Position numbers and translations under genes: made by a program. 64,000 nt of DNA, from assembly GCF_900240385.1 (NCBI RefSeq), contig NZ_OEQH01000002.1, positions 508,488 through 572,487 on the forward strand, in the 5' to 3' direction. Each line of letters opens with the position of its first letter. Positions within the stretch are counted from its first letter, which is position 1. Positions 1 to 64,000 of this stretch are shown here, in pieces. This stretch comes from Clostridium minihomine (GTDB lineage: Bacteria; Bacillota; Clostridia; Oscillospirales; Acutalibacteraceae). Under the pieces are notes generated by a model. The model made no database searches and was not told the DNA's origin. It was given only the letters and a program-made list of their open reading frames with translations.

Positions 1-130
1 CTGTATCAAATCCCACTGCCGCCCCGAAAAAAGCCGTCTCTTTTTTAAGGAACGTGCCGTTCACTGTGGTATCAGCGAACCCCAGAAGCACGGGCATTGT
101 GGACGATACAAGTTTTTCCCATAAATCCAT
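1..130 (-). CDS. Partial unknown protein, 5' end only
   Basis: An open frame on the minus strand runs off the left edge. It would start at ATG 130 (GGGA about 6 nt upstream) or at in-frame ATG 142. The visible N-terminus begins MDLWEKLVSSTMPVLLGFAD and stays open for 43 codons. It lies about 65 bp downstream of the TAXI protein gene on the same strand, so the two could be co-transcribed. I do not recognise the family; too little is present to assign a function, and it could be a chance frame. Confidence 0.3.
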   Translation of the reverse strand, partial: MDLWEKLVSSTMPVLLGFADTTVNGTFLKKETAFFGAAVGFDT

Positions 131-195
131 AAAAATTCCCATATCATCCCGATTTGCAGAATATGATCTTACGCTTTTCTTGGTCGAGAGCCCGG

Positions 196-1200
196 TTAGA
201 GCAGTCCGGCTGTTTTATAAAAGCGTTCGGCACCGGGATGCAAAGGCACCGGAAGGTCTTTTGTAACAAAATCCGTGTCCTTCATCCTGTCCATAGAATA
301 ATGAAGGTCATCTAAATCATCCACCGATTTGCGCAGAATGCTGGTGATGGTATACACCAGTTCCTCATCCATATCCACATTGACGCACAATACGGTCTTC
401 ACACCAAAGGTTGCCACATCTTCCGTTTGCCCGGGGTAAGTACCGGCAGGGATCACGGCCTTGATATACTGCCCGTTGTCGCCCAGAATTTCATTGATCT
501 CTTCATCTGTATAACTGAGCAAGCGGCAGGGAACCTGCTGCGCCAGATCCCGCATGCTCTTGACGGGAATGCCCGCCAACCCGTGAACAGCATCTAACGT
601 TCCTTCTTTCAGCGCTCTGCTGCCCGAGCCAATCCCATAGTTTTGCAGCTGGGTATTTTCCGAATTGATTCCAACCACCTGCAATGCAATTCGGGCAGAA
701 AGATCGGTTGTGGATTCTTCCGGCCCCACGGCGACCCGTTTCCCCAGCAAATCGTGCACATAAACAGCGCCCAAGGTGTCTTTGGCAATCCAATTGGAAT
801 AGCTGAAATAGACTGCGCCCACCGCCCTTAAATTTTCCATGGGCTGCCCCACAAATTCATCCATGCCCCGATAAGCGCAGTACGCCACATCTGCGCTGAC
901 CAGACCCAAATCAATTTGCCCATTCTTAAGCCCCTGCACATTGACAAGGGAACCGTTGGAAGCCCGAATATTAATTTTCATTTCAGGCACCGATTCATTG
1001 ATAACCTGTGCAATTGCCCTGCCCACCGGATACATGGTGCCGCCGCTGTCCGCAGTACCGATCGTCAACACCTGAATGGGCTGCTCCTGTGATGAAACAG
1101 CATCCGACAAGTTGTTCTCGGTGGTTTGACACCCCGAGGCTATCAGACACAAAGTGCAAATGGCCGCAACTCTGCTTTTAAAATAGCCGCCCATTTTCAT
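196..1200 (-). CDS. TAXI family TRAP-type solute-binding lipoprotein
   Basis: Predicted extracytoplasmic ligand-binding lipoprotein of 334 aa. The N-terminus has a short positive stretch, a hydrophobic core and the lipobox IASGC (Cys24), followed by the TAXI-type fold start QVLTIGTADSGGTMYPVGRA, typical of the family that binds small organic acids or amino acids such as glutamate. I place the start at ATG 1200, 9 nt after AAAGGAGG; the frame itself opens at GTG 1209. No DctQ/DctM membrane partners are visible; the neighbours are gltS and a CitA/CitB-like two-component pair. It may feed a distant TRAP permease or act as a periplasmic co-sensor (inference). A strong terminator after gltS separates it from that gene, so it needs its own promoter. 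Confidence 0.85.
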   Translation of the reverse strand: MKMGGYFKSRVAAICTLCLIASGCQTTENNLSDAVSSQEQPIQVLTIGTADSGGTMYPVGRAIAQVINESVPEMKINIRASNGSLVNVQGLKNGQIDLGLVSADVAYCAYRGMDEFVGQPMENLRAVGAVYFSYSNWIAKDTLGAVYVHDLLGKRVAVGPEESTTDLSARIALQVVGINSENTQLQNYGIGSGSRALKEGTLDAVHGLAGIPVKSMRDLAQQVPCRLLSYTDEEINEILGDNGQYIKAVIPAGTYPGQTEDVATFGVKTVLCVNVDMDEELVYTITSILRKSVDDLDDLHYSMDRMKDTDFVTKDLPVPLHPGAERFYKTAGLL

Positions 1201-1870
1201 TGACATCACCCTCCTTTAAAAACAGCAAGGCTGAAAAAGCAAGCTCTTGCTGTTATTTGCTTTAGACTATTATCTCCTTGAAACGGCAGCCGCCGTCAAA
1301 AATGGTCCGCGCGCAAATAAAGACGATAGTTTTACTGTTTCAGCCATCACAATTTTATTTTCTCTGGCCACAAGGTTAACAATAACACAATGATAATAAA
1401 GTTTGCCCGGTTGTTCTGCAAGGCTGCACCAGCCTTCACAAACTGTGTTTTCTCGTGCTCTTTGTAATTCAGCCCCCGTTTTTCTATGTATGATGTCGTT
1501 CTGACAGCACCTGCACAAAAGATTTTTCTAATTTGAGCAGCAAAACCATATGGGCCAATGTTCATAATTACATTTTTTATGTACGGTAAGATTATTATAA
1601 CACAAGAGCAAAAGCGATTTTTGCCTTTTCCCGCAGCAAAATCAAAGCATTCAAGCGATCAAAACTGTGTTTTCATACTCTTTCACACAAAAAAACTCAA
1701 TTTTTATGATCTTGAAGCTATTATAACACGTCAGTTCCGGTATTTCTATGTATATTCACAAAAAGAAAAACAGATCTCCTTTCGGAGATCTGTCCCACCA
1801 AATTTCTATTGTTTGACCAGAGGCCGGTCAAATCCAAATGTATTGAAGAATAGGTATAAGCAATTTTAAT
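1201..1870. other. Intergenic region upstream of the TAXI gene
   Basis: No convincing gene. On the minus strand there are two extended -10-like TGTTATAAT elements (plus-strand positions 1594-1602 and 1720-1728), neither with a good -35. Either could serve the TAXI gene. Short degenerate repeats are visible around 1436-1470 and 1660-1700 (AAACTGTGTTTTC followed by a CTCTTT tract). The gltS terminator occupies 1760-1793. Confidence 0.4.
1760..1793 (-). terminator. Terminator of gltS
   Basis: Perfect 10-bp stem ACAGATCTCC/GGAGATCTGT with a 4-nt loop (1770-1793). On the minus strand it is followed by TTTTTCTTTTTG, downstream of the gltS stop. Confidence 0.85.
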
Positions 1871-3076
1871 TTACCAAAGGGATGCAACCCAAGGCGCGAC
1901 CACCGTGCAGAAAATCGGATTGAAAATATCCAAAACAATCAGCGCAAAAGGTGTGAACACAACCCAAGCAACGTTGGCGGGGCCGTATTCAGAAATAACT
2001 GCGCGCATGTTTGCCATTGCGTTGGGGCCGGAACCAAGGCCGATACCCACGTGAGCAGCCGTCATAACAGCCGCATTGTAATCTTTGCCGCACAGATTGA
2101 AGGTAACAAAAGCAACCCACAACGCCATCAAAATAATCTGGCAAGCCAGAATGACAACGAACGGACCGGCCACAGAAGCCAGCTTTGTTACATCAATGGT
2201 CATCATAATCATTGCAATAAACAGATCCAGAGTAATCGATCCGAGAGCATCTACCTCGGCTTCCCGCACTTCATAGCTTGTCAAATCCAAAATGTTACGG
2301 ATAATAACACCGCCCAGCATGCAGCCGACAAAATAGGGGAATTCAATCGCCGGAATCATCCCTGCAGCAAGGGCGATATAAGAACCAAGGCCAGCAGAAA
2401 TAATAACCAGGGCAACACTTCCCATCATGCTCTTTGCATTCAGGGGTAATGCATTCTCTCCGCCCTGCTTGCTGGCATCCACTTCTTCTACGTTTGCAGA
2501 CAGCTTGTGGCGCTTAATCAGCCAACGGGAAACCGGTCCGCCCACCAGGCTGGCGAAAATCATACCAAAGGTTGCGCCCATAACACTGATAACAACCGCA
2601 TTGGTAGCACCCAGCTCCTCATACAGGGGAGCAATCGCGCCTGCGGTGCCTACGCCGCCCATCAAAGACAACGAGCCCAAACCAAGGCCCAACAGCGGGT
2701 GCAGGCCCAAAGGCTTTGTCAAAAGAATTCCCACAATGTTCTGAATTAAAATAGAACCAACTGTAGTGATGGTGATACCGAGAAGCAGTTTTCCGCCGGC
2801 ATTCTTAATCAACTTATAAGAAGCGGTCAAACCAATCGCGGTAAAGAAGATATCCATAAAGAATTCTCTCAGTACCTTGATGTCAAAGTTCACAATCAGC
2901 ACACCATTGTTTCTCAGCAAGGACAAAACGATGCTGACAATCAGTCCGCAGACGATAACGCCAGGAATACAGTAGGTTTGCAAGAATTTGCTGCGTTTTA
3001 CCATCCAGCGCCCTAACAGAACAACCAGCGCCGCAATCGCACAGCTTTGCATTACGTCAAAAGTAACTTCTACCAC
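1871..3076 (-). CDS. gltS: Sodium/glutamate symporter GltS (copy 1)
   Basis: Integral membrane Na+-coupled glutamate carrier of 401 aa, normal for the family. It shows about ten hydrophobic segments and two inverted-topology halves, with the Gly-rich re-entrant loop GGVGTAGAIAP near residue 140 and a second one, GLGSGPNAMANM, near 350. The start is GTG 3076, about 6 nt after AGGGAGAGGA. The neighbouring CitA/CitB-type two-component genes and the boxes upstream of its promoter suggest induction by an external acid ligand, probably glutamate or a related dicarboxylate (inference). A second GltS lies at 55554-56738, beside the glutamate dehydrogenase gene. The two are clearly diverged, so a difference in affinity or substrate is possible. 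Confidence 0.93.
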   Translation of the reverse strand: MVEVTFDVMQSCAIAALVVLLGRWMVKRSKFLQTYCIPGVIVCGLIVSIVLSLLRNNGVLIVNFDIKVLREFFMDIFFTAIGLTASYKLIKNAGGKLLLGITITTVGSILIQNIVGILLTKPLGLHPLLGLGLGSLSLMGGVGTAGAIAPLYEELGATNAVVISVMGATFGMIFASLVGGPVSRWLIKRHKLSANVEEVDASKQGGENALPLNAKSMMGSVALVIISAGLGSYIALAAGMIPAIEFPYFVGCMLGGVIIRNILDLTSYEVREAEVDALGSITLDLFIAMIMMTIDVTKLASVAGPFVVILACQIILMALWVAFVTFNLCGKDYNAAVMTAAHVGIGLGSGPNAMANMRAVISEYGPANVAWVVFTPFALIVLDIFNPIFCTVVAPWVASLW

Positions 3077-3095
3077 AAAATCCTCTCCCTTATGT

Positions 3096-3188
3096 TTAAA
3101 TATTCAAAAAATAAAATGGGGCCGCCGTCCCATTTTGGCCTGTGCTTGAATTCCAAAAACATCGAAAAGCATCTTGGAATTCTTTCAT
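3096..3188 (-). CDS. Possible leader peptide upstream of gltS (30 codons)
   Basis: Short ORF in the gltS 5' leader. ATG 3188 follows AGGTGA with 5 nt spacing; the peptide is MKEFQDAFRCFWNSSTGQNG followed by ten residues, ending 19 nt before the gltS GTG. Its 3' half overlaps a terminator-like hairpin, and its middle overlaps a second hairpin. The arrangement resembles translation-coupled attenuation. It is rich in Phe but has no run of one regulatory codon. It could be a chance ORF. Confidence 0.35.
   Translation of the reverse strand: MKEFQDAFRCFWNSSTGQNGTAAPFYFLNI
3106..3136 (-). promoter_or_regulatory. Attenuator-like hairpin in gltS leader
   Basis: On the minus strand AAAATGGG pairs with CCCATTTT around a 7-8-nt loop (arms 3113-3120 and 3129-3136) and is followed by ATTTTTTG, just before the gltS ribosome binding site. 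A second stem, GAATTCCAA with TTGGAATTC (about 3148-3182), precedes it. This is consistent with conditional termination inside the leader. Confidence 0.5.
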
Positions 3189-3251
3189 AAATTCACCTGT
3201 CTTTCTTCATGTGATTCCAGGACTTCCCCGGTCCGTTCGAAATCTAATTTG

Positions 3252-3280
3252 AGTATAGAGAAACCTACAGAAAAATTCAA
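3252..3280 (-). promoter_or_regulatory. gltS promoter
   Basis: Minus strand TTGAAT (3275-3280), 17-bp spacer, TATACT (3252-3257). The -35 directly abuts two direct-repeat boxes, as expected for an activator-dependent promoter. The predicted leader is about 170 nt. Confidence 0.7.
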
Positions 3281-3281
3281 T

Positions 3282-3351
3282 TTTAGTAATTATCGTACCC
3301 GTTTTGTAACTAAAGTAATTGTACCTTTTTATCAAATGATAAAAAGGTACA
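3282..3351 (-). promoter_or_regulatory. Putative response-regulator binding region of gltS
   Basis: Plus strand shows two direct repeats 29 bp apart: AGTAATTATCGTACCCGTTT (3285-3304) and AGTAATTGTACCTTTTTA (3314-3331). The second is one half of a perfect inverted repeat with 15-bp arms (3320-3334 and 3337-3351) and a 2-bp centre. It is not followed by a U-run in the direction of the upstream response-regulator gene, so an operator reads better than a terminator. Binding by the adjacent CitB-like regulator is inference. Confidence 0.55.
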
Positions 3352-3359
3352 TAGTTTTT

Positions 3360-4049
3360 TTATGGAATTCTACCATAACAGTATTTAATTGCCGGCCTTC
3401 CGCCGGTTTGATAGTCGATGGTGCTGGTAATCTCATTGGTCTCCATCAAAAAGTTCATATAACGGCGCACGGTAATACGAGAAAGATGGACCTTCTCAGC
3501 AATTTCTTCGCTGGTAAACATAGAAGACCGGTTCTCTTTTAGAAAGCGGCGAATTAGATTCATCGTGTTTTCATTGAGCCCTTTGGTCAAAATCTGAGAC
3601 GGTGCGGCTTTTCCGGCACCGGCAGACAGCATTTGGTCAATGTCTTCCTGCTTTAGAGAGCCATCAAAAGTTTCCCATTTCTCCCGGGTTTGCCGAAACC
3701 GATCCAAAGCGACCCGAAAGCGGCTGTAATCAAAGGGTTTCACCAGATAATCCAGTATCCCGCGGGAGACCATCTGACAGACAATCTGAGCATCACCCGC
3801 CGAAGTAACCATAATAATATCCGGTGCCTTGCCTAATCCGTGCAAGCAGTCCACAAACTCCATTCCGTTCATCACCGGCATATAATAGTCCAGAATAATC
3901 AACGGTACGTCATGCGTTTTTAGATATTCCAGCGCCTGCGCCCCATTTTGAAACACTTCCTTCACCGTAAAGCCCGGCGTATTTTCAATATATTTACAAT
4001 TGATATCGGCGACCATAGAGTCATCCTCAACAATAATTACCGGATACAT
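3360..4049 (-). CDS. CitB/DcuR-type response regulator
   Basis: Cytoplasmic response regulator, 229 aa, the usual size for the CitB/DcuR group. The receiver domain (about 1-120) has acidic pair E8-D9-D10, phospho-acceptor Asp54 in LDYYMP and Lys104 in LVKPF. After a linker, a helix-turn-helix around 180-200 (SEEIAEKVHLSRITVRRYM) matches the DNA-binding domain of the group. The start overlaps the end of the kinase gene by 13 bp, so the pair is translationally coupled. The probable target is gltS immediately downstream, through the boxes at 3282-3351. Confidence 0.9.
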   Translation of the reverse strand: MYPVIIVEDDSMVADINCKYIENTPGFTVKEVFQNGAQALEYLKTHDVPLIILDYYMPVMNGMEFVDCLHGLGKAPDIIMVTSAGDAQIVCQMVSRGILDYLVKPFDYSRFRVALDRFRQTREKWETFDGSLKQEDIDQMLSAGAGKAAPSQILTKGLNENTMNLIRRFLKENRSSMFTSEEIAEKVHLSRITVRRYMNFLMETNEITSTIDYQTGGRPAIKYCYGRIP

Positions 4050-5656
4050 CCGTTCGCCTCCTCTCTGGTAAAGGTTATGGTAAAGACCGAGCCTACCCCC
4101 GCCTCGGTTTCCACATCAATCCTGCCGCCATACTGGCGCACCGTGCGCCGAACCACATACAGCCCGGTTCCCCGATATTTCCCTTTGGTAGAAAAGTTTT
4201 TTTCAAACATATTATCCAGTACCTCCGGAGAAATACCGGTGCTGGTATCCTCACAAACAACAATATTGCAATCCGGGCGGCAATACAGCCCGAACTTAAT
4301 CTCACGCAGCTCACTTTCATGGCAGTTCAGCTCTTCAATGGCGTTTTCCAGCAGATTCCCCACAATCGTGGTCATGTCGCTAACCGGAATTAAAAGATCC
4401 TGCTCAATGCAGCAGCTGTCGCCCATCAGTTTTAACTCAATTCCCTGTTCCGCCGCGTGCATCATTTTCCCTATCACCAGCGCGCAAAGCTCTGATACCC
4501 GGATTTGATCCGCCGTTTGACAAATCAGCTGGCTGGTAATCAGATTGCTGTTAACAATCACCCCAATGGCCTGATCCGTCTGCCCGGCTTCCAGATAGCC
4601 TAAAATCACGTGCAGTTTATTAGAAAACTCATGATTAAAAGAACGCAGCGCATCGATCATGCTGCGGGCACCAAACAGCTCATTGGACATATTTAGCATC
4701 TCGGTACGATCATAAAGAACGATCAGAACCCCCTCTGCCGGGGATTGGTTGTCTTTCCGGATGGGAACCTCGTTGACCAGCACCGATCGCCCGCCAACCA
4801 TCCAGGAGCGACGTTCTTCCGGCTGGCCGGTACGCAAAACCGATTCTTGCCGGGTATCCGGCAGTAGTTCCCGAACAGGCCTTCCTTCCAACGCTTTGTC
4901 TTCGCCAATCATACTGCGGGCAACTGAATTGACAAACAATACAGTGCCTTTGGTGTCAGACGCCACCAACCCCTCGGCTACGGCACTGAGCACCACATCC
5001 TGCCGCAGATAACGGCGCAGCAATTCCTCGGGCTGAAGGCCCATCAAGGTGCTGCGCAGATAACGAAGACTGACGTGACTCAGGGAGATACTGACCAAAA
5101 GCATGACGCCCAAAATCATCAGGTGCACCAACATAATACTTTGCAGCCGGGCAGAGATAACCCCGATGAACACAGAAACCATTACAAAACCAATAATTTC
5201 TCCGTCTTTATTAAAAACCGCATGAAAAGCACGCCTCTGAGCGCCTTTGGTGCCGTATCCGATGGTGATATACGGGTCGCTTCCCTGCAAAATTGGAATT
5301 TCTTCCCCGCCTACATAAGATTCCCCTGTTTGCAGCCGATCGGTGTGATAAAACCGAACGCCGTCCTTGTCACAGACTACTGCAACGCTGATGTTCGGAA
5401 TCGTATCGCACAGCGCATCCAAAGACCGCTCCACCCGCGGGGAAGGGTAACCGCTTTCCAGCATGGCCACCACATCGGTGCCTTCTGAAATATATGCTGC
5501 AATTCCGCTGATCATGGTATCCATCTCTTGACGCTGCCGAAGCATGTCAAAGTACATTGTGCCACCCAGCGAAAGCAGAATGACCAAGGTTGAAACCAAC
5601 ATAAAGACGCGATAAAGCTTTCGCTCTAACGCACTTTTTTTCTTTTTTACAGGCAT
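4037..5656 (-). CDS. CitA/DcuS-type sensor histidine kinase
   Basis: Membrane sensor kinase of 539 aa. Two transmembrane segments (about 15-37 and 173-193) enclose an extracytoplasmic PAS-like sensor domain typical of kinases that bind carboxylates. A cytoplasmic PAS domain (about 215-320) follows, then the phospho-acceptor His342 in FNHEFSNKLHVI (SpoOB-like helix) and an HATPase domain with N-box LLENAIEEL (about 435-443) and G-box GTGLYVV. Known relatives sense citrate, fumarate, malate or similar acids. Here the neighbours gltS and TAXI suggest glutamate or a related acid (inference). Confidence 0.9.
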   Translation of the reverse strand: MPVKKKKSALERKLYRVFMLVSTLVILLSLGGTMYFDMLRQRQEMDTMISGIAAYISEGTDVVAMLESGYPSPRVERSLDALCDTIPNISVAVVCDKDGVRFYHTDRLQTGESYVGGEEIPILQGSDPYITIGYGTKGAQRRAFHAVFNKDGEIIGFVMVSVFIGVISARLQSIMLVHLMILGVMLLVSISLSHVSLRYLRSTLMGLQPEELLRRYLRQDVVLSAVAEGLVASDTKGTVLFVNSVARSMIGEDKALEGRPVRELLPDTRQESVLRTGQPEERRSWMVGGRSVLVNEVPIRKDNQSPAEGVLIVLYDRTEMLNMSNELFGARSMIDALRSFNHEFSNKLHVILGYLEAGQTDQAIGVIVNSNLITSQLICQTADQIRVSELCALVIGKMMHAAEQGIELKLMGDSCCIEQDLLIPVSDMTTIVGNLLENAIEELNCHESELREIKFGLYCRPDCNIVVCEDTSTGISPEVLDNMFEKNFSTKGKYRGTGLYVVRRTVRQYGGRIDVETEAGVGSVFTITFTREEANGCIR

Positions 5657-5721
5657 GTGGTTCCTCCCATCCGGTTTTCTTCCAACAGATATTCTTACCG
5701 TGCTTTTTTAATATTACGCAT

Positions 5722-5750
5722 ATTATCCCACAGCCAAAAGACCCCGTCAA
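5722..5750 (-). promoter_or_regulatory. Promoter of the CitA/CitB-type operon
   Basis: Minus strand TTGACG (5745-5750), 17-bp spacer, GATAAT (5722-5727), 66 bp before the kinase start. Confidence 0.6.
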
Positions 5751-5797
5751 GCAAAGGGCAGCTTTCCTTTTCCTTGCTTTTCCCCACAGACAGAATC

Positions 5798-5838
5798 GCC
5801 AAAGGCCATGCTTTGCAATGCAATGCACGGCCTTTGGC
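5798..5838 (-). terminator. Strong hairpin after hemW
   Basis: Near-perfect 41-bp palindrome with GCCAAAGGCC / GGCCTTTGGC arms about 10 nt after the hemW stop. There is no good U-run, so termination is probable but not certain. Confidence 0.5.
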
Positions 5839-5847
5839 AACGGGATT

Positions 5848-6969
5848 TCATCCCATTAAAATAGTGGTAATCAATGCGTTGGAAACCAAAAAGCCCTGAG
5901 GGGTCAGACGGATGGATTCCTCATCACAAACCACCAGTCCCTGCCTGCAGAAGCGGCGGGCTCGTTCCAAATATTCCGCCGGAATCGGGCGGTTATATCG
6001 TTTCATACAGTCTTCCTGCCGTAACCCGGCCGAAAGCCGCAGCCGCAGCATGGCATACTCTTCCAAAGATCCGCCCTCTCCTTCAGAGACCTGTCTGGGC
6101 CAACTCAGAAATTCTTCCATGTCATTGGGGCAAAAGAACCTTTTTCCGTTGAGAAAGGAGTGAGCAGAAGGCCCTGCACCGTAGTATTCCTCTGCATTCC
6201 AATATTTCAGGTTATGTCGGCTCTCAAACCCGGGCTTGGCAAAATTAGAAACTTCATACTGCCCGTACCCTGCCTGTTCCAACTCTCGGCAAGCCAGCAA
6301 ATACAAATCGGCCGTTTCCTCATCGTCCGGCAGAACCAAGCTTTCTTTTTGAAGGTAATAGGGCGTTTCCTTTTCTACCTTTAACAGATAGGCAGAAATA
6401 TGCTGTACGCCGCAATCCGCACAAAACTCTATTGATCGGCGCAGGCTATCCCCGGTTTGGCGCTGTACCGCCAGCATCAGATCAAGGGAAATGTTAGAAA
6501 ACCCGGCCTGCTGTGCTTCCCGCACCGCCTGACGCACCTGTGCCGCCGTATGGCGGCGCCCCAGCAGGCGAAGTTCTTCCTCATCCGCAGACTGCAAGCC
6601 CATAGATAATCGGTTTACTCCGGCTAACCGCAGCGTGTCAAAAAAGCCTGGGGTATACTCGCCGGGATTGACTTCCACGGTGATTTCCGCCTGATCCAAC
6701 CCCCAGATTTCCCTGGCGGCCTGCACCAGAAGGGTAAGCCGTTCCGCCCCCAGAAGTGACGGTGTTCCGCCGCCAAAATACAGGGAATCCGCCTGTCTGT
6801 GAAAGCGTTTCCCCTGTACTTGCAATACCCTTAGCATTTGTTCTACATATTCCGTCTTATCTTGCTCGCTGCCTTTTTGGGAATAAAAGTCACAATAAGG
6901 GCACTTGCTTTCACAAAACGGCACATGAATATATAAGCCAATTGGTGTACGAATCAAATTTTCTCCCAC
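5848..6969 (-). CDS. hemW: Radical SAM heme chaperone HemW
   Basis: 373-aa radical SAM protein of the HemN/HemW family. The [4Fe-4S]/SAM motif CESKCPYCDF (Cys19, Cys23, Cys26) has the CxxxCxxC spacing, and the following FGGGTPSLL and SMGLQS motifs are typical. True HemN is about 450 aa and has an extra N-terminal part; this length and the lepA partner fit HemW, a heme-binding chaperone often misnamed coproporphyrinogen oxidase. The start is GTG 6969 with AAAGG upstream, 15 bp after lepA, so both are probably one operon. Confidence 0.92.
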   Translation of the reverse strand: MGENLIRTPIGLYIHVPFCESKCPYCDFYSQKGSEQDKTEYVEQMLRVLQVQGKRFHRQADSLYFGGGTPSLLGAERLTLLVQAAREIWGLDQAEITVEVNPGEYTPGFFDTLRLAGVNRLSMGLQSADEEELRLLGRRHTAAQVRQAVREAQQAGFSNISLDLMLAVQRQTGDSLRRSIEFCADCGVQHISAYLLKVEKETPYYLQKESLVLPDDEETADLYLLACRELEQAGYGQYEVSNFAKPGFESRHNLKYWNAEEYYGAGPSAHSFLNGKRFFCPNDMEEFLSWPRQVSEGEGGSLEEYAMLRLRLSAGLRQEDCMKRYNRPIPAEYLERARRFCRQGLVVCDEESIRLTPQGFLVSNALITTILMG

Positions 6970-6984
6970 GATTCGGCCTTTCTT

Positions 6985-8793
6985 TTACTCATCCAGCTTT
7001 AAAACGCTCATAAATGCTTCCTGCGGCACTTCTACACTGCCCAGTTGGCGCATGCGCTTCTTTCCTTCTTTCTGCTTTTCCAGCAGCTTCCGCTTACGGG
7101 AAATATCGCCGCCATAGCATTTTGCCAAAACGTCCTTACGCATGGCCCGAACGGTTTCTCTGGCAATAATCCGGCCGCCGATACACGCCTGAATCGGCAC
7201 TTCAAACAACTGGCGCGGAATTTTCTCCACCAATTTTTCCGTCATTTTACGGGCTCTGGAATAGGCTTTGTCTGCGTGAATAATAAAGGACAAAGCATCC
7301 ACTGTGTCACCGTTGAGCAGAATATCCAGCTTTACCAAATTAGATTTTGCATATCCGCTAAGCTCATAGTCAAAAGAGGCATATCCTTTGGTACGGCTTT
7401 TCAGCGAATCAAAGAAATCGTAAACAATTTCATTGAGGGGCAAAGTATAGTGAATATCAACCCGGTCAGTATCAATATACTTCATATCCTGAAATACGCC
7501 GCGCCGCTCCTGACACAGCTCCATAATATTGCCAACGTATTCCGAGGGCGAGTAAATATGAGCATTGGTCATCGGCTCTTCCGCCAGCTGAATATAAGTC
7601 GGATCCGGATAATTGGTGGGGTTGTCCACCAACACCATTTCCCCGTCAGTTTTTGTAATTCGATACACTACGCTGGGTGCGGTGGTGATCAAATCCAAGT
7701 CGTATTCCCGCTCCAGCCGCTCCTGAATGATTTCCATATGCAAAAGCCCTAAAAAGCCGCAGCGGAATCCAAATCCCAACGCCACCGAAGTTTCCGGTTC
7801 AAAAGACAACGCGGCGTCATTGAGCTGCAGCCGTTCCAGCGCTTCTCTCAAATCAGAATAATGGGCGCCGTCTGCCGGGTATACACCGCAGAACACCATG
7901 GGCTGCGCCGTCCGATATCCGGGCAGCGGCTCTGCCGCCGGCCGGGATGCCAAAGTAACCGTATCACCCACGCGGGCATCCTTTACCGCTTTGATGGATG
8001 CGGCAATATACCCCACTTCTCCGGCAGAAAGGCTGGGGGCCGGTTCCATTCCGGAAGCCCGAAGATACCCCACTTCCACCACGGTAAATTCACTGCCCGA
8101 AGCCATCATGCGAATTTCGTCACCCACTCGCACCGCACCGTCTTTCACCCGCACATAAACGATAACACCACGGTAAGAATCGTAGTAAGAGTCGAAAATC
8201 AAAGCTTGCAACGGGGCATTCTCATCGCCCTGCGGCGGGGGAATATCCTTTACCACACGCTCCATCACCTGATCAATATTCAGGCCCGTTTTTGCGGAAA
8301 TGCAAGGGGCCTCGTCTGCCGGCAGCCCAATCACATCTTCTACTTCAGCGCGCACCCTCTCCGGATCCGCACTGGGCAAATCAATTTTATTAATGACCGG
8401 CACAATCTCCAGCCCTGCGTCCAGCGCCAAATAGGTGTTCGCCAGAGTTTGCGCTTCAATTCCCTGCGAAGCGTCCACCACCAAAAGAGCCCCTTCACAG
8501 GCGGCCAAAGAGCGCGACACCTCATAGTTAAAATCCACGTGGCCGGGCGTATCAATCAGGTTAAAAACATAATCCTGTCCGTCATTGGCGCGATAAACCA
8601 AGGTAACCGCATGTGCCTTGATGGTAATGCCGCGTTCCCTTTCCAAATCCATATTGTCCAAAAGCTGATTTTCCATATCTCGCAGAGCAACCGCCTGTGT
8701 TTGTTCCAGAATGCGGTCTGCCAGCGTACTTTTCCCGTGGTCAATATGCGCTATGATACTGAAATTTCGTATTCTATCTCTTGGAATCGACAT
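6985..8793 (-). CDS. lepA: Elongation factor 4 (LepA)
   Basis: Translational GTPase of 602 aa, standard length. G1 motif AHIDHGKST lies at about 15-23, followed by the [12 protein letters not shown] switch, DTPGHVDF (G3) and NKIDLPSA (G4). The C-terminal half carries the EF-G-like domains and the LepA-specific tail with [20 protein letters not shown]. LepA back-translocates or remodels stalled ribosomes under ionic stress. The ATG start has AGGTGA upstream. It leads the lepA-hemW operon. Confidence 0.97.
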
Positions 8794-8970
8794 GCTATCA
8801 CCTGATTCTCCCCACTGTAACTGAATTATTTTTCGTCACGCTTATTTTTGCCAACACTTCTTCTATAAAAATCAGAAAAGCCATTTTTATGGCCTGTCCT
8901 CTCCGATACTCTAGTTATCATTTCATATTTCCTTTGCCGCTAAACACTCTAAGCAGGCATACGGTGCGAG
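8794..8970. other. lepA upstream region
   Basis: Divergent spacer between lepA and the repeat array. On the minus strand a small hairpin with GCCAT/ATGGC arms (about 8880-8895) followed by TTTTCTGATTTTT looks like a weak terminator or attenuator. No strong promoter could be read. Confidence 0.3.
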
Positions 8971-9735
8971 GTTATTGAAACCATAATCTTCCCTTTAGGC
9001 CGTAATCTTAAAACCGCAAAACCTTAAAATTAAGCCGGGCTATGGTGCAATGTTCTCTCAGCCGCCAAAAGCTTTCGCTTTTGTCTGCGGCGTGAGGTTA
9101 TTGAAACCATAATCTTCCCTTTAGGCCGCAATCTTAAAACCGCAAAACCTTAAAATTCAGCCGGGCTATGGTGCAATGTTCTCTCAGCCGCCAAAAGCTT
9201 CCGCTTTTGTCTGCGGCGTGAGGTTATTTAAACCATATTCTTCCCTTTAGGCCGCAATCTTAAAACCGCAAAACCTTAAAATTCAGCCGGGCTATGGTGC
9301 AATGTTCTCTCAGCCGCCAAAAGCTTCCGCTTTTGTCTGTGGCGTGAGGTTATTTAAACCATACTCTTCACTTGACCCCACAATTTTAAACACTGCAAAA
9401 CCATAATATCCAGCCGAGCTATGGTGCAATGTTCTCTCAGCCGCCAAAAACTTCCGCTTTTGTCTGCGGCGTGAGGTTATTGAAACCATATTCTTCACTT
9501 TAGGCCGCAATCTTAACAAACCGCAAAATCTTAAAATTCAGCCGAGCTATGGTGCAATGTTCTCTCAGCCGCCAAAAGCTTCCGCTTTTGTCTGCGGCGT
9601 GAGGTTATTGAAACCATATTCTTCACTTTAGGCCGCAATCTTACAAACCGCAAAACCTTAAAATTCAGCCGAGCTATGGTGCAATGTTCTCTCAGCCGCC
9701 AAAAGCCCTGCTTTTGTCTGCGGCGTGAGGTTATT
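8971..9735. repeat. Six tandem 126-bp intergenic repeats
   Basis: Units begin with GTTATTgAAACCAT at 8971, 9097, 9223, 9349, 9476 and 9604, and a seventh boundary is at 9730. Spacing is 126-128 bp. Copies are roughly 90% identical. Each unit carries a stable hairpin (GCCGCcAAAAGC / GCTTTTgtctGCGGC) and a possible closing stem ACCATA / TATGGT. No ORF is conserved across units. The array fills the divergent region between lepA and gerA and ends just before the gerA promoter region. Confidence 0.95.
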
Positions 9736-9816
9736 ATAGCACAAAGCCAAATAATTGAAAAGAAAAATGTACCTTGCGATGCAAACTGGAAGCACCGGGA
9801 AAAATCTCTAAAAAAA

Positions 9817-9847
9817 GGAATAGAAAAAACCGACAGACCCCATAATA
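9817..9847 (+). promoter_or_regulatory. Sigma-G-like promoter of the ger operon
   Basis: GGAATA (9817-9822), 18-bp spacer, CATAATA (9841-9847). This is close to the sigma-G/sigma-F type TGAATA-N17/18-CATACTA used in the forespore, where GerA-type receptors are made. Confidence 0.55.
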
Positions 9848-9865
9848 AGAGATATATGACCAGTA

Positions 9866-11449
9866 ATGTGTAAGATTGGAGCTGATTACAACTTGTTCAA
9901 CCCATTTTCCACCCGCAGAGAAAAACAAGAACAAATTCAAAAAAAAATAAAAGAAATTGGACAAAGCCAATCAAAAGACACCTTTTTATTCAATACAATG
10001 GAAGAAAACTGCAAGTTTTTTTGGGAGCTATTTTCCGAAAATGATACCATTGTCGACCGAGAAATACAAAACATTCACAATCCATCAATGAGATTTCGGT
10101 TGTTTTACAGCGAAGGTATGGTAGACGAATTCCAAATAAATGAAAATGTGATTCGCCCACTGATCCACTCATCAGAAAAGCCCGGGCGAGAGCTTACTAA
10201 AACATTGATAGAAAAAGTGATAACCATCAGCAGTATCGCAATCTATAGCAAGTGGGAAGAGATCATTAACTCCATCACTTACGGAGAAGCAGTTTTATTT
10301 CTGCCACACTGTGATAAGGCACTGGTTGTGGATGTAAAAGGCTTTAAAACTCGTAATATCAGTGAACCGGATTCCGAAAAAATTCTGATAGGACCGCGGG
10401 AGGGCTTTACGGAAGGTCTATGTACCAACCTAACTTTGTTGCGTCGCAAGCTTCGCACCAACGATTTAAAGCTACGATACCGCACATTTGGGCGCCGCAC
10501 TCAAACCAGAGCCTGCATCTGCTATCTGGACAGCCTTGTAAATAAAAGAGTTCTCAAAGAACTGGAATCCCGACTAGACAAGATTGATATTGACGGGGTG
10601 CTAGATACCAACTATTTCACAGAATTAATTCGAGACTCGTCCCTTTCCCCATTTCGCACCACCGGGTATACCGAACGGCCCGATGTGGTGGCAGCAAAGC
10701 TTTTAGAAGGGCGAATCGCTATTTTTTTAGATGGAACCCCATCTGTGCTGACCGTTCCCTATCTGTTTATTGAAAATTTTCAAAGCAGTGAAGATTATTA
10801 TATGAACTTTTTCTATACTTCTTTTTCCCGTATGTTGCGCATTTTAGGCTTCCTTCTTACTGTCACCGTACCGGGTTTTTATGTTGCGGTTGTAGCCTTC
10901 CACCACGAAATGCTTCCCACCCCGCTTCTCATCAACATTGCCAGTGAACGCCAAGGTGTGCCCTTGCCCGCCGCCGCAGAGGCCTTTATCATGCTGATCA
11001 TTTTTGACATTCTGCGGGAAACTGGACTGCGAATGCCTTCCAACATTGGTCAGGCCCTCAGTATCGTTGGGGCTCTTGTAATTGGCCAGGCAGCGGTAGA
11101 AGCCAAATTGGTGGCGGCCCCCATGATTATCATTGTGGGCCTTACCGGTATTACCGCACTTCTGGTTCCCAAAATGAATGCGCCGATTATCTTTGTCCGC
11201 CTTTTTATTTTAACCGCCTCATCCATTTTGGGTCTGTTTGGTATGATGCTTGCCTTTTCTACTCTTATCATCCACATGCTGAATCTGGATTCCTTCGGGA
11301 TTTCTCAGTTAACACCCACCGGAATGCTGCAATTTCAGGATATTAAGGACAAACCTTTCCGCGCCCCGATGTGGAAGATGGTGACACGTCCCCATGCTCT
11401 AACACAAAATACCATAAGGTTAAACACCGATAAGAAGGAAGAACCATGA
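9866..11449 (+). CDS. gerA: Spore germination receptor subunit A (GerA family)
   Basis: 527-aa A subunit of a GerA-type germinant receptor in the spore inner membrane. A soluble N-terminal domain (about 1-310) is followed by 4-5 membrane segments (about 315-480), including the conserved PLLINIASERQGVPLPAAAE region. It works with B and C subunits to detect a small-molecule germinant. ATG 9866 has no clear ribosome binding site; TTG 9893, 11 nt after GGAG, is an alternative start 9 codons downstream. It ends with TGA overlapping the gerC start by 4 bp, indicating coupling. The germinant cannot be read from the sequence; amino acids are possible. Confidence 0.93.
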   Translation: MCKIGADYNLFNPFSTRREKQEQIQKKIKEIGQSQSKDTFLFNTMEENCKFFWELFSENDTIVDREIQNIHNPSMRFRLFYSEGMVDEFQINENVIRPLIHSSEKPGRELTKTLIEKVITISSIAIYSKWEEIINSITYGEAVLFLPHCDKALVVDVKGFKTRNISEPDSEKILIGPREGFTEGLCTNLTLLRRKLRTNDLKLRYRTFGRRTQTRACICYLDSLVNKRVLKELESRLDKIDIDGVLDTNYFTELIRDSSLSPFRTTGYTERPDVVAAKLLEGRIAIFLDGTPSVLTVPYLFIENFQSSEDYYMNFFYTSFSRMLRILGFLLTVTVPGFYVAVVAFHHEMLPTPLLINIASERQGVPLPAAAEAFIMLIIFDILRETGLRMPSNIGQALSIVGALVIGQAAVEAKLVAAPMIIIVGLTGITALLVPKMNAPIIFVRLFILTASSILGLFGMMLAFSTLIIHMLNLDSFGISQLTPTGMLQFQDIKDKPFRAPMWKMVTRPHALTQNTIRLNTDKKEEP

Positions 11450-12585
11450 AAAAATTCATCAGTGTTTTGCTGTCTATCTGTCTTTTGATTCCCATGACCG
11501 GGTGTTGGAATTATCGTGGGCTCAATGAGATGACTATTGTCGCCGGAATAGCCGTTGACAAATCTGAAAACCAGTATAATGTAGCATTTGAAATTATGGA
11601 TCTGCAAAAGCCTACCAAAATCCAAGGTCCCACCGCTACCGTGGTATTTTCCCAGGGTGCCACTTTATTGGACGCCGTTCGCAACGCCAAAAAACAATTG
11701 TCCAGCAAACTTTATTTTGGCAATACGCAAGTGATCATTATCAGCCAAAGTATCGCCCGGGAGGATGGTCTGCACGCAATCATTGATTTTTTGCTCCGGG
11801 ATGCGGAAATGAGGGAAAACATAGATCTTGTAATCTCGCAAGAGCCCATGGCACAGGATCTGATTCTTCTCACCGGAAAAACGAGCGGAGCGGTTTCTTA
11901 TGATATTGTTCGCATCGTTCGGGAAGACAACCGTATCGTAAGCTCCACAATCAGCACGCCTCTCTATCTGGTTTATAACAAACTGGAGGAACCGGGATTT
12001 TCAATCGGGCTGCCTGTGTTTTTTAGCCCTTCAGAACCCAATACGGATATTCATCACGTGGAAGCCAATGGAATTGCCGTCTTTCGTCAGGACAAGCTTG
12101 TGGGCTTTTTATCCCCACACGAAAGCAAATATCTACTAATGGCGGATCGTCCCCTGCAGGGGGGAGTTTTGGCATTATATATTCCCAAAGTAACTCCCCA
12201 TAATATTTCGCTGGAAATCAGCGATACGTCCGTATCCAGATCTTATCAATATGAAAACGGTTCTCTTTCCATGAAATTAGATATCACGGTAAACGCTTAT
12301 TTGGCAGAATACCCGCACAAAGGCAGCAATCTGGATTTTCCCCCCATTGCAGAAATATCTGAGTCCGCCGAAAACCTGGTAGTAGAAAACGTGAAAACTG
12401 GTCTGAAAAGATCGCAAACTGAGTTTAATGCAGATGTTTTGGGTTTGGGTAATTATATTTATCGAACCAATTTACCTTTGTGGAAAACGTTAGAGAATAA
12501 TTGGGATGAAATCTATCAGACGCTCCCGATTGAGGTGAACGCCAACGTTCATATTCTAAATACCGCTATGATACGCCAGAATTAG
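11446..12585 (+). CDS. gerC: Spore germination lipoprotein, Ger(x)C family
   Basis: 379-aa C subunit of the receptor. Signal peptide ends in lipobox IPMTGC (Cys20), followed by the family hallmark WNYRGLNEMTIVAGIAVD. The mature protein has the three-domain GerC fold and would sit on the outer face of the spore inner membrane. It overlaps gerA by 4 bp and lies 11 bp before the small subunit gene, so all four genes are one operon. Confidence 0.93.
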   Translation: MKKFISVLLSICLLIPMTGCWNYRGLNEMTIVAGIAVDKSENQYNVAFEIMDLQKPTKIQGPTATVVFSQGATLLDAVRNAKKQLSSKLYFGNTQVIIISQSIAREDGLHAIIDFLLRDAEMRENIDLVISQEPMAQDLILLTGKTSGAVSYDIVRIVREDNRIVSSTISTPLYLVYNKLEEPGFSIGLPVFFSPSEPNTDIHHVEANGIAVFRQDKLVGFLSPHESKYLLMADRPLQGGVLALYIPKVTPHNISLEISDTSVSRSYQYENGSLSMKLDITVNAYLAEYPHKGSNLDFPPIAEISESAENLVVENVKTGLKRSQTEFNADVLGLGNYIYRTNLPLWKTLENNWDEIYQTLPIEVNANVHILNTAMIRQN

Positions 12586-12596
12586 GAGGGATCCCA

Positions 12597-12806
12597 ATGC
12601 TGATTATGCTTATTCTTCTGATAGGGTGTGTCATTTTAATCGATTACCTTCCCAAACGCAAACTCATGGCAAAGTCACTGCGTATTTTCTATCTTAGTTC
12701 CACAAGCCTTTGTTTTGTTCTTTTGGTAATCCACATCTTAACGCCGTCAGTTATAAGCATTGCAACTTTTTTAACAGTAGCAATAAAAAAGCTGTACGGC
12801 ATATAA
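12597..12806 (+). CDS. Small two-helix membrane protein of the ger operon
   Basis: 69-aa protein with two predicted membrane helices (about 1-17 and 28-62) separated by a basic loop, LPKRKLMAKSLR. It lies between gerC and gerB with short gaps and has its own AGGAGG. Size, topology and position match the small fourth (D) subunits described for some GerA-type receptors, which modulate receptor function. The assignment rests on context and topology, not on sequence motifs. Confidence 0.75.
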   Translation: MLIMLILLIGCVILIDYLPKRKLMAKSLRIFYLSSTSLCFVLLVIHILTPSVISIATFLTVAIKKLYGI

Positions 12807-12821
12807 CGGAAGGACTCTTTT

Positions 12822-13934
12822 ATGAAAGCTATTCACAACAATCAGCTGAGCACACGGCAAATGGTTCTGATGATGGTTTTATTTATGTTTGGCAGCAGCG
12901 TAGTGCTCGGAATCAATCCCCAGAACCGCCAGGATTCCTGGATTAGCCTGTTGACTGCCGCAGTAATGTGCATCCCGGTTTTTCTGCTTTATGCCAGAAT
13001 CATACACTTGATGAAGGGGCAGGACTTTTTTACCTCTATTCTAGATTGGTTCGGAACGATAGTCGGAAAAATTATAATTGGACTGTTTGTCTGGTACTGT
13101 CTGCACATGGCCGGGATTGTCACACGGAATCTGTCGGAGTTTATGGAAATTGCAGCTATGACAGAAACCCCCCAGCTCCCTTTGATGATTTCTATTCTGC
13201 TGGTCGCAACCTACCTTTGCAAAAGCAGAATTCAGGTGATTGGGCGCTGGTCTGTCATCGGGTTTTATATTACTTCTGTGATTGTTGTCATTACCATTCT
13301 GGCCACTGTAAGCCACATGAACTTTTATTATCTGCTCCCTATCATGGAACATTCCCCCACTGAAATTCTTGACGGCGCTTTCAAAATCTCTGCATTTCCT
13401 TATGCGGAATGTGTAGTTTTTCTTCCGCTGATGTCTGCGGTACAAAACAATAATCCTTATAAAACTTTTCTCAAGGGAAACTTCTGGAGTACTGTCTTAC
13501 TGATGATCATCATGTTGCGAAATATTTTTTGCATCGGCCCCCATCTGATGGTGGCCGAATATTTTCCATCTTTCACTTGTGCTAAAATTATGGAAATCGG
13601 AGATTTTTTGTCTCGCATTGAGGGAACGATCTCTATCAATTTAGTAATAGCAGGGCTAACAAAAACGGCTATATCTCTCTATTCGGCCAATTTAGGTTTG
13701 GCAAAATTAATTAACATTCCAAATAAACTGAATCTGCTTACCATGCCCATATTTCTTTTCGCTCTGACTCTATGCATGCTCTCTTATACCGATGCACTAC
13801 AGATGTTTGGTTTCTTGGATTTTTATGCGTATTATGCATTCCCCTTCCAAATTATTATACCGATCATCATCTGGCTGATGGGTGAATGGAAAACACGCCA
13901 AAAACACGTGAACCCTGCACCTACCGCTGCATAA
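12822..13934 (+). CDS. gerB: Spore germination permease-like subunit B (GerB)
   Basis: 370-aa B subunit of the receptor, related to the amino acid-polyamine-organocation transporters. About ten hydrophobic helices are visible. The N-terminus QLSTRQMVLMMVLFMFGSSV is typical of GerB proteins, which carry the germinant-binding pocket. It is the last gene of the operon. The A-C-small-B order differs from the A-B-C order of the Bacillus gerA operon. Confidence 0.93.
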   Translation: MKAIHNNQLSTRQMVLMMVLFMFGSSVVLGINPQNRQDSWISLLTAAVMCIPVFLLYARIIHLMKGQDFFTSILDWFGTIVGKIIIGLFVWYCLHMAGIVTRNLSEFMEIAAMTETPQLPLMISILLVATYLCKSRIQVIGRWSVIGFYITSVIVVITILATVSHMNFYYLLPIMEHSPTEILDGAFKISAFPYAECVVFLPLMSAVQNNNPYKTFLKGNFWSTVLLMIIMLRNIFCIGPHLMVAEYFPSFTCAKIMEIGDFLSRIEGTISINLVIAGLTKTAISLYSANLGLAKLINIPNKLNLLTMPIFLFALTLCMLSYTDALQMFGFLDFYAYYAFPFQIIIPIIIWLMGEWKTRQKHVNPAPTAA

Positions 13935-13963
13935 GCTATACTCACACAGCTATTCCTTCTAAA

Positions 13964-13990
13964 ACCAAATATGCAGATCTTCATATTATA
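13964..13990 (+). promoter_or_regulatory. Sigma-K-like promoter of collagen gene 1
   Basis: AC (13964-13965), 16 bp, CATATTATA (13982-13990), matching the mother-cell sigma-K pattern AC-N16/17-CATANNNTA. It is 56 bp before the start codon. Confidence 0.5.
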
Positions 13991-14045
13991 TTATTAGAGG
14001 CTTCACCTGGCCCTAATAAAACTTCTGATAGATAGGAGATTGCAT

Positions 14046-15191
<1,146 letters not shown>

Positions 15192-15360
15192 ACCTTCCTC
15201 TCGAGAAACAATTCTGCATTCAGATAAAACAAACCAATCTTCTCCGTTGTACTTTCATTTTTTAGCTTCTGCCTCAGCTTATCCGTTTTGGATCAGCGGG
15301 GGCAGTTGTCTTTTTCCCCATAGCAGCAAGTCCACAATCTTTGATTATAAAGCAATATAA

Positions 15361-17640
<2,280 letters not shown>

Positions 17641-17676
17641 CCCTTGCATGAAACAACTTCTGATTTCCGCATAAAA

Positions 17677-17712
17677 GCCCGGTGCAGGTTTTCCTGCACC
17701 GGGCTTCCCTTT
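17677..17712 (+). terminator. Terminator of collagen gene 2
   Basis: Perfect 12-bp stem GCCCGGTGCAGG / CCTGCACCGGGC with TTTT loop, followed by TTCCCTTT. Confidence 0.85.
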
Positions 17713-17763
17713 GCAAAAAACCTTCTATTTATCCAAATTTTTTTGGTCTGAATGGTTTTAAGC

Positions 17764-17791
17764 ATAATGTACAAGGTTTTTATCATACGCT
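17764..17791 (+). promoter_or_regulatory. Sigma-E-like promoter of the glycosyltransferase gene
   Basis: ATA (17764-17766), 17 bp, CATACGCT (17784-17791), close to the mother-cell sigma-E pattern ATA-N16/18-CATACNNT. About 45 bp before the start codon. Confidence 0.45.
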
Positions 17792-17837
17792 GGTTATGGA
17801 ATAAAGTATTTAAAATACCAGTAAAAGGGGGAGTTGC

Positions 17838-18983
17838 TTGAAATCTTATCATGTCTGCGTCTATGCTATCGCAAAAAACGAAAAGCAATTTGTAGACCGC
17901 TGGATGGATTCCATGAAGGAGGCGGATCAAATTATTGTCACAGACACTGGCTCCACCGACGGCACCGTAGAACGTCTGCGGGAGCTAGGCGCCATTGTCT
18001 ATGAAGAAACCATTCAGCCCTGGCGGTTTGACCACGCGCGCAACCGCTCTCTGGAACATGTCCCCGAAAACACCGACATTTGTGTGTGCACCGATTTGGA
18101 CGAAGTATTTTCCCCCGGATGGCGTGATGCCTTAGAACAGGCATGGCATTCCGGGGCTACCCGAGCCAGATATCTTTATAACTGGAGCCATCATCCGGAT
18201 GGATCCCCCGATTTGCAGTTGTATTACACTAAAGTTCATGCCCGCAACAGTTATAAATGGAGTTATCCGGTTCACGAATACCTGATATATGAAGGGACTA
18301 CTCCGGAACAAACGGTTCTTGTAGAAAACATGGTTCTGGATCACTACCCTGACACAAAAAAGTCCAGAAGTTCCTATCTGCCGCTGCTGGAAATGGCTGT
18401 AAAAGAAAACCCCATTGATTCCCGCATGCTATACTATCTGGGGCGCGAATACCTGTATTCCAAACATTGGCAGAAGTGCATTGATACCATGCATCGCCGT
18501 TTGAATCTTCCTTTTGCCTCTTGGGAAGAAGAACGAAGCGCTTCGATGCGCTGGATGGCGTATTCTTACTCTATGCTGGGGAAACCTTCTGAAGCATATC
18601 GATGGTATTTTAGAGCCATTGCAGAAACTCCTTTTATGCGGGATCCCTATGTGGAATTTGCCCAATTTGCTTACAAGGAACAAAATTGGCCACTGGTGTT
18701 CTTTTTGACCCAGCAGGCCTTGCAAATTCGGGAAAAATCCAAAACCTTTGCCAACATGGGCTACGCCTGGGATCACACACCCGAAGATTTGTGTGCCATC
18801 GCCTGCTGGAATCTGCAAATGTTCCCCCGCGCAGAGCAACACGCCAAAAACGCACTGCGCATCACCCCTGACAACGAGCGCCTTAAAAACAACCTGCGCA
18901 TGATTCAGCTGTCGCTGGAACATTTGTCGACTAATCCACAGCATTCAGATCCCCAAAAAAGTGATGGGGCTCCATCCTCTTAG
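17838..18983 (+). CDS. Family 2 glycosyltransferase, probable spore-surface glycan enzyme
   Basis: 381-aa protein. GT-A domain (about 1-220): N-terminal CVYAIAKNEKQFVDRWMDSM, VTDTGSTDGT nucleotide-binding loop (35-43) and DxD metal site TDLDEVF (86-88). The C-terminal part (about 230-370) has TPR-like helical pairs, as in peptide/protein glycosyltransferases with substrate-binding TPRs. The start is TTG 17838, 7 nt after AAAAGGGGGAG. It directly follows the collagen genes and has a sigma-E-like promoter, so it probably glycosylates the Thr-rich collagen region (inference). Confidence 0.85.
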   Translation: MKSYHVCVYAIAKNEKQFVDRWMDSMKEADQIIVTDTGSTDGTVERLRELGAIVYEETIQPWRFDHARNRSLEHVPENTDICVCTDLDEVFSPGWRDALEQAWHSGATRARYLYNWSHHPDGSPDLQLYYTKVHARNSYKWSYPVHEYLIYEGTTPEQTVLVENMVLDHYPDTKKSRSSYLPLLEMAVKENPIDSRMLYYLGREYLYSKHWQKCIDTMHRRLNLPFASWEEERSASMRWMAYSYSMLGKPSEAYRWYFRAIAETPFMRDPYVEFAQFAYKEQNWPLVFFLTQQALQIREKSKTFANMGYAWDHTPEDLCAIACWNLQMFPRAEQHAKNALRITPDNERLKNNLRMIQLSLEHLSTNPQHSDPQKSDGAPSS

Positions 18984-19053
18984 CTGCAAAAAGAGTTCTT
19001 TTCTCAGCGGTTTTTCCGCAGAAAAGGGCTCTTTCTTTTTTCATTGCCGGGTC

Positions 19054-19082
19054 TTGACAATTCCGGCTTTTTTTAATATCAT
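19054..19082 (+). promoter_or_regulatory. Promoter of the Rrf2 gene
   Basis: TTGACA (19054-19059), 17-bp spacer, TATCAT (19077-19082), 64 bp before the start codon. Confidence 0.7.
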
Positions 19083-19145
19083 TAATGCATATCGTAAAAG
19101 TATGAAATACATCTGTCCAAACAGTATGAAACGAGGTTTGAATTC

Positions 19146-19592
19146 ATGAGAATTTCTGCCAAAGGGCGCTATGCTCTGGCCGCGATGATCAGTATGTCCG
19201 AATCCTATCCCAATGGGGAATATATTACAGTCATCAGTATTTCGGAAAAGCTTGGCATTTCCAAAATCTATTTAGAGCAAGTCTTTTCCCTTTTAAAAAG
19301 AGGCGGGCTTGTCAATTCGATTAAAGGGGCTCAGGGCGGCTATCAGTTGTCACGAATGCCAAGGCAAATCACCGTCTTTCAGGTTCTGTCTGCCGTGGAA
19401 TTGTCTTTGTTTGAGCCCACGGAAAACACCGTACAGGAAAAATCGCCTGAAATTGAAAAGGCCATGCGGCTTTCTGCTTTTGACCGGCTGGACAAAGCCG
19501 TAACCGACACCTTATCTTCTGTCACTTTGGCGGATCTTGCCGCCGAAACGGAGCGCCACCGCTCTGACACCAGCTTTATGTTTTATATTTAG
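19146..19592 (+). CDS. Rrf2-family regulator, CymR-like
   Basis: 148-aa transcription regulator. N-terminal winged helix MRISAKGRYALAAMISM and recognition helix SEKLGISKIYLEQVFSLLKR are typical Rrf2, as is the wing KGAQGGYQLSR. There is no cysteine at all in the protein, so it cannot bind an Fe-S cluster like IscR or NsrR; CymR, the master regulator of cysteine metabolism, also senses without a cluster. The two following genes encode sulfur amino acid PLP enzymes, which supports a CymR-like role. Confidence 0.85.
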   Translation: MRISAKGRYALAAMISMSESYPNGEYITVISISEKLGISKIYLEQVFSLLKRGGLVNSIKGAQGGYQLSRMPRQITVFQVLSAVELSLFEPTENTVQEKSPEIEKAMRLSAFDRLDKAVTDTLSSVTLADLAAETERHRSDTSFMFYI

Positions 19593-19795
19593 GGCATTTT
19601 CAAAAATACAAATCATCCAGATTTTGCAGCAAAAAGAAAGTAAAGCAAGCATTCTATGTATTTCACAGCTCACACCCTTTATTTTTGCCGCAAAACCCAC
19701 CGTATCTTTCCGGTGTTCCAACTGCCCTTGGTTCGTATTCAGTACCCCGGTGCTTCGCCTAGCGCAAAGCGCCTATTCAGAAACGGGAGATTTCT

Positions 19796-20935
19796 ATGGA
19801 CTTTAACACCCTTTGCGTTCACGGCTGTTCTGACCGATATGATATTACCGGAGCCGTCTCCGTGCCTATTTTTCAAACCGCTACCTTTGCCCACCCGGGG
19901 GTAGGACAAAGCACCGGTTACGATTATTCCCGGGTGCAGAACCCCACCAGGGAACACCTGGAAAAAACCGTTGCCAAACTGGAACAAGGAAAAGAGGCAT
20001 TGGCCTTTTCTTCCGGCATGGCTGCCATTGCCGCCATGATGGAATTGTTTTCCCCGGGGGATCATGTCATCTGTTCCGACGATTTGTACGGCGGCTCTCA
20101 CCGTTTGTTTCATCATATCAACGCCAAAAATGGGATTTCCTTTACCTTAGTAAATACTTCTTTCTCTGAAAAAGTAAAGGCTGCCATTCGCCCCGAAACC
20201 AAAGCCATTCTGGTGGAAACCCCCACCAACCCCATGATGCAGGTAACGGATCTGCGCAAAATAGCGGATTTGGCCCATGCCAATGGGCTGCTTTTGGCCG
20301 TAGACAATACTTTTTTGACCCCTTATCTGCAAAAGCCGCTGACGCTGGGTGCCGATTTGGTCATTCACAGCGGAACCAAATACTTGGGCGGCCACAACGA
20401 TGCTCTGGCCGGTTTTCTGGTGGCCAACGACCCGGAAATTTGCGATCGTCTGCGCTTTATCTATAAGAACACGGGCGGATGCCTTTCTCCTTTTGACAGT
20501 TGGCTCTTGATCCGTGGTATTAAAACTTTGCCTTTGCGTATGGATCGCCAGCAAGAAAACGCACAGAAAATAGCCCTTTGGCTGACCCAACAGAAAAAGA
20601 TTGCAAAGGTTTTCTATCCCGGCCTGCCGGATCACCCGGATTATGAACTGTCCCGCAAGCAAACCAGCGGATTTGGCTCGATGATTTCCTTTGAAGTGGA
20701 CAACCACCGTACCGCAGAGCAAATTCTGAACCGGGTGGAATTGATTCAGTTTGCAGAAAGTCTGGGCGGCGTGGAATCACTAGTTACCTACCCCATGCTG
20801 CAAACTCACGCAGAAATCCCAGTAAAAGAGCGGGAAGAAAAAGGAATCAACGAAAGGCTTTTGCGCCTTTCCGTGGGCGTAGAAAACGCAGAAGATCTGA
20901 TTGCCGATTTGACAAATGCTTTGCAAACAGATTAA
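19796..20935 (+). CDS. Cystathionine gamma-lyase/synthase family PLP enzyme
   Basis: 379-aa Cys/Met metabolism PLP-dependent enzyme (fold type I), normal length. Motifs: SRVQNPTREHLE, FSSGMAAIAAM (phosphate-binding loop), ETPTNPMMQVTDL, and PLP lysine Lys195 in HSGTKYLGGHND. Members act as cystathionine gamma-synthase, gamma-lyase or methionine gamma-lyase; the sequence alone does not separate these. Its position between the CymR-like gene and a PatB-like lyase suggests cysteine/homocysteine interconversion. RBS GGGAGA lies before ATG 19796. Confidence 0.9.
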   Translation: MDFNTLCVHGCSDRYDITGAVSVPIFQTATFAHPGVGQSTGYDYSRVQNPTREHLEKTVAKLEQGKEALAFSSGMAAIAAMMELFSPGDHVICSDDLYGGSHRLFHHINAKNGISFTLVNTSFSEKVKAAIRPETKAILVETPTNPMMQVTDLRKIADLAHANGLLLAVDNTFLTPYLQKPLTLGADLVIHSGTKYLGGHNDALAGFLVANDPEICDRLRFIYKNTGGCLSPFDSWLLIRGIKTLPLRMDRQQENAQKIALWLTQQKKIAKVFYPGLPDHPDYELSRKQTSGFGSMISFEVDNHRTAEQILNRVELIQFAESLGGVESLVTYPMLQTHAEIPVKEREEKGINERLLRLSVGVENAEDLIADLTNALQTD

Positions 20936-20986
20936 AGAGCAGTTCTATTGGCTAGGCAAATGAAACCTGTACAAGCCTTGGCAAAT

Positions 20987-21024
20987 CTTTGCTTCCTTTC
21001 TTTTTGCAAGAAAGGAAGCAAAGT
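20987..21024. promoter_or_regulatory. Perfect inverted repeat between the two PLP enzyme genes
   Basis: 14-bp arms CTTTGCTTCCTTTC / GAAAGGAAGCAAAG separated by 9 bp. There is no U-run on either side, so it is either an RNA processing/stability element or a regulator site. Confidence 0.5.
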
Positions 21025-21166
21025 AGATATGAGAAGAATGTTTTTAAAAAACAACAAAATAAGAAATTCACAGAAATAAAACCAGACTTTCCCGATAAAG
21101 CAACCAAAGAAGCCCTTGCCCGGAGAGGTAAATCCGTTGGCGACAAAGATAACAGGAGGAGAATGA

Positions 21167-22342
21167 ATGGCGTCCTTTGATACTCTATGGAACCGAAAAA
21201 ATACCAATTCCTTAAAATACGACTGTGCTTCCCGCTATGGCAAACCGGAAGGCCTTTTACCCCTGTGGGTGGCAGATATGGATTTTCCTTCTCCAGACTG
21301 TGTGATTCAGGCGCTGGAAGAACGATGCCGCCACGGAATTTTTGGTTATTCCGAGCCAGACGAGCGTTACTTCCAAGCGCTCAGGCAATGGTTTTCCACA
21401 AGACACGGCTGGGAAGTGGAAAACTCGTGGCTCATTAAAACCCCCGGGGTGGTCTTTGCCCTGTGCGCGGCCATCCGTTCTTTGACAGAGCCCGGCGACG
21501 CGGTACTGATTCAAACACCCGTATATTACCCATTTTTTGAATCCGTGCAAGCCAATGACCGCCGTGTGGTAAAAAATTCGCTGCTATATCGGGATGGCAT
21601 GTACACCATTGATTTCGAAGACTTTGAACACCAAATCGTGCAGAATCAGATTAAACTCTTTCTGCTGTGCAGCCCGCACAATCCGGTTGGGCGGGTTTGG
21701 ACCAAGGAAGAATTGACCGGCATGGGAGAAATCTGCCTGAAGCACGGGGTAACCGTGGTTTCTGACGAAATTCACGCTGATTTTGTATACCCGGGGCACC
21801 GACACCTGATGTTTTCCTCTTTGCGCCCGGAATTTCAGCAAATGACCATCACCTGCACCGCACCCACCAAAACCTTTAATCTGGCAGGGCTTCAGCTTTC
21901 CAATATTTTTGTTCCCAATCAAACACTGCGCCACAGCATCCGTGCAGAAATGCAGCGCACCGGCTACAGTCAGGCCAATCTGATGGGGCTGATTGCCTGC
22001 CGCGCCGCTTATGAGAGCGGCGGCCCCTGGCTGGAAGACCTCAAGGCATACCTTCTGGGAAATCTGAATTTTGTAAGGGACTTCTTGGCCGAAAAGCTTC
22101 CTCAAGTCCGTTTGATAGAACCTCAGGGAACCTATTTAATCTGGCTGGACTTTTCGGGCCTTGGTCTTTCCAATGATAAGCTAAACCGCCTGATTGAAGA
22201 AAAAGCCGGGCTTTGGCTGGATCCCGGAACCATGTTCGGTGAAGAGGGCAACGGCTTTCAGCGAATCAACATCGCCTGCCCTCGCTCTATTTTGCAAAAA
22301 GCATTGGAACAGCTGACACAGATAGCAACCAAAGAAGTTTAA
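21167..22342 (+). CDS. patB: PatB/MalY-type cystathionine beta-lyase (aminotransferase fold)
   Basis: 391-aa PLP enzyme of the MalY/PatB group. Hallmarks: LPLWVADMDFPSP near residue 31-43, FGYSEPDERY, CSPHNPVGRVW (168-178), SDEIHADFVYPG with Asp200, and PLP lysine Lys235 in APTKTFNLAGLQ. These proteins cleave cystathionine or cysteine to pyruvate, ammonia and a thiol. ATG 21167 with AGGAGGAG just upstream. It completes a sulfur amino acid cluster with the preceding lyase and the Rrf2 regulator. Confidence 0.9.
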   Translation: MASFDTLWNRKNTNSLKYDCASRYGKPEGLLPLWVADMDFPSPDCVIQALEERCRHGIFGYSEPDERYFQALRQWFSTRHGWEVENSWLIKTPGVVFALCAAIRSLTEPGDAVLIQTPVYYPFFESVQANDRRVVKNSLLYRDGMYTIDFEDFEHQIVQNQIKLFLLCSPHNPVGRVWTKEELTGMGEICLKHGVTVVSDEIHADFVYPGHRHLMFSSLRPEFQQMTITCTAPTKTFNLAGLQLSNIFVPNQTLRHSIRAEMQRTGYSQANLMGLIACRAAYESGGPWLEDLKAYLLGNLNFVRDFLAEKLPQVRLIEPQGTYLIWLDFSGLGLSNDKLNRLIEEKAGLWLDPGTMFGEEGNGFQRINIACPRSILQKALEQLTQIATKEV

Positions 22343-22350
22343 AAAAACTA

Positions 22351-22383
22351 AAAACTCTCCGCAAATTAAGCGGAGAGTTTTTT
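22351..22383 (+). terminator. Terminator of patB
   Basis: 12-bp stem AAAACTCTCCGC / GCGGAGAGTTTT, then TTCATTC. Confidence 0.85.
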
Positions 22384-22534
22384 CATTCATTATCATATGA
22401 TAGCGTAACGGCAATTCTGAATGTTCTGCGTATTCTTACCCCAAAACCGTACAGGCACCTTGCCGTCATGCTGCGGTTCCCGAATCATCCAGCAGCGTTC
22501 TTCCCATTGATTTCGCGCTTACCGGGCAAAGGTA

Positions 22535-22921
22535 TCATGAAATAGGCTCCTGCTCTTTCTGCCGGGACCAATATTCCCGCAGTTTGCTGAAGCTCTCCTC
22601 ACTGATAGCATGTTCCATTCGACAGGCATCCTCTTTGGCGATCTCTTCTTCTACGCCAAGCGCTATCAAAAACTCCGAGATCAGGGTATGTCTTTCATAG
22701 ATTCGTTCTGCGATTTCTCTGCCGCTTTCCGTCAGCTCAATGTAGCCGCTTTCGTCCATTACAATCAGTCCGTTTTCGCGAAACTGCTTCATGGCGTGGC
22801 TCACACTGGGTCTGGAAAAATTCATTTCATTGGCAATGTCAATCGACCGAACCTCTCCCCTGCGGTTTTTTAAAACCAGAATCGTTTCCAAATAATTTTC
22901 CGCGGATTCCTGAATTTTCAC
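22535..22921 (-). CDS. DtxR/MntR-family metalloregulator (copy 1)
   Basis: 128-aa iron/manganese-dependent repressor without the C-terminal SH3 domain, as in MntR. The winged helix (about 8-60) has IDIANEMNFSRPSVSHAMKQ; the dimerisation/metal domain (about 70-125) includes the E-RHTLISEFL helix and the EDACRMEHAIS metal-ligand motif (Cys/His). It is divergent from the feo operon and probably represses it in iron- or manganese-replete cells. A paralogue lies at 28396-28776. Confidence 0.9.
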   Translation of the reverse strand: MKIQESAENYLETILVLKNRRGEVRSIDIANEMNFSRPSVSHAMKQFRENGLIVMDESGYIELTESGREIAERIYERHTLISEFLIALGVEEEIAKEDACRMEHAISEESFSKLREYWSRQKEQEPIS

Positions 22922-22953
22922 ATGTTCTCCCCCTTTCGGAATTGTTGTTTCTA

Positions 22954-22982
22954 ATCATATCATAAAGCTATACTTTTTACAA
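22954..22982 (-). promoter_or_regulatory. Promoter of DtxR-family gene 1
   Basis: Minus strand TTGTAA (22977-22982), 17-bp spacer, TATGAT (22954-22959). An inverted repeat ACGAG-N7-CTCGT lies just upstream (22981-22997). Confidence 0.6.
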
Positions 22983-23038
22983 CGAGTCTAATGCTCGTAT
23001 TTTGTGGACTTTTCCTGTAAAATAATCCCGTCTGATAG

Positions 23039-23067
23039 TTGACAGTGCCAGTTAGCTGTGATAAACT
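23039..23067 (+). promoter_or_regulatory. feo operon promoter
   Basis: TTGACA (23039-23044), 17-bp spacer, TAAACT (23062-23067). The operator at 23081-23099 is about 14 bp after the -10, where a bound repressor would block transcription. Confidence 0.65.
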
Positions 23068-23080
23068 TAAAGACGCAATA

Positions 23081-23099
23081 GGGTTAGCGTATGCTAACC
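23081..23099. promoter_or_regulatory. DtxR-type operator of feo
   Basis: GGGTTAGCGTATGCTAACC: GGTTAGC / GCTAACC inverted repeat with a 4-bp centre, resembling the DtxR/IdeR box (TTAGGTTAGGCTAACCTAA). Two related palindromes occur after the feo genes. Confidence 0.65.
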
Positions 23100-23160
23100 T
23101 TGGCTTTCATTGGAATAAATGCAATGTTTTTTAAATAAAATTGCCTAGGAGGAATCCATT

Positions 23161-23370
23161 ATGCCGCTGACAATGGCAAAAGCCGGAGAAAAAAATTTAA
23201 TCAAACGGATTACCGGCAAGGATGAAGTTCGCCGCTTTCTGGCCACTTTGGGTTTTGTGGAGGGCGAAACAGTCACGGTGATCAGCGAGATTTCCGGCAA
23301 TATGATTTTGAATATCAAGGATACCCGGGTAGCCTTGGATAAAACCATGGCGAACCGGATCATGATATGA
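23161..23370 (+). CDS. feoA: FeoA domain protein 1
   Basis: 69-aa SH3-like FeoA, the small cytoplasmic partner of the ferrous iron transporter FeoB. It has the family pattern: N-terminal MPLTMAKAGEKNLIKRI, LGFVEGETVTVISE and the C-terminal DTRVALDKTMANRIMI. ATG 23161 follows AGGAGG. It is the first gene of the feo operon and ends with TGA 25 bp before a second feoA. Confidence 0.92.
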   Translation: MPLTMAKAGEKNLIKRITGKDEVRRFLATLGFVEGETVTVISEISGNMILNIKDTRVALDKTMANRIMI

Positions 23371-23395
23371 ATAAAGGAAAAGAGGTTGAGGTTTG

Positions 23396-23617
23396 ATGAA
23401 GACATTGAAGGAGGTAAAGCTTGGGGAAACCGTTACCGTGGTTAAGCTGCACGGCACCGGCGCCGTTAAGCGCAGAATCATGGATATGGGCCTTACCAAA
23501 GGAGCCCAGGTATTCGTCCGAAAAGTTGCTCCTCTTGGCGACCCTATCGAGGTTAAAGTCAGAGATTATGAGCTGAGCCTGCGTAAGGCAGACGCCGAAC
23601 TGATTGAAGTGGTTTGA
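23396..23617 (+). CDS. feoA: FeoA domain protein 2
   Basis: 73-aa second FeoA. Motifs: LKEVKLGETVTVVKL, RRIMDMGLTKGAQVFVRKVAPLG and VRDYELSLRKADAELIEV, all typical. ATG 23396 is preferred to TTG 23393. Tandem feoA-feoA-feoB arrangements are common in Clostridia; the two small proteins probably form a complex with FeoB at the membrane. Confidence 0.93.
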   Translation: MKTLKEVKLGETVTVVKLHGTGAVKRRIMDMGLTKGAQVFVRKVAPLGDPIEVKVRDYELSLRKADAELIEVV

Positions 23618-23702
23618 TAGGACAGCCATTTGAAAGAAAGGCCGTTGGCTTTCGGTCCCTTTGTTAGCCGCGACTTCCGTGAAAAATGAGGAGGAACAAA
23701 AA

Positions 23703-25841
23703 ATGTCTTTAAAGTTAGCGTTGGCGGGAAACCCAAACTGCGGTAAGACCACCCTGTTCAATGATTTAACCGGCTCGTCCCAGTATGTGGGCAACTGGCC
23801 CGGCGTAACGGTGGAGAAAAAAGAAGGACGGCTCAAAGGGCATAAAGATGTCATCGTAACCGACCTTCCCGGTATTTATTCTCTTTCGCCATACACTCTG
23901 GAAGAAGTCGTAACCAGAAACTACTTAATTCACGACAATCCCGATGTGATTGTCAATTTAATTGACGCTTCCAACATTGAAAGAAACCTGTATCTGACCA
24001 CCCAGCTGATGGAAATGGGGCTGCCGGTTGTTGTAGCTCTGAATATGATGGATGTGGTTCGGAAAAATGGGGACACTATTCAAACAAAAAAATTGGCAGA
24101 ACAGTTAGGGTGTCCTGTAGTAGAGATTTCTGCTATCAAGTCACAGGGCACACAGGAATTGATTCAGGCCGCTTTGGATGTTGCCAAAAAGAATCAAAAG
24201 AACACGATTCCGGCTGTTTTCAGCAACACTGTGGAATCTGCCTTGGGTCAAATCGGCAAACAGCTGCCAAGCCTTGTAAAAGGCGAGCACGCTCGCTGGA
24301 CCGCCATCAAGCTGTTTGAGCGGGATGAAAAAGTGCTGGCAGAAGCCAAGCTTTCCTCTTCCGACCAGTCAAAGCTGGAAGCTATTCTGGCAAAATGCGA
24401 GTCTGAGCTGGACGATGATACCGAATCGATTATTACCAACGAACGATATGAGTATATTACCAAACTGGTTAAGGGCACGGTTCAAAAGAAAAAGGTTGGA
24501 TTAACCCCTTCCGATAAAATTGACCAGGTTGTCACCAACCGATGGCTGGCTCTCCCCATTTTTGCAGCTGTCATGTGGCTGGTATATTATGTATCCATCT
24601 CTACAGTGGGTACCGCAATGACCGACTGGGTGAACGACGCGCTGTTCGGCGATATTGTTCCCCCCGCAATTGAAGGATTCCTGACATCCATCAACACCGC
24701 CGACTGGTTGGTATCTTTGATTTTGGATGGTCTGATTGCCGGTGTCGGCGCTGTTTTGGGCTTTTTGCCCCAGATGCTGACCATGTTCCTGTTCCTTGCC
24801 ATTTTAGAGGACTGCGGTTATATGGCGCGTATTGCCTTTATTATGGACCGTGTGTTCCGCAAATTCGGCTTGTCGGGCAAATCCTTTATCCCGATTTTAA
24901 TCGGAACCGGCTGCGGTGTACCCGGAATCATGGCTTCTCGTACCATTGAGAATGACCGTGACCGCAAACTGACTGTTATCACCACTACGTTTATTCCCTG
25001 CAGCGCCAAACTGCCGATTATTGCTTTAATCGCCGGCGCTCTGTTCCCGAACTCCACATGGGTTGGCCCCTCCGCATATTTCCTCGGCATGGGCGCCATC
25101 ATTGTTTCGGGTATTATGCTGAAAAAGACCCGCATGTTTGCGGGCGACCCCGCTCCCTTTGTTATGGAGCTTCCCGCATACCATGTGCCCGGTGTTAAGG
25201 GTGTTTTAATTCACATGTGGGATCGCGGCAAGGCCTTTATCAAAAAAGCCGGTACTATCATCCTTCTCTCCAGTGTGCTCATCTGGTTCCTGAGCTCCTT
25301 CAGCTGGGGTATGGAAATGGTGGATGTGGATGATTCCATGCTGGCAACCATCGGCGGCCTGATTGCTCCCCTGTTTGCCCCCTTGGGCTTTGGCGACTGG
25401 AAATTCGCTGTCGCTTCTATTACCGGCCTGATTGCAAAGGAAAATGTGGTTGGTACCTTCGGCATCCTGTTCGGCTTTGCCGAGGTTGCAGAAGACGGCG
25501 TCGAAATTTGGGCCAATCTGCAGGCTGCAGTGACTCCTTTGGCTGCCTATTCCTTCTTAGCATTTAACCTGCTCTGCGCACCTTGCTTCGCGGCTATCGG
25601 CGCAGTTCGCTCCGAAATGGGTTCTGCAAAATGGACCTGGTTCGCAGCCGGATATCAGACCCTGTTCGCTTATATTATCGCATTGATTATTTACCAAACC
25701 GGCAGCCTGTTCACTGGCGGCGGATTTGGAGTGGGAACTGCGGTTGCACTGGTCTTGCTTGCAGCGTTGGTTTATCTGCTGGTCAGAAAACCTTATGACG
25801 AAAATGCGGGTGGACAGTTAAAAAGAAAGGTGTCTGCATAA
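23703..25841 (+). CDS. feoB: Ferrous iron transporter FeoB
   Basis: 712-aa polytopic transporter. The N-terminal G domain has G1 GNPNCGKT (9-16), G3 DLPGIYSL and G4 NMMD; a GDI-like helical domain follows (about 170-265), then the membrane core with two Gate motifs (CGYMARIAFIMDR and GCGVPGIMASRTIEND; ITTTFIPCSAKLP) and the C-terminal FeoB core. The frame opens upstream at 23661, but ATG 23703 with GAGGAGG matches the family start. It takes up Fe(II) under anaerobic conditions. It is the third gene of the operon, followed by the FeoB-associated protein. Confidence 0.97.
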   Translation: MSLKLALAGNPNCGKTTLFNDLTGSSQYVGNWPGVTVEKKEGRLKGHKDVIVTDLPGIYSLSPYTLEEVVTRNYLIHDNPDVIVNLIDASNIERNLYLTTQLMEMGLPVVVALNMMDVVRKNGDTIQTKKLAEQLGCPVVEISAIKSQGTQELIQAALDVAKKNQKNTIPAVFSNTVESALGQIGKQLPSLVKGEHARWTAIKLFERDEKVLAEAKLSSSDQSKLEAILAKCESELDDDTESIITNERYEYITKLVKGTVQKKKVGLTPSDKIDQVVTNRWLALPIFAAVMWLVYYVSISTVGTAMTDWVNDALFGDIVPPAIEGFLTSINTADWLVSLILDGLIAGVGAVLGFLPQMLTMFLFLAILEDCGYMARIAFIMDRVFRKFGLSGKSFIPILIGTGCGVPGIMASRTIENDRDRKLTVITTTFIPCSAKLPIIALIAGALFPNSTWVGPSAYFLGMGAIIVSGIMLKKTRMFAGDPAPFVMELPAYHVPGVKGVLIHMWDRGKAFIKKAGTIILLSSVLIWFLSSFSWGMEMVDVDDSMLATIGGLIAPLFAPLGFGDWKFAVASITGLIAKENVVGTFGILFGFAEVAEDGVEIWANLQAAVTPLAAYSFLAFNLLCAPCFAAIGAVRSEMGSAKWTWFAAGYQTLFAYIIALIIYQTGSLFTGGGFGVGTAVALVLLAALVYLLVRKPYDENAGGQLKRKVSA

Positions 25842-25844
25842 ACT

Positions 25845-26015
25845 ATGGCTACCATTATTATTTCTGCGCTTGTGTTTGCTTTAATTGCTTTTGCTGCTTA
25901 TCAAACCTACCGGACCCATAAGTCCGGTGGGTGCAGCGGCTGCAGCGGCTGTTCCGGCGGATGCTGCCCTTCGGAGCACGAACATTCGCATGAAAACCAC
26001 GAAAGCCAAGAATAA
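25845..26015 (+). CDS. FeoB-associated Cys-rich membrane protein
   Basis: 56-aa protein: MATIIISALVFALIAFAAYQ membrane helix (1-20), then TYRTHKSGGC followed by CSGCSGGCC and a His/Glu-rich tail SEHEHSHENHESQE. This is the FeoB_associated family layout (single helix plus cysteines), probably feeding or storing iron for FeoB. It starts 3 bp after the feoB stop. It has six Cys in about twelve residues and three His, giving a plausible metal-binding patch. Confidence 0.85.
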   Translation: MATIIISALVFALIAFAAYQTYRTHKSGGCSGCSGCSGGCCPSEHEHSHENHESQE

Positions 26016-26047
26016 TCAGTACTTTTGCCACGTTGTATTTCCATCGC

Positions 26048-26118
26048 GTAAAGTAATAGAGTTAGCTTTGCTAACTCTATTACTTACCGAACAAGTTAGC
26101 TATAACTAACTTGTTCGG
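26048..26118. promoter_or_regulatory. Two tandem palindromes with DtxR-like cores
   Basis: Palindrome A (26048-26081): TAATAGAGTTAGC-TTT-GCTAACTCTATTA. Palindrome B (26087-26118): CGAACAAGTTAG-CTATAA-CTAACTTGTTCG. Both contain the GTTAGC/GCTAAC core of the feo operator at 23081. They may end the feo transcript, but no U-run follows, and they precede the DUF2325 gene, so operator function is possible. Confidence 0.6.
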
Positions 26119-26174
26119 TGTATCTACATAAGCGATGTTAATTTATAATGATTCAAAGAAAGGACGGTAAGAAT

Positions 26175-26459
26175 ATGAGTGTTGTCATTATTGGAGGCCA
26201 CGATCGTATGGTCTGCACCTATAAAGACATCTGCAAGCAATTTAATTGTAGGGCAAAAGTATTTACCCAACAGCCGGCAAATCTGAAAACGCAGATTGGC
26301 CGACCCGATCTTCTGGTGTTGTTTACCAGCACAGTATCTCACCAAATGGTGTATAGCGCCCTTCAAATCACGAAAAATACCAATACAGCGGTTGTGCGCT
26401 CTCACAGCAGCAGTTCCTGCGCACTGAAAAACATTCTTGCACAACACTGCTACTGCTAA
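26175..26459 (+). CDS. DUF2325 protein
   Basis: 94-aa protein. N-terminal SVVIIGGHDRMVCTYKDICK, central DLLVLFTSTVSHQMVYSAL and C-terminal VRSHSSSSCALKNILAQHC match the DUF2325 family, a Rossmann-like small domain often encoded near feo genes in Clostridia. Its function is unknown. The frame opens earlier (26148), but ATG 26175 matches the domain start and has AAAGGA upstream. Dual palindromes with iron-regulator cores precede it, suggesting iron-dependent expression. Confidence 0.8.
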   Translation: MSVVIIGGHDRMVCTYKDICKQFNCRAKVFTQQPANLKTQIGRPDLLVLFTSTVSHQMVYSALQITKNTNTAVVRSHSSSSCALKNILAQHCYC

Positions 26460-26532
26460 TCCCACCAGAAAGGTTGGCTGTTAAACGTCACTAGCCACTG
26501 ATTCATCTTATACCAAAGGATTGTGAGGAAAT

Positions 26533-27084
26533 ATGTTTGAACGATATCTGATTGAATATTGCTCCTCTACACTGGCGGGCCTAAAAACAGCAAGCCTGTT
26601 TAGCTACACCGGTAATGACCGGGAAATGGTTTCGGAATACATTGAAGTCTGGAACCAGCATTTGAATTCACGGGGAGTCTATTTGGAATTGCTTCACTGC
26701 AGTTCTTCCCGCGCATTAATTTATGTTTATCGCGCTTCGGCGCTAGAGATGGACTTGTCCCGTCCTGAGGCAGTCTGTTTCTTAACCCAATATGGCTATT
26801 TACCTGGCCACTTGCAGGACTGTATCGAACATTTGAAAACTCGAATTTCTTTAACCAATTCTTTCCCCCATGAAATTGGGCTGTTCTTGGGGTATCCGCT
26901 CGAGGATGTCGCCGAATTTATTCGAAACCAGGGCCGCAACTGTAAATGCTGCGGTATTTGGAAGGTTTATCACAATGAGCCCGAAGCAAAAAAAATCTTT
27001 GCGAAAATTGATAAATGCAGAGAAATCTATACCAAGCTGTTTTGCGGCGGAAGGTCGGTGCTTCAGCTGACCATCGCTGCTTAA
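26533..27084 (+). CDS. DUF3793 protein
   Basis: 183-aa cytoplasmic protein. Features: LIEYCSSTLAGLKTASLFSY near the N-terminus, LLHCSSSRALIYVYR, EIGLFLGYPLEDVAEFI and a C-terminal GRNCKCCGIWKVYHNEPEA with a CKCC cluster. These match DUF3793, a family usually found next to flavodoxin and Feo genes; function unknown. Conserved cysteines hint at a metal or redox role (inference). Confidence 0.8.
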   Translation: MFERYLIEYCSSTLAGLKTASLFSYTGNDREMVSEYIEVWNQHLNSRGVYLELLHCSSSRALIYVYRASALEMDLSRPEAVCFLTQYGYLPGHLQDCIEHLKTRISLTNSFPHEIGLFLGYPLEDVAEFIRNQGRNCKCCGIWKVYHNEPEAKKIFAKIDKCREIYTKLFCGGRSVLQLTIAA

Positions 27085-27120
27085 TGATAATTTGAAAAAC
27101 TGGAAAGGCAGTGAAAGATT

Positions 27121-27546
27121 ATGGCAAAATTGGCAGTAGTATATTGGAGCGGTACAGGAAACACAGAGGCAATGGCAAACTTTGTAGCAGACGGCGCAAG
27201 AGATGCCGGCGCTGATGTTTCCCTTTATACATCCGCAGAATTCACACCCGAACTGGCAGATGAATTTGAACTGATCGCATTCGGATGCCCCTCTATGGGC
27301 GCAGAAGTGCTGGAAGAAAGCGAATTCGAGCCCATGTTTAATTCCGTAAAGGAGAAGCTTTCTTCCAAGAAGGTTGCTCTGTTCGGCTCTTATGGCTGGG
27401 GCGACGGCGAGTGGATGAGAAATTGGGACAGCGAGATTCAGGGCGACGGCGTCACCGTTGTGGGCACTGTAATCTGCAACGAAGCTCCCGATGACGAAGC
27501 GGCTGACAACTGCAAAGATCTGGGCAAGCAGTTGGCAAATGCCTGA
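27121..27546 (+). CDS. Flavodoxin
   Basis: 141-aa flavodoxin. The FMN phosphate loop WSGTGNTEAM lies at residues 9-18, with the FGCPSMGAEVLEES loop (about 59-72) and FGSYGWGDGEWMR (about 86-98). It replaces ferredoxin as low-potential electron carrier in iron limitation, consistent with its place after the feo and DUF genes. ATG 27121 with AAAGG upstream; a strong bidirectional terminator follows. Confidence 0.95.
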   Translation: MAKLAVVYWSGTGNTEAMANFVADGARDAGADVSLYTSAEFTPELADEFELIAFGCPSMGAEVLEESEFEPMFNSVKEKLSSKKVALFGSYGWGDGEWMRNWDSEIQGDGVTVVGTVICNEAPDDEAADNCKDLGKQLANA

Positions 27547-27559
27547 TTGAATTAAAACA

Positions 27560-27600
27560 AAAAGCAGCGGCTGGTGTTTTTTGCCGGCCGCTGCTTTTCT
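27560..27600. terminator. Bidirectional terminator (flavodoxin / HD-GYP gene)
   Basis: AAAAGCAGCGGC / GCCGCTGCTTTT stem, with T-rich tracts on both outer sides. Confidence 0.85.
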
Positions 27601-27601
27601 G

Positions 27602-28216
27602 TTAACTTACGGTTGTTTTTAATTCCTGCCTTATTTTCTCCCAGTTTTCTAAAACGAAATCCACCACTTGTGGATCATACATAAGGCCACTATTCTTGTC
27701 AATTTCATAGCGGCACATTTCATCCGGCAAACTATCGCGATATGCTCTTTTGCTTTGCATTGCATCAATGGAATCACAAACGGCAATGATTCTGGCTTCT
27801 AATGGAATTTGCAACTCGGCTAAACCGCTGGGATACCCCGTTCCATCGTAACGCTCATGGTGGCAGCGCACAATTTCTGCAATACGCTCCATTGACGGGG
27901 ATTTCATCAAAATTCTGGCCCCCAGTTCCGGATGCCGTTTCATAATCACCCATTCCTCCTCAGTCAAGCTGCCCCTTTTGTTCAGGATACAGTCCGGTAT
28001 CCCGATTTTGCCGATATCATGGGCGTCCGCCGCCAAATAAACCCGCTTGCACTGCATTGCAGACAAACCAAAGCTTTGCGCCACAAACAAGCTGGTTTTT
28101 GCAACTCGCCGGGAATGGTGCATGGTGTAAGAGTCCCGTTCTTCCAAAATATGTACCATATGTTTTACAATATCATAGTAATACTTATTATTTCTATTTG
28201 ATGAATTCTTTTCCAT
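27602..28216 (-). CDS. HD-GYP domain protein
   Basis: 204-aa protein almost entirely an HD-GYP domain, the class of cyclic-di-GMP phosphodiesterases. Metal ligands: His-Asp pair in ADAHDIGKIGIPD, HHERYDGTGYP (the HHE...GYP motif) and a C-terminal YEIDKNSGLMYDPQVVDFVL. No receiver or membrane domain is present. ATG 28216 (7 nt after GAGG) is preferred to ATG 28243. Whether it really hydrolyses c-di-GMP cannot be told from sequence. Confidence 0.88.
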   Translation of the reverse strand: MEKNSSNRNNKYYYDIVKHMVHILEERDSYTMHHSRRVAKTSLFVAQSFGLSAMQCKRVYLAADAHDIGKIGIPDCILNKRGSLTEEEWVIMKRHPELGARILMKSPSMERIAEIVRCHHERYDGTGYPSGLAELQIPLEARIIAVCDSIDAMQSKRAYRDSLPDEMCRYEIDKNSGLMYDPQVVDFVLENWEKIRQELKTTVS

Positions 28217-28395
28217 TTCGAAACCTCGTTTATTACAAATCATTGGTTACCACGATGTTTAGTAAGTCATTTTCGTATATAGGTAAATTATCAATTTTGG
28301 GATTCCTTTTCAGAATCCATACGACTGAAATATGCCCTTAGATCTTCCGTTGACATGATTAGGAATGTATGCAAAAACAGGAGGTTGCTCACGAT

Positions 28396-28776
28396 ATGAA
28401 AATTCGGGAATCCGCAAAAGAATATTTAGAGGCGATTTACGTCCTGCAAGAACAAAATGGATTTGTGCGGTCCATTGACATTGCCGGTTATCTGAAAGTT
28501 TCAAAACCCAGCGTCAGCCGAGCAATGGGGGTACTTCGAAAAAATGGATACATCCATATGGATGAAAACAGCCAAATTCATTTTCAGCCGGCAGGGCTGG
28601 AAATCGCCCACCGCATCTATGACCGACACCGGATTTTGACCGCTTACCTAATCCGCTTGGGCGTTGCCCCTGAAACAGCTGCCGCGGATGCTTGCCGGAT
28701 CGAACATATCCTCAGTGAAGAAGCCTTCTTAAAAATTAAAAAGTCGGTGATTTCCAACACGTCTTTTCCTACATAA
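28396..28776 (+). CDS. DtxR/MntR-family metalloregulator (copy 2)
   Basis: 126-aa paralogue of the regulator at 22535-22921: MKIRESAKEYLEAIYVLQ, HTH IDIAGYLKVSKPSVSRAMG, ADACRIEHILSEEAFLKIK. The frame opens at ATG 28369, but AGGAGG lies inside that extension, 11 nt before ATG 28396. It is monocistronic and followed by a terminator. The C-terminus is shorter and less acidic than in copy 1, so the metal specificity may differ. Confidence 0.88.
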   Translation: MKIRESAKEYLEAIYVLQEQNGFVRSIDIAGYLKVSKPSVSRAMGVLRKNGYIHMDENSQIHFQPAGLEIAHRIYDRHRILTAYLIRLGVAPETAAADACRIEHILSEEAFLKIKKSVISNTSFPT

Positions 28777-28795
28777 AAAAAGAAACAGAATAAGA

Positions 28796-28838
28796 ATCGG
28801 AAGGGCATCCTGAAAACAACATAGGATGCCCTTCCGAT
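28796..28838. terminator. Long stem after DtxR-family gene 2
   Basis: 16-bp perfect stem ATCGGAAGGGCATCCT / AGGATGCCCTTCCGAT with an 11-nt loop and T-rich flanks; likely ends the regulator transcript. Confidence 0.7.
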
Positions 28839-28973
28839 GTTTGTATTACATCAGACAACTCAAAAATAGGATCAAAAGGCCCATGATCTAAAGCAGCGAT
28901 TGAGAATTCGAACCATGTCAGCTGCACTGGATCCCCCTCCAATCAAAACATTTTGAATTGCTTTTTTGGGTAT

Positions 28974-30005
28974 TTAAAACCGGCCGGCGCCGTTGCCGCG
29001 GGTGCCACCGCCGCCCCCGCTAAAGCCGCCTCCACCACCGAAGCCGCCAAAGCCGCCGAAACCCCCGCCGCCGAACCAGTCATCATCATCTTTTTTGCGT
29101 CCGACACCCTTGCCTCGGGGCTTATCGTCAAACCGGCTATTCTGATTATGCTTATTCTTCGGAAAATTATCACGGTTCATACGGCTTTTGTTTTGAGAAC
29201 TTCCCCATAGGCTTCCCAAAAGGAAGGGCCAAAAAGAAGATCCCCCCTGGCTGTGTCCACCATATCCACCATATCCACCATATCCACCATACCCACGATA
29301 TCCGCCACGGTATCTGCGTTTTCGGGAAGTAAAGGAACTGATCAAAATGACAACAATGGTCATTGTAAAAAAGGTAGCAAATATACTGCTGTCCCTGGAC
29401 TGCTGCCCCTTTGGTGCACCGATATCGGGATCATAATAGCTGCCCCCGCCACCAGTATAATAGGCATCTTTGGGAACGGTTGCCGTTCCACTGATTGTCA
29501 CGCCATAACTATCTTCATAGATATGAATCAACGCCGTGAACATCTTCCGAACCCCGGCGTCGTATTGCTGCACCGCAAAATCCGGCTCCAGATATTCAAC
29601 CGTCATTTTTTTTATCGTACCGCCGGGCAATTCATTCTCTATGCTATAGCCGGTCACACAGTAATAATTGTCTTCTCCAATCGCCAACAGCAGCAAAATA
29701 CCGTTATTGGTTTTCTTAGAGCCTATCTCCCACTGTTCAAACATGGAATAACAATAGTCTTCAATTCCTGCGTTATCCAGAAAATCCACAGTGGCCACCA
29801 CAATCTGCGCACCTGTTTTCTCATGCAGTTCAATATTCGCCGCAATAATTCCATTTTTGGTGGTGTTATCCAACACACCGGCATAATCGGCCACATAAAA
29901 TTCACGGGTTGGTTCCGGAACCCTCACCGCCGCAAAACCGGGAAGAGAAAGCAGCGTAGAAAACAAAACGGTAAAAGCAAAAAATAGGCTCAAATGTTTT
30001 TTCAT
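28974..30005 (-). CDS. TPM-domain membrane protein
   Basis: 343-aa protein. Signal peptide (1-25, cleavage after GFA), then a TPM domain (about 30-170: FYVADYAGVLDN..., GAQIVVATV, NNGILLLLAIGEDNYYCVTG), a second hydrophobic segment (about 210-232) and a long Gly/Tyr-rich tail ending in GGGGFSGGGGGTRGNGAGRF. TPM proteins (YgcG family) are extracytoplasmic, of uncertain biochemistry, and are typically encoded with LemA. Start ATG 30005 follows GGGAGGG. Last gene of the xpaC-telA-lemA-TPM operon. Confidence 0.88.
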   Translation of the reverse strand: MKKHLSLFFAFTVLFSTLLSLPGFAAVRVPEPTREFYVADYAGVLDNTTKNGIIAANIELHEKTGAQIVVATVDFLDNAGIEDYCYSMFEQWEIGSKKTNNGILLLLAIGEDNYYCVTGYSIENELPGGTIKKMTVEYLEPDFAVQQYDAGVRKMFTALIHIYEDSYGVTISGTATVPKDAYYTGGGGSYYDPDIGAPKGQQSRDSSIFATFFTMTIVVILISSFTSRKRRYRGGYRGYGGYGGYGGYGGHSQGGSSFWPFLLGSLWGSSQNKSRMNRDNFPKNKHNQNSRFDDKPRGKGVGRKKDDDDWFGGGGFGGFGGFGGGGGFSGGGGGTRGNGAGRF

Positions 30006-30018
30006 AGATTCCCTCCCT

Positions 30019-30570
30019 TTAACCATACAATTCTAAGGGCGCAATGCCCGCTGCAGACGCCAAGGCCCCTGCGGGGAACGACCCCAATACCTTTTGGTTA
30101 AACTCCTGTGCCAATCCGTTATAAGCATCATGGCTGATGGTGACATTGCGAGAATGAAAGTCTGCCCGCAGCCGAATTCGATAATCTGAATCTGTCTTAG
30201 CAAGCGTTTGACCTTCTAAAGCCTCATATACGGCCTGAAAGGCAGTATCCAGCTCCCGGTTAGCCTGGTATTTCTCCGAAGGGGTTTGAGCAGCTGTAAG
30301 CGCATCTGCGGCACTTTGCAGCTCTGTCAGTCGTGTATCTCCGGCACCCAGATATCGGCGTGCTACCGTAGTTAAATTGCCCGAAAACCGGACACGCGCT
30401 TCTAAATCGTGGGCGATGCTCAAACCATCGCCCCGTTCTCCCTGCAGAAACACCTGCTCTGTTTGCTGCCGCAGCGACAAAACAGAACGGTAAGACCCTA
30501 CAATGCAAGAAAATAAAATAACAACCGCCAGGACAGCGAAAGCAACCGGGCGTTTATTGAGCCATTTCAT
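30019..30570 (-). CDS. LemA-like membrane protein
   Basis: 183-aa protein with one N-terminal membrane helix (about 10-28) and an extracytoplasmic helical domain typical of LemA-like proteins: IVGSYRSVLSLRQQTEQV near the start, then long amphipathic helices and the conserved FNQKVLGSFPAGALASAAG. It lacks the usual NxxV repeats of classical LemA. ATG 30570 follows GAGGAGGAAG. Its neighbours are TelA upstream and the TPM protein downstream. Confidence 0.75.
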   Translation of the reverse strand: MKWLNKRPVAFAVLAVVILFSCIVGSYRSVLSLRQQTEQVFLQGERGDGLSIAHDLEARVRFSGNLTTVARRYLGAGDTRLTELQSAADALTAAQTPSEKYQANRELDTAFQAVYEALEGQTLAKTDSDYRIRLRADFHSRNVTISHDAYNGLAQEFNQKVLGSFPAGALASAAGIAPLELYG

Positions 30571-30595
30571 ACTTCCTCCTCCTGACGGCATGTGT

Positions 30596-31735
30596 TTAAT
30601 CTTTGAGTTCTAATAATTTTTGTTTCAGCTCGCCTTCAATTCGACCCAGTTCCGCTTCCGCGGCGCGGCGTTTCTGGCTTCCCTCCACCTGAATGCGGCG
30701 AACATCTTCCAATGTGGAGATCAATGCCTGATTGGTGTGCTGAAGTGTTTCAATATCCACAATTCCGCGCTCCGATTCCTTCGCTGTCTCTATGGTTCCC
30801 ATTTTCAGCATATCTGCATTTTTTCGCAGCATCTGGTTGGTCATATCCGTAACACCCCGCTGAGCTTCCAGCGCTTGCTGAGAATGCGCAAGACCCAAAG
30901 CCAAAACCATTTGACTCTTCCACAGCGGAATGGTATTCACCAGCGAAGACTGAATCTTCTCCACCATTTGGCTGTCATTGTTCTGAATCAGCCGTACCTG
31001 CGGCCCCATCTGAATCGAAATCATACGAGTCAGCTCCAAATCATGCAGCTTTTTCTCAAATCGATTGCACTGATTTGCCAAATCATTTGCCGCTTGAGCA
31101 TCCTCAGGCAAACCGCTCAAACGCGCCTTTTCATAGGCGGCTTCCAGCTCATTCTGGCGCACACTTTCCAGCTTTTCCTTACCGGCCAAAATGTACATAG
31201 ACACTTCTTTAAAATAATTTAAATTCTGCCCATACATCTTATCCAGCATGGCGATATCTTTCATCAGCTGAATCTGATGATTTTCCAGCATAGTGCAGAT
31301 TTTGTCCACATTCACTTCAGCCTTGTCATACTTGGTTTTTAATGTGGTAATTTGATTGTTTGTTTTTTTCAAAAAGCCAAAAAAACCTTTCTTTTCTTCG
31401 GGTTTGAGTTCAATCCCCTTCAATTCCACAACCAGATCTGTCAGCATATTGCCGACTTCACCCATGTCTTTTGTTCGCACATTAGACAATGCAGAACTCG
31501 AAAAATCGGCGATTTTCTTCTGGGCACCGGAACCAAACTGCAAAACCATATTGGTATCCGTTAAATCAATCTTTTTGGCAAACTCAGTTACCATCTTCTG
31601 CTCATCCGCAGTTAACTGGCTTTTATTCAATGTTGTGGCTGTGGAAGGCTCTTTTTCCTCTTCCATAACCGTGGCAGACACGGATTCCAGCTCCGGCTCC
31701 AAAGTTAAAGAGGGGGTATATTCCTGATGGTCCAT
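30596..31735 (-). CDS. TelA family protein (toxic anion resistance)
   Basis: 379-aa cytoplasmic, strongly helical protein of the TelA/KlaA family, named for tellurite resistance but with uncertain function. Features: VEEEKEPS linker after an acidic N-terminus, FGSGAQKKIADFSSSALSNV, then coiled-coil-prone helices, TRMISIQMGPQVRLIQNNDSQM and MVLALGLAHSQQALEAQR. The start is ATG 31735 with AAAGGA upstream. It overlaps nothing now but sits 22 bp from xpaC, in the same operon. Confidence 0.9.
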   Translation of the reverse strand: MDHQEYTPSLTLEPELESVSATVMEEEKEPSTATTLNKSQLTADEQKMVTEFAKKIDLTDTNMVLQFGSGAQKKIADFSSSALSNVRTKDMGEVGNMLTDLVVELKGIELKPEEKKGFFGFLKKTNNQITTLKTKYDKAEVNVDKICTMLENHQIQLMKDIAMLDKMYGQNLNYFKEVSMYILAGKEKLESVRQNELEAAYEKARLSGLPEDAQAANDLANQCNRFEKKLHDLELTRMISIQMGPQVRLIQNNDSQMVEKIQSSLVNTIPLWKSQMVLALGLAHSQQALEAQRGVTDMTNQMLRKNADMLKMGTIETAKESERGIVDIETLQHTNQALISTLEDVRRIQVEGSQKRRAAEAELGRIEGELKQKLLELKD

Positions 31736-31757
31736 TTCAAAACATCCTTTCCTTGGT

Positions 31758-32411
31758 TTAATGGGTTTGATTGTCAAACGGATCCTTTGTAAGACCCTCC
31801 CGGGCCATCATATTTTCAAGCACAGTAATATCAGTAGAAATATCCAGCGCCTCATCTGCAAACAAATGATCTAACTGTTTTTCAAATGCTTGTTCAATGC
31901 TGGATAAAATTCCTTCCACCCCCCGCATAGCAGAGCGGATATTTTCCCCGGAAATATTCTGTGCAGCCATACGCTGATAGCTTTCCAATAATTTGAGTGT
32001 AGTGGGCAAGTAATAGTTGAAAAACAGACGCAGCTGCGGCGCTTTTTTCGGTTTGTCTTCTAGATAGGCAAATATTTTTTCGCAAATCCCGCAAATTCTG
32101 ACAATGTGGGCACTGACAGCAGAATCGGCTATCTGCTGATCCAATTGACGAAGACGTTCCAATTGAGCCCGCCCATCATTGATAACCGCGTCCGCATCAG
32201 AATCCTCGGTATTGGCGGGTTTGGGCTTTTCCTCAACCCAAAGAATCTTGGGCGGAAACACGCGGTTCATGACAAAATAGACAGCTGCCGAAAGCACAGC
32301 AACCAGCAAAAAATGCCAAGTGTGATATAAGGGAAGCAACAGCCCCCAAATCAACCACACGGCCGCAGCAGCATAAATGGGAATTACTGATTTTTGTGTA
32401 ATTTGACGCAT
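31758..32411 (-). CDS. XpaC-like membrane protein
   Basis: 217-aa protein with two N-terminal membrane helices (about 10-28 and 32-48) and a cytoplasmic helical domain (about 75-200), matching the XpaC family whose founding member was linked to X-phosphate hydrolysis; partners of TelA in many Firmicutes. Motifs: SAHIVRICGICEKIFAYLEDKP and LRLFFNYYLPTTLKLLESYQ. First gene of the operon, with a good promoter 37 bp upstream. Confidence 0.85.
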   Translation of the reverse strand: MRQITQKSVIPIYAAAAVWLIWGLLLPLYHTWHFLLVAVLSAAVYFVMNRVFPPKILWVEEKPKPANTEDSDADAVINDGRAQLERLRQLDQQIADSAVSAHIVRICGICEKIFAYLEDKPKKAPQLRLFFNYYLPTTLKLLESYQRMAAQNISGENIRSAMRGVEGILSSIEQAFEKQLDHLFADEALDISTDITVLENMMAREGLTKDPFDNQTH

Positions 32412-32447
32412 AATTCCCTCTCTTTCCTGTTTAACTATAATATTTTA

Positions 32448-32476
32448 ATTGTAATGCTTTTGCTTATTCCTGTCAA
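32448..32476 (-). promoter_or_regulatory. Promoter of the xpaC-telA-lemA-TPM operon
   Basis: Minus strand TTGACA (32471-32476), 17-bp spacer, TACAAT (32448-32453). Confidence 0.75.
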
Positions 32477-32523
32477 GAAAATCGCTTTATTCCAAACTGC
32501 TCAATCCAGTAGATTTGTGCATA

Positions 32524-32561
32524 AAAATCTCCCCTTGCCGATTTTACCCGGCAAGGGGAGA
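32524..32561 (-). terminator. Terminator of the gct-hgd operon
   Basis: Stem CTCCCCTTGCCG / CGGCAAGGGGAG with an 8-nt loop; minus-strand U-run TTTTTA follows. Confidence 0.85.
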
Positions 32562-32582
32562 TAAGTAATATCAGATTATCAA

Positions 32583-33740
32583 TCAGGAATTTGCCTTCAG
32601 AACGTCTGCAAACGCCTGAATTGCAGTTGCAGCCTGGCCGAAGTCGCGCATCTGCTGGTCAATACCCAGTTTGACGTGCAGAACGCCAGCCTCATCCAAA
32701 GCCTTCTTGAGAGAAGGATATTCCATTTCCTCGGGATCGCAGAACTGCTGCATGAACAGAATCAGACCCTGAGCACCGTTTTCCTTCACCAGGTTGGCTA
32801 CAAACTCACCGCGGCGGTTCTCGGCAGAATGCTCATCGTAAAGCAGAACGCAATAGTCCTGATTTGCAAACTGCATTGCCAAAGCCATCATCGGATCTTC
32901 ACAATCCTCAGGAGCATCTACGCGGAACGCACGGCTCTCGTGTGCAACATCATCGGCAGCAATCGCCACGTTGTTTTCCTCAAAGATTTTGAGAAGAGTC
33001 GGGTTGTCGCAAACGATACCGCTGGTAACAACTTTCGTGCCCTTCCAGTCACAAACAGGCAGCTTCTCCAGCTCTGCGTTGAGTGCTTCCAGTTTCTCGG
33101 TGTATGCGTCTTTGAGCATAAACCAAGAAGCTTTCAGAACAGCGCTGCGCTTGGTGGGAGTAATCACGTCGCAGTGATCATTTGCCAGCTTCACAAACTT
33201 ACGGCGGGCAGCACGGCTTCTGTTGTATACCTTAATGGTATCCTGCAGTGCTTCATCCGTAATTTCGTTACCGCTGATTTCTTCCAGAGCTTTTTTAACG
33301 TTGGTATACTGATCCACGCAGAATTTCAGGCCATAAGAAGGCTTGCGGTTCTGGGGATGTGCCAGGAAAATAGTAGGCATTTTTTCCAACTTTGCCATTG
33401 CTACACGAATATTCTGGCTCATCGGGCGCAGAGTATCGCAAATGGTAGGAGTAATCACACCATCCAGCTGATCCATGGTGCCGTCCAGCAGCATTTCAAG
33501 GCCCAGCTGTGCAATCGTACAGTAGAAAGTGGCACAATACTCTTTTGCCTGGCTAATGGTCTTTTTATTGCTGCCCCACATGCCCATGGGAACCATGCCA
33601 GCGGCATAGACCAGCTCTTCGGGGGTATAGTAAGGCAGGCAGCCGATCACTTTTTTGCCTGCGGCTTTATAATCTGCCAGCTGCTTTTTCGGATTTGCGG
33701 CGATGCTGGCGAACTCATTAATAATCGTTTCGATACTCAT
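32583..33740 (-). CDS. hgdB: 2-Hydroxyglutaryl-CoA dehydratase, subunit B (component D)
   Basis: 385-aa beta subunit of the (R)-2-hydroxyglutaryl-CoA dehydratase, the enzyme that removes water from 2-hydroxyglutaryl-CoA by a ketyl-radical mechanism. Motifs: YYTPEELVYAAGMVPMGMWG, a Cys-rich stretch KEYCATFYCTIAQLGLEML, TPTICDTLRP and LFMQQFCDPEEMEYP, providing cluster ligands. Length fits the Acidaminococcus enzyme (379 aa). The preceding hgdA ends 5 bp upstream, so translation is coupled. It ends the gctA-gctB-hgdC-hgdA-hgdB operon. Confidence 0.95.
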   Translation of the reverse strand: MSIETIINEFASIAANPKKQLADYKAAGKKVIGCLPYYTPEELVYAAGMVPMGMWGSNKKTISQAKEYCATFYCTIAQLGLEMLLDGTMDQLDGVITPTICDTLRPMSQNIRVAMAKLEKMPTIFLAHPQNRKPSYGLKFCVDQYTNVKKALEEISGNEITDEALQDTIKVYNRSRAARRKFVKLANDHCDVITPTKRSAVLKASWFMLKDAYTEKLEALNAELEKLPVCDWKGTKVVTSGIVCDNPTLLKIFEENNVAIAADDVAHESRAFRVDAPEDCEDPMMALAMQFANQDYCVLLYDEHSAENRRGEFVANLVKENGAQGLILFMQQFCDPEEMEYPSLKKALDEAGVLHVKLGIDQQMRDFGQAATAIQAFADVLKANS

Positions 33741-33745
33741 GTTCG

Positions 33746-35032
33746 TTAGCCCTCCTTCGCAGCTTTGCTAGCTTCCATTGCTTCAACCAAGCCCTGTACA
33801 CGTGTTTCGTACTGAGCTGCGTTGAAGTTTCGGGGATCCGCCTGGTCGCCATCGAAAGCGGCGCAGGGAATACCCAAATCGGCAGTAAAACGACGCTGCA
33901 TTTCGGGCATATAACCGGACCACGGCTTGCAGCTGCGGTTGTAGTGAACCAGAACGCCATCTACCTTATTATCACGGCAGAGGCCCTCACGCCAATCCAC
34001 ACCTTGCTCCAGGCAAACGCTGTTTGGAGCCTTGCAGTATGCGCGACATAAGTCATCCAGGCCATCATATACGAAACCAAAAGCAGGTGCATAAACAACA
34101 GCGGTAACGTTCAGTCCGCTGCCCTTCAGCGGTTTAAACAAAGCTTTCAGATCCGGCCAGCAGGGAATTCCTTCAAACATGATGCGGTATTTCTCTTCAA
34201 AGGGCAAAGTAGATTTACCGGTCTTCACATTCTCTTCCAGTTCAGTTGCCAGCAGCTCAAATGCTTCTGCAGTCGCTCTCTTACCACGGGCGGTAACAAC
34301 GTCAGCCATATGGTTGAACAGGTCAAAACCAGACATGGGAGAGGGCACATACTGGCAATAGTCGCAAACTTTCAGCCATGCTTTTGCAGTGCGGTTTGCG
34401 TTAGCGCAAACTTCTTCAAACTTCTTCTCATCGAACTTTGTTCCGGCAATCTTTTCCATCTCTTTGATTGCATCATCAAATTGGCCGCGGATGTACTCAA
34501 CATAAGTATCGTCGACTTCAGGCGTATTGTTATACGGCACGTCAATCATAATGAGCGGAATGTTGTGCATACGGGCAATGTTCTCATACCATTTGGTCAT
34601 GCAGTTGCAAATGTTGTTGCAGCACAGCACGAAGTCAGGCTGAGGCATCTGACGGGACACGTTCGTAGTCTCAACACCAGAAGCATAAGCAAGGCTGATT
34701 CGGGCATAACCACAAATATCAGCATCGAATCCAAGGCCTTCAGCGGCCTCGCACAGACGCTCGCCATCGTGCTGGGCAGCGATACCGGCGGCCTGATTTT
34801 CAGGATATACAACTGCTAACCCCAAAGTTTCTGCAATTTCGCAGGGGAATTTGGAGGAGGACCAACCCACAGGGCGGCCAGCTTTCTTTGCTTCCCATGC
34901 ACCTGCGTAAACATCAGAAACGACTTTACGCAAAGCAGTTACACCAGGACTGGCGGGCTTTGCAGGTTTTTTGGCAGGCGCTGCGGCGGGAGTAGCCTGC
35001 TCAGCGGGTGCTGTTTTCTCGATTTCTGCCAT
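33746..35032 (-). CDS. hgdA: 2-Hydroxyglutaryl-CoA dehydratase, subunit A (component D)
   Basis: 428-aa alpha subunit, partner of HgdB; with it carries [4Fe-4S] clusters and binds substrate. After an Ala/Pro/Lys-rich N-terminal tail (about 1-28), the dehydratase domain starts at VTALRKVVSDVYAGAWEAKK. Typical segments: VETTNVSRQMPQPDFVLCCNNICNC (cluster cysteines), YNNTPEVDDTYVEYI, and the C-terminal HYNRSCKPWSGYMPEMQRR. Slightly shorter than the 477-aa A. fermentans subunit. It lies 92 bp after hgdC. Confidence 0.95.
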   Translation of the reverse strand: MAEIEKTAPAEQATPAAAPAKKPAKPASPGVTALRKVVSDVYAGAWEAKKAGRPVGWSSSKFPCEIAETLGLAVVYPENQAAGIAAQHDGERLCEAAEGLGFDADICGYARISLAYASGVETTNVSRQMPQPDFVLCCNNICNCMTKWYENIARMHNIPLIMIDVPYNNTPEVDDTYVEYIRGQFDDAIKEMEKIAGTKFDEKKFEEVCANANRTAKAWLKVCDYCQYVPSPMSGFDLFNHMADVVTARGKRATAEAFELLATELEENVKTGKSTLPFEEKYRIMFEGIPCWPDLKALFKPLKGSGLNVTAVVYAPAFGFVYDGLDDLCRAYCKAPNSVCLEQGVDWREGLCRDNKVDGVLVHYNRSCKPWSGYMPEMQRRFTADLGIPCAAFDGDQADPRNFNAAQYETRVQGLVEAMEASKAAKEG

Positions 35033-35124
35033 CGTTCACACGCTCCTTTTTCAAAAATAATATATATAAACAAATTTCAAACGTGTGGGGAGCTTCCCAC
35101 ACCGGCTAATTCTAAAATTGAACT

Positions 35125-35928
35125 TTAACTTTTCTGCGCTTCACTCTTGCGGTTTGCCTTTTGCCACGCAAACAGTGCGGCGCCAAGCGCACCGGCATAC
35201 TGAGCCAGAGGGGAAGTGTAGACTTTGTGTCCCAATTCTTCCTCAAGAGCAGCAATGACACCGATATTTTGCGCAACCCCACCAGTCATAACCACTTGAT
35301 CGCGTATTCCTACACGGCGTGCCAGACCACTCATGCGGGCTGCTATAGAATGATGTACACCATTGATAATGTCGCACACTTCACTGCCCTGCGCCAGCTG
35401 GCTAATCACTTCGCTTTCCGCAAAAACGGTGCAAGTGGAGCTAATCGCTACCCGCTTGGTAGATGTTGCGCCCACTGTTCCCAGTTGGCTGACATCCACT
35501 TCCAGAACACGAGACATTACATCCAGAAAGCGCCCGGTACCGGCAGCACACTTATCGTTCATCTGAAAGTTGACCATGATGCCGTTATCGATCTGAAGAA
35601 CCTTCATGTCCTGACCGCCAATATCAATGACGGTGTGGACTTCCGGAAACAGGTAGTACGCGCCCTTTGCATGACAGCTTAGCTCACTCATCTGGTCATC
35701 CGCGATGTCCAAAGAATTGCGGCCGTAACCGGTAGCCAGAATAAAGCTCATGTCTTCTTTCTTCATTCCACAGTTATCCAGCACCTCTTTGATTGCGCGC
35801 TCAGGGCCGCTGGTTCCGGCACCTACAAAAACCAGAGACTTGCTGATGATTTCCTGCCCGTCTTTTAAAATAATACACTTGGACGTGGTGGAACCAACGT
35901 CAATACCCAACGTATACTTTGTTCCCAT
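35125..35928 (-). CDS. hgdC: 2-Hydroxyglutaryl-CoA dehydratase activator (component A)
   Basis: 267-aa activator (archerase) that uses ATP hydrolysis to inject one electron into HgdAB. ASKHA-fold motifs: LGIDVGSTTSKCII (7-20), DIGGQDMKV (102-110) and VMTGGVAQN. The two cysteines that bridge the single [4Fe-4S] between the homodimer halves are Cys127 (NDKCAAGTG) and Cys166 (SSTCTVF), the same numbers as in the A. fermentans enzyme. It lies between gctB and hgdA. Confidence 0.97.
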   Translation of the reverse strand: MGTKYTLGIDVGSTTSKCIILKDGQEIISKSLVFVGAGTSGPERAIKEVLDNCGMKKEDMSFILATGYGRNSLDIADDQMSELSCHAKGAYYLFPEVHTVIDIGGQDMKVLQIDNGIMVNFQMNDKCAAGTGRFLDVMSRVLEVDVSQLGTVGATSTKRVAISSTCTVFAESEVISQLAQGSEVCDIINGVHHSIAARMSGLARRVGIRDQVVMTGGVAQNIGVIAALEEELGHKVYTSPLAQYAGALGAALFAWQKANRKSEAQKS

Positions 35929-36073
35929 AAGTTACCTTCCTAAAAGTGACATTGTGATTGGGGGCTGCTTTTCCGCATAAAGCCAGAAAAGCCAGTCAAC
36001 CGAATTTTTTCGCACCGCGGGCGGAGCCTGTTAAAACTCCGCCTCGGTACAAAACATATAATTGATGTCTTTA

Positions 36074-36868
36074 TTATTCCTTCGGAACCTTAATAAACAC
36101 CTGTCCGGGATCAATTTCTTCACGAATTGCCTTAATAACTTCCGGAGAGGGCGGCGGAAGCAGCTCTGCTCTGGAGGTATCGATCTCAAATCCGGTGTTT
36201 TCGACGATCTCTTCGATGGAAGAGGTCTCGTAATAGCCAGCCAGATACATTCTCTTGGTTTTCTCGTCGAACTTCATAACGCCCTTATCGGTAACAACCA
36301 TGATGGGGCCTCTGTTAGTCGGCAGACCCTCATTTTTACGGCCATCGGGGCCGGTCAGCCAGCCGGGGCTGGTAATATAGTCAATCTTCTCAGTGAAGCG
36401 GCGCTTCTCGTGCTGCATCATGAGGACGGTATTTACAAAAGTAGCAATGCCGTTTGCACCGCCGGAGCCGGAGAAACGGGTGGTGGGTTTATTGTAATCA
36501 CCCATAGAGGTGGAGTTTACGTTGCCGTAAGGATCGATTTCAGCACCGCCAATAAATGCGACCATTCTGTCGCGGTTTTTCAGCCACTCATTGGCCTGGA
36601 AACCGATGTAACGTACGGGGGGCCACTGCACTGCGCAGTGTGCCATGAAGCGGCAGTCACCGACAGAGGTGGGAACCTGTACAGGATCGCAATCGAGAAG
36701 TCCGCTCTCAACGATCAGGGTGCAGTCGGGGGCAAAAATCTTCTTTGCAACGGTTGCGCCGATGAGGGGAAGACCGGTGCCAACAATAGCGATTTGGTCG
36801 TTCGAGATTGCGCGGGCAATGGTAATTGCCTGCATTTCTTTGTTAGTGTAATTGGTATAGTTAGCCAT
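36074..36868 (-). CDS. gctB: Glutaconate CoA-transferase, subunit B
   Basis: 264-aa beta subunit of glutaconate CoA-transferase, which activates (R)-2-hydroxyglutarate with CoA from acetyl-CoA or glutaconyl-CoA. The catalytic glutamate is Glu54 in LIVESGL, identical in position to the A. fermentans enzyme. Other conserved stretches: GTGLPLIGATVAKK and TRFSGSGGANGIATFVNT. The start overlaps the gctA stop by one base (TAATG). Confidence 0.95.
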   Translation of the reverse strand: MANYTNYTNKEMQAITIARAISNDQIAIVGTGLPLIGATVAKKIFAPDCTLIVESGLLDCDPVQVPTSVGDCRFMAHCAVQWPPVRYIGFQANEWLKNRDRMVAFIGGAEIDPYGNVNSTSMGDYNKPTTRFSGSGGANGIATFVNTVLMMQHEKRRFTEKIDYITSPGWLTGPDGRKNEGLPTNRGPIMVVTDKGVMKFDEKTKRMYLAGYYETSSIEEIVENTGFEIDTSRAELLPPPSPEVIKAIREEIDPGQVFIKVPKE

Positions 36869-37842
36869 TACTTCTGCGCCTCCTTTGCCTGTGCAGTCAT
36901 ATCAACATGGTAGCCGAGACCAGGAACAACCTTCAGGTTTGCCAGTCTGGAACCGCCAACCTTATCCAGGTAAGCTTCGTGTGTGGGGGTAGAGAATACC
37001 CACTCTTCGCAGAATGCGTCAAATGCTTCCTGTGTTTTAGAAGCAACGTCATACGCTCTGTAGTACTTGGAGTCATAGTCGTAATAGTCATAGCACTGGG
37101 ACGGATGTGCGCCCATCGGTGCGTGAACAACCGCGTCCACAACAAATCCAGGAATGCTGTTCAGGTTCGGGTCGCGGCGAATGTACTCATTAGAAACCAG
37201 CTCTTCACAGGTAACGATAACTTTCTTCGCTGCGGAAGCAATATCGATATCCTGCAGCTCATCGCCAAGGATACGGCAGGTGCCGTCAACGGAAGCCATC
37301 TGCACGTGAATGATTGCGATATCAATCTCAGGAACGGGCAAAAGCAGAAGTCTTTCGTCGGGCTTTAAGGGGTTCTGCTCAATGACGAACTTATCATCAG
37401 GCAGCTTGTCAATGGTCTTTCTAACTTCTTTGGAAATACCCCACTTGTTTGCAAGGTCAGTACCCATCAGCAAACGGCTGGGGATATAGGGCAGGCCGAG
37501 AGCCGCACCATGCAGCATCTGCATGATAGCATCCTGAGAGTAGTCCTCAAACATCAGCTCACCGCTTTCAATTGCCGCACGGAAACGTCTGGACACATTG
37601 GTGTAGCCAGAGTTTGCGGTGTAGCAGTTGATGTAAGCCTTAACGCGACCGCAGCCGATGAGCAAATCGGCGTCACCGCCGTGTGCACTTCCCTGCAAAA
37701 TAAAGTCTTTCTTGCCCTGTCTGAGAATCTCATGCAGAGTAGCGAAAGGCTTTCTGTTGGTGGTGAAGCCACCGATTGCGATACTGTCGCCGTCACTTAC
37801 GAATTTGGATACCGCTTCGGATAGCGTATACACTTTTCCCAT
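36868..37842 (-). CDS. gctA: Glutaconate CoA-transferase, subunit A
   Basis: 324-aa alpha subunit (A. fermentans GctA is about 320 aa). N-terminal SEAVSKFVSDGDSIAIGGF, GSAHGGDADLLIGCGRVK and GMPYIPSR-like LGLPYIPSRLLMGTDL are typical of class I CoA-transferase alpha chains. The frame opens at 37902, but ATG 37842, 6 nt after GGAGG, fits the family. First gene of the gct-hgd operon; the large terminator upstream separates it from etfA. Confidence 0.95.
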   Translation of the reverse strand: MGKVYTLSEAVSKFVSDGDSIAIGGFTTNRKPFATLHEILRQGKKDFILQGSAHGGDADLLIGCGRVKAYINCYTANSGYTNVSRRFRAAIESGELMFEDYSQDAIMQMLHGAALGLPYIPSRLLMGTDLANKWGISKEVRKTIDKLPDDKFVIEQNPLKPDERLLLLPVPEIDIAIIHVQMASVDGTCRILGDELQDIDIASAAKKVIVTCEELVSNEYIRRDPNLNSIPGFVVDAVVHAPMGAHPSQCYDYYDYDSKYYRAYDVASKTQEAFDAFCEEWVFSTPTHEAYLDKVGGSRLANLKVVPGLGYHVDMTAQAKEAQK

Positions 37843-37904
37843 GGTGAAACCTCCAATATAATATGATGGATGGAACTGCCCGGACAGAACGGACAATTCC
37901 ATCT

Positions 37905-38023
37905 AAAAAAAGCATGTGTTTCGGCGCGGCAGTGCGCGCAATTTTGCACTGGGCCGGGGAAAGCTCGCGCGGCGGCGCGAAAACCTCCAGTGTAAGTTTT
38001 TACGCTCCGCCGTGCCGAAAGCC
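37905..38023 (-). terminator. Large GC-rich terminator/structured spacer after etfA
   Basis: On the minus strand TTTCGGCaCGGC pairs with GCCGcGCCGAAA about 100 nt apart, enclosing further GC-rich complementary stretches (GCGCCGCCGCGCG), and the outer 3' arm is followed within a few bases by TTTTTTT. An unusually large terminator or a structured leader of gctA. Confidence 0.55.
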
Positions 38024-38029
38024 TAAAAA

Positions 38030-39049
38030 TTAGGCGTTGCTTTTTTCTGCCTTGGTTTTTCTGACCTGCTCTGTAAATAAGGGCAGGACCTTCATAACAT
38101 CACCCACAACGCCATAGTCTGCCACCTCAAAGATGGGAGCGCTGGGGTCTTTATTGATAGCGATAATTACATCGGACTCTTCCATACCAGCCAAGTGCTG
38201 AATGGCGCCGGAAATACCGCAAGCAATATACAGGTTCGGGCGAACTGTTTTACCGGTCTGGCCAACCTGGCGATCTTTCTCAACCCAGCCTGCGTCAACC
38301 GCAGTACGGGAAGAAGAAACGGTTCCGCCCAAAACTTCAGCCAGTTCTTCCAACAGCTTAAAGTTCTCAGGGCTTCCCATTCCACGTCCACCAGAAACCA
38401 GAACATGGGCATCCAGAATGTCCATTTTTTCGCTAACCTTTTTGATAACTTCCAAAACTTCCACGTTGACATGCTCAGCCAAATCCGGAACAGAGAAAGC
38501 CTCTATAACCGCTTTGGCGGAATCATCGGGAGTCAGGCGCTGCATAACGCCGGGGCGCACGGTAGCCATCTGGGGACGGAAGTCCACGCAAGCGATGGTA
38601 GCCATGATGTTGCCGCCGAAAGCAGGACGAGTCATCAACAGGTTGCCGGTGCCTTCCTCAATTTCCAAAGAGGTGCAGTCGGCGGTCAGGCCGGTGTGTA
38701 CTCTGGCGGAAATACGGGGAGCCAAGTCACGTCCCACAGCGGTAGCGCCGTACAGAACGATTTCAGGCTTATATTTTTTCACAATTTCAGTAATGACATG
38801 GGCATACGGCTCGGTGGTGTAGGTTTCCAAAATCGGATCCTCTGCCACGATCACACGGTCTGCTCCATAACGGCCCAACTGCTGAGGCAGATGACCGATA
38901 TTATTACCCAGAACTACAGCGGTTACGTCAACGCCCAGATCTTTAGCCAAAGCTTTACTTTTGCCGATCAGCTCCAGCGCAACGTTTGCCAACTTGCCAT
39001 CTTCTTGCTGGGCAAATACAAATATTCCCTTGTAAGCTTCGTTACTCAT
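38030..39049 (-). CDS. etfA: Electron transfer flavoprotein, alpha subunit
   Basis: 339-aa FAD-binding subunit of EtfAB. The C-terminal FAD domain shows VSGGRGMG, SSRTAVDAGW (the SR and dinucleotide-binding signature), GQTGKTVRPNLYIACGISGA and NKDPSAPIFEVADYGVVGD. With Bcd it forms a complex that can bifurcate electrons from NADH to ferredoxin and crotonyl-CoA (known for clostridial Bcd/Etf). It lies 20 bp after etfB. Confidence 0.96.
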   Translation of the reverse strand: MSNEAYKGIFVFAQQEDGKLANVALELIGKSKALAKDLGVDVTAVVLGNNIGHLPQQLGRYGADRVIVAEDPILETYTTEPYAHVITEIVKKYKPEIVLYGATAVGRDLAPRISARVHTGLTADCTSLEIEEGTGNLLMTRPAFGGNIMATIACVDFRPQMATVRPGVMQRLTPDDSAKAVIEAFSVPDLAEHVNVEVLEVIKKVSEKMDILDAHVLVSGGRGMGSPENFKLLEELAEVLGGTVSSSRTAVDAGWVEKDRQVGQTGKTVRPNLYIACGISGAIQHLAGMEESDVIIAINKDPSAPIFEVADYGVVGDVMKVLPLFTEQVRKTKAEKSNA

Positions 39050-39069
39050 AATTCCTCACCACTTTCCTA

Positions 39070-39849
39070 CTACAGAATGAATTTTTCACGCAAACGGTCA
39101 GTCAGCCAGTTTGCAGCCTCTTCGGACTCCAGTTCCACAACTGTGCCCTGTCCCTTAACCGCTTTGGTAAAGGACTTCTTCACGCGAGTGGGGGATCCTT
39201 TCAGGCCGATGTTGCTGTCGTCAACATCCAGGTCTGCACGGTTCCACACGGTGACTTCTTTCTGGAAGGCATCAAAAATGCCGCCGGGGGTCATATAGCG
39301 GGGTTCATTCAGTTCGGTCAAAGCAGTAATGAGGCAAGGAGTTTTGACGCGAATGATATGATAACGATCTTCATACTGGCGCTTAATCTTCAGCGCATCG
39401 CCATCTACCCACAGCTCTTCTGCATAGCTGACGTTGGGCAGTCCCAGGTGCTCAGCAATCTGCGGGCCAACCTGAGCGGTGTCACCGTCAATTGCCTGAC
39501 GGCCTGTGATAATCAGATCATAATCCAATTTGGAAATAGCAGAAGCCAAAGTGGAAGAAGTTGCCCAAGTATCTGCGCCGCCGAATGCACGGTCGGTTAC
39601 CAGAATTGCCTCGTCTGCACCCATAGCCAAAGCTTCACGCAGAGCAATGTCTGCCTGAGGCGGTCCCATGGTCAGAACGGTTACATGAGCACCGATTTGA
39701 TCCTTCAGCCGGAGGGCTGCTTCCAGACCAGCCTTGTCATCCGGGTTAATAATGCTGGGAACCCCTTCACGAATCAGGGTTCCGGTAGCCTGGTCCAGCT
39801 TAACCTCGTTGGTATCCGGAACCTGCTTAATGCTTACAATGATTTTCAC
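39070..39849 (-). CDS. etfB: Electron transfer flavoprotein, beta subunit
   Basis: 259-aa beta subunit with KQVPDTNEVKLD (N-terminus), NPDDKAGLEAALRLKDQ, the EtfB signature region ITGRQAIDGDTAQVGPQIAEHLG (about 122-144) and the conserved TALTELNEPRYMTPGGIFDAF. Carries the second flavin used in bifurcating Etfs. Between bcd and etfA, with short gaps, in one transcript. Confidence 0.96.
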   Translation of the reverse strand: MKIIVSIKQVPDTNEVKLDQATGTLIREGVPSIINPDDKAGLEAALRLKDQIGAHVTVLTMGPPQADIALREALAMGADEAILVTDRAFGGADTWATSSTLASAISKLDYDLIITGRQAIDGDTAQVGPQIAEHLGLPNVSYAEELWVDGDALKIKRQYEDRYHIIRVKTPCLITALTELNEPRYMTPGGIFDAFQKEVTVWNRADLDVDDSNIGLKGSPTRVKKSFTKAVKGQGTVVELESEEAANWLTDRLREKFIL

Positions 39850-39862
39850 TGCGTACCCTCCC

Positions 39863-41002
39863 CTATTTCAAAAGCGCGTTGGAAATAACCATGCGCTGCA
39901 CTTCACTGGTGCCTTCATAGATTTCTGTGATCTTTGCGTCACGCATCATGCGCTCAACAGGATATTCTCTGGTGTAACCATAGCCGCCATACAGCTGTAC
40001 GCACTGTGTGGTAACTTCCATGGCGGTTTCTGCTGCAAACAGCTTGGCCATAGCAGCATCGGAAGAGAATTTCTCACCGTTCTGCTTTTTCACAGCTGCA
40101 CGGTAAACCAACAGCTTTGCTGCGTCTACCTTAACTTTCATATCAGCCAGCTTGAACTGTGTGTTCTGGAACGCTGCGATGGAACGTCCAAACTGCTTTC
40201 TCTCTTTTACATACTTAACGGTTTCTTCCAAAGCGCCTTCAGCAAGACCCAAAGCCTGAGCCGCAATGCTGATACGTCCGCCGTCAAGAGTGTTCATGGC
40301 AACGGTAAAGCCCTTGCCTTCCTGGCCGAGCAGGTTCTCTTTGGGAATGATGCAGTTTTCAAAGACCAACTCAGTGGTAGCGGAACCGCGAATACCCATC
40401 TTCTTCTCTTTTTTGCCGATAGAGAAGCCAGGTGTGCCTTTTTCTACGATGAACGCAGAAATGCCTTTTACGCCCTTAGACTTGTCTGTCATAGCAAAAA
40501 CGATATAGATGTCAGCTACGCCGCCGTTGGTGATAAAGATCTTGCTGCCGTTGATGATATAGTTATCACCATCCAGCACAGCCTTTGTCTGCTGACCGGA
40601 AGCATCGGTACCTGCGCCGGGCTCAGTGAGGCCGAATGCGCCGATTTTCTGGCCGGATGCCAACGGAACCAAAAACTTTTCTTTCTGGGCTTTGGTGCCA
40701 TACTTCATGATGGGATCGCAGCACAAAGAAGTGTGAGCTGCTACCACAACGCCTGTTGTTCCGCAAACCTTAGAGAGCTCTTCTACACACATGATGTATG
40801 TCAGAACGTCGCAGCCCTGGCCGCCGAACTCCTTCGGAAACGGAATTCCGAAAAAGCCATATTTTTGCATTTTTTCAACAGTCTCTGCCGGGAAGCGCTC
40901 TTCCTCATCAATATCATGAGCTAAAGGCTTAACTTCCTTTTCTGCAAAGGCCGCGAACATTTCCCGAGCCATTGACTGCTCGTTGTTCAGCTCAAAATTC
41001 AT
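39863..41002 (-). CDS. bcd: Butyryl-CoA dehydrogenase
   Basis: 379-aa acyl-CoA dehydrogenase family enzyme reducing crotonyl-CoA to butyryl-CoA with EtfAB. Motifs: GAFGLTEPGAGTDASGQQT (FAD/substrate loop), KIFITNGGVADIY, QLYGGYGYTREYPVERMMRDAKI and catalytic base Glu363 in EIYEGTSEVQ. ATG 41002 with AGGGGG 6 nt upstream is preferred to the ATG two codons earlier, which abuts the Shine-Dalgarno. Second last step of butyrate formation. Confidence 0.95.
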   Translation of the reverse strand: MNFELNNEQSMAREMFAAFAEKEVKPLAHDIDEEERFPAETVEKMQKYGFFGIPFPKEFGGQGCDVLTYIMCVEELSKVCGTTGVVVAAHTSLCCDPIMKYGTKAQKEKFLVPLASGQKIGAFGLTEPGAGTDASGQQTKAVLDGDNYIINGSKIFITNGGVADIYIVFAMTDKSKGVKGISAFIVEKGTPGFSIGKKEKKMGIRGSATTELVFENCIIPKENLLGQEGKGFTVAMNTLDGGRISIAAQALGLAEGALEETVKYVKERKQFGRSIAAFQNTQFKLADMKVKVDAAKLLVYRAAVKKQNGEKFSSDAAMAKLFAAETAMEVTTQCVQLYGGYGYTREYPVERMMRDAKITEIYEGTSEVQRMVISNALLK

Positions 41003-41041
41003 ATCCATCCCCCTGATTTTTAATTGTTGAATGATTTGGAT

Positions 41042-41824
41042 TTATTTGCCAACGAAGGGCGCGGGCTTACGTTTTTCAACAAACGCTCCCATCGCTTCCC
41101 GCTGATCTTGAGTTTCAAAGCAATTGCCGAAGTATTTGGCTTCCAGCTCTGCGGCTTCCCACAGGCCCAATCCCGTTCCTTCATTCATTGCACTCTTGGC
41201 TGCCTGAACGGCAACCGGCGCATTTGCGGCAATTTTCAGAGCCATTTCTTCGCTCTTGGCAAGCAGCTCTTCCGGTGTGTAAACTGCATTTACCAGTCCG
41301 ATCGCCAGCGCCTCCGGCGCTTTCACGCGCCCGGCGGTAAAAACCATTTCTTTTGCTTTGGCCGGACCCACAGCCCGAACCAGCTTCTGCATTCCGCCCC
41401 AGCCCGGAGTGATACCAAGTCCGACTTCAGGCAAAGCAAACACAGCTTTTTCCGATGCCAAGCGAATATCACAGGCCAACGCCAATTCGCAGCCACCGCC
41501 AAGGGCAAAGCCATTAATGGCAGCGATTACAGGAGCCGGGAACTGTTCCACCAAGTGATAAATCTTATCGCCAAGCAGACCAAATTCCTCCCCTTCCTTT
41601 TTCGAAAGGCCTTTCATTTCGCCGATATCCGCACCTGCCACAAAAGCTTTTTCTCCGGCACCGGTGATAATCAGGCAGCGAATTCCACTTCCCTTGGCCT
41701 GCTCCAGCGCATTCTGTAAATCCTTCATAACCTCCAGATTTACTGCGTTCAGCGCTTGGGGCCGGTTCATGGTCAGAATTCCGATCAAATTGTCATGCTT
41801 TGCTTCAAACGTGACCAGACTCAT
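41042..41824 (-). CDS. crt: Crotonase (3-hydroxybutyryl-CoA dehydratase)
   Basis: 260-aa enoyl-CoA hydratase family protein. Catalytic glutamates Glu113 (GGGCELALACD) and Glu133 (LPEVGLGITPGWGG); oxyanion-hole GADIGEM (64-70). In the glutamate pathway it lets crotonyl-CoA be hydrated toward 3-hydroxybutyryl-CoA for oxidation to acetyl-CoA with Hbd and thiolase. ATG 41824 follows AGGAGG; the frame open to 41905 is an extension into the upstream gene. Confidence 0.94.
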   Translation of the reverse strand: MSLVTFEAKHDNLIGILTMNRPQALNAVNLEVMKDLQNALEQAKGSGIRCLIITGAGEKAFVAGADIGEMKGLSKKEGEEFGLLGDKIYHLVEQFPAPVIAAINGFALGGGCELALACDIRLASEKAVFALPEVGLGITPGWGGMQKLVRAVGPAKAKEMVFTAGRVKAPEALAIGLVNAVYTPEELLAKSEEMALKIAANAPVAVQAAKSAMNEGTGLGLWEAAELEAKYFGNCFETQDQREAMGAFVEKRKPAPFVGK

Positions 41825-41876
41825 CTTTATTTCCTCCTGACTTTTGACTTTTAAAACTTGCTGTATCTTAATTCTA

Positions 41877-43175
41877 TTAATATTTTGCGTGAAAACGCTT
41901 CTCAAACTCTTCTTTTAAAGAATCACGGAAATCAGGATGTGCAATCTCAATCAAACTGCGGGCTCTGTCGCGCATCGTGTGTCCGCGCAGTTCTGCAATT
42001 CCGTATTCTGTAATAACATAGTGCACATCATTGCGGGACGTAGTCACGGCTGCCCATTCATCAATAAAGGGCACAATTTTAGACACTTTTCCGCCTGCAG
42101 CGGTAGAGTTCATCGCAATAATGGAACGGCCGCCGCGGCTCATAGAAGCGCCGCGAACAAAGTCAATCTGTCCGCCTACGCCGCTGATTTGAGTGGGGCC
42201 CACACTTTCAGACACAACCTGTCCCAATAAATCAATCTGGACACAGGAGTTAACGGACACCAAGTTGTCATTTTTCGCAATGACCACCGGGTCGTTGACA
42301 TAGTTTACCGGGTACATCTCCACAGCCGGATTATTGTGAACATAATCGTACAGCCTTTTGGTTCCCATAAGGAACGTGGCAATGCTTTTCCCTTTGTGCA
42401 ATGTCTTTTTGGAGTTATTGATCACGCCGGCTTCTACCAGCTCGACCACGCCGTCCGAGAACATTTCCGTATGAATTCCCAAATCCTTTTTATCCTTCAG
42501 GAACAAAAGAACCGCATCGGGAATTGCACCAATTCCCAACTGCAAGGTGTCACCATCGTGAATCAGTTCTGCGCAGTATCCGCCAATTTTCTTTTCCACA
42601 TCGGAAATTTTAGGCGGATTCAAAACAGGCACCTCGTCATTGTATTCTACAATGCAGTCAATGTCGCTGACATGTACAAAGCAATCCCCCAAGGTTCGGG
42701 GCATATTCTCGTTCACCTGTGCAATCACCAGTTTTGCTGTTTCTGCAGCATGCTTGGAATAATCCACTGACACACCCAAACTGCAATAGCCGTGCTCATC
42801 CGGTGAAGATACATGAATAATTGCAACATCCACCGGCATGGTGGTGTCAAACAGCTCCGGTATCTTATGGAAAAAGCAGGGAGTATAATCGCCAACCCCG
42901 GCCTCTATGGTGCCCCGGGTGGAGCCTCCCACAAAAATTGAGTTATGGATAAAATGTTTTTCCATTCCCGGCTCTGCGTAGGGTGCTTTTACAATTGGAA
43001 CCATGTGAGAAATTTCCACATTTTCCAATTCATCCTTACGTGCTACCAGCGCATTAAACAGATGAACCGATGCGCCCGCCGCGTTTGGGGTAACGACCCT
43101 GTCGCCGGAACGGATGCGGGCAACCGCCTCTTCTGCGGTCATCTTCCGCTTCGCGTACAGATCTTTCCAATCCAT
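41877..43175 (-). CDS. Butyryl-CoA:acetate (4-hydroxybutyrate-type) CoA-transferase
   Basis: 432-aa class I CoA-transferase of the acetyl-CoA hydrolase/transferase family. Catalytic glutamate Glu237 in GIHTEMFSDG; GIGAIPDAVLLFL and the C-terminal ITEYGIAELRGHTMRDRA are signatures. This group includes butyryl-CoA:acetate and 4-hydroxybutyrate CoA-transferases; the context with bcd-etfBA and crt favours butyryl-CoA:acetate, releasing butyrate. No 4-hydroxybutyrate enzymes are seen. ATG 43175 follows GAGGAGC. It starts the cat-crt-bcd-etfBA operon. Confidence 0.9.
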   Translation of the reverse strand: MDWKDLYAKRKMTAEEAVARIRSGDRVVTPNAAGASVHLFNALVARKDELENVEISHMVPIVKAPYAEPGMEKHFIHNSIFVGGSTRGTIEAGVGDYTPCFFHKIPELFDTTMPVDVAIIHVSSPDEHGYCSLGVSVDYSKHAAETAKLVIAQVNENMPRTLGDCFVHVSDIDCIVEYNDEVPVLNPPKISDVEKKIGGYCAELIHDGDTLQLGIGAIPDAVLLFLKDKKDLGIHTEMFSDGVVELVEAGVINNSKKTLHKGKSIATFLMGTKRLYDYVHNNPAVEMYPVNYVNDPVVIAKNDNLVSVNSCVQIDLLGQVVSESVGPTQISGVGGQIDFVRGASMSRGGRSIIAMNSTAAGGKVSKIVPFIDEWAAVTTSRNDVHYVITEYGIAELRGHTMRDRARSLIEIAHPDFRDSLKEEFEKRFHAKY

Positions 43176-43443
43176 ATTTTTGCTCCTCATTCTAAAATGA
43201 TAAATGCTTCATCCCAAGCCCCTGCCGATGCCGGTCTCTCTCATCGACAAGCCCGGTACGCTCATTTTGCTCGGAAATATTCTCCGGCTGCGTGGGATTT
43301 TTCTCCCTCGCGGTCGGAATCAGTGAATTCCGGTGCATTCCCTTAATCAACAGTAAGGGTAGATACCACACGGTTTGATTGAACGGGCATTACACCGGAA
43401 TCCGGATTCTCGAACTCCTGCAAAATACAGGAAGTTAAATTAT

Positions 43444-45213
43444 TTATTCAGACTTCAAAAACACGTTGTTGAAATCGCGAATCACTCTGGGCAGAATCAT
43501 CTGATGATGTGCGCAGAAGGAACGGGGATTCTGGTAAACAGACTCCGCGAAAGCAATCACGTAATCTCTGATCTTAGTCAACTCAACAATCTCATCGATA
43601 AAGCCATGCTGTGTAACGAAGAGAGGAGCAGACTTCACGCGGTATTCCTCAATCAGCTCATTCATCTTGTCGATGGTGGGCTTCAAGTCCTTGCCGGCCT
43701 TGTTGTCTTTCACCAAGCGGCGGGAATACATTGCAGCAGCAGCGGTTTCGCCATGCATAACGTTAACCTCGGTAGCAGCGGTGCCCAAAGTAAAGGCGTT
43801 GGTGTCGTTGCCCTGAGGTCCGCCCATAACATAGTGAGCAGCTGCGGTGCTCTTTCTCAGAGTGATTTCAATCTGAGGCACCTTAGAGGACTGAATGGAG
43901 TAAATCAGGGACTGGCCCAGACCCAGCAGCTCAGCCTTTTCTGCATCGTTGCCAACATCGATACCGGTTGTATCCTGGAACCAAACGATGGGCAGACGGT
44001 CTCTTGCGCAGAAGGTAACGAACTCGCTCATCTTAATCAGACCCTGGCGATACAGCTTTCCGCCCACGCCAACGCTGTTCTCTTTGTACTCCGGATAGTT
44101 CATCAGAATGCCCTGATAGTTAGCGATAACGCCTACCAGCAGACCGTTGATTTTCGCAATACCAGCAATAATTTCCGGACCATAGCCCTTCTTAAACTCA
44201 GAGAACTGGCTGCCGTCAAAAATACGGCTGAGCACGTTTTCCACGTTATAAGGACGCTTGTGGTTCATAGACAGAATGCTGTACAACTCGCTGGGCTCAA
44301 AGTTGGGCTCCTGGGGCTCATCCACACGGAAGAAGTCCAAGTTGTAAGCAGGAATATCATCCATATACTTCTTAATAGCCTCGATAACACCCAATTCCTC
44401 GGTGTAAGCCTCACGGAAGAAGCCAGTCTCGCCATAGTGAATAGACACTGTGCCGGGAACATCCTCTTTAAAGCCTTCGGTAGCCTTAATCAGATCCTGA
44501 GCAGCCTCTTCATCCACATAGCCCTTGGGGTTCATGCCGCCAACGATGCCGGCGCCGCCAACAGCCATGTTAGCCTTTTCATGAGCAAGCAAAATGGTGG
44601 GGCTGATAGCGTGGTATCCGCCGCCGGCCGGGTTTGTACCGTAAATGCCAACAATAACGGGCATACCGTTCTGCTGCAAATCTGCGTTGCGGAAGAAGGG
44701 GGTGCCGCCGCCGCGACGATCGGGATATACTTTCTCCTGCTCATCCAGCTTAACACCACTGCAGTTCAGCAGATAAACCAGCGGAATGTTCAGCAGTTTA
44801 GCGGTGTCAGAACCACGCAGCAAAGTATCTGCCTGGCCTGCAACCCATGCACCTGCCAGCTTCTTATTATCAGAAGCAATAATCACAGCCCACTTGCCGT
44901 GAATTTTACCAAGGCCTTTTACAATACCAGCGCCGCCAGTAGAGTTGGACTCGGGATCAAACAGGCTGTTCAGCGGCAAAAATCTGCCTTCGTCAACCAA
45001 AGCGTAAACACGATCCAGTGCGGTCATCTGACCGGACTGGTGAATGGATTCGTCGGAACGGCCGGTTTGCAGCACTTCCTGAATCTTATCATTAATTTCT
45101 TTTTCAATCTTACGGAACTCCGCCTCGTTTTCCGCATTTACCTGGGGGTTTGCCGAACCGATGATCGGCATATTTTTAAAGTATGAGGGCATTGAAAATC
45201 CATGCTCAGCCAT
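43444..45213 (-). CDS. gcdA: Glutaconyl-CoA decarboxylase, carboxyltransferase subunit A
   Basis: 589-aa alpha subunit (A. fermentans 587 aa) transferring CO2 from glutaconyl-CoA to biotin. Two carboxyltransferase lobes; typical segments VAGQADTLLRGSDTAKLLNI, GYHAISPTILLAHEKANMAVGGAG and ATEVNVMHGETAAAAMYSRRL. ATG 45213 follows AAAGGAGG. It is separated from gcdD-gcdC by a terminator and has its own promoter with a Rex-like site. Confidence 0.95.
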   Translation of the reverse strand: MAEHGFSMPSYFKNMPIIGSANPQVNAENEAEFRKIEKEINDKIQEVLQTGRSDESIHQSGQMTALDRVYALVDEGRFLPLNSLFDPESNSTGGAGIVKGLGKIHGKWAVIIASDNKKLAGAWVAGQADTLLRGSDTAKLLNIPLVYLLNCSGVKLDEQEKVYPDRRGGGTPFFRNADLQQNGMPVIVGIYGTNPAGGGYHAISPTILLAHEKANMAVGGAGIVGGMNPKGYVDEEAAQDLIKATEGFKEDVPGTVSIHYGETGFFREAYTEELGVIEAIKKYMDDIPAYNLDFFRVDEPQEPNFEPSELYSILSMNHKRPYNVENVLSRIFDGSQFSEFKKGYGPEIIAGIAKINGLLVGVIANYQGILMNYPEYKENSVGVGGKLYRQGLIKMSEFVTFCARDRLPIVWFQDTTGIDVGNDAEKAELLGLGQSLIYSIQSSKVPQIEITLRKSTAAAHYVMGGPQGNDTNAFTLGTAATEVNVMHGETAAAAMYSRRLVKDNKAGKDLKPTIDKMNELIEEYRVKSAPLFVTQHGFIDEIVELTKIRDYVIAFAESVYQNPRSFCAHHQMILPRVIRDFNNVFLKSE

Positions 45214-45298
45214 TTTGCGGGTGCCTCCTTTTTCTTGTAAAAAATCATAAAATATCAAAATTTATTCGTAATTACTAAAAAAATCAAAAAGAAACATT

Positions 45299-45327
45299 AA
45301 AATACAGTAAACCAATTGATTTGTTAA
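45299..45327 (-). promoter_or_regulatory. gcdA promoter
   Basis: Minus strand TTAACA (45322-45327), 17-bp spacer, TATTTT (45299-45304). The spacer and -35 contain the box CAATTGATTTGT (plus strand 45313-45324) that is also in the gcdD promoter. Confidence 0.55.
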
Positions 45328-45338
45328 TTTTTTGACAG
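45321..45338. promoter_or_regulatory. Rex-like operator at gcdA
   Basis: TTGTTAATTTTTTGACAG matches the clostridial Rex consensus TTGTTAA-N4-TTAACAA at 12 of 14 positions. It overlaps the -35 of the gcdA promoter. A Rex repressor would release it when NADH is high. Confidence 0.5.
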
Positions 45339-45521
45339 CTTGCCCATGCTTATGTATATTTTATCACATAAACACCAGTTTGCCAAGGTACATTTTTCGG
45401 GAATTCACAAATCCGCCTCTGTTTGTGACCTCATAAAATCCGCTGAAAAGCCCGCACTGGTTTTTTTACCAAACACATTTCGATGTGATTCGACAATCAG
45501 AGAAACACAAGAACTGCGTTT

Positions 45522-45557
45522 AAAAAAACCGGCGAGCCGCTATTCAGCGAAGCCGGC
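45522..45557 (-). terminator. Terminator of gcdD-gcdC
   Basis: Minus strand GCCGG / CCGGC-type stem with CGCT/AGCG inner pairs, followed by TTTTTTT. The rest of the 45214-45594 gap holds the gcdA promoter and no gene. Confidence 0.75.
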
Positions 45558-45594
45558 AGAACCGGCTGCGCAATTATTAACGATATCTAAAAAA

Positions 45595-46038
45595 TTAACC
45601 GATGATAGCCAACTGCTCGTTGGACTGTACCACGCTGCCCTTGGTGGTGGAAATGCTCTTCACAACGCCATCAGCAGGAGCAACAATCTCGTTTTCCATC
45701 TTCATTGCTTCCAGAATGAACAGGGTGTCGCCAGCTTTTACAGCCTGGCCTTCAGACACTTTAACCTGCAAAATGGAACCGGGCATCGGGCTGCTAACTA
45801 CCATATCACCAGCCGCTGCTGCTGCGGGAGCCTTTGCAGGTGCGGGGGCCGGAGCCGGAGCCGCTGCAGGAGCAGGAGCTGCTGCCACGGGAGCGGGAGC
45901 TGCTACAGGAGCCGGAGCTGCTGCGGGAGCGGGAACTTCACCAGTATAAACGCCTCTGGGAATCGGTTTGTATGCGGAAGGAGCGCGCTCTACTTCCACC
46001 TCATAAGCTTTACCATTGACTCTTGCCAAATATTTCAT
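45595..46038 (-). CDS. gcdC: Glutaconyl-CoA decarboxylase, biotin carrier subunit
   Basis: 147-aa biotin protein. N-terminal 30 residues, then a flexible Ala/Pro linker (about 36-77), then a biotinyl domain with the biotinylated Lys113 in LEAMKMENEIVA. It carries CO2 from GcdA to the membrane sodium pump GcdB. ATG 46038 follows AGGAGA; the linker length is typically variable between species. Confidence 0.95.
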   Translation of the reverse strand: MKYLARVNGKAYEVEVERAPSAYKPIPRGVYTGEVPAPAAAPAPVAAPAPVAAAPAPAAAPAPAPAPAKAPAAAAAGDMVVSSPMPGSILQVKVSEGQAVKAGDTLFILEAMKMENEIVAPADGVVKSISTTKGSVVQSNEQLAIIG

Positions 46039-46090
46039 AATCGGCCATCTCCTATCATTACATAATCTTTCTTCCGGTTTCTCTTGTTCT

Positions 46091-46342
46091 CTAACATTCT
46101 CTAATGCTGTTAAACTGCAATTGTTCCAGCGGAATCTGCAAATCCTCGCTGATAACAGCCATAATAACCGCATAGACTTCGTCATTTCCATCATCTATGG
46201 GCTGCGGTACCGGTGCGGCAGCGGGCTTGGCTGCTAATTCTTCAATCGCCGTTTTGATTTTCATCAGCGTTGAAAGAATAGCAATTGTCAGAATTACGGT
46301 AAGTCCTGAGAACAACAGCGGCAATAACTGCTCAACTGGCAT
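46091..46342 (-). CDS. gcdD: Glutaconyl-CoA decarboxylase, small membrane subunit (GcdD/OadG-like)
   Basis: 83-aa membrane protein: one helix (about 6-26, PLLFSGLTVILTIAILSTLM), an Ala/Pro linker and a helical C-terminus (DDGNDEVYAVIMAVISEDLQ). This is the OadG/GcdD layout; the subunit holds the complex together. It is a little shorter than in A. fermentans. First gene of the gcdD-gcdC transcript. Confidence 0.85.
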   Translation of the reverse strand: MPVEQLLPLLFSGLTVILTIAILSTLMKIKTAIEELAAKPAAAPVPQPIDDGNDEVYAVIMAVISEDLQIPLEQLQFNSIREC

Positions 46343-46373
46343 ACTTTAATCCCCCCTCTTGATTTCCCGTATT

Positions 46374-46407
46374 ATGAAATTCGTTTCATTTTTTGGAATT
46401 TTCAAAT
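46374..46407. promoter_or_regulatory. Palindromes downstream of the gcdD promoter
   Basis: ATGAAATTCGTTTCAT (46374-46389; ATGAAA/TTTCAT arms) and TTTGGAATTTTCAAA (46393-46407; imperfect palindrome centred on AATT). They cover the predicted transcription start of gcdD and lie 150 bp from the IclR gene; candidates for its operator. Confidence 0.45.
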
Positions 46408-46409
46408 AA

Positions 46410-46438
46410 ATGATAGCATCAATTGATTTGTGTGTCAA
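46410..46438 (-). promoter_or_regulatory. gcdD promoter
   Basis: Minus strand TTGACA (46433-46438), 17-bp spacer, TATCAT (46410-46415). The spacer holds the box CAATTGATTTGT (46420-46431). Confidence 0.7.
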
Positions 46439-46494
46439 CAAAAAAACAAGGACAACGCTTTTTTATTTTCCATAAAAATAAAATAAAAATATTG

Positions 46495-47247
46495 TTATTT
46501 TTGGACAAAGCCCAACAAAGACGAAAGTTGTGCAGCGTGTTCTTTCACCAGTTGTTTGAACTCGTTCTCTTGCTCTAAAGTGGTGCGCGACTGGGGGGCG
46601 ATCAGCCCAATAGAAGCAATCGCCTTGCCTTTCATGTCAAACACCGGGGCCCCGATTCCCACTGCATCGGGGATGTACTCCCCCTTAGAAATCGCAACGC
46701 CTTCCCGGCGGATTGCATCAAGACTTTCCAAAAGTTTCACTTCTTCTTCGTGGCTGAATTCCCGCTCTCTTCTCAAGTGGTTGTCTATATACGCCTGAAT
46801 GAAGCTGTCGTTTTGAAACGCTAAAAGAGAGCGCCGGCTTCCACCGCAATGCAAATCCACTTCATTGCCAAACCGTTCAATCACCTTCAGCGGATTCGGC
46901 CCTTCTACTTTTTCCAACACCATGCCCTGATATCCGGAAATAATAATTAAAAACACATCTTCTTTTGTAATTTTCATCAGGTCTTTTAGCACCGGTACAG
47001 CCGAATCGCGCAGGTGCAACCTTCTTGTAGCGGCCATTCCCAAGGGGATAAGTGCTGTTCCCAATCGATAAAGGTGTGTTTTGGGATCTCGTACCACATA
47101 ATTAGTACTGCAAAAAGTCTGTAAAATCCGGTGCACCGTACTGGAAGGAAGCTGCGCCATTTGCGATAGCTCTGCCAGTGAACAGGATCTGTCAGCCTTT
47201 CTTAAATGCTCCAGAACCTCCATAGCACGCACCAAGCTTTGTATCAT
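46495..47247 (-). CDS. IclR-family regulator
   Basis: 250-aa transcription regulator with N-terminal winged helix (SLAELSQMAQLPSSTVHRIL, about 24-43) and C-terminal effector domain (RHIGR-type GCGGSRR: DLHCGGSRRSLLAF and GAPVFDMKGKAIASIGLIAP). ATG 47247 follows GAGGAGG; the frame open to 47331 is not needed. Located between the gcd genes and thl in the butyrate block; its probable targets are the gcd promoters. Confidence 0.9.
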   Translation of the reverse strand: MIQSLVRAMEVLEHLRKADRSCSLAELSQMAQLPSSTVHRILQTFCSTNYVVRDPKTHLYRLGTALIPLGMAATRRLHLRDSAVPVLKDLMKITKEDVFLIIISGYQGMVLEKVEGPNPLKVIERFGNEVDLHCGGSRRSLLAFQNDSFIQAYIDNHLRREREFSHEEEVKLLESLDAIRREGVAISKGEYIPDAVGIGAPVFDMKGKAIASIGLIAPQSRTTLEQENEFKQLVKEHAAQLSSLLGFVQK

Positions 47248-47322
47248 AAAAGATACCTCCTCTGTTAAAAACCAATGATTCCCGTTTCTCCATAATCCGG
47301 TTAGCAGTAAAATACGGTTACC

Positions 47323-47351
47323 ATAATACAAGATAATTTCACATTATGCAA
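47323..47351 (-). promoter_or_regulatory. iclR-type gene promoter
   Basis: Minus strand TTGCAT (47346-47351), 17-bp spacer, TATTAT (47323-47328). CAATTGAT (47349-47356) overlaps the -35, as in the gcd promoters. The rest of the 47248-47616 gap is the divergent promoter region for thl. Confidence 0.6.
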
Positions 47352-47457
47352 TTGATCTTTCCTCAACTTTTCCAAAATACCCACTTCGCACCAGCAGAAC
47401 AACAAAAACACTAAAAAAGTATTTTCCATTTTGTTCAAAAAATCAAGATTCCAGCCC

Positions 47458-47486
47458 TTGTGTTTTTAATGCTATAGTGAGATAAT
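47458..47486 (+). promoter_or_regulatory. thl promoter
   Basis: TTGTGT (47458-47463), 17-bp spacer, GATAAT (47481-47486), 130 bp before the thl start. Confidence 0.5.
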
Positions 47487-47616
47487 AGGTATGAATCTAT
47501 TCCATGATTCAGAACGAATTCCTTATGGTGAAATCTGAATCTGGATTCTTGACAAGAATACCCTCTGCATGTATTTTGGATAAGTGTTGAGAAAAATTTA
47601 GGAGGTTAACACCACT

Positions 47617-48798
47617 ATGGCAACAGAAATCGTATTGGCCGGTGCCGTTAGAACGGCATTGGGTAAATTTGGAGGAAGTCTGACGGGCGTTCCCGCAGCA
47701 CGTCTTGGTGCATTTGTAATTGAGGAAGCCCTGAAAAGAGCTGGCATTTCCGGTTCTGATGTAGACGAAGTTTTGATGGGCTGTGTTATTCAGGCCGGTC
47801 TGGGTCAGAACGTAGCGCGTCAGGCAGCAATTCACGCCGGCATTCCCCAGGAAGTTCCGGCTCTTACCTTGAACCAGGTTTGCGGCTCCGGTCTTCAGAG
47901 CGTAAACGTGGCGGCATCCCGCATCCGCAGCGGCGAAGCCGATGTAGTCATCGCCGGAGGTATGGAGAACATGTCCGCTGCTCCTTATGCATTGCAGCAG
48001 GCTCGTTTCGGCTACCGCATGAATGACAACAAAATCGTAGATACCATGGTAAATGATGCTCTGTGGGATGCATTCAACAACTACCATATGGGTGTAACCG
48101 CAGAAAACGTAGCAAAGAAATATAATGTTACCCGCGAAATGCAGGATGAATTTGCTGCATGGAGCCAGAATAAATGCGAAGCTGCCCAGAAGGCCGGCAA
48201 ATTCGCTGCAGAAATCGCTCCCTTGGAGATCGCTTCCAAGAAACAAACCATCGTATTCGACACCGATGAATTCCCCCGTCAGGGTGTAACCGCAGAGGGC
48301 CTGAGCAAGTTGCGTCCCGCATTCCTGAAAGACGGCACTGTAACCGCAGCTAACGCTTCCGGCATTAATGACGGTGCAGCTGCTGTGATCGTGATGAGCG
48401 CTGAAAAAGCCAAAGAGCTGGGCGTGAAACCTTTGGCCAAATGGGTAGGCGGCGCATGGGCTGGCGTGGATCCTTCCATCATGGGTATCGGACCGGCCTT
48501 CTCCACCAAGAAGCTGTTGACCAAGCTCGATATGTCCATTGACGAGATGGAAGTTATCGAAGCTAACGAAGCATTTGCTTCACAGGCACTGGCTGTTGGT
48601 ATGGAACTTGGTTGGGACAAAGAAAAAGTTAACCCCAACGGCGGCGCAATTGCTTTGGGCCACCCCGTAGGAGCTTCCGGATGCCGCATCTTGGTCACTT
48701 TGATTCATGAGCTGCAGCGCCGTGGCGGCGGCAAGGGTCTTGCCACTCTGTGCGTCGGCGGCGGCATGGGCGTATCCACTATCGTGGAAAGCCTGTAA
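47617..48798 (+). CDS. thl: Acetyl-CoA acetyltransferase (thiolase)
   Basis: 393-aa biosynthetic thiolase. Catalytic Cys89 (NQVCGSG), His349 ([17 protein letters not shown]) and Cys379 (CVGGGMG). It condenses two acetyl-CoA to acetoacetyl-CoA, or works in the reverse direction with Hbd when crotonyl-CoA is oxidised. ATG 47617 with AGGAGG 11 nt upstream. Oriented opposite to the rest of the butyrate block. Confidence 0.97.
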
Positions 48799-48861
48799 TT
48801 CTATCTATATATAATGTAAGAAAAGTCCTTTTCTAATGAAAAGAGCTTTTTAAGGACGCTA

Positions 48862-48884
48862 CGGGTAAGGACATCCTTACCCGG
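48862..48884 (+). terminator. Hairpin between thl and hbd
   Basis: CGGGTAAGGA / TCCTTACCCG stem with a CA loop. No U-run; partial termination or processing of the thl-hbd transcript is possible. Confidence 0.4.
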
Positions 48885-49056
48885 GCGGCCTATTCCGTTC
48901 GTTTTATTTTACAAAGATTCCCCCGCTGGCGGCTGCGGCCGATGCATGGCGGTTCTGAAAAGACTTGACCTTGTAAAAGACTTTTCGAAAGAAAGTCTAC
49001 AGCCGGGCCATAATCATTTTACAGCGGCGGAAACATTGAAACAGGAGGTTATCCGC

Positions 49057-49890
49057 ATGAAAGTAGGCGTAATTGGCGCCGGAACCATGGGCTCCGGTAT
49101 TGCGCAGGTATTTGCCGTAACAGAAGGCTATGAAGTTGTACTGTGCGACATTCAAGAAAGCTTTGCGCAAAAAGGAAAAGAAAGAATTCAGCAAAACCTG
49201 GAAAAACTGGTTTCCAAAGGAAAAATGGAAGCTGAGAAAAAGGATGCTATTTTGTCCAAGATCACAACTGGTCTGAAAGACAAGGTGGCAGATTGCGACT
49301 TGGTGGTGGAAGCCGCAATTGAAAACATGCAGGCAAAGCGCGATCTGTTCCTTTCTTTGCAGGAAATTTGCAAAAAAGATACGATTTTTTCCACCAATAC
49401 ATCCTCTTTGTCCGTTACAGAGCTGTCCTCTAAACTGGATCGCCCGGTAATCGGAATGCATTTCTTTAACCCGGCTCCTGTTATGAAGTTGGTTGAAATT
49501 GTAGTGGGTCTGAACACTCCTCAAGAGTTGATAGACCGTATTTCTCAAATTTCCCAGGAAATTGGAAAAACCCCTGTTATTGCGAAGGATGCAGCCGGTT
49601 TCATTGTAAACCGAATTCTGATTCCTATGATCAATGAAGCAATTGGCATTTATGCAGACGGCACCGCATCTGCAGAAGACATTGACACTGCGATGAAGCT
49701 TGGCGCAAACCAGCCTATGGGCCCTCTGGCTTTGGGCGATCTAGTCGGTTTGGATATTTGCCTGGCCATTATGGAAGTTCTTCATAATGAAACAGGCGAT
49801 CCCAAATACCGCCCGCACCCGTTGCTGCGTAAAATGGTTCGCGGCGGCATGCTGGGCAGAAAAACCGGAAAAGGTTTTTATACCTATTAA
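49057..49890 (+). CDS. hbd: 3-Hydroxybutyryl-CoA dehydrogenase
   Basis: 277-aa NAD(P)-dependent dehydrogenase. Rossmann motif [14 protein letters not shown] (7-20), active-site region [27 protein letters not shown] and [16 protein letters not shown]. Interconverts acetoacetyl-CoA and 3-hydroxybutyryl-CoA. The frame opens at 48946, but ATG 49057, 6 nt after AGGAGG, is the family start. Confidence 0.97.
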
Positions 49891-49913
49891 CCTGATTTCA
49901 CCATGCTAACTGA

Positions 49914-49961
49914 AGAAAACCCAAGCCTTTCCATTCTCCGTTGGAATCGCTTGGGTTTTCT
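49914..49961 (+). terminator. Terminator of hbd
   Basis: AGAAAACCCAAGC / GCTTGGGTTTTCT stem, followed by a T-rich stretch. Confidence 0.75.
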
Positions 49962-50124
49962 GATCTTTATATTACTTAGAGCCCGGCTCACCTTCGGCAT
50001 GAGCCTATCCTTTTTTAAAAAACACTGTAACATTTGCCCGTCGCCGGGCAAAATCATTTTTCTAATTTTCATACAGCCATTCTTCTGCCCATAAAACAGC
50101 GGAAAAATGGCTGTTTTTCTTTGA

Positions 50125-50964
50125 TTATTGATCCATAAAAATCAACAGGCCATTAATGAACTTTTTAATGTTGATTTTGCCGCCTGAAGCGCGTTTGCCG
50201 CGGATAAAATCCATTTCAGTCTTAATGCCTTCAAAGGAAAATAACGTGCTGGAATAGCGCGTAAAGGTATCATTCATGAAATCCTCAATTCCCAAATTCG
50301 CCAGATTGCTCATTCCTTTTGCAATTGCACGGCGGATACGCTGTTCCATACTTTTGGGATTGTCGCTCAAAATCTCACACAACTTGCCAATGTTCTCTTC
50401 AGCCATGCTGGTTTTATCTTGTTCATACAGATATTGACAGACCGTCAAGATATCTTTTGAACCCTTTTCACCAGACATTCCTAACTGATTTAAAATATAT
50501 TGCAGTTTTCGAACCGGAATATCTTTATCTTCCCTTTCAGGGGCAGAGGAAACCTCGGCCTGAAACATTTTGCGAATATTTGAAAGAGTGTGTTCCATTT
50601 GAATCTGCCGGGTAATATTTTCAATCACGCGCTTAATTTCAATCACGTTGATGGGCTTGCTGATAAAGAAATCCACCCCGGCATTATAAGCCTTCATAAT
50701 CAGTTCCTTATTGGATACCTGAGAAATCATAATGCATTTTGCTGTACAGCCCAGCTCCCGCAAAGCAGAAACCACCTGAATCCCATCCACATTCGGCATC
50801 AGGAAGTCCACCAGAACCACATCCGGCGCAGATGCTATAATTTCTGCCGGATTGGGAACCTTTTCTCCCGAACTGCCACACACATTTCCTAAATTATTGC
50901 TTTCAATGATATCTTCCAAATTATTGATGACCGATACATCATCTTCAACAATATAAAAATTCAT
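50125..50964 (-). CDS. GlnL-like response regulator (YcbB domain)
   Basis: 279-aa response regulator. Receiver domain (1-115): VEDDVS, Asp53 (VDFLMPNVDG), Lys103 (SKPI). The C-terminal part (about 140-279: PVRKLQYILNQLG..., GSKDILTVCQYLYEQ, RRAIAKGMSNLANLGIEDF) matches the YcbB domain of B. subtilis GlnL, the regulator of the glutamine-sensing GlnK/GlnL system. It overlaps the kinase gene by 4 bp. Confidence 0.88.
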   Translation of the reverse strand: MNFYIVEDDVSVINNLEDIIESNNLGNVCGSSGEKVPNPAEIIASAPDVVLVDFLMPNVDGIQVVSALRELGCTAKCIMISQVSNKELIMKAYNAGVDFFISKPINVIEIKRVIENITRQIQMEHTLSNIRKMFQAEVSSAPEREDKDIPVRKLQYILNQLGMSGEKGSKDILTVCQYLYEQDKTSMAEENIGKLCEILSDNPKSMEQRIRRAIAKGMSNLANLGIEDFMNDTFTRYSSTLFSFEGIKTEMDFIRGKRASGGKINIKKFINGLLIFMDQ

Positions 50965-52241
50965 GTCGTCTTTTCCTCCAGCATGTCTGCAGGAATCTCT
51001 ACACGGAATTCTGTCCCTATCCCAGGTTCTGATTTAACTTCAATCGACCCGTGAAACCTTTCTTCTACTGTCATCTGCACGCCAGACAGTCCGACTCCCC
51101 GATAGATATTTCCTGTTGCTTCATCAAATTTTGTAGAAAAACCCATTTGAAATATTCGTTCCATATCTTTCTTTGAAATTCCCGGGCCATCATCCGCCAC
51201 AGTAAAGATAAAATTCTCTCCTTCTTTATGTACCGATACCAGAATCCATCCTTTGCTTGCTTTGCGCTCAATCGCTTCGATTGCATTGTTTACCAGATTT
51301 ACCATTACCAGCATCAGCGAATAATGGTCTTGGGTAACAAATTCGTCTTTGACCCGAAAGTCTAATTGTATGTCCAGTCTGCGCGACTCCAACGTGCGGT
51401 AAGTAGATTCTTTCAAAATCTGCATTAAATCCCGGATTCCCATTTCTTCCCGGTTATACTGCTCATAAATTTCTTTCTGAATCCCTTGCATGATCCGTAT
51501 GTAATCTTTTTTAATTTCATGCACATCCCTTGCGATGGAAAGCGCCATTTTTTTCAGTTCCGGCTGCAAATCCAATTCAGACAGCTTTTCGTACAGCCGA
51601 TAGGCATTGCTCATTGCCGACTCAATTTCCTCTGTATTTTTTTCCATGAAATAAACTTCATTTTTTAACCGGGTAGTCATCAGGTACAAACGCTGATACC
51701 GGGTTTCATGTTCCATCTTTTTCATCAGCGTGCGGTAATTCCGTTCCCCCAGTAAGACAGAGCCCGCGATTACTGTGCGAATTGCCGCAATGGCTAATAA
51801 ATAAAGATAGAAACGGGTATCAAGGCTATCATACTTCATTCCGGTTCTGAGCCCAACCTCAAAAATGTTGGAACAATAATCACTCAATACCATTCCAATA
51901 ATCAGCCGCTGAAACGAAATGGTGTGCTTATTTTTAACCAGTAAAGAAAACAGGAAACCATAAGCTATATAAAACAAACCGCCAATCAGTGCCACAACTA
52001 CATTATCCTGAATTTGCGTAATCCCGGAACCAATTAGGAACAAACGCACAATGAACACCATTGCGCCGGTTACACAACCGACAGCCGCTGAATGCTGCTC
52101 TTTGGCAACCGTCATCAATAAAATAGGAAACAGGATGACAGCCGCTGAAATACGAAAATTATCCGTGAAAAAATTAAAATACAGCTGAGATGAAAAAGTC
52201 ACGATAATCGCAATCAGCAATGTTCGTTTCCAATAATTCAT
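50961..52241 (-). CDS. GlnK-like sensor histidine kinase
   Basis: 426-aa membrane kinase. Five or six hydrophobic helices occupy residues 6-165 with no obvious extracytoplasmic domain; a coiled-coil linker follows; His241 in ARDVHEIKKDYI is the likely phospho-acceptor; the ATPase domain has MVNLVNNAIEAIE (N-box), VADDGPGISKKD and GVGLSGVQMTVEE. The neighbours gdhA, hgdH-like, gltS and murI suggest that it controls glutamate/glutamine metabolism. It may sense an intracellular or membrane-borne ligand rather than an external one. Confidence 0.87.
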   Translation of the reverse strand: MNYWKRTLLIAIIVTFSSQLYFNFFTDNFRISAAVILFPILLMTVAKEQHSAAVGCVTGAMVFIVRLFLIGSGITQIQDNVVVALIGGLFYIAYGFLFSLLVKNKHTISFQRLIIGMVLSDYCSNIFEVGLRTGMKYDSLDTRFYLYLLAIAAIRTVIAGSVLLGERNYRTLMKKMEHETRYQRLYLMTTRLKNEVYFMEKNTEEIESAMSNAYRLYEKLSELDLQPELKKMALSIARDVHEIKKDYIRIMQGIQKEIYEQYNREEMGIRDLMQILKESTYRTLESRRLDIQLDFRVKDEFVTQDHYSLMLVMVNLVNNAIEAIERKASKGWILVSVHKEGENFIFTVADDGPGISKKDMERIFQMGFSTKFDEATGNIYRGVGLSGVQMTVEERFHGSIEVKSEPGIGTEFRVEIPADMLEEKTT

Positions 52242-52748
52242 GTTTTTCTTAATTTCTCCCTTACTTTAATTTATTTGTTTTCCTCCAGTCCATATCCAAA
52301 TCTAGTCGGCCAGCAAATTGCTTAGCAGCGCATTTGTGCGCCAGACTGAGTCAAATTGAGCCCTATCCGCCAAATAATCCTGCTCAAAAAATGATAACTT
52401 TACGAATTAAAATTCATGCTTTAATTGCTTTTATTATACCATAGCTTTTTGTAAAATCAACTAGACAAAAATAAAAGCTATATAAATCAGAATTATTATG
52501 TATTTTTTAGTAATTTAAACAGCAATTTATGATAAAATACTGATTTTATTTCATTAGTTATACTAAATAATTGCTAATTTTTTTATGTATTTTTCTTAAT
52601 AAATTGCTTTATCGTAAAAAGAATGTGAAATATATAAAATTTTCACTGCTTTTCTTTGTATTATTCACTAACATACCTTGTCTTGCAATCTAAGCATTTT
52701 CTTATTAAGAACTAATACTATGAAAAGACAGGCCAAAAGATAAAAAAA
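52242..52748. other. AT-rich intergenic region
   Basis: No gene seen. It holds the minus-strand promoter (52433-52460) and a 190-nt leader of the two-component operon with a small GC-rich hairpin (around 52325-52350). Beyond the promoter the sequence is AT-rich without further readable sites. Confidence 0.5.
52433..52460 (-). promoter_or_regulatory. Promoter of the GlnK/GlnL-like operon
   Basis: Minus strand TTGATT (52455-52460), 16-bp spacer ending in TGG, TATAAT (52433-52438), i.e. an extended -10 TGGTATAAT. Confidence 0.75.
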
Positions 52749-52777
52749 TCTCCCGTATTCCGTCTGAATACGGGAGA
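52742..52777 (-). terminator. Terminator of the 2-hydroxyacid dehydrogenase gene
   Basis: Stem TCTCCCGTATTC / GAATACGGGAGA followed on the minus strand by ATTTTTTTA. Confidence 0.9.
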
Positions 52778-52788
52778 GAACAGAAGAA

Positions 52789-53757
52789 TCAGTCGATTTT
52801 GTTGCCAGGGAAGGCAACCGGCTTATTGTTCATAACCTCTACAATACCCTGAGCAGCGGTGGAACAGCAGCGTATCACAGCCTGCTGTGTGGTTGCAGCG
52901 GTATGCGGGGTCATAATAACATTGCTCATCTCCAGAAGCGGATTAGTGTAATCAATCGGCTCCTTATCAAAAACATCCAGACCAGCACCCAAAATAACGC
53001 CTTCCTGCAATGCACGAATCAGGTCGGCTTCCACAACAACATCGCCGCGGCTACAGTTAATAAAAATCGCCTTATCCTTCATCTTTTGAAAAGCTTCTAA
53101 GTCGATGCTGCCACGGGTAGAGGGAAGAGAGGGAAGGTTCAAACTGATAAAGTCTGACTGCGCCAGAACATCGTCTCTGGACTTCAGCAATTTAATGGGA
53201 GCCTTCATCTGCTCTTGCTTGGCATAGGGATCATACCCAATCACATCCATGCCAAAACCGAAAGCCGCCTTATTGGCAATAATCTGCCCAATACGGCCGC
53301 AGCCCAGAATCCCCAGGGTTTTGCCATCCAGCTCATAAGTATCCTGCAATGTATAGCGAACATCAAAGTTACCATTGCGGAATTCCCGATCCACATGCTG
53401 AAAACGGCGTGCAGCCATCAGCATTAACATAATCACATGCTCAGCAACCGAATTAGAGTTGCCCAAAGGTGCATACACAACCTGAATTCCCTTTTTAGTA
53501 GCATATTCCATATCAATGTTGTCAAGGCCTACACCATGTTTAGCAATAACCTTTAAGTTTGGGGAAGCATCCATCATAGCCGGAGTAACGATTTCGGTGC
53601 GGCACATAATTGCATCAACCTGATTGTCACGGATCTCCTGAATGAAAACCTCTTCCGAATGACCGCCGGTTACAATAATCTCCGCGCCATCATCCCAGAG
53701 AATATTTTTTCCGGAAACATCCAGTTCTTTCAAAAATATTACCTTATACTTACTCAT
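52789..53757 (-). CDS. hgdH: D-2-hydroxyacid dehydrogenase, probable (R)-2-hydroxyglutarate dehydrogenase
   Basis: 322-aa NAD-dependent dehydrogenase of the D-isomer specific 2-hydroxyacid family. Rossmann loop GILGCGRIGQI (about 148-158), active-site Arg in NCSRGDVVVE, Glu in LDVFDKEP and His in MTPHTAATT. The family also includes 3-phosphoglycerate and D-lactate dehydrogenases. Its position between glutamate dehydrogenase and the glutamate-linked two-component genes, in a genome with the Gct/Hgd pathway, favours reduction of 2-oxoglutarate to (R)-2-hydroxyglutarate. Specificity is inference. Confidence 0.8.
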   Translation of the reverse strand: MSKYKVIFLKELDVSGKNILWDDGAEIIVTGGHSEEVFIQEIRDNQVDAIMCRTEIVTPAMMDASPNLKVIAKHGVGLDNIDMEYATKKGIQVVYAPLGNSNSVAEHVIMLMLMAARRFQHVDREFRNGNFDVRYTLQDTYELDGKTLGILGCGRIGQIIANKAAFGFGMDVIGYDPYAKQEQMKAPIKLLKSRDDVLAQSDFISLNLPSLPSTRGSIDLEAFQKMKDKAIFINCSRGDVVVEADLIRALQEGVILGAGLDVFDKEPIDYTNPLLEMSNVIMTPHTAATTQQAVIRCCSTAAQGIVEVMNNKPVAFPGNKID

Positions 53758-53791
53758 AAAATTAAGTTCCCTTTTACTTATTGCTAATAAT

Positions 53792-53819
53792 GAAAATAGG
53801 CGGGCGTTGCCGCCCGCCT
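53792..53819 (-). terminator. Terminator of gdhA
   Basis: Stem AGGCGGGC / GCCCGCCT followed on the minus strand by ATTTTCATT. Confidence 0.75.
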
Positions 53820-53873
53820 ATCATATAAACCAGTCAAACCCACTTGCGCAGAATGAAAGGTTTCATTTCGTTC

Positions 53874-55223
53874 TTAGATTACGCCCTGAGCGATCATAGC
53901 CTCGGCAACCTTCTTGAAGCCAGCGATGTTAGCACCAGCAACCAGGTTGTAGCCCAGGTTATACTCTTCAGCAGCTGCTACGGAAGAATCATGAATGTTG
54001 GTCATGATCTGCTTCAGCTTAGCGTCAACCTCTTCTGCAGTCCAAGAGATTCTGCCGCTGTTCTGGGACATTTCCAGACCGGAAACAGCAACGCCGCCAG
54101 CATTAACAGCCTTGGAAGGAGCAACGATCATGTTCTTCTGGCCCATCAGGTAAACCAGAGCATCGTTGGTGGTGGGCATGTTAGCAACTTCGATGTAGTA
54201 CTTAATGCCGTTCTCAACGATCTTCTTAGCCTGCTCCATATCGATATCATTCTGAGTTGCGCAAGGCAGAATGATGTCAACTTTACGGCTCCAGGGCTTC
54301 TCGCCGGGGAAGAATTCCACGCCGAATTTGTCAGCATAATCCTGAACCTTGTCACGGCCGCTGGAACGCATTTCGAGCATGAAGTTGATCTTCTCTTCGG
54401 TTACGATGCCTTCGGGATCGTAAATGTATCCATCAGGACCGGAAATGGTAACAGCTTTGCCGCCCAGCTCCGCGATCTTCTTAACAGCACCCCAAGCAAC
54501 GTTACCAAAGCCAGAAACAGCAAAGGTCTTGCCTACGATGGTGTCGTTCTCATGCTTGAGCACTTCGTTTACATAGTAGATAGCGCCAAAACCAGTTGCT
54601 TCGGGGCGAATCAAGCTTCCGCCGAAGGAACGGCCCTTACCGGTGATAACACCGTTTTCGAAAGCGCCACGAATGCGGCGATACTGGCCATACAGGTAAG
54701 CAACTTCCTTACCGCTAACACCGATATCACCAGCGGGAACGTCAACGTCGGGTCCAATGTGACGATACAGCTCACTCATGAAAGCCTGGCAGAAACGCAT
54801 GATTTCGCCATCGCTCTTACCGCGAGCATCAAAGTCGGAACCGCCCTTTGCGCCGCCCATGGGCAGAGTGGTCAGGCTGTTTTTGAAAGTCTGCTCGAAG
54901 CCCAAGAACTTCATGATGGACAGGTTAACAGACGGATGGAAACGCAGGCCGCCCTTGTAAGGTCCGATAGCTCCGTTGTACTGTACACGGTAGCCGCGGT
55001 TTACCTGAACCTGGCCAGCATCGTCAACCCAAGATACGCGGAATTCGATTACGCGCTCGGGCTCGATCATTCTCTCCAGCAGACCCATCTTCTCGTACTC
55101 GGGGTGTGCATCGATTACAGGTGCCAAAGAAGAGAGAACCTCTTCTACGGTCTGAAGAAATTCGGGCTCGCCGGCATTCTTCTTTTTGGTTGCTTCCAGA
55201 ACCTTTTCTACATACGCGTTCAT
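53874..55223 (-). CDS. gdhA: Glutamate dehydrogenase
   Basis: 449-aa hexameric glutamate dehydrogenase, almost the length of the Clostridium symbiosum enzyme. Catalytic region GGLRFHPSVNLSIMKFLGFE and LPMGGAKGGSDFD (substrate lysines), NAD-binding GFGNVAWGA, and PSKAVNAGGVAVSGLEMSQN. It deaminates glutamate to 2-oxoglutarate, the first step of the pathway. ATG 55223 follows GGAGG; the frame open to 55238 starts in the ribosome binding region. Confidence 0.97.
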   Translation of the reverse strand: MNAYVEKVLEATKKKNAGEPEFLQTVEEVLSSLAPVIDAHPEYEKMGLLERMIEPERVIEFRVSWVDDAGQVQVNRGYRVQYNGAIGPYKGGLRFHPSVNLSIMKFLGFEQTFKNSLTTLPMGGAKGGSDFDARGKSDGEIMRFCQAFMSELYRHIGPDVDVPAGDIGVSGKEVAYLYGQYRRIRGAFENGVITGKGRSFGGSLIRPEATGFGAIYYVNEVLKHENDTIVGKTFAVSGFGNVAWGAVKKIAELGGKAVTISGPDGYIYDPEGIVTEEKINFMLEMRSSGRDKVQDYADKFGVEFFPGEKPWSRKVDIILPCATQNDIDMEQAKKIVENGIKYYIEVANMPTTNDALVYLMGQKNMIVAPSKAVNAGGVAVSGLEMSQNSGRISWTAEEVDAKLKQIMTNIHDSSVAAAEEYNLGYNLVAGANIAGFKKVAEAMIAQGVI

Positions 55224-55553
55224 AAATAAGACCTCCATAAAAAATTTTATCCAAAATTTAAGAGTATTATAAACAAAAGAATACCGAACAAAACAGTTTT
55301 AAAAAATAATTTTTTCAAACGGAACCTTCAGCGCCGCAAAAAAACTGTTTTTCAAATACCAATTTGTCCATTTTATCAACAGAGAAAACTTTTTTAAAGA
55401 CGAAATGCGGAATAGCCATTCTTCCTGAAACCACACATAACATTCCGAATCGCTGCTCCGCTTTTCTTTATTGGGCCGCCCGGTTTTGAAAGCCGGGCGG
55501 CATCATACATTTCAGTAAAATCGCAGCAAATCTTCTTTTCGTAGATTTATTGC
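55224..55553. other. gdhA upstream region with gltS copy 2 terminator
   Basis: No gene. A minus-strand TATAAT (55266-55271) lies 43 bp before gdhA, without a convincing -35. The terminator of the upstream gltS is GCCGCCCGG / CCGGGCGGC with a 9-nt loop at 55475-55501. Confidence 0.55.
55475..55501 (-). terminator. Terminator of gltS copy 2
   Basis: Perfect 9-bp GC-rich stem with a 9-nt loop; no strong U-run, so moderate strength. Confidence 0.65.
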
Positions 55554-56738
55554 TTAAGCCCACCAGTTAAGGAAACCGGTGATAATGGTTGCGTTAAAGA
55601 AGTCGATGAACAGACCACCAACCATGGGGATTACGAAGTAAGCCTCTCTGGCAGGACCATACTGGCGGGTAATCGCCTGCATGTTAGCCATTGCGTTGGA
55701 GGTAGCACCCATTGCAAAACCGATGAAACCAGCGGTCTGAACAGCTGCGTTGTAGTTCTTGCCCATTACGTTAAATACTACATAGTAGGAGAACAGGAAC
55801 ATCAGAACAACCTGTGCAGCCAGTGTAATGATCAGCGGCAGAGCCAGGTTGATCAATTCCCACAGCTTCAGGCTCATCATGGCCATTGCCAAGAACAAGC
55901 ACAGGGACAGGTTACCAACAACTTCAATTTCTTCGCCCTGGAATTTCTTACCACTAGCGTCAATGATATTACGCATAGCAGCAGCAACCAGCATTGCGCC
56001 GATGTATCCGGGGAATGCGATGCCGGTGGTATCTTTCAGCAAATTGGATACCAAAGTACCAATACCAACAGCAACTGCCAGCAGCATTGCAGCCTGAGTA
56101 AAGTCTGCGCTGGTGGACTTGAAGGTCTCGCCGTCTTCGGAATCAGAATCAATAGTCTCAGAAGATTTCAGGTTGAACTGTTTAATTCTTCTGTAAGCAG
56201 TAGGTCCACCCATGATGGAACCCATAACCAGACCAAAAATAGCTGCAGTAATACCAACCGTCGACCCGCCGACTATTCCCATCTGATCCATTGTTGCGCC
56301 GATAGCAGCCGCTGTGCCGGGGCCGCCAACCAGTGCTGTTGCACCAGCTGCTACACCGAGTCTGGGATCCAGACCGAAAGCTGCCATGATGCCGCCACCC
56401 AAGAAGTTCTGCAGGAAAATCATAATGATACCCAACAGCAACATAATCAGGATGGACTTACCACCGCTTTTCAGCAGCGGAACACTAACGGTAAAACCAA
56501 CTGTGGTAAAGAATACCAACATAAAGAACGACTGTAAGGTGTCGTCGAAGGTAACCTTCATAACACCACTTAAAGTAAGAACTGTGTTTGCAAAAGCAAA
56601 GAACACACCGCCTACCAACGGTGCAGGGATGCACTTTTCTTTCAAAAAGCGAATTTTCTCAACTAAGAAGTTTCCCCACCAAAACAGTATCGCCGCTATA
56701 CCAGCCGCCTGGTACATGTTTAGATTGACTTCTAACAT
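55554..56738 (-). CDS. gltS: Sodium/glutamate symporter GltS (copy 2)
   Basis: 394-aa polytopic Na+/glutamate symporter. Re-entrant loop segments GGPGTAAAIGATMDQMG (about 135-150) and GFAMGATSNAMANMQA near 350; about ten helices; acidic/hydrophilic insert ETIDSDSEDGETFKS near the middle. ATG 56738 follows TAGGAGGAG. Located directly upstream of gdhA, it probably imports the glutamate that GdhA oxidises. Not a GcdB homologue despite the position in the pathway block. Confidence 0.93.
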   Translation of the reverse strand: MLEVNLNMYQAAGIAAILFWWGNFLVEKIRFLKEKCIPAPLVGGVFFAFANTVLTLSGVMKVTFDDTLQSFFMLVFFTTVGFTVSVPLLKSGGKSILIMLLLGIIMIFLQNFLGGGIMAAFGLDPRLGVAAGATALVGGPGTAAAIGATMDQMGIVGGSTVGITAAIFGLVMGSIMGGPTAYRRIKQFNLKSSETIDSDSEDGETFKSTSADFTQAAMLLAVAVGIGTLVSNLLKDTTGIAFPGYIGAMLVAAAMRNIIDASGKKFQGEEIEVVGNLSLCLFLAMAMMSLKLWELINLALPLIITLAAQVVLMFLFSYYVVFNVMGKNYNAAVQTAGFIGFAMGATSNAMANMQAITRQYGPAREAYFVIPMVGGLFIDFFNATIITGFLNWWA

Positions 56739-57153
56739 AAACCGTCTCCTCCTACAATAGAAATTTGGTTGAAAGTAAGTATGACACCACGATGTCAAAA
56801 TGTTACAGAAAAATACAATAACGTTAAAAACATTAATAAAATTATTTTTAGCGCAGAAACGTTTCTAGTGCAAATTGTGTAAAACACAACTGTTTTTTTT
56901 GCTTATTTGCCAAAAATCGACCCACATTAGACGTTTCAACCTGTTTTCATCTGCATGATTTGGCGTTCTCCGCACCGGGTATCCGCTTTCATTGGTTACT
57001 CAATAAACTAGGAGGTTTTATTGTAACATAACCGGCAGAAAACGAGGAATCGGCCACGGCACTGCGCCAATCGAAAGCTCATCTTTATGTATGTCAAGAT
57101 ATATATGTCGAGAGCCTTCTTTTTCCACTGTCTCTGAAAGCAAGAAACAAAAC
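56739..57153. promoter_or_regulatory. gltS copy 2 promoter and palindromes
   Basis: Minus strand TTGCAC (56868-56873), 17-bp spacer, TAAAAA (56845-56850). Three palindromes: TGACA-N6-TGTCA (56782-56797, in the leader), AGAAACGTTTCT (56855-56866, inside the promoter spacer) and TTGTGT-AAA-ACACAA (56875-56889, directly upstream of the -35). No gene in this gap. Confidence 0.5.
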
Positions 57154-57951
57154 TTACAGAGAAACTTGCTCCAAAGCAGTGGGGTCTTTCATTCCGATCC
57201 GCTTAGCTACCTCTACATAAACCTGTGGGTCGCCAGAGGTACAGATGGTAAAGCCGCCCTGTCCATGCTCTGCCAGGGCACCGTTTTCCTGTAAAAACCC
57301 GCGAACCGCATTGGCTTGTTCCAACGCCGGGTTTATAAAGGAAAGATCGGGGTAGCAATTCTTAAAGTTCTGCTCCACAATGGGGTAGTGGGTACAGCCC
57401 AAAATCACATGCTTAATTTGCGGATCCCTATCCAAAATCGTATCGATCTGGGTTCGGATTTCTGTGTTGATATCCTGTTGACTAAAATCCCCTCTGTCAA
57501 CCAACCCTGCTAAAAGCGGGCTTCCTTTGCCGGTCACCTGAACCTGAGGATCCAAGGCATGAATCAGCTTATCGTAATTTCCCGTTTGAATGGTAAATTC
57601 GGTAGCGATCAAACCAACCCTCTTAATTCCCGAGCGTGCCACATAAGCAGCGGAAGGGGCGATGATCCCAAGAATTTCAAAATCAAAATCCTCAGATAAT
57701 ACATCAACAAGAGTAGAAATGGTATTGCAGGCAATCGCGACAACCTTAACCCCTCGGTTGCCCAGATACCGCAGCATGTTGCGGCTCAGTTCTGTGATTT
57801 CCTGCGCGGTCTTGTTTCCATAGGGGCAATTTGCACTGTCGCCAAAGTAAAGGATATCTTCGTGAGGCAGAAGCCGCTGAATTTCTTTTGCAACGGTCAG
57901 TCCTCCAATTCCGGAATCCATTACTCCAATGGAACCTTTTAAGCTTAACAT
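57154..57951 (-). CDS. murI: Glutamate racemase
   Basis: 265-aa enzyme making D-glutamate for peptidoglycan. N-terminal MDSGIGGLTVAKEI, catalytic Cys75 (IACNT) and Cys186 (LGCTHYP), FGDSANCPYG. It is next to other glutamate genes but has its own promoter and probably a housekeeping role. The start is ATG 57951. Confidence 0.96.
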   Translation of the reverse strand: MLSLKGSIGVMDSGIGGLTVAKEIQRLLPHEDILYFGDSANCPYGNKTAQEITELSRNMLRYLGNRGVKVVAIACNTISTLVDVLSEDFDFEILGIIAPSAAYVARSGIKRVGLIATEFTIQTGNYDKLIHALDPQVQVTGKGSPLLAGLVDRGDFSQQDINTEIRTQIDTILDRDPQIKHVILGCTHYPIVEQNFKNCYPDLSFINPALEQANAVRGFLQENGALAEHGQGGFTICTSGDPQVYVEVAKRIGMKDPTALEQVSL

Positions 57952-58661
57952 AACAGCCTCCTTTTATTGCCGGATGATTGACTGTCCGGACCTTTAAATT
58001 TCTTGACGCCCTTATTATAGTGTATTTTATTTTCAAAGGCAATAGGTCCAAACGTACGATCCAGCGTGGATTTGCAGCTGTTTTGTCCTCACTGGAAGGA
58101 CATCATTCAGAAACCGGGAAATAACGATTTCTTTCGAATTTTTTCGCCATTTTCTACATGGATTTTTCAAGTTTCACTACCGGTTGTATTTCGGCGAGCT
58201 TTTTCTTTTTTCGCCAGAGCATTGGCACTCCCAAATCGTTCGGCGACACACCTCGTCTCTTTTCACCCCCCTTCTGCGGCAGTTGATTGCAAAAAATTCC
58301 AAATAACCAAACAAAAACCGACGATCCACACCATACTTTCTCCAGTGCCTCCTATAGAATGCCGGTTTTATTCCACTATAGTTTTATTCTGAAAGGCATG
58401 TCATTTATGACAAATGTATGTACTATATATAGAATTTTTGACATTTGTATTATTTTGTTTTTTTTTGATACCTTTTGAAAATACTATACTCTTTGTTTTG
58501 GGCATGTCCCGGGACAAACTGTGCACATTACACAAACAGATACCGGCTTAATTTCTTTTACTGTCCTTATAATAAGAACATTTTATTCAGATTTAGAATT
58601 AAAAAAATATGAATTTTTTTTGAACTAACTCCGTAGACACAGTATACTTTGGTGTTTTTGC
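57952..58661. other. murI upstream region
   Basis: Roughly 700 bp without a convincing gene. The murI promoter lies at its left end. An inverted repeat ACAAATGT / ACATTTGT brackets an AT-rich stretch at about 58410-58449. The rest is AT-rich and featureless by eye. Confidence 0.45.
58014..58042 (-). promoter_or_regulatory. murI promoter
   Basis: Minus strand TTGCCT (58037-58042), 17-bp spacer, TATAAT (58014-58019). Confidence 0.7.
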
Positions 58662-58705
58662 AAAAAAATAACCGGATCACTTCGCTTAACAGCCGCGATC
58701 CGGTT
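58662..58705 (-). terminator. Terminator of the PH-domain gene
   Basis: Stem AACCGGATC / GATCCGGTT; minus-strand U-run ATTTTTTT follows. Confidence 0.8.
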
Positions 58706-58736
58706 CCTTTTGTAATATGGCTCACTTTATCAATGC

Positions 58737-59126
58737 CTATTTCAAAACATATTCGGTTATTAAATCGTATACCTCAAACAGCAGTTCTTCCATAGAATTC
58801 TCTTTATCCCGAAAAAAGTTCAGCTCCAAAACAATTCCGCCAGACAAAACCAGCTTGATCTCTGCATCCAGATCCAAGCTTCCTGCTGTTTCAACCGCAT
58901 AGGTTACAATATTCTTGTACGGAACCGAAAAATACTCCACCTTTTTTCCGGTGATTCCTTGTTTATCTACGATCAGAATCCGTTTGTCCGTAAAAACTGC
59001 CGTATCCCGAAAGGTTTTTACACAAAACTGAACCTGCTCTGATGAATGCAGCATTCGTTCCAGTTCCGGCGTAATCGTCGATCTTCCGTAAAAGCTGAAT
59101 ATTTTATTGACTACGCTATCCGCCAC
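58737..59126 (-). CDS. Bacterial PH-domain protein
   Basis: 129-aa cytoplasmic protein with a YokE/bPH-like fold: FCVKTFRDTAVFTDKRILIVDKQG, then EYFSVPYKNIVTYAVETAGSLDLDAEIKL, the usual two-strand pattern of bacterial PH domains. Function unknown. I chose GTG 59126, 6 nt after AGAGGA; the open frame further upstream (to 59279) overlaps the next gene. It lies just after the NimA-like gene on the same strand, so they may be co-transcribed. Confidence 0.75.
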   Translation of the reverse strand: MADSVVNKIFSFYGRSTITPELERMLHSSEQVQFCVKTFRDTAVFTDKRILIVDKQGITGKKVEYFSVPYKNIVTYAVETAGSLDLDAEIKLVLSGGIVLELNFFRDKENSMEELLFEVYDLITEYVLK

Positions 59127-59178
59127 AATGCTTCCTCTTTTCTGTTTTGCATCCCTTTTTGAAATACTTTTACCGGAA

Positions 59179-59676
59179 TTACGGTTCTTGAGAAGGTTTC
59201 GGCTTTCTCCAGCGCGCCTTGCCGGTGATCCGATCAATGGGTATTTTAATAATTTCCATCCGATCCACGCCGCCTTCAATTTTCTTATCTAAGAAAGAGC
59301 TGCCGCCCGGAATCCCATATTTCTCACACAAAACCCGAAGAACCTGAACCTTTTCAGCCCGATCGGTTAAGATCTCTGCACAGCCCACAGCCACCGCACT
59401 TTCAAAATCGGTGGTGTATTGCTCCGGATAAAGCAAAGTCTGCCCAACACAGCTAACACATACCCTAGAATCGGTTCTCAGGTTATCTAGCTTTTGTCCT
59501 TCCAAAGCCATATGAATGTATATGACATGATCCTGCACAACCAGAGAAACCGGAATGCCATAAGGCGCACCGTCATCGGCATTGATGGTACAAAGCGTAG
59601 CATATTCGCAATTTTCTAAAATACGATAAGCTTCTTCTTCGCTGATTTGTCTTTCTTTTTTTCTCATGGGCCGCAT
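59179..59676 (-). CDS. Pyridoxamine 5'-phosphate oxidase-like (NimA-type) flavoprotein
   Basis: 165-aa split-barrel flavin-binding protein of the PNPOx-like superfamily: ILENCEYATLCTINADDGAPYGIPVSLV, IHMALEGQKLDNL, VCVSCVG. Members include nitroimidazole reductases (NimA). The 5-nitroimidazole activity is not implied by sequence. ATG 59676 follows AGGGAG. Located before the PH-domain gene. Confidence 0.85.
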   Translation of the reverse strand: MRPMRKKERQISEEEAYRILENCEYATLCTINADDGAPYGIPVSLVVQDHVIYIHMALEGQKLDNLRTDSRVCVSCVGQTLLYPEQYTTDFESAVAVGCAEILTDRAEKVQVLRVLCEKYGIPGGSSFLDKKIEGGVDRMEIIKIPIDRITGKARWRKPKPSQEP

Positions 59677-59896
59677 CGTTTCACTCCCTGTCTATTCTGC
59701 GTATCGTTGAAAAGTCGTATCTAACAAAATAATTTTTCTGTGGATATCATACTCTATTTTTTCTAAAAACACAACAATCCTGCACATACAAAAATCGGAC
59801 AAAATTGGTTCACACCCTGCTCTTTTCTTCTCGGCCAAACTGTGATACAATAACAGCAGAAATTCGCCGGATTGCCGCGTAAAGGAGCATATTGCC

Positions 59897-60430
59897 ATGA
59901 TATTATCGGGAAAAAAGATTTTAAAGCACATGGGCAAAGAGATTATCATCGAGCCGTTCGACGAAAAGAAGATGAATCCGAACAGCTATAATTTGTCCTT
60001 ACATAATGAGCTTTTAGTCTATGATACCCCTGTGTTGGATATGAAAACCCCCAACCCCGCCACTTTAATTACCATCCCACCGGAGGGGCTAACTTTGGAA
60101 CCGGGCCGCTTGTATCTGGGCCGCACGAAAGAATTCACCAAAACCGAATGCTTTGTACCCATGCTGGAGGGTCGCTCTTCCATCGGGCGGCTGGGGATGT
60201 GCATCCACGCCACAGCCGGATTTGGTGATGTGGGCTTTGCCGGCTATTGGACACTGGAAATTTTTGTGGTACAACCCCTGATTATCTACCCAGATGTAGA
60301 AGTCTGCCAGGTTTACTACCACACCATAGATGGGGAGTACGCCCCCTATTGCAGCGGAAAGTACCAGAACAATCAAGGAATTCAGCCCAGCCTGCTGTAT
60401 AAGGATTTTGAAGCAAAAAAAGAGGGATAA
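59897..60430 (+). CDS. dcd: dCTP deaminase
   Basis: 177-aa trimeric dCTP deaminase: MILSGKKILKHMG N-terminus, MNPNSYNLSLHNEL, catalytic GRSSIGRLGMCIHATAGFGDVGFAG with the substrate-binding and catalytic glutamate in TLEIFVVQP. It converts dCTP to dUTP in the thymidylate route; bifunctional variants exist. A terminator follows directly. Confidence 0.95.
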   Translation: MILSGKKILKHMGKEIIIEPFDEKKMNPNSYNLSLHNELLVYDTPVLDMKTPNPATLITIPPEGLTLEPGRLYLGRTKEFTKTECFVPMLEGRSSIGRLGMCIHATAGFGDVGFAGYWTLEIFVVQPLIIYPDVEVCQVYYHTIDGEYAPYCSGKYQNNQGIQPSLLYKDFEAKKEG

Positions 60431-60440
60431 CTCTTTTCAA

Positions 60441-60474
60441 AAAGGAAGCCCGGGTCAACCGCCCGGGCTTCCTT
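60441..60474 (+). terminator. Terminator of dcd
   Basis: 11-bp stem GGAAGCCCGGG / CCCGGGCTTCC then TTTCT. Confidence 0.85.
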
Positions 60475-60604
60475 TCTATTTATATAGTAATTCTGGCACC
60501 AACATTGCTCCCGTTCTTTTTTCCTACATTTTATTAAAATCCCCCACAGAACCCAATAAACCTTCTCCATTTTCTATTTCGTCAACCGCCGGCGTGATAA
60601 ATCG

Positions 60605-60787
60605 TTAGTGAATATCGTCCTGTGTAAAATAGTAGCCCACAAATGACATGATTAAGCCAATGATCGAGACCAGCCATCCTATATAAACAAGGTTAACTTC
60701 ACCAGCTCCGCCAACCCCACCAATACCAATGGATATCCCGAACAATATGATTGCTATACCCATCAACATTTTCTTCACCGATTTCAT
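60605..60787 (-). CDS. Small two-helix membrane protein
   Basis: 60-aa hydrophobic protein: MKSVKKMLMGIAIILFGISI helix, a Gly-rich turn GGVGGAGEVN, second helix YIGWLVSIIGLIMSFVGYYF. ATG 60787 is 6 nt after GGGTGA; a GTG lies 9 bp upstream. I do not recognise the family. Flanked by the dcd terminator and the tRNA repeat array. It could be a membrane-stress or accessory protein, but nothing more can be said. Confidence 0.55.
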   Translation of the reverse strand: MKSVKKMLMGIAIILFGISIGIGGVGGAGEVNLVYIGWLVSIIGLIMSFVGYYFTQDDIH

Positions 60788-61028
60788 AAATATCACCCAT
60801 AATATAAAAATTTAATTTGTGGATTAATTTTTGGTTCGATTATATCGCCCTATCAGAATATACGCAAATATTCTTTGACCCCTTTCGCGCCTTCGGCGGC
60901 AAACCCTTTGGTTTGAGCGATAAGAACAACCTATCCGTTCCCCGCATCCAAAAGGGGTTCTCACCCCAACGGACGTACCAGCTTTTTGAAATAAAAAAAT
61001 AGGACAAAGCAAAAAGCCTTGTCCTGTT

Positions 61029-61054
61029 TGGCGCGCCCGAAGGGATTCGGGCGC
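61029..61054 (-). other. tRNA-like minihelix, copy 1
   Basis: Minus strand GCGCCCGAA-TCCC-TTCGGGCGC then G-CCA: a 9-bp stem with a 4-nt loop ending in the discriminator and CCA of tRNA-Arg. The 3' strand is the real tRNA 3' end; the 5' strand is a complementary sequence not present in the tRNA. Same structure at 61209-61234 and 61390-61415. Confidence 0.55.
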
Positions 61055-61208
61055 ACAACGCCTTTTACGCCTTCGGCGACAAACCCTTTGGTTTGAGCGA
61101 TAAGAACAACCCATCCGCTCCTCGCATCCAAAAGGGGTTCTCACCCCAACGAACGCACCAGCTTTTTGAAATAAAAAAACAGGACAAAGCAAAAAGCCTT
61201 GTCCTGTT

Positions 61209-61234
61209 TGGCGCGCCCGAAGGGATTCGGGCGC
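61209..61234 (-). other. tRNA-like minihelix, copy 2
   Basis: Same 26-nt structure as at 61029-61054; 9-bp stem, discriminator G and CCA. Confidence 0.55.
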
Positions 61235-61389
61235 ACAACGCCTTTCGCGCCTTCGGCGGCGAACCCTTTGGTTTGAGCGATAAGAACAGCCTATCCGCTC
61301 CCCGCATCCAAAAGGGGTTCTCACCCCAACGGACGCACCAGTTTTTTGAAATAAAAAAAACAGGACAAAGCAAAAAGCCTTGTCCTGTT

Positions 61390-61415
61390 TGGCGCGCCCG
61401 AAGGGATTCGGGCGC
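61390..61415 (-). other. tRNA-like minihelix, copy 3
   Basis: Same 26-nt structure as at 61029-61054, the copy nearest to the tRNA. Confidence 0.55.
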
Positions 61416-61532
61416 ACAACGCCTTTCGCGCCTTCGGCGGCAAACCCTTTGGTTTCAGCGATAAGAACAACCTATCCGCTCCCCGCATCCAAAAGGGATT
61501 CTCACCCCAACGGACGCACCAGCTTTTTGAAA

Positions 61533-61569
61533 TAAAAAAACAGGACAAAGCAAAAAGCCTTGTCCTGTT
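61533..61569 (-). terminator. tRNA-Arg terminator
   Basis: Minus strand AACAGGACAAgGC / GCtTTGTCCTGTT stem, then TTTTTTTA, immediately after the CCA. Copied in each 180-bp unit. Confidence 0.85.
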
Positions 61570-61646
61570 TGGCGCGCCCGAAGGGATTCGAACCCCTGAC
61601 CTTCTGATTCGTAGTCAGACACTCTATCCAGCTGAGCTACGAGCGC
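61570..61646 (-). tRNA. tRNA-Arg (anticodon ACG)
   Basis: 77-nt cloverleaf on the minus strand, reading 5' GCGCTCGTAGCTCAGCTGGA. Acceptor stem GCGCTCG / CGGGCGC (one U-G), D arm AGCTCAGCTGGATAGAGT, anticodon loop with ACG in CTGACTACGAATCAG, T arm GGGGTTCGAATCCC, encoded CCA. The anticodon ACG, with A34 edited to inosine, reads CGU/CGC/CGA. Confidence 0.97.
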
Positions 61647-61808
61647 AAATTCAATTGCATGTCCCAATTTGAAACAGCTTTATTATTATAGTCAACAACG
61701 CGGAAAAAGTCAAGATATAATTAAAATTATTTTTATGGTTTATTTGGCCGGTAAAAATACCGGCCAAATTCCAGAACGGACAAGCAACCTACTTTGCCTC
61801 AGAAAATT

Positions 61809-63656
61809 CTACTCTTTTATTAAAACCGAAAAACCAAGAGGGGGCAGAACCAGTGCGCCGTCCTTTGCTTCTTCTCCTAATAAAACATCTGCTGTATTCC
61901 ATTCTTCCGACAAAACAATCCGCTCGGTGGAACCGCCAGAATTCAGTGCTACCAAAATTGTTTGTTCTTGACCCTGGCGCAGATAGCAAATACACCGGCC
62001 AGAAGCCAAAAGCGAAACCAATTTCCCCTGTGTCAGCGCCCCGGTGGCATTTCGCCTTAACTTAGCCAGGGTTTGATACCACTGAATCAAATCCGTATCT
62101 TCCTGTCCCCAAGGGTAGCATCCCCGGTTAAAGGGATCCCGGTATCCTTCCATTCCGGCTTCGTCTCCATAATAAATACAAGGCACGCCGGGCAAAGTGT
62201 ACTGCATCAGCGATGCCAGCCGCATCCGGCGCAAGCCCATCTCACGCTGCTGCGGTGTCAGCTTCTGCCAGCTTTGCCATTCCCGATCCCTGCCATTAAG
62301 CGGTTCCCCGCCCAGCACAGTCAATGCGCGCTCGGTGTCATGGGTTCCCAAATGGTTCATCAAACACCGCAGCACCTGGGGCGGGTAGTTCTCTTGCACG
62401 GTCAGAAGGATTTCCATGGTATCTTCCGACCGCTGACCGGTTAAAAAGCCTAAAATTGCACTGCGATAGGGATAATTCATCACGCTGTCCAACTGCCTGC
62501 CCAAAAGGTAGCGTCTGCGCTGGCCATAGGCCGTTTTATTGGAAGCATCTTCCCAAACTTCCCCCATTACCAAAGCGTCTGATTTTTCTTCTTGCGCCGC
62601 TTGGGTAATTAGGTCTAAAAGTGGATCCGAAAGCTCATCGGCTACATCCAGCCGCCATCCGGCCGCACCCCGGCGCAGCCATTGGCGCACAATACCGCCT
62701 GCTCCGCCGATGTACTCCCGGTAACTCGAAGCCGATTCGTTTACGCCGGGAAGTGTAATAAACCCCCACCAGCAATTGTAGCGATCCGGCCAGTGTTCAA
62801 ATTCATACCAGTCATAATAAGGGGATTGGGTGGACTGATATGCCCCCAAACCGGAATAGCGCCCTTGACGGTTAAAATACACGCTGTCGCTGCCGGTATG
62901 GTTAAATACGCCATCCAAAACCACGCGAATCCCCAGCTTTTCTGCCTTTTGGCAAAGAAGCTCAAAATCCTGCTCCGTGCCCAAAAGCGGATCCACACGA
63001 CTGTAATCAGCCGTATCATACCGGTGATTGGAATGAGCTTCAAAAATCGGGTTTAGATACAAGCAAGTTACGCCCAACGACTGTAAATAAGGCAATTTTT
63101 GGGTGATTCCGATTAAGTCGCCGCCAAAAAAATCCCGGTTGGTAATTTCTCCGGTTTCATCCGGGCGCCACTCTGGCTGCTCGCCCCATTCAGCATGCAT
63201 TCTGCGGTCAGAAGGAACCTCTTCCTTTGGCTGTCCGGAATTACAAAACCGATCGGGGAAAATCTGGTACATAACCCCTCCCGGCAGCCATTCAGGTGTT
63301 TCAAACCCTTTTTCATACACCGTGATCTGCCACTGTGTGCCGCCCGTTAAAATCCCTTTGCCGCCAAACCCTTTCCCCAGGCGCAAAACACCCTGTCCAG
63401 TCTGAAGCTCAAAGGAATAAAAATACAGTCCGCTGTGTTCCGGCGCCAAATCACATTCCCACCACTCGTGGTCATTCCCGTTCATGCCGCACCAAAACAT
63501 ATTCCAGTTAAACTGTGTCCCGCCGTCTTCCTGAACCTGCAAAACAGCAGCAGAACAACCAAGAGCGCGGGGTAGCGTTATTTTAAAATGAATATTCTGC
63601 CCCGCCGGAATTGCTCCGACGGGGTTTCGATACAATGAATTTCTGGAATCAAACAT
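61809..63656 (-). CDS. GH13 alpha-amylase family glucan hydrolase
   Basis: 615-aa cytoplasmic glycoside hydrolase family 13 enzyme (no signal peptide), neopullulanase/cyclomaltodextrinase-like. A CBM34-like N-terminal domain (about 1-115) precedes the (beta/alpha)8 barrel with GVFNHTGSDS, nucleophile Asp337 (GWRLDVADEL), acid/base Glu366 (VMGEVWED) and Asp440 (NHLGTHDTER). It degrades alpha-1,4-glucans or oligosaccharides, possibly glycogen, next to glycogen phosphorylase. ATG 63656. Confidence 0.93.
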   Translation of the reverse strand: MFDSRNSLYRNPVGAIPAGQNIHFKITLPRALGCSAAVLQVQEDGGTQFNWNMFWCGMNGNDHEWWECDLAPEHSGLYFYSFELQTGQGVLRLGKGFGGKGILTGGTQWQITVYEKGFETPEWLPGGVMYQIFPDRFCNSGQPKEEVPSDRRMHAEWGEQPEWRPDETGEITNRDFFGGDLIGITQKLPYLQSLGVTCLYLNPIFEAHSNHRYDTADYSRVDPLLGTEQDFELLCQKAEKLGIRVVLDGVFNHTGSDSVYFNRQGRYSGLGAYQSTQSPYYDWYEFEHWPDRYNCWWGFITLPGVNESASSYREYIGGAGGIVRQWLRRGAAGWRLDVADELSDPLLDLITQAAQEEKSDALVMGEVWEDASNKTAYGQRRRYLLGRQLDSVMNYPYRSAILGFLTGQRSEDTMEILLTVQENYPPQVLRCLMNHLGTHDTERALTVLGGEPLNGRDREWQSWQKLTPQQREMGLRRMRLASLMQYTLPGVPCIYYGDEAGMEGYRDPFNRGCYPWGQEDTDLIQWYQTLAKLRRNATGALTQGKLVSLLASGRCICYLRQGQEQTILVALNSGGSTERIVLSEEWNTADVLLGEEAKDGALVLPPLGFSVLIKE

Positions 63657-63693
63657 ACAAGCCGCTCCTCATCGCCTTTTTTCAGAAAAGCAC

Positions 63694-64000
63694 TTACTTT
63701 TGTGAAGGGGCAATGTGTATTTTAGGGTGAGCGGGAACCGGTTCCGCACTCCAAATTTCTGTGGCATAATCCCGAATGGAACGATCCGCCGAAAAACACC
63801 CGGCATGGGCAGTATTGGTCAGGCCTATCCGATACCACTGAGCGGAATTCGCATACAGTTCCATGGACTTTTTCCTTGCCCTGACATAATCATCAAAATC
63901 GGCCAGAACCATATAAGGATCGGAATTCCGAAGAGAATCAGAAATCTGCTGGAAGCTAACGCCGCCAAATCCCCGGCCCATCTCGTCAATCGCCTGATGC
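63694..64000 (-). CDS. glgP: Glycogen/maltodextrin phosphorylase, C-terminal part
   Basis: Minus-strand frame entering from the right edge, 101 codons visible plus stop. The last part, ADFDDYVRARKKSMELY, then IGLTNTAHAGCFSADRSIRDYATEIW, is the end of glycogen phosphorylase (PLP enzyme). The short ATG at 63981 is internal. It is 37 bp upstream of the GH13 gene, on the same strand, and both are probably one operon for storage glucan use. Confidence 0.88.
   Translation of the reverse strand, partial: HQAIDEMGRGFGGVSFQQISDSLRNSDPYMVLADFDDYVRARKKSMELYANSAQWYRIGLTNTAHAGCFSADRSIRDYATEIWSAEPVPAHPKIHIAPSQK

Follow-up and report, generated by a model that had tools for sequence, protein, structure and literature searches.

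The window, a 64,000-nucleotide stretch of a Clostridium minihomine contig (NZ_OEQH01000002.1, positions 508,488 to 572,487), carries a tRNA-Arg(ACG) gene followed directly by a tandem array of non-coding repeats. Tandem Repeats Finder placed this array at 60881-61590, with a period of 180, 3.9 copies, 95% matches, and a score of 1313. Three full units and one truncated unit lie 3' of the tRNA gene (180, 181, 180, and ~148 bp); the units are 95 to 97% identical to one another and regularly spaced. The direct gene neighbors of the array encode a dCTP deaminase and an alpha-amylase family enzyme. The features of the locus are listed below.

61685-61713, minus strand: promoter-like site of tRNA-Arg, TTGACT-17 nt-TATAAT, 11 of 12 consensus matches (a consensus match only)
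61570-61646, minus strand: tRNA-Arg(ACG), CCA encoded (ARAGORN; Rfam RF00005, 66 bits)
61538-61570, minus strand: intrinsic terminator directly 3' of the tRNA, with identical or near-identical copies at 61358-61390, 61177-61209, and 61001-61025
61390-61569, minus strand: unit 1, 180 nt, CCA to CCA
61209-61389, minus strand: unit 2, 181 nt
61029-61208, minus strand: unit 3, 180 nt
60881-61028, minus strand: unit 4, truncated, ~148 nt, without the tRNA-tail copy
61495-61512, minus strand: R', degenerate inverted copy of the tRNA T-arm, CGTTGGGGTGAGAATCCC in unit 1
61314-61327, 61134-61147, and 60954-60967, minus strand: R' in units 2 to 4, GGGGTGAGAACCCC
61390-61410, minus strand: R2, direct copy of the last 21 nt of tRNA-Arg, with further copies at 61209-61229 and 61029-61049
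61394-61415, minus strand: perfect 9-bp palindrome GCGCCCGAATCCCTTCGGGCGC, overlapping R2, also at 61213-61234 and 61033-61054

A sequence-only reading of this DNA had described copies of the tRNA's own 3' end, in units of about 180 bp, behind tRNA-Arg(ACG). These copies are real: the 3' end of each of the three full units (CGAATCCCTTCGGGCGCGCCA) is identical to the tRNA-Arg tail at 21 of 21 nt and ends in CCA. The terminator copy that the same reading assigned to each unit is also present, although its position had to be corrected; it lies at the 5' start of the unit, right after a tRNA-tail copy, and the repeating module therefore runs from CCA to CCA. In the direction of the tRNA gene, the order within a unit is terminator, degenerate inverted T-arm (CGTTGGGGTGAGAACCCC), hairpin-rich spacer, and 21-nt tail copy. 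The terminator hairpin opens all four units, with a stem of 14 bp in three and of 10 bp in the fourth, and a 40-nt copy including its tail folds at -20.3 kcal/mol (z-score, -7.1). The inverted T-arm copy (TTGGGGTGAGAACCCC), found in every unit, was absent from the earlier account. Taken alone, it does not rise above chance in this array, and it was recognized here by its position together with a TGAGAA form common to Escherichia coli tyrT.

Each complete unit also contains a hairpin, GCGCCCGAA-TCCC-TTCGGGCGC, with a z-score of -5.7 relative to shuffles, which had been read as an acceptor-like minihelix with a 9-bp stem, discriminator G, and CCA. The stem occurs in every complete unit, but the free overhang does not survive as the best fold. 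In the minimum-energy fold the minihelix has 11 bp, G73 and C74 are paired, and CA alone is single stranded, so that an overhang of discriminator G plus CCA is only one possible form. Moreover, a mismatch interrupts the stem of the sister species (G001), and the sequence ahead of the tail copy is unrelated in most of the other relatives. We therefore regard the minihelix as a local detail and, given that it is not conserved in relatives, as a poor mimic of an acceptor end, which would combine a stable stem and a free discriminator and CCA with conservation. With a stem that is imperfect in the sister species and absent in most relatives, and a CCA that is partly hidden, the suggestion of a functional tRNA mimic is not supported.

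Spurious open reading frames of 102 to 197 amino acids cross the array on both strands (window positions 60824-61464). A protein-coding reading was rejected: the frames span the repeats in several registers, and the longest is without a Pfam match. When the window and 16 related loci were scanned with Rfam, only tRNAs and one TPP riboswitch were reported, and low-threshold matches to the array all fell under gathering scores. A phage search with the unit gave zero matches. Elsewhere in the window, a second non-coding tandem array (8968-9735; period of ~126 bp, 6 copies, 93% matches) separates a LepA-like gene from a spore-germination-like (GerA) gene, with no tRNA nearby and no tRNA-tail copy, and long repeats with a 27/54-bp period at 14199-17123 resemble collagen-like Gly-X-Y coding repeats.

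Related modules in Clostridia and the gain and loss of units

Within the genome that holds the window (G000), we surveyed tRNAs having at least 60 nt of flank of their own for downstream tail copies at a threshold of 14/16 or better. Two of 25 tRNAs, Arg(ACG) and Gly(CCC), had a copy of their own tail, and a reversed-sequence control yielded none. The array behind tRNA-Gly(CCC) consists of three units of 162 to 166 bp. The sister species carries units behind both of these tRNAs; its Arg unit is 73% identical to that of the window's genome, with a tail copy identical at 21 of 21 nt.

When genomes of the family were searched (300 in all), repeated copies of the tRNA-Arg(ACG) tail, ~150 to 240 bp apart, turned up in a dozen of them, representing ten genera. 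The same plan of terminator, inverted local T-arm, core, and direct local tail lies behind many tRNA species, singly or in tandem, and a search with one unit reached loci behind Arg(CCG), Lys, Pro, Tyr, Thr, Val, and Ser tRNAs as well as tmRNA (inverted copy only). Tail copies were found at 7 of 24 surveyed tRNAs in one genome (G191). None were found among the 30 best-scoring tRNA loci in each of G010 (same family), G044 (same order), and G344 (same phylum), which makes the trait patchy. In one relative (L113 in G026, positions 1606-1955), a module of the same kind lies behind a tmRNA gene and contains 17 nt of the tmRNA 3' end as an inverted copy; the pattern is therefore not limited to tRNAs.

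An exact 32-nt core retrieved 27 stretches in GTDB genomes, all from Clostridia by their titles. The core also stands behind a tRNA-Leu in Ruminococcus sp. FMBCY1 (L194), at the end of the stretch analyzed. Nineteen of 28 core sites lay 64 to 88 nt downstream of a tRNA CCA, compared with 0.9% expected within 130 nt under random placement in these stretches, and several of the remaining sites were at a contig edge or in second units of an array. In 12 of the 17 testable loci found in this way, the tail copy matches the tRNA beside it with a P value of 0.02 or less, and this result is unbiased because the loci were found by the core alone. In a larger set of 42 modules, chosen partly by the tail copy itself, the local tRNA was the best or tied-best fit to the tail in nearly all. 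The inverted copy was locally specific, meaning that a fraction of at most 0.05 of other tRNAs matched as well, in 18 of the 42. Inverted copies span tRNA nucleotides ~51 to 67 or 54 to 70, and direct copies run from nucleotide ~55, 58, or 63 to 76. Neither the window's genome nor any of 398 genomes sampled across the phylum, few of them from the window's family, contains the shared core hairpin; the window array is thus a member of the wider anatomical class but not of the core subfamily. At three loci (L119, L128, and L135), related AAAACAGTCCGGGGGACTGTTTT hairpins lie away from tRNAs, as parts of other intergenic repeats. In addition, five draft contigs (L050, L051, L071, L072, and L096) end 1 to 290 bases after tRNA-Arg(ACG), which suggests that assemblies break at unresolved arrays and that units are undercounted.

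Several pairs of loci differ by whole units. In L073, the tRNA is followed directly by a sequence X, and in L008, of the same genus, one whole unit stands between the tRNA and X; the shared sequence, which starts right after the CCA, is 83.5% identical over 91 nt. In another genus, L079 starts with a terminator, T2, adjoining the same downstream gene as T2 in L077, where a different terminator and a unit precede it. Finally, the unit order in G256 is Ta, Ta, truncated Tb, and G026 has Tb first. The changes at the tRNA-proximal junction thus consist in the gain or loss of entire CCA-to-CCA units, although the filled and empty pairs do not distinguish insertion from deletion. One locus (L171, CALZCU010000225.1) is a mosaic in which a unit behind tRNA-Gly has a tail copy and a next inverted copy that fit a tRNA-Arg, suggesting either that arrays exchanged sequence or that the metagenome was misassembled.

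Origin and possible function of the units

We consider it probable that the array is, by anatomy, an array of tRNA-linked repeats (TLRs), the Clostridia counterpart of the E. coli tyrT, lysQ, and argV repeats. TLRs are elements located downstream of a tRNA or 5S gene whose last 18 to 19 nt they repeat exactly at their own 3' end (PMC8144298). The unit would then be a CCA-to-CCA cassette composed of a terminator, an inverted T-arm, a hairpin-rich spacer, and a direct tail copy. Unit number may change through recombination or slippage between identical tRNA tails, and the same events could keep the units alike. By analogy with E. coli, the array would be transcribed only when RNA polymerase reads through the terminators, yielding some RNA in which each tail copy may be treated as a 3' processing end. 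For the local match of both unit ends, our preferred idea is that template switching between nearby repeats might correct one to the other. In a broader form, TLRs would be widespread propagating cassettes and not an E. coli curiosity, with a portable core set between inverted and direct copies of the local tRNA or tmRNA tail and a copying process that rewrites these ends to the local gene. We put this forward only tentatively, as a doubtful generalization.

The sequence-only reading had also raised repeated integration and excision at the tRNA end as a source of the array, with att-like 3' fragments. In such a scenario, each small nonautonomous or decayed mobile element would leave a tail copy as its scar. 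Several observations fit: direct tail repeats flank each unit, filled and empty sites exist, and the unit order (Ta, Ta, Tb in G256 versus Tb first in G026) suggests that new units arise beside the tRNA. Integrative elements at tRNA 3' ends likewise create direct repeats of the 3' part of the tRNA, and integrase-bearing elements do use the same tRNA genes in relatives: a tyrosine-integrase-like C terminus, read from the translation, immediately precedes a fragment of tRNA-Gly in L083, and L074, L091, and L092 contain tRNA-Arg fragments of ~45 nt that extend from the anticodon arm to the CCA. At these loci, however, the array is distal to the mobile element, as its preexisting flank. The att copies of such elements measure ~45 nt and are tied to an integrase, whereas the units described here are non-coding, 150 to 240 bp long, and bounded by repeats of 14 to 22 nt without the anticodon region; the array is therefore not simply their scar. 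No integrase is encoded by the genes directly flanking the window array. Furthermore, one core family is found behind many different tRNAs, its ends fitting the tRNA in each case; an integrase of fixed specificity does not account for this. Mobile elements in these tRNA genes and the coming and going of whole units at the CCA junction lend the earlier proposal partial support, but integration scars are, in our judgment, distinctly unlikely as the origin of the array. Plain tandem duplication of the tRNA end and terminator, carrying no other significance, does account for how the present array grew; its units are very similar and regularly spaced. However, single units of relatives (L004, L008, L077, and L095) precede a terminator unrelated to the first, and the same core recurs behind unrelated tRNAs, so duplication alone cannot build the unit and is extremely improbable as a full account.

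A cellular function of the array RNA is unproven. Were the RNA under selection, the unit might act as a small RNA, derived from read-through and closed by helical pairing of the inverted T-arm with the tail, or the tRNA tails might serve as decoys for processing enzymes. Whole-unit RNA does fold better than shuffles (z-score, -3.2), and the module core is 91.5% identical between two species in which the adjoining, mostly coding downstream region is 77% identical. Exactly such a closing helix is drawn in the Rfam RtT model, between a GAUGAGAA segment, corresponding to the inverted T-arm, and the tail copy. The TGAGAA segment is present in the window array, but it forms a weak helix there with the tail copy (8 pairs if a mismatch is tolerated), and only 12 of 38 related modules reach a closing helix of at least 10 bp. 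Substitutions within hairpins (15 G-U versus 11 A-C pairs) displayed no strand preference and so provide no evidence of selection on an RNA. Given this lack of bias and the strong terminator that guards every unit, a selected RNA is possible but unsupported. In E. coli, a starvation phenotype of tyrT was subsequently ascribed to an open reading frame in the vicinity (PMC8144298). Overall, we regard a selected functional RNA as an unlikely explanation.

If the array is indeed made up of TLRs, their presence in a second bacterial phylum, behind many tRNAs and with both filled and empty sites, provides comparative material for studying how the unit ends acquire their fit to the neighboring tRNA and whether the cell makes use of the RNA. 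On a practical level, these arrays create false open reading frames that could enter annotation as false hypothetical proteins, and they may break assemblies at tRNA genes.

Comparison with the tRNA-linked repeats of E. coli

Knowledge of TLRs in E. coli dates from 1978 (original work of 1978 to 1999, via PMC8144298); the 22 TLRs there, at ten loci, are without known function (PMC8144298). They are transcribed and processed, yet no function has been proven; three TLRs linked to 5S genes are transcribed by terminator read-through, processed, and bound by Hfq and CsrA (PMC8144298). Our literature searches found no report of such repeats in Clostridia and, in the literature searched, no description of TLRs outside Gammaproteobacteria.

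The covariance model for RtT RNA (Rfam RF00391, 45 bits) had no match in the window array or the window's genome, with a positive E. coli control, and 0 of 60 relatives exceeded the cutoff. A 23-bit match in G033 was discarded; no tRNA lies close to it, and the sequence resembles a coding region. Since the model has no match over its cutoff in these genomes, it lends no support to homology with RtT or to common descent with E. coli TLRs, and, with an anatomy that matches in detail while the model is silent, we file the array as a TLR array on anatomical grounds and not under RF00391.

The likeness begins with placement. The units lie immediately downstream of a tRNA gene, as E. coli TLRs do behind tRNA or 5S genes (tyrT/tyrV with rtT RNA, lysQ/lysV, the lysT operon, argVYZQ, and rrnA/B/D 5S). 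The 3' end of a TLR equals the last 18 to 19 nt of its gene, and here the identity covers 21 of 21 nt in three units. One to five copies per locus and several loci per genome are the E. coli pattern, and the window's genome holds three full units and one partial unit behind tRNA-Arg and three behind tRNA-Gly(CCC). TLRs are in tandem at some loci, and at tyrT the period is ~180 bp; in strain K-12, tyrV has three 178-bp units with a tail copy identical at 19 of 19 nt. The likeness extends to the inverted T-arm, which is found in tyrV, lysQ, and lysV, and in tyrV (GGGAAGGATGAGAAGCT) displays the same TTCGAA-to-TGAGAA change as the window array. These three loci retain a longer inverted T-arm segment, unlike the TLRs of the K-12 lysT operon and argV/argY/argZ (L195 and L197 to L199), which keep just an 8- to 9-nt inverted tail partner.

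The spacers, on the other hand, are unrelated in sequence. In contrast to E. coli, each unit of the window array comes with a terminator of its own and, beside the tail copy, with a private hairpin, and tyrV has no evident terminator between units. A terminator does precede the repeat in lysQ, lysV, and rrnB (PMC8144298). The dual terminators of E. coli rrnB, with the RrB small RNA, are transcribed by read-through (PMC8144298); they lie behind 5S rRNA instead of a tRNA and are unrelated in sequence, but they share with the window array the succession of a terminator, a repeat ending in the 3' end of the upstream gene, and a next terminator. At lysQ and lysV of K-12, terminator, inverted T-arm (AGATTCGAACCT), core, and tail copy follow one another in the same order as in the window array.
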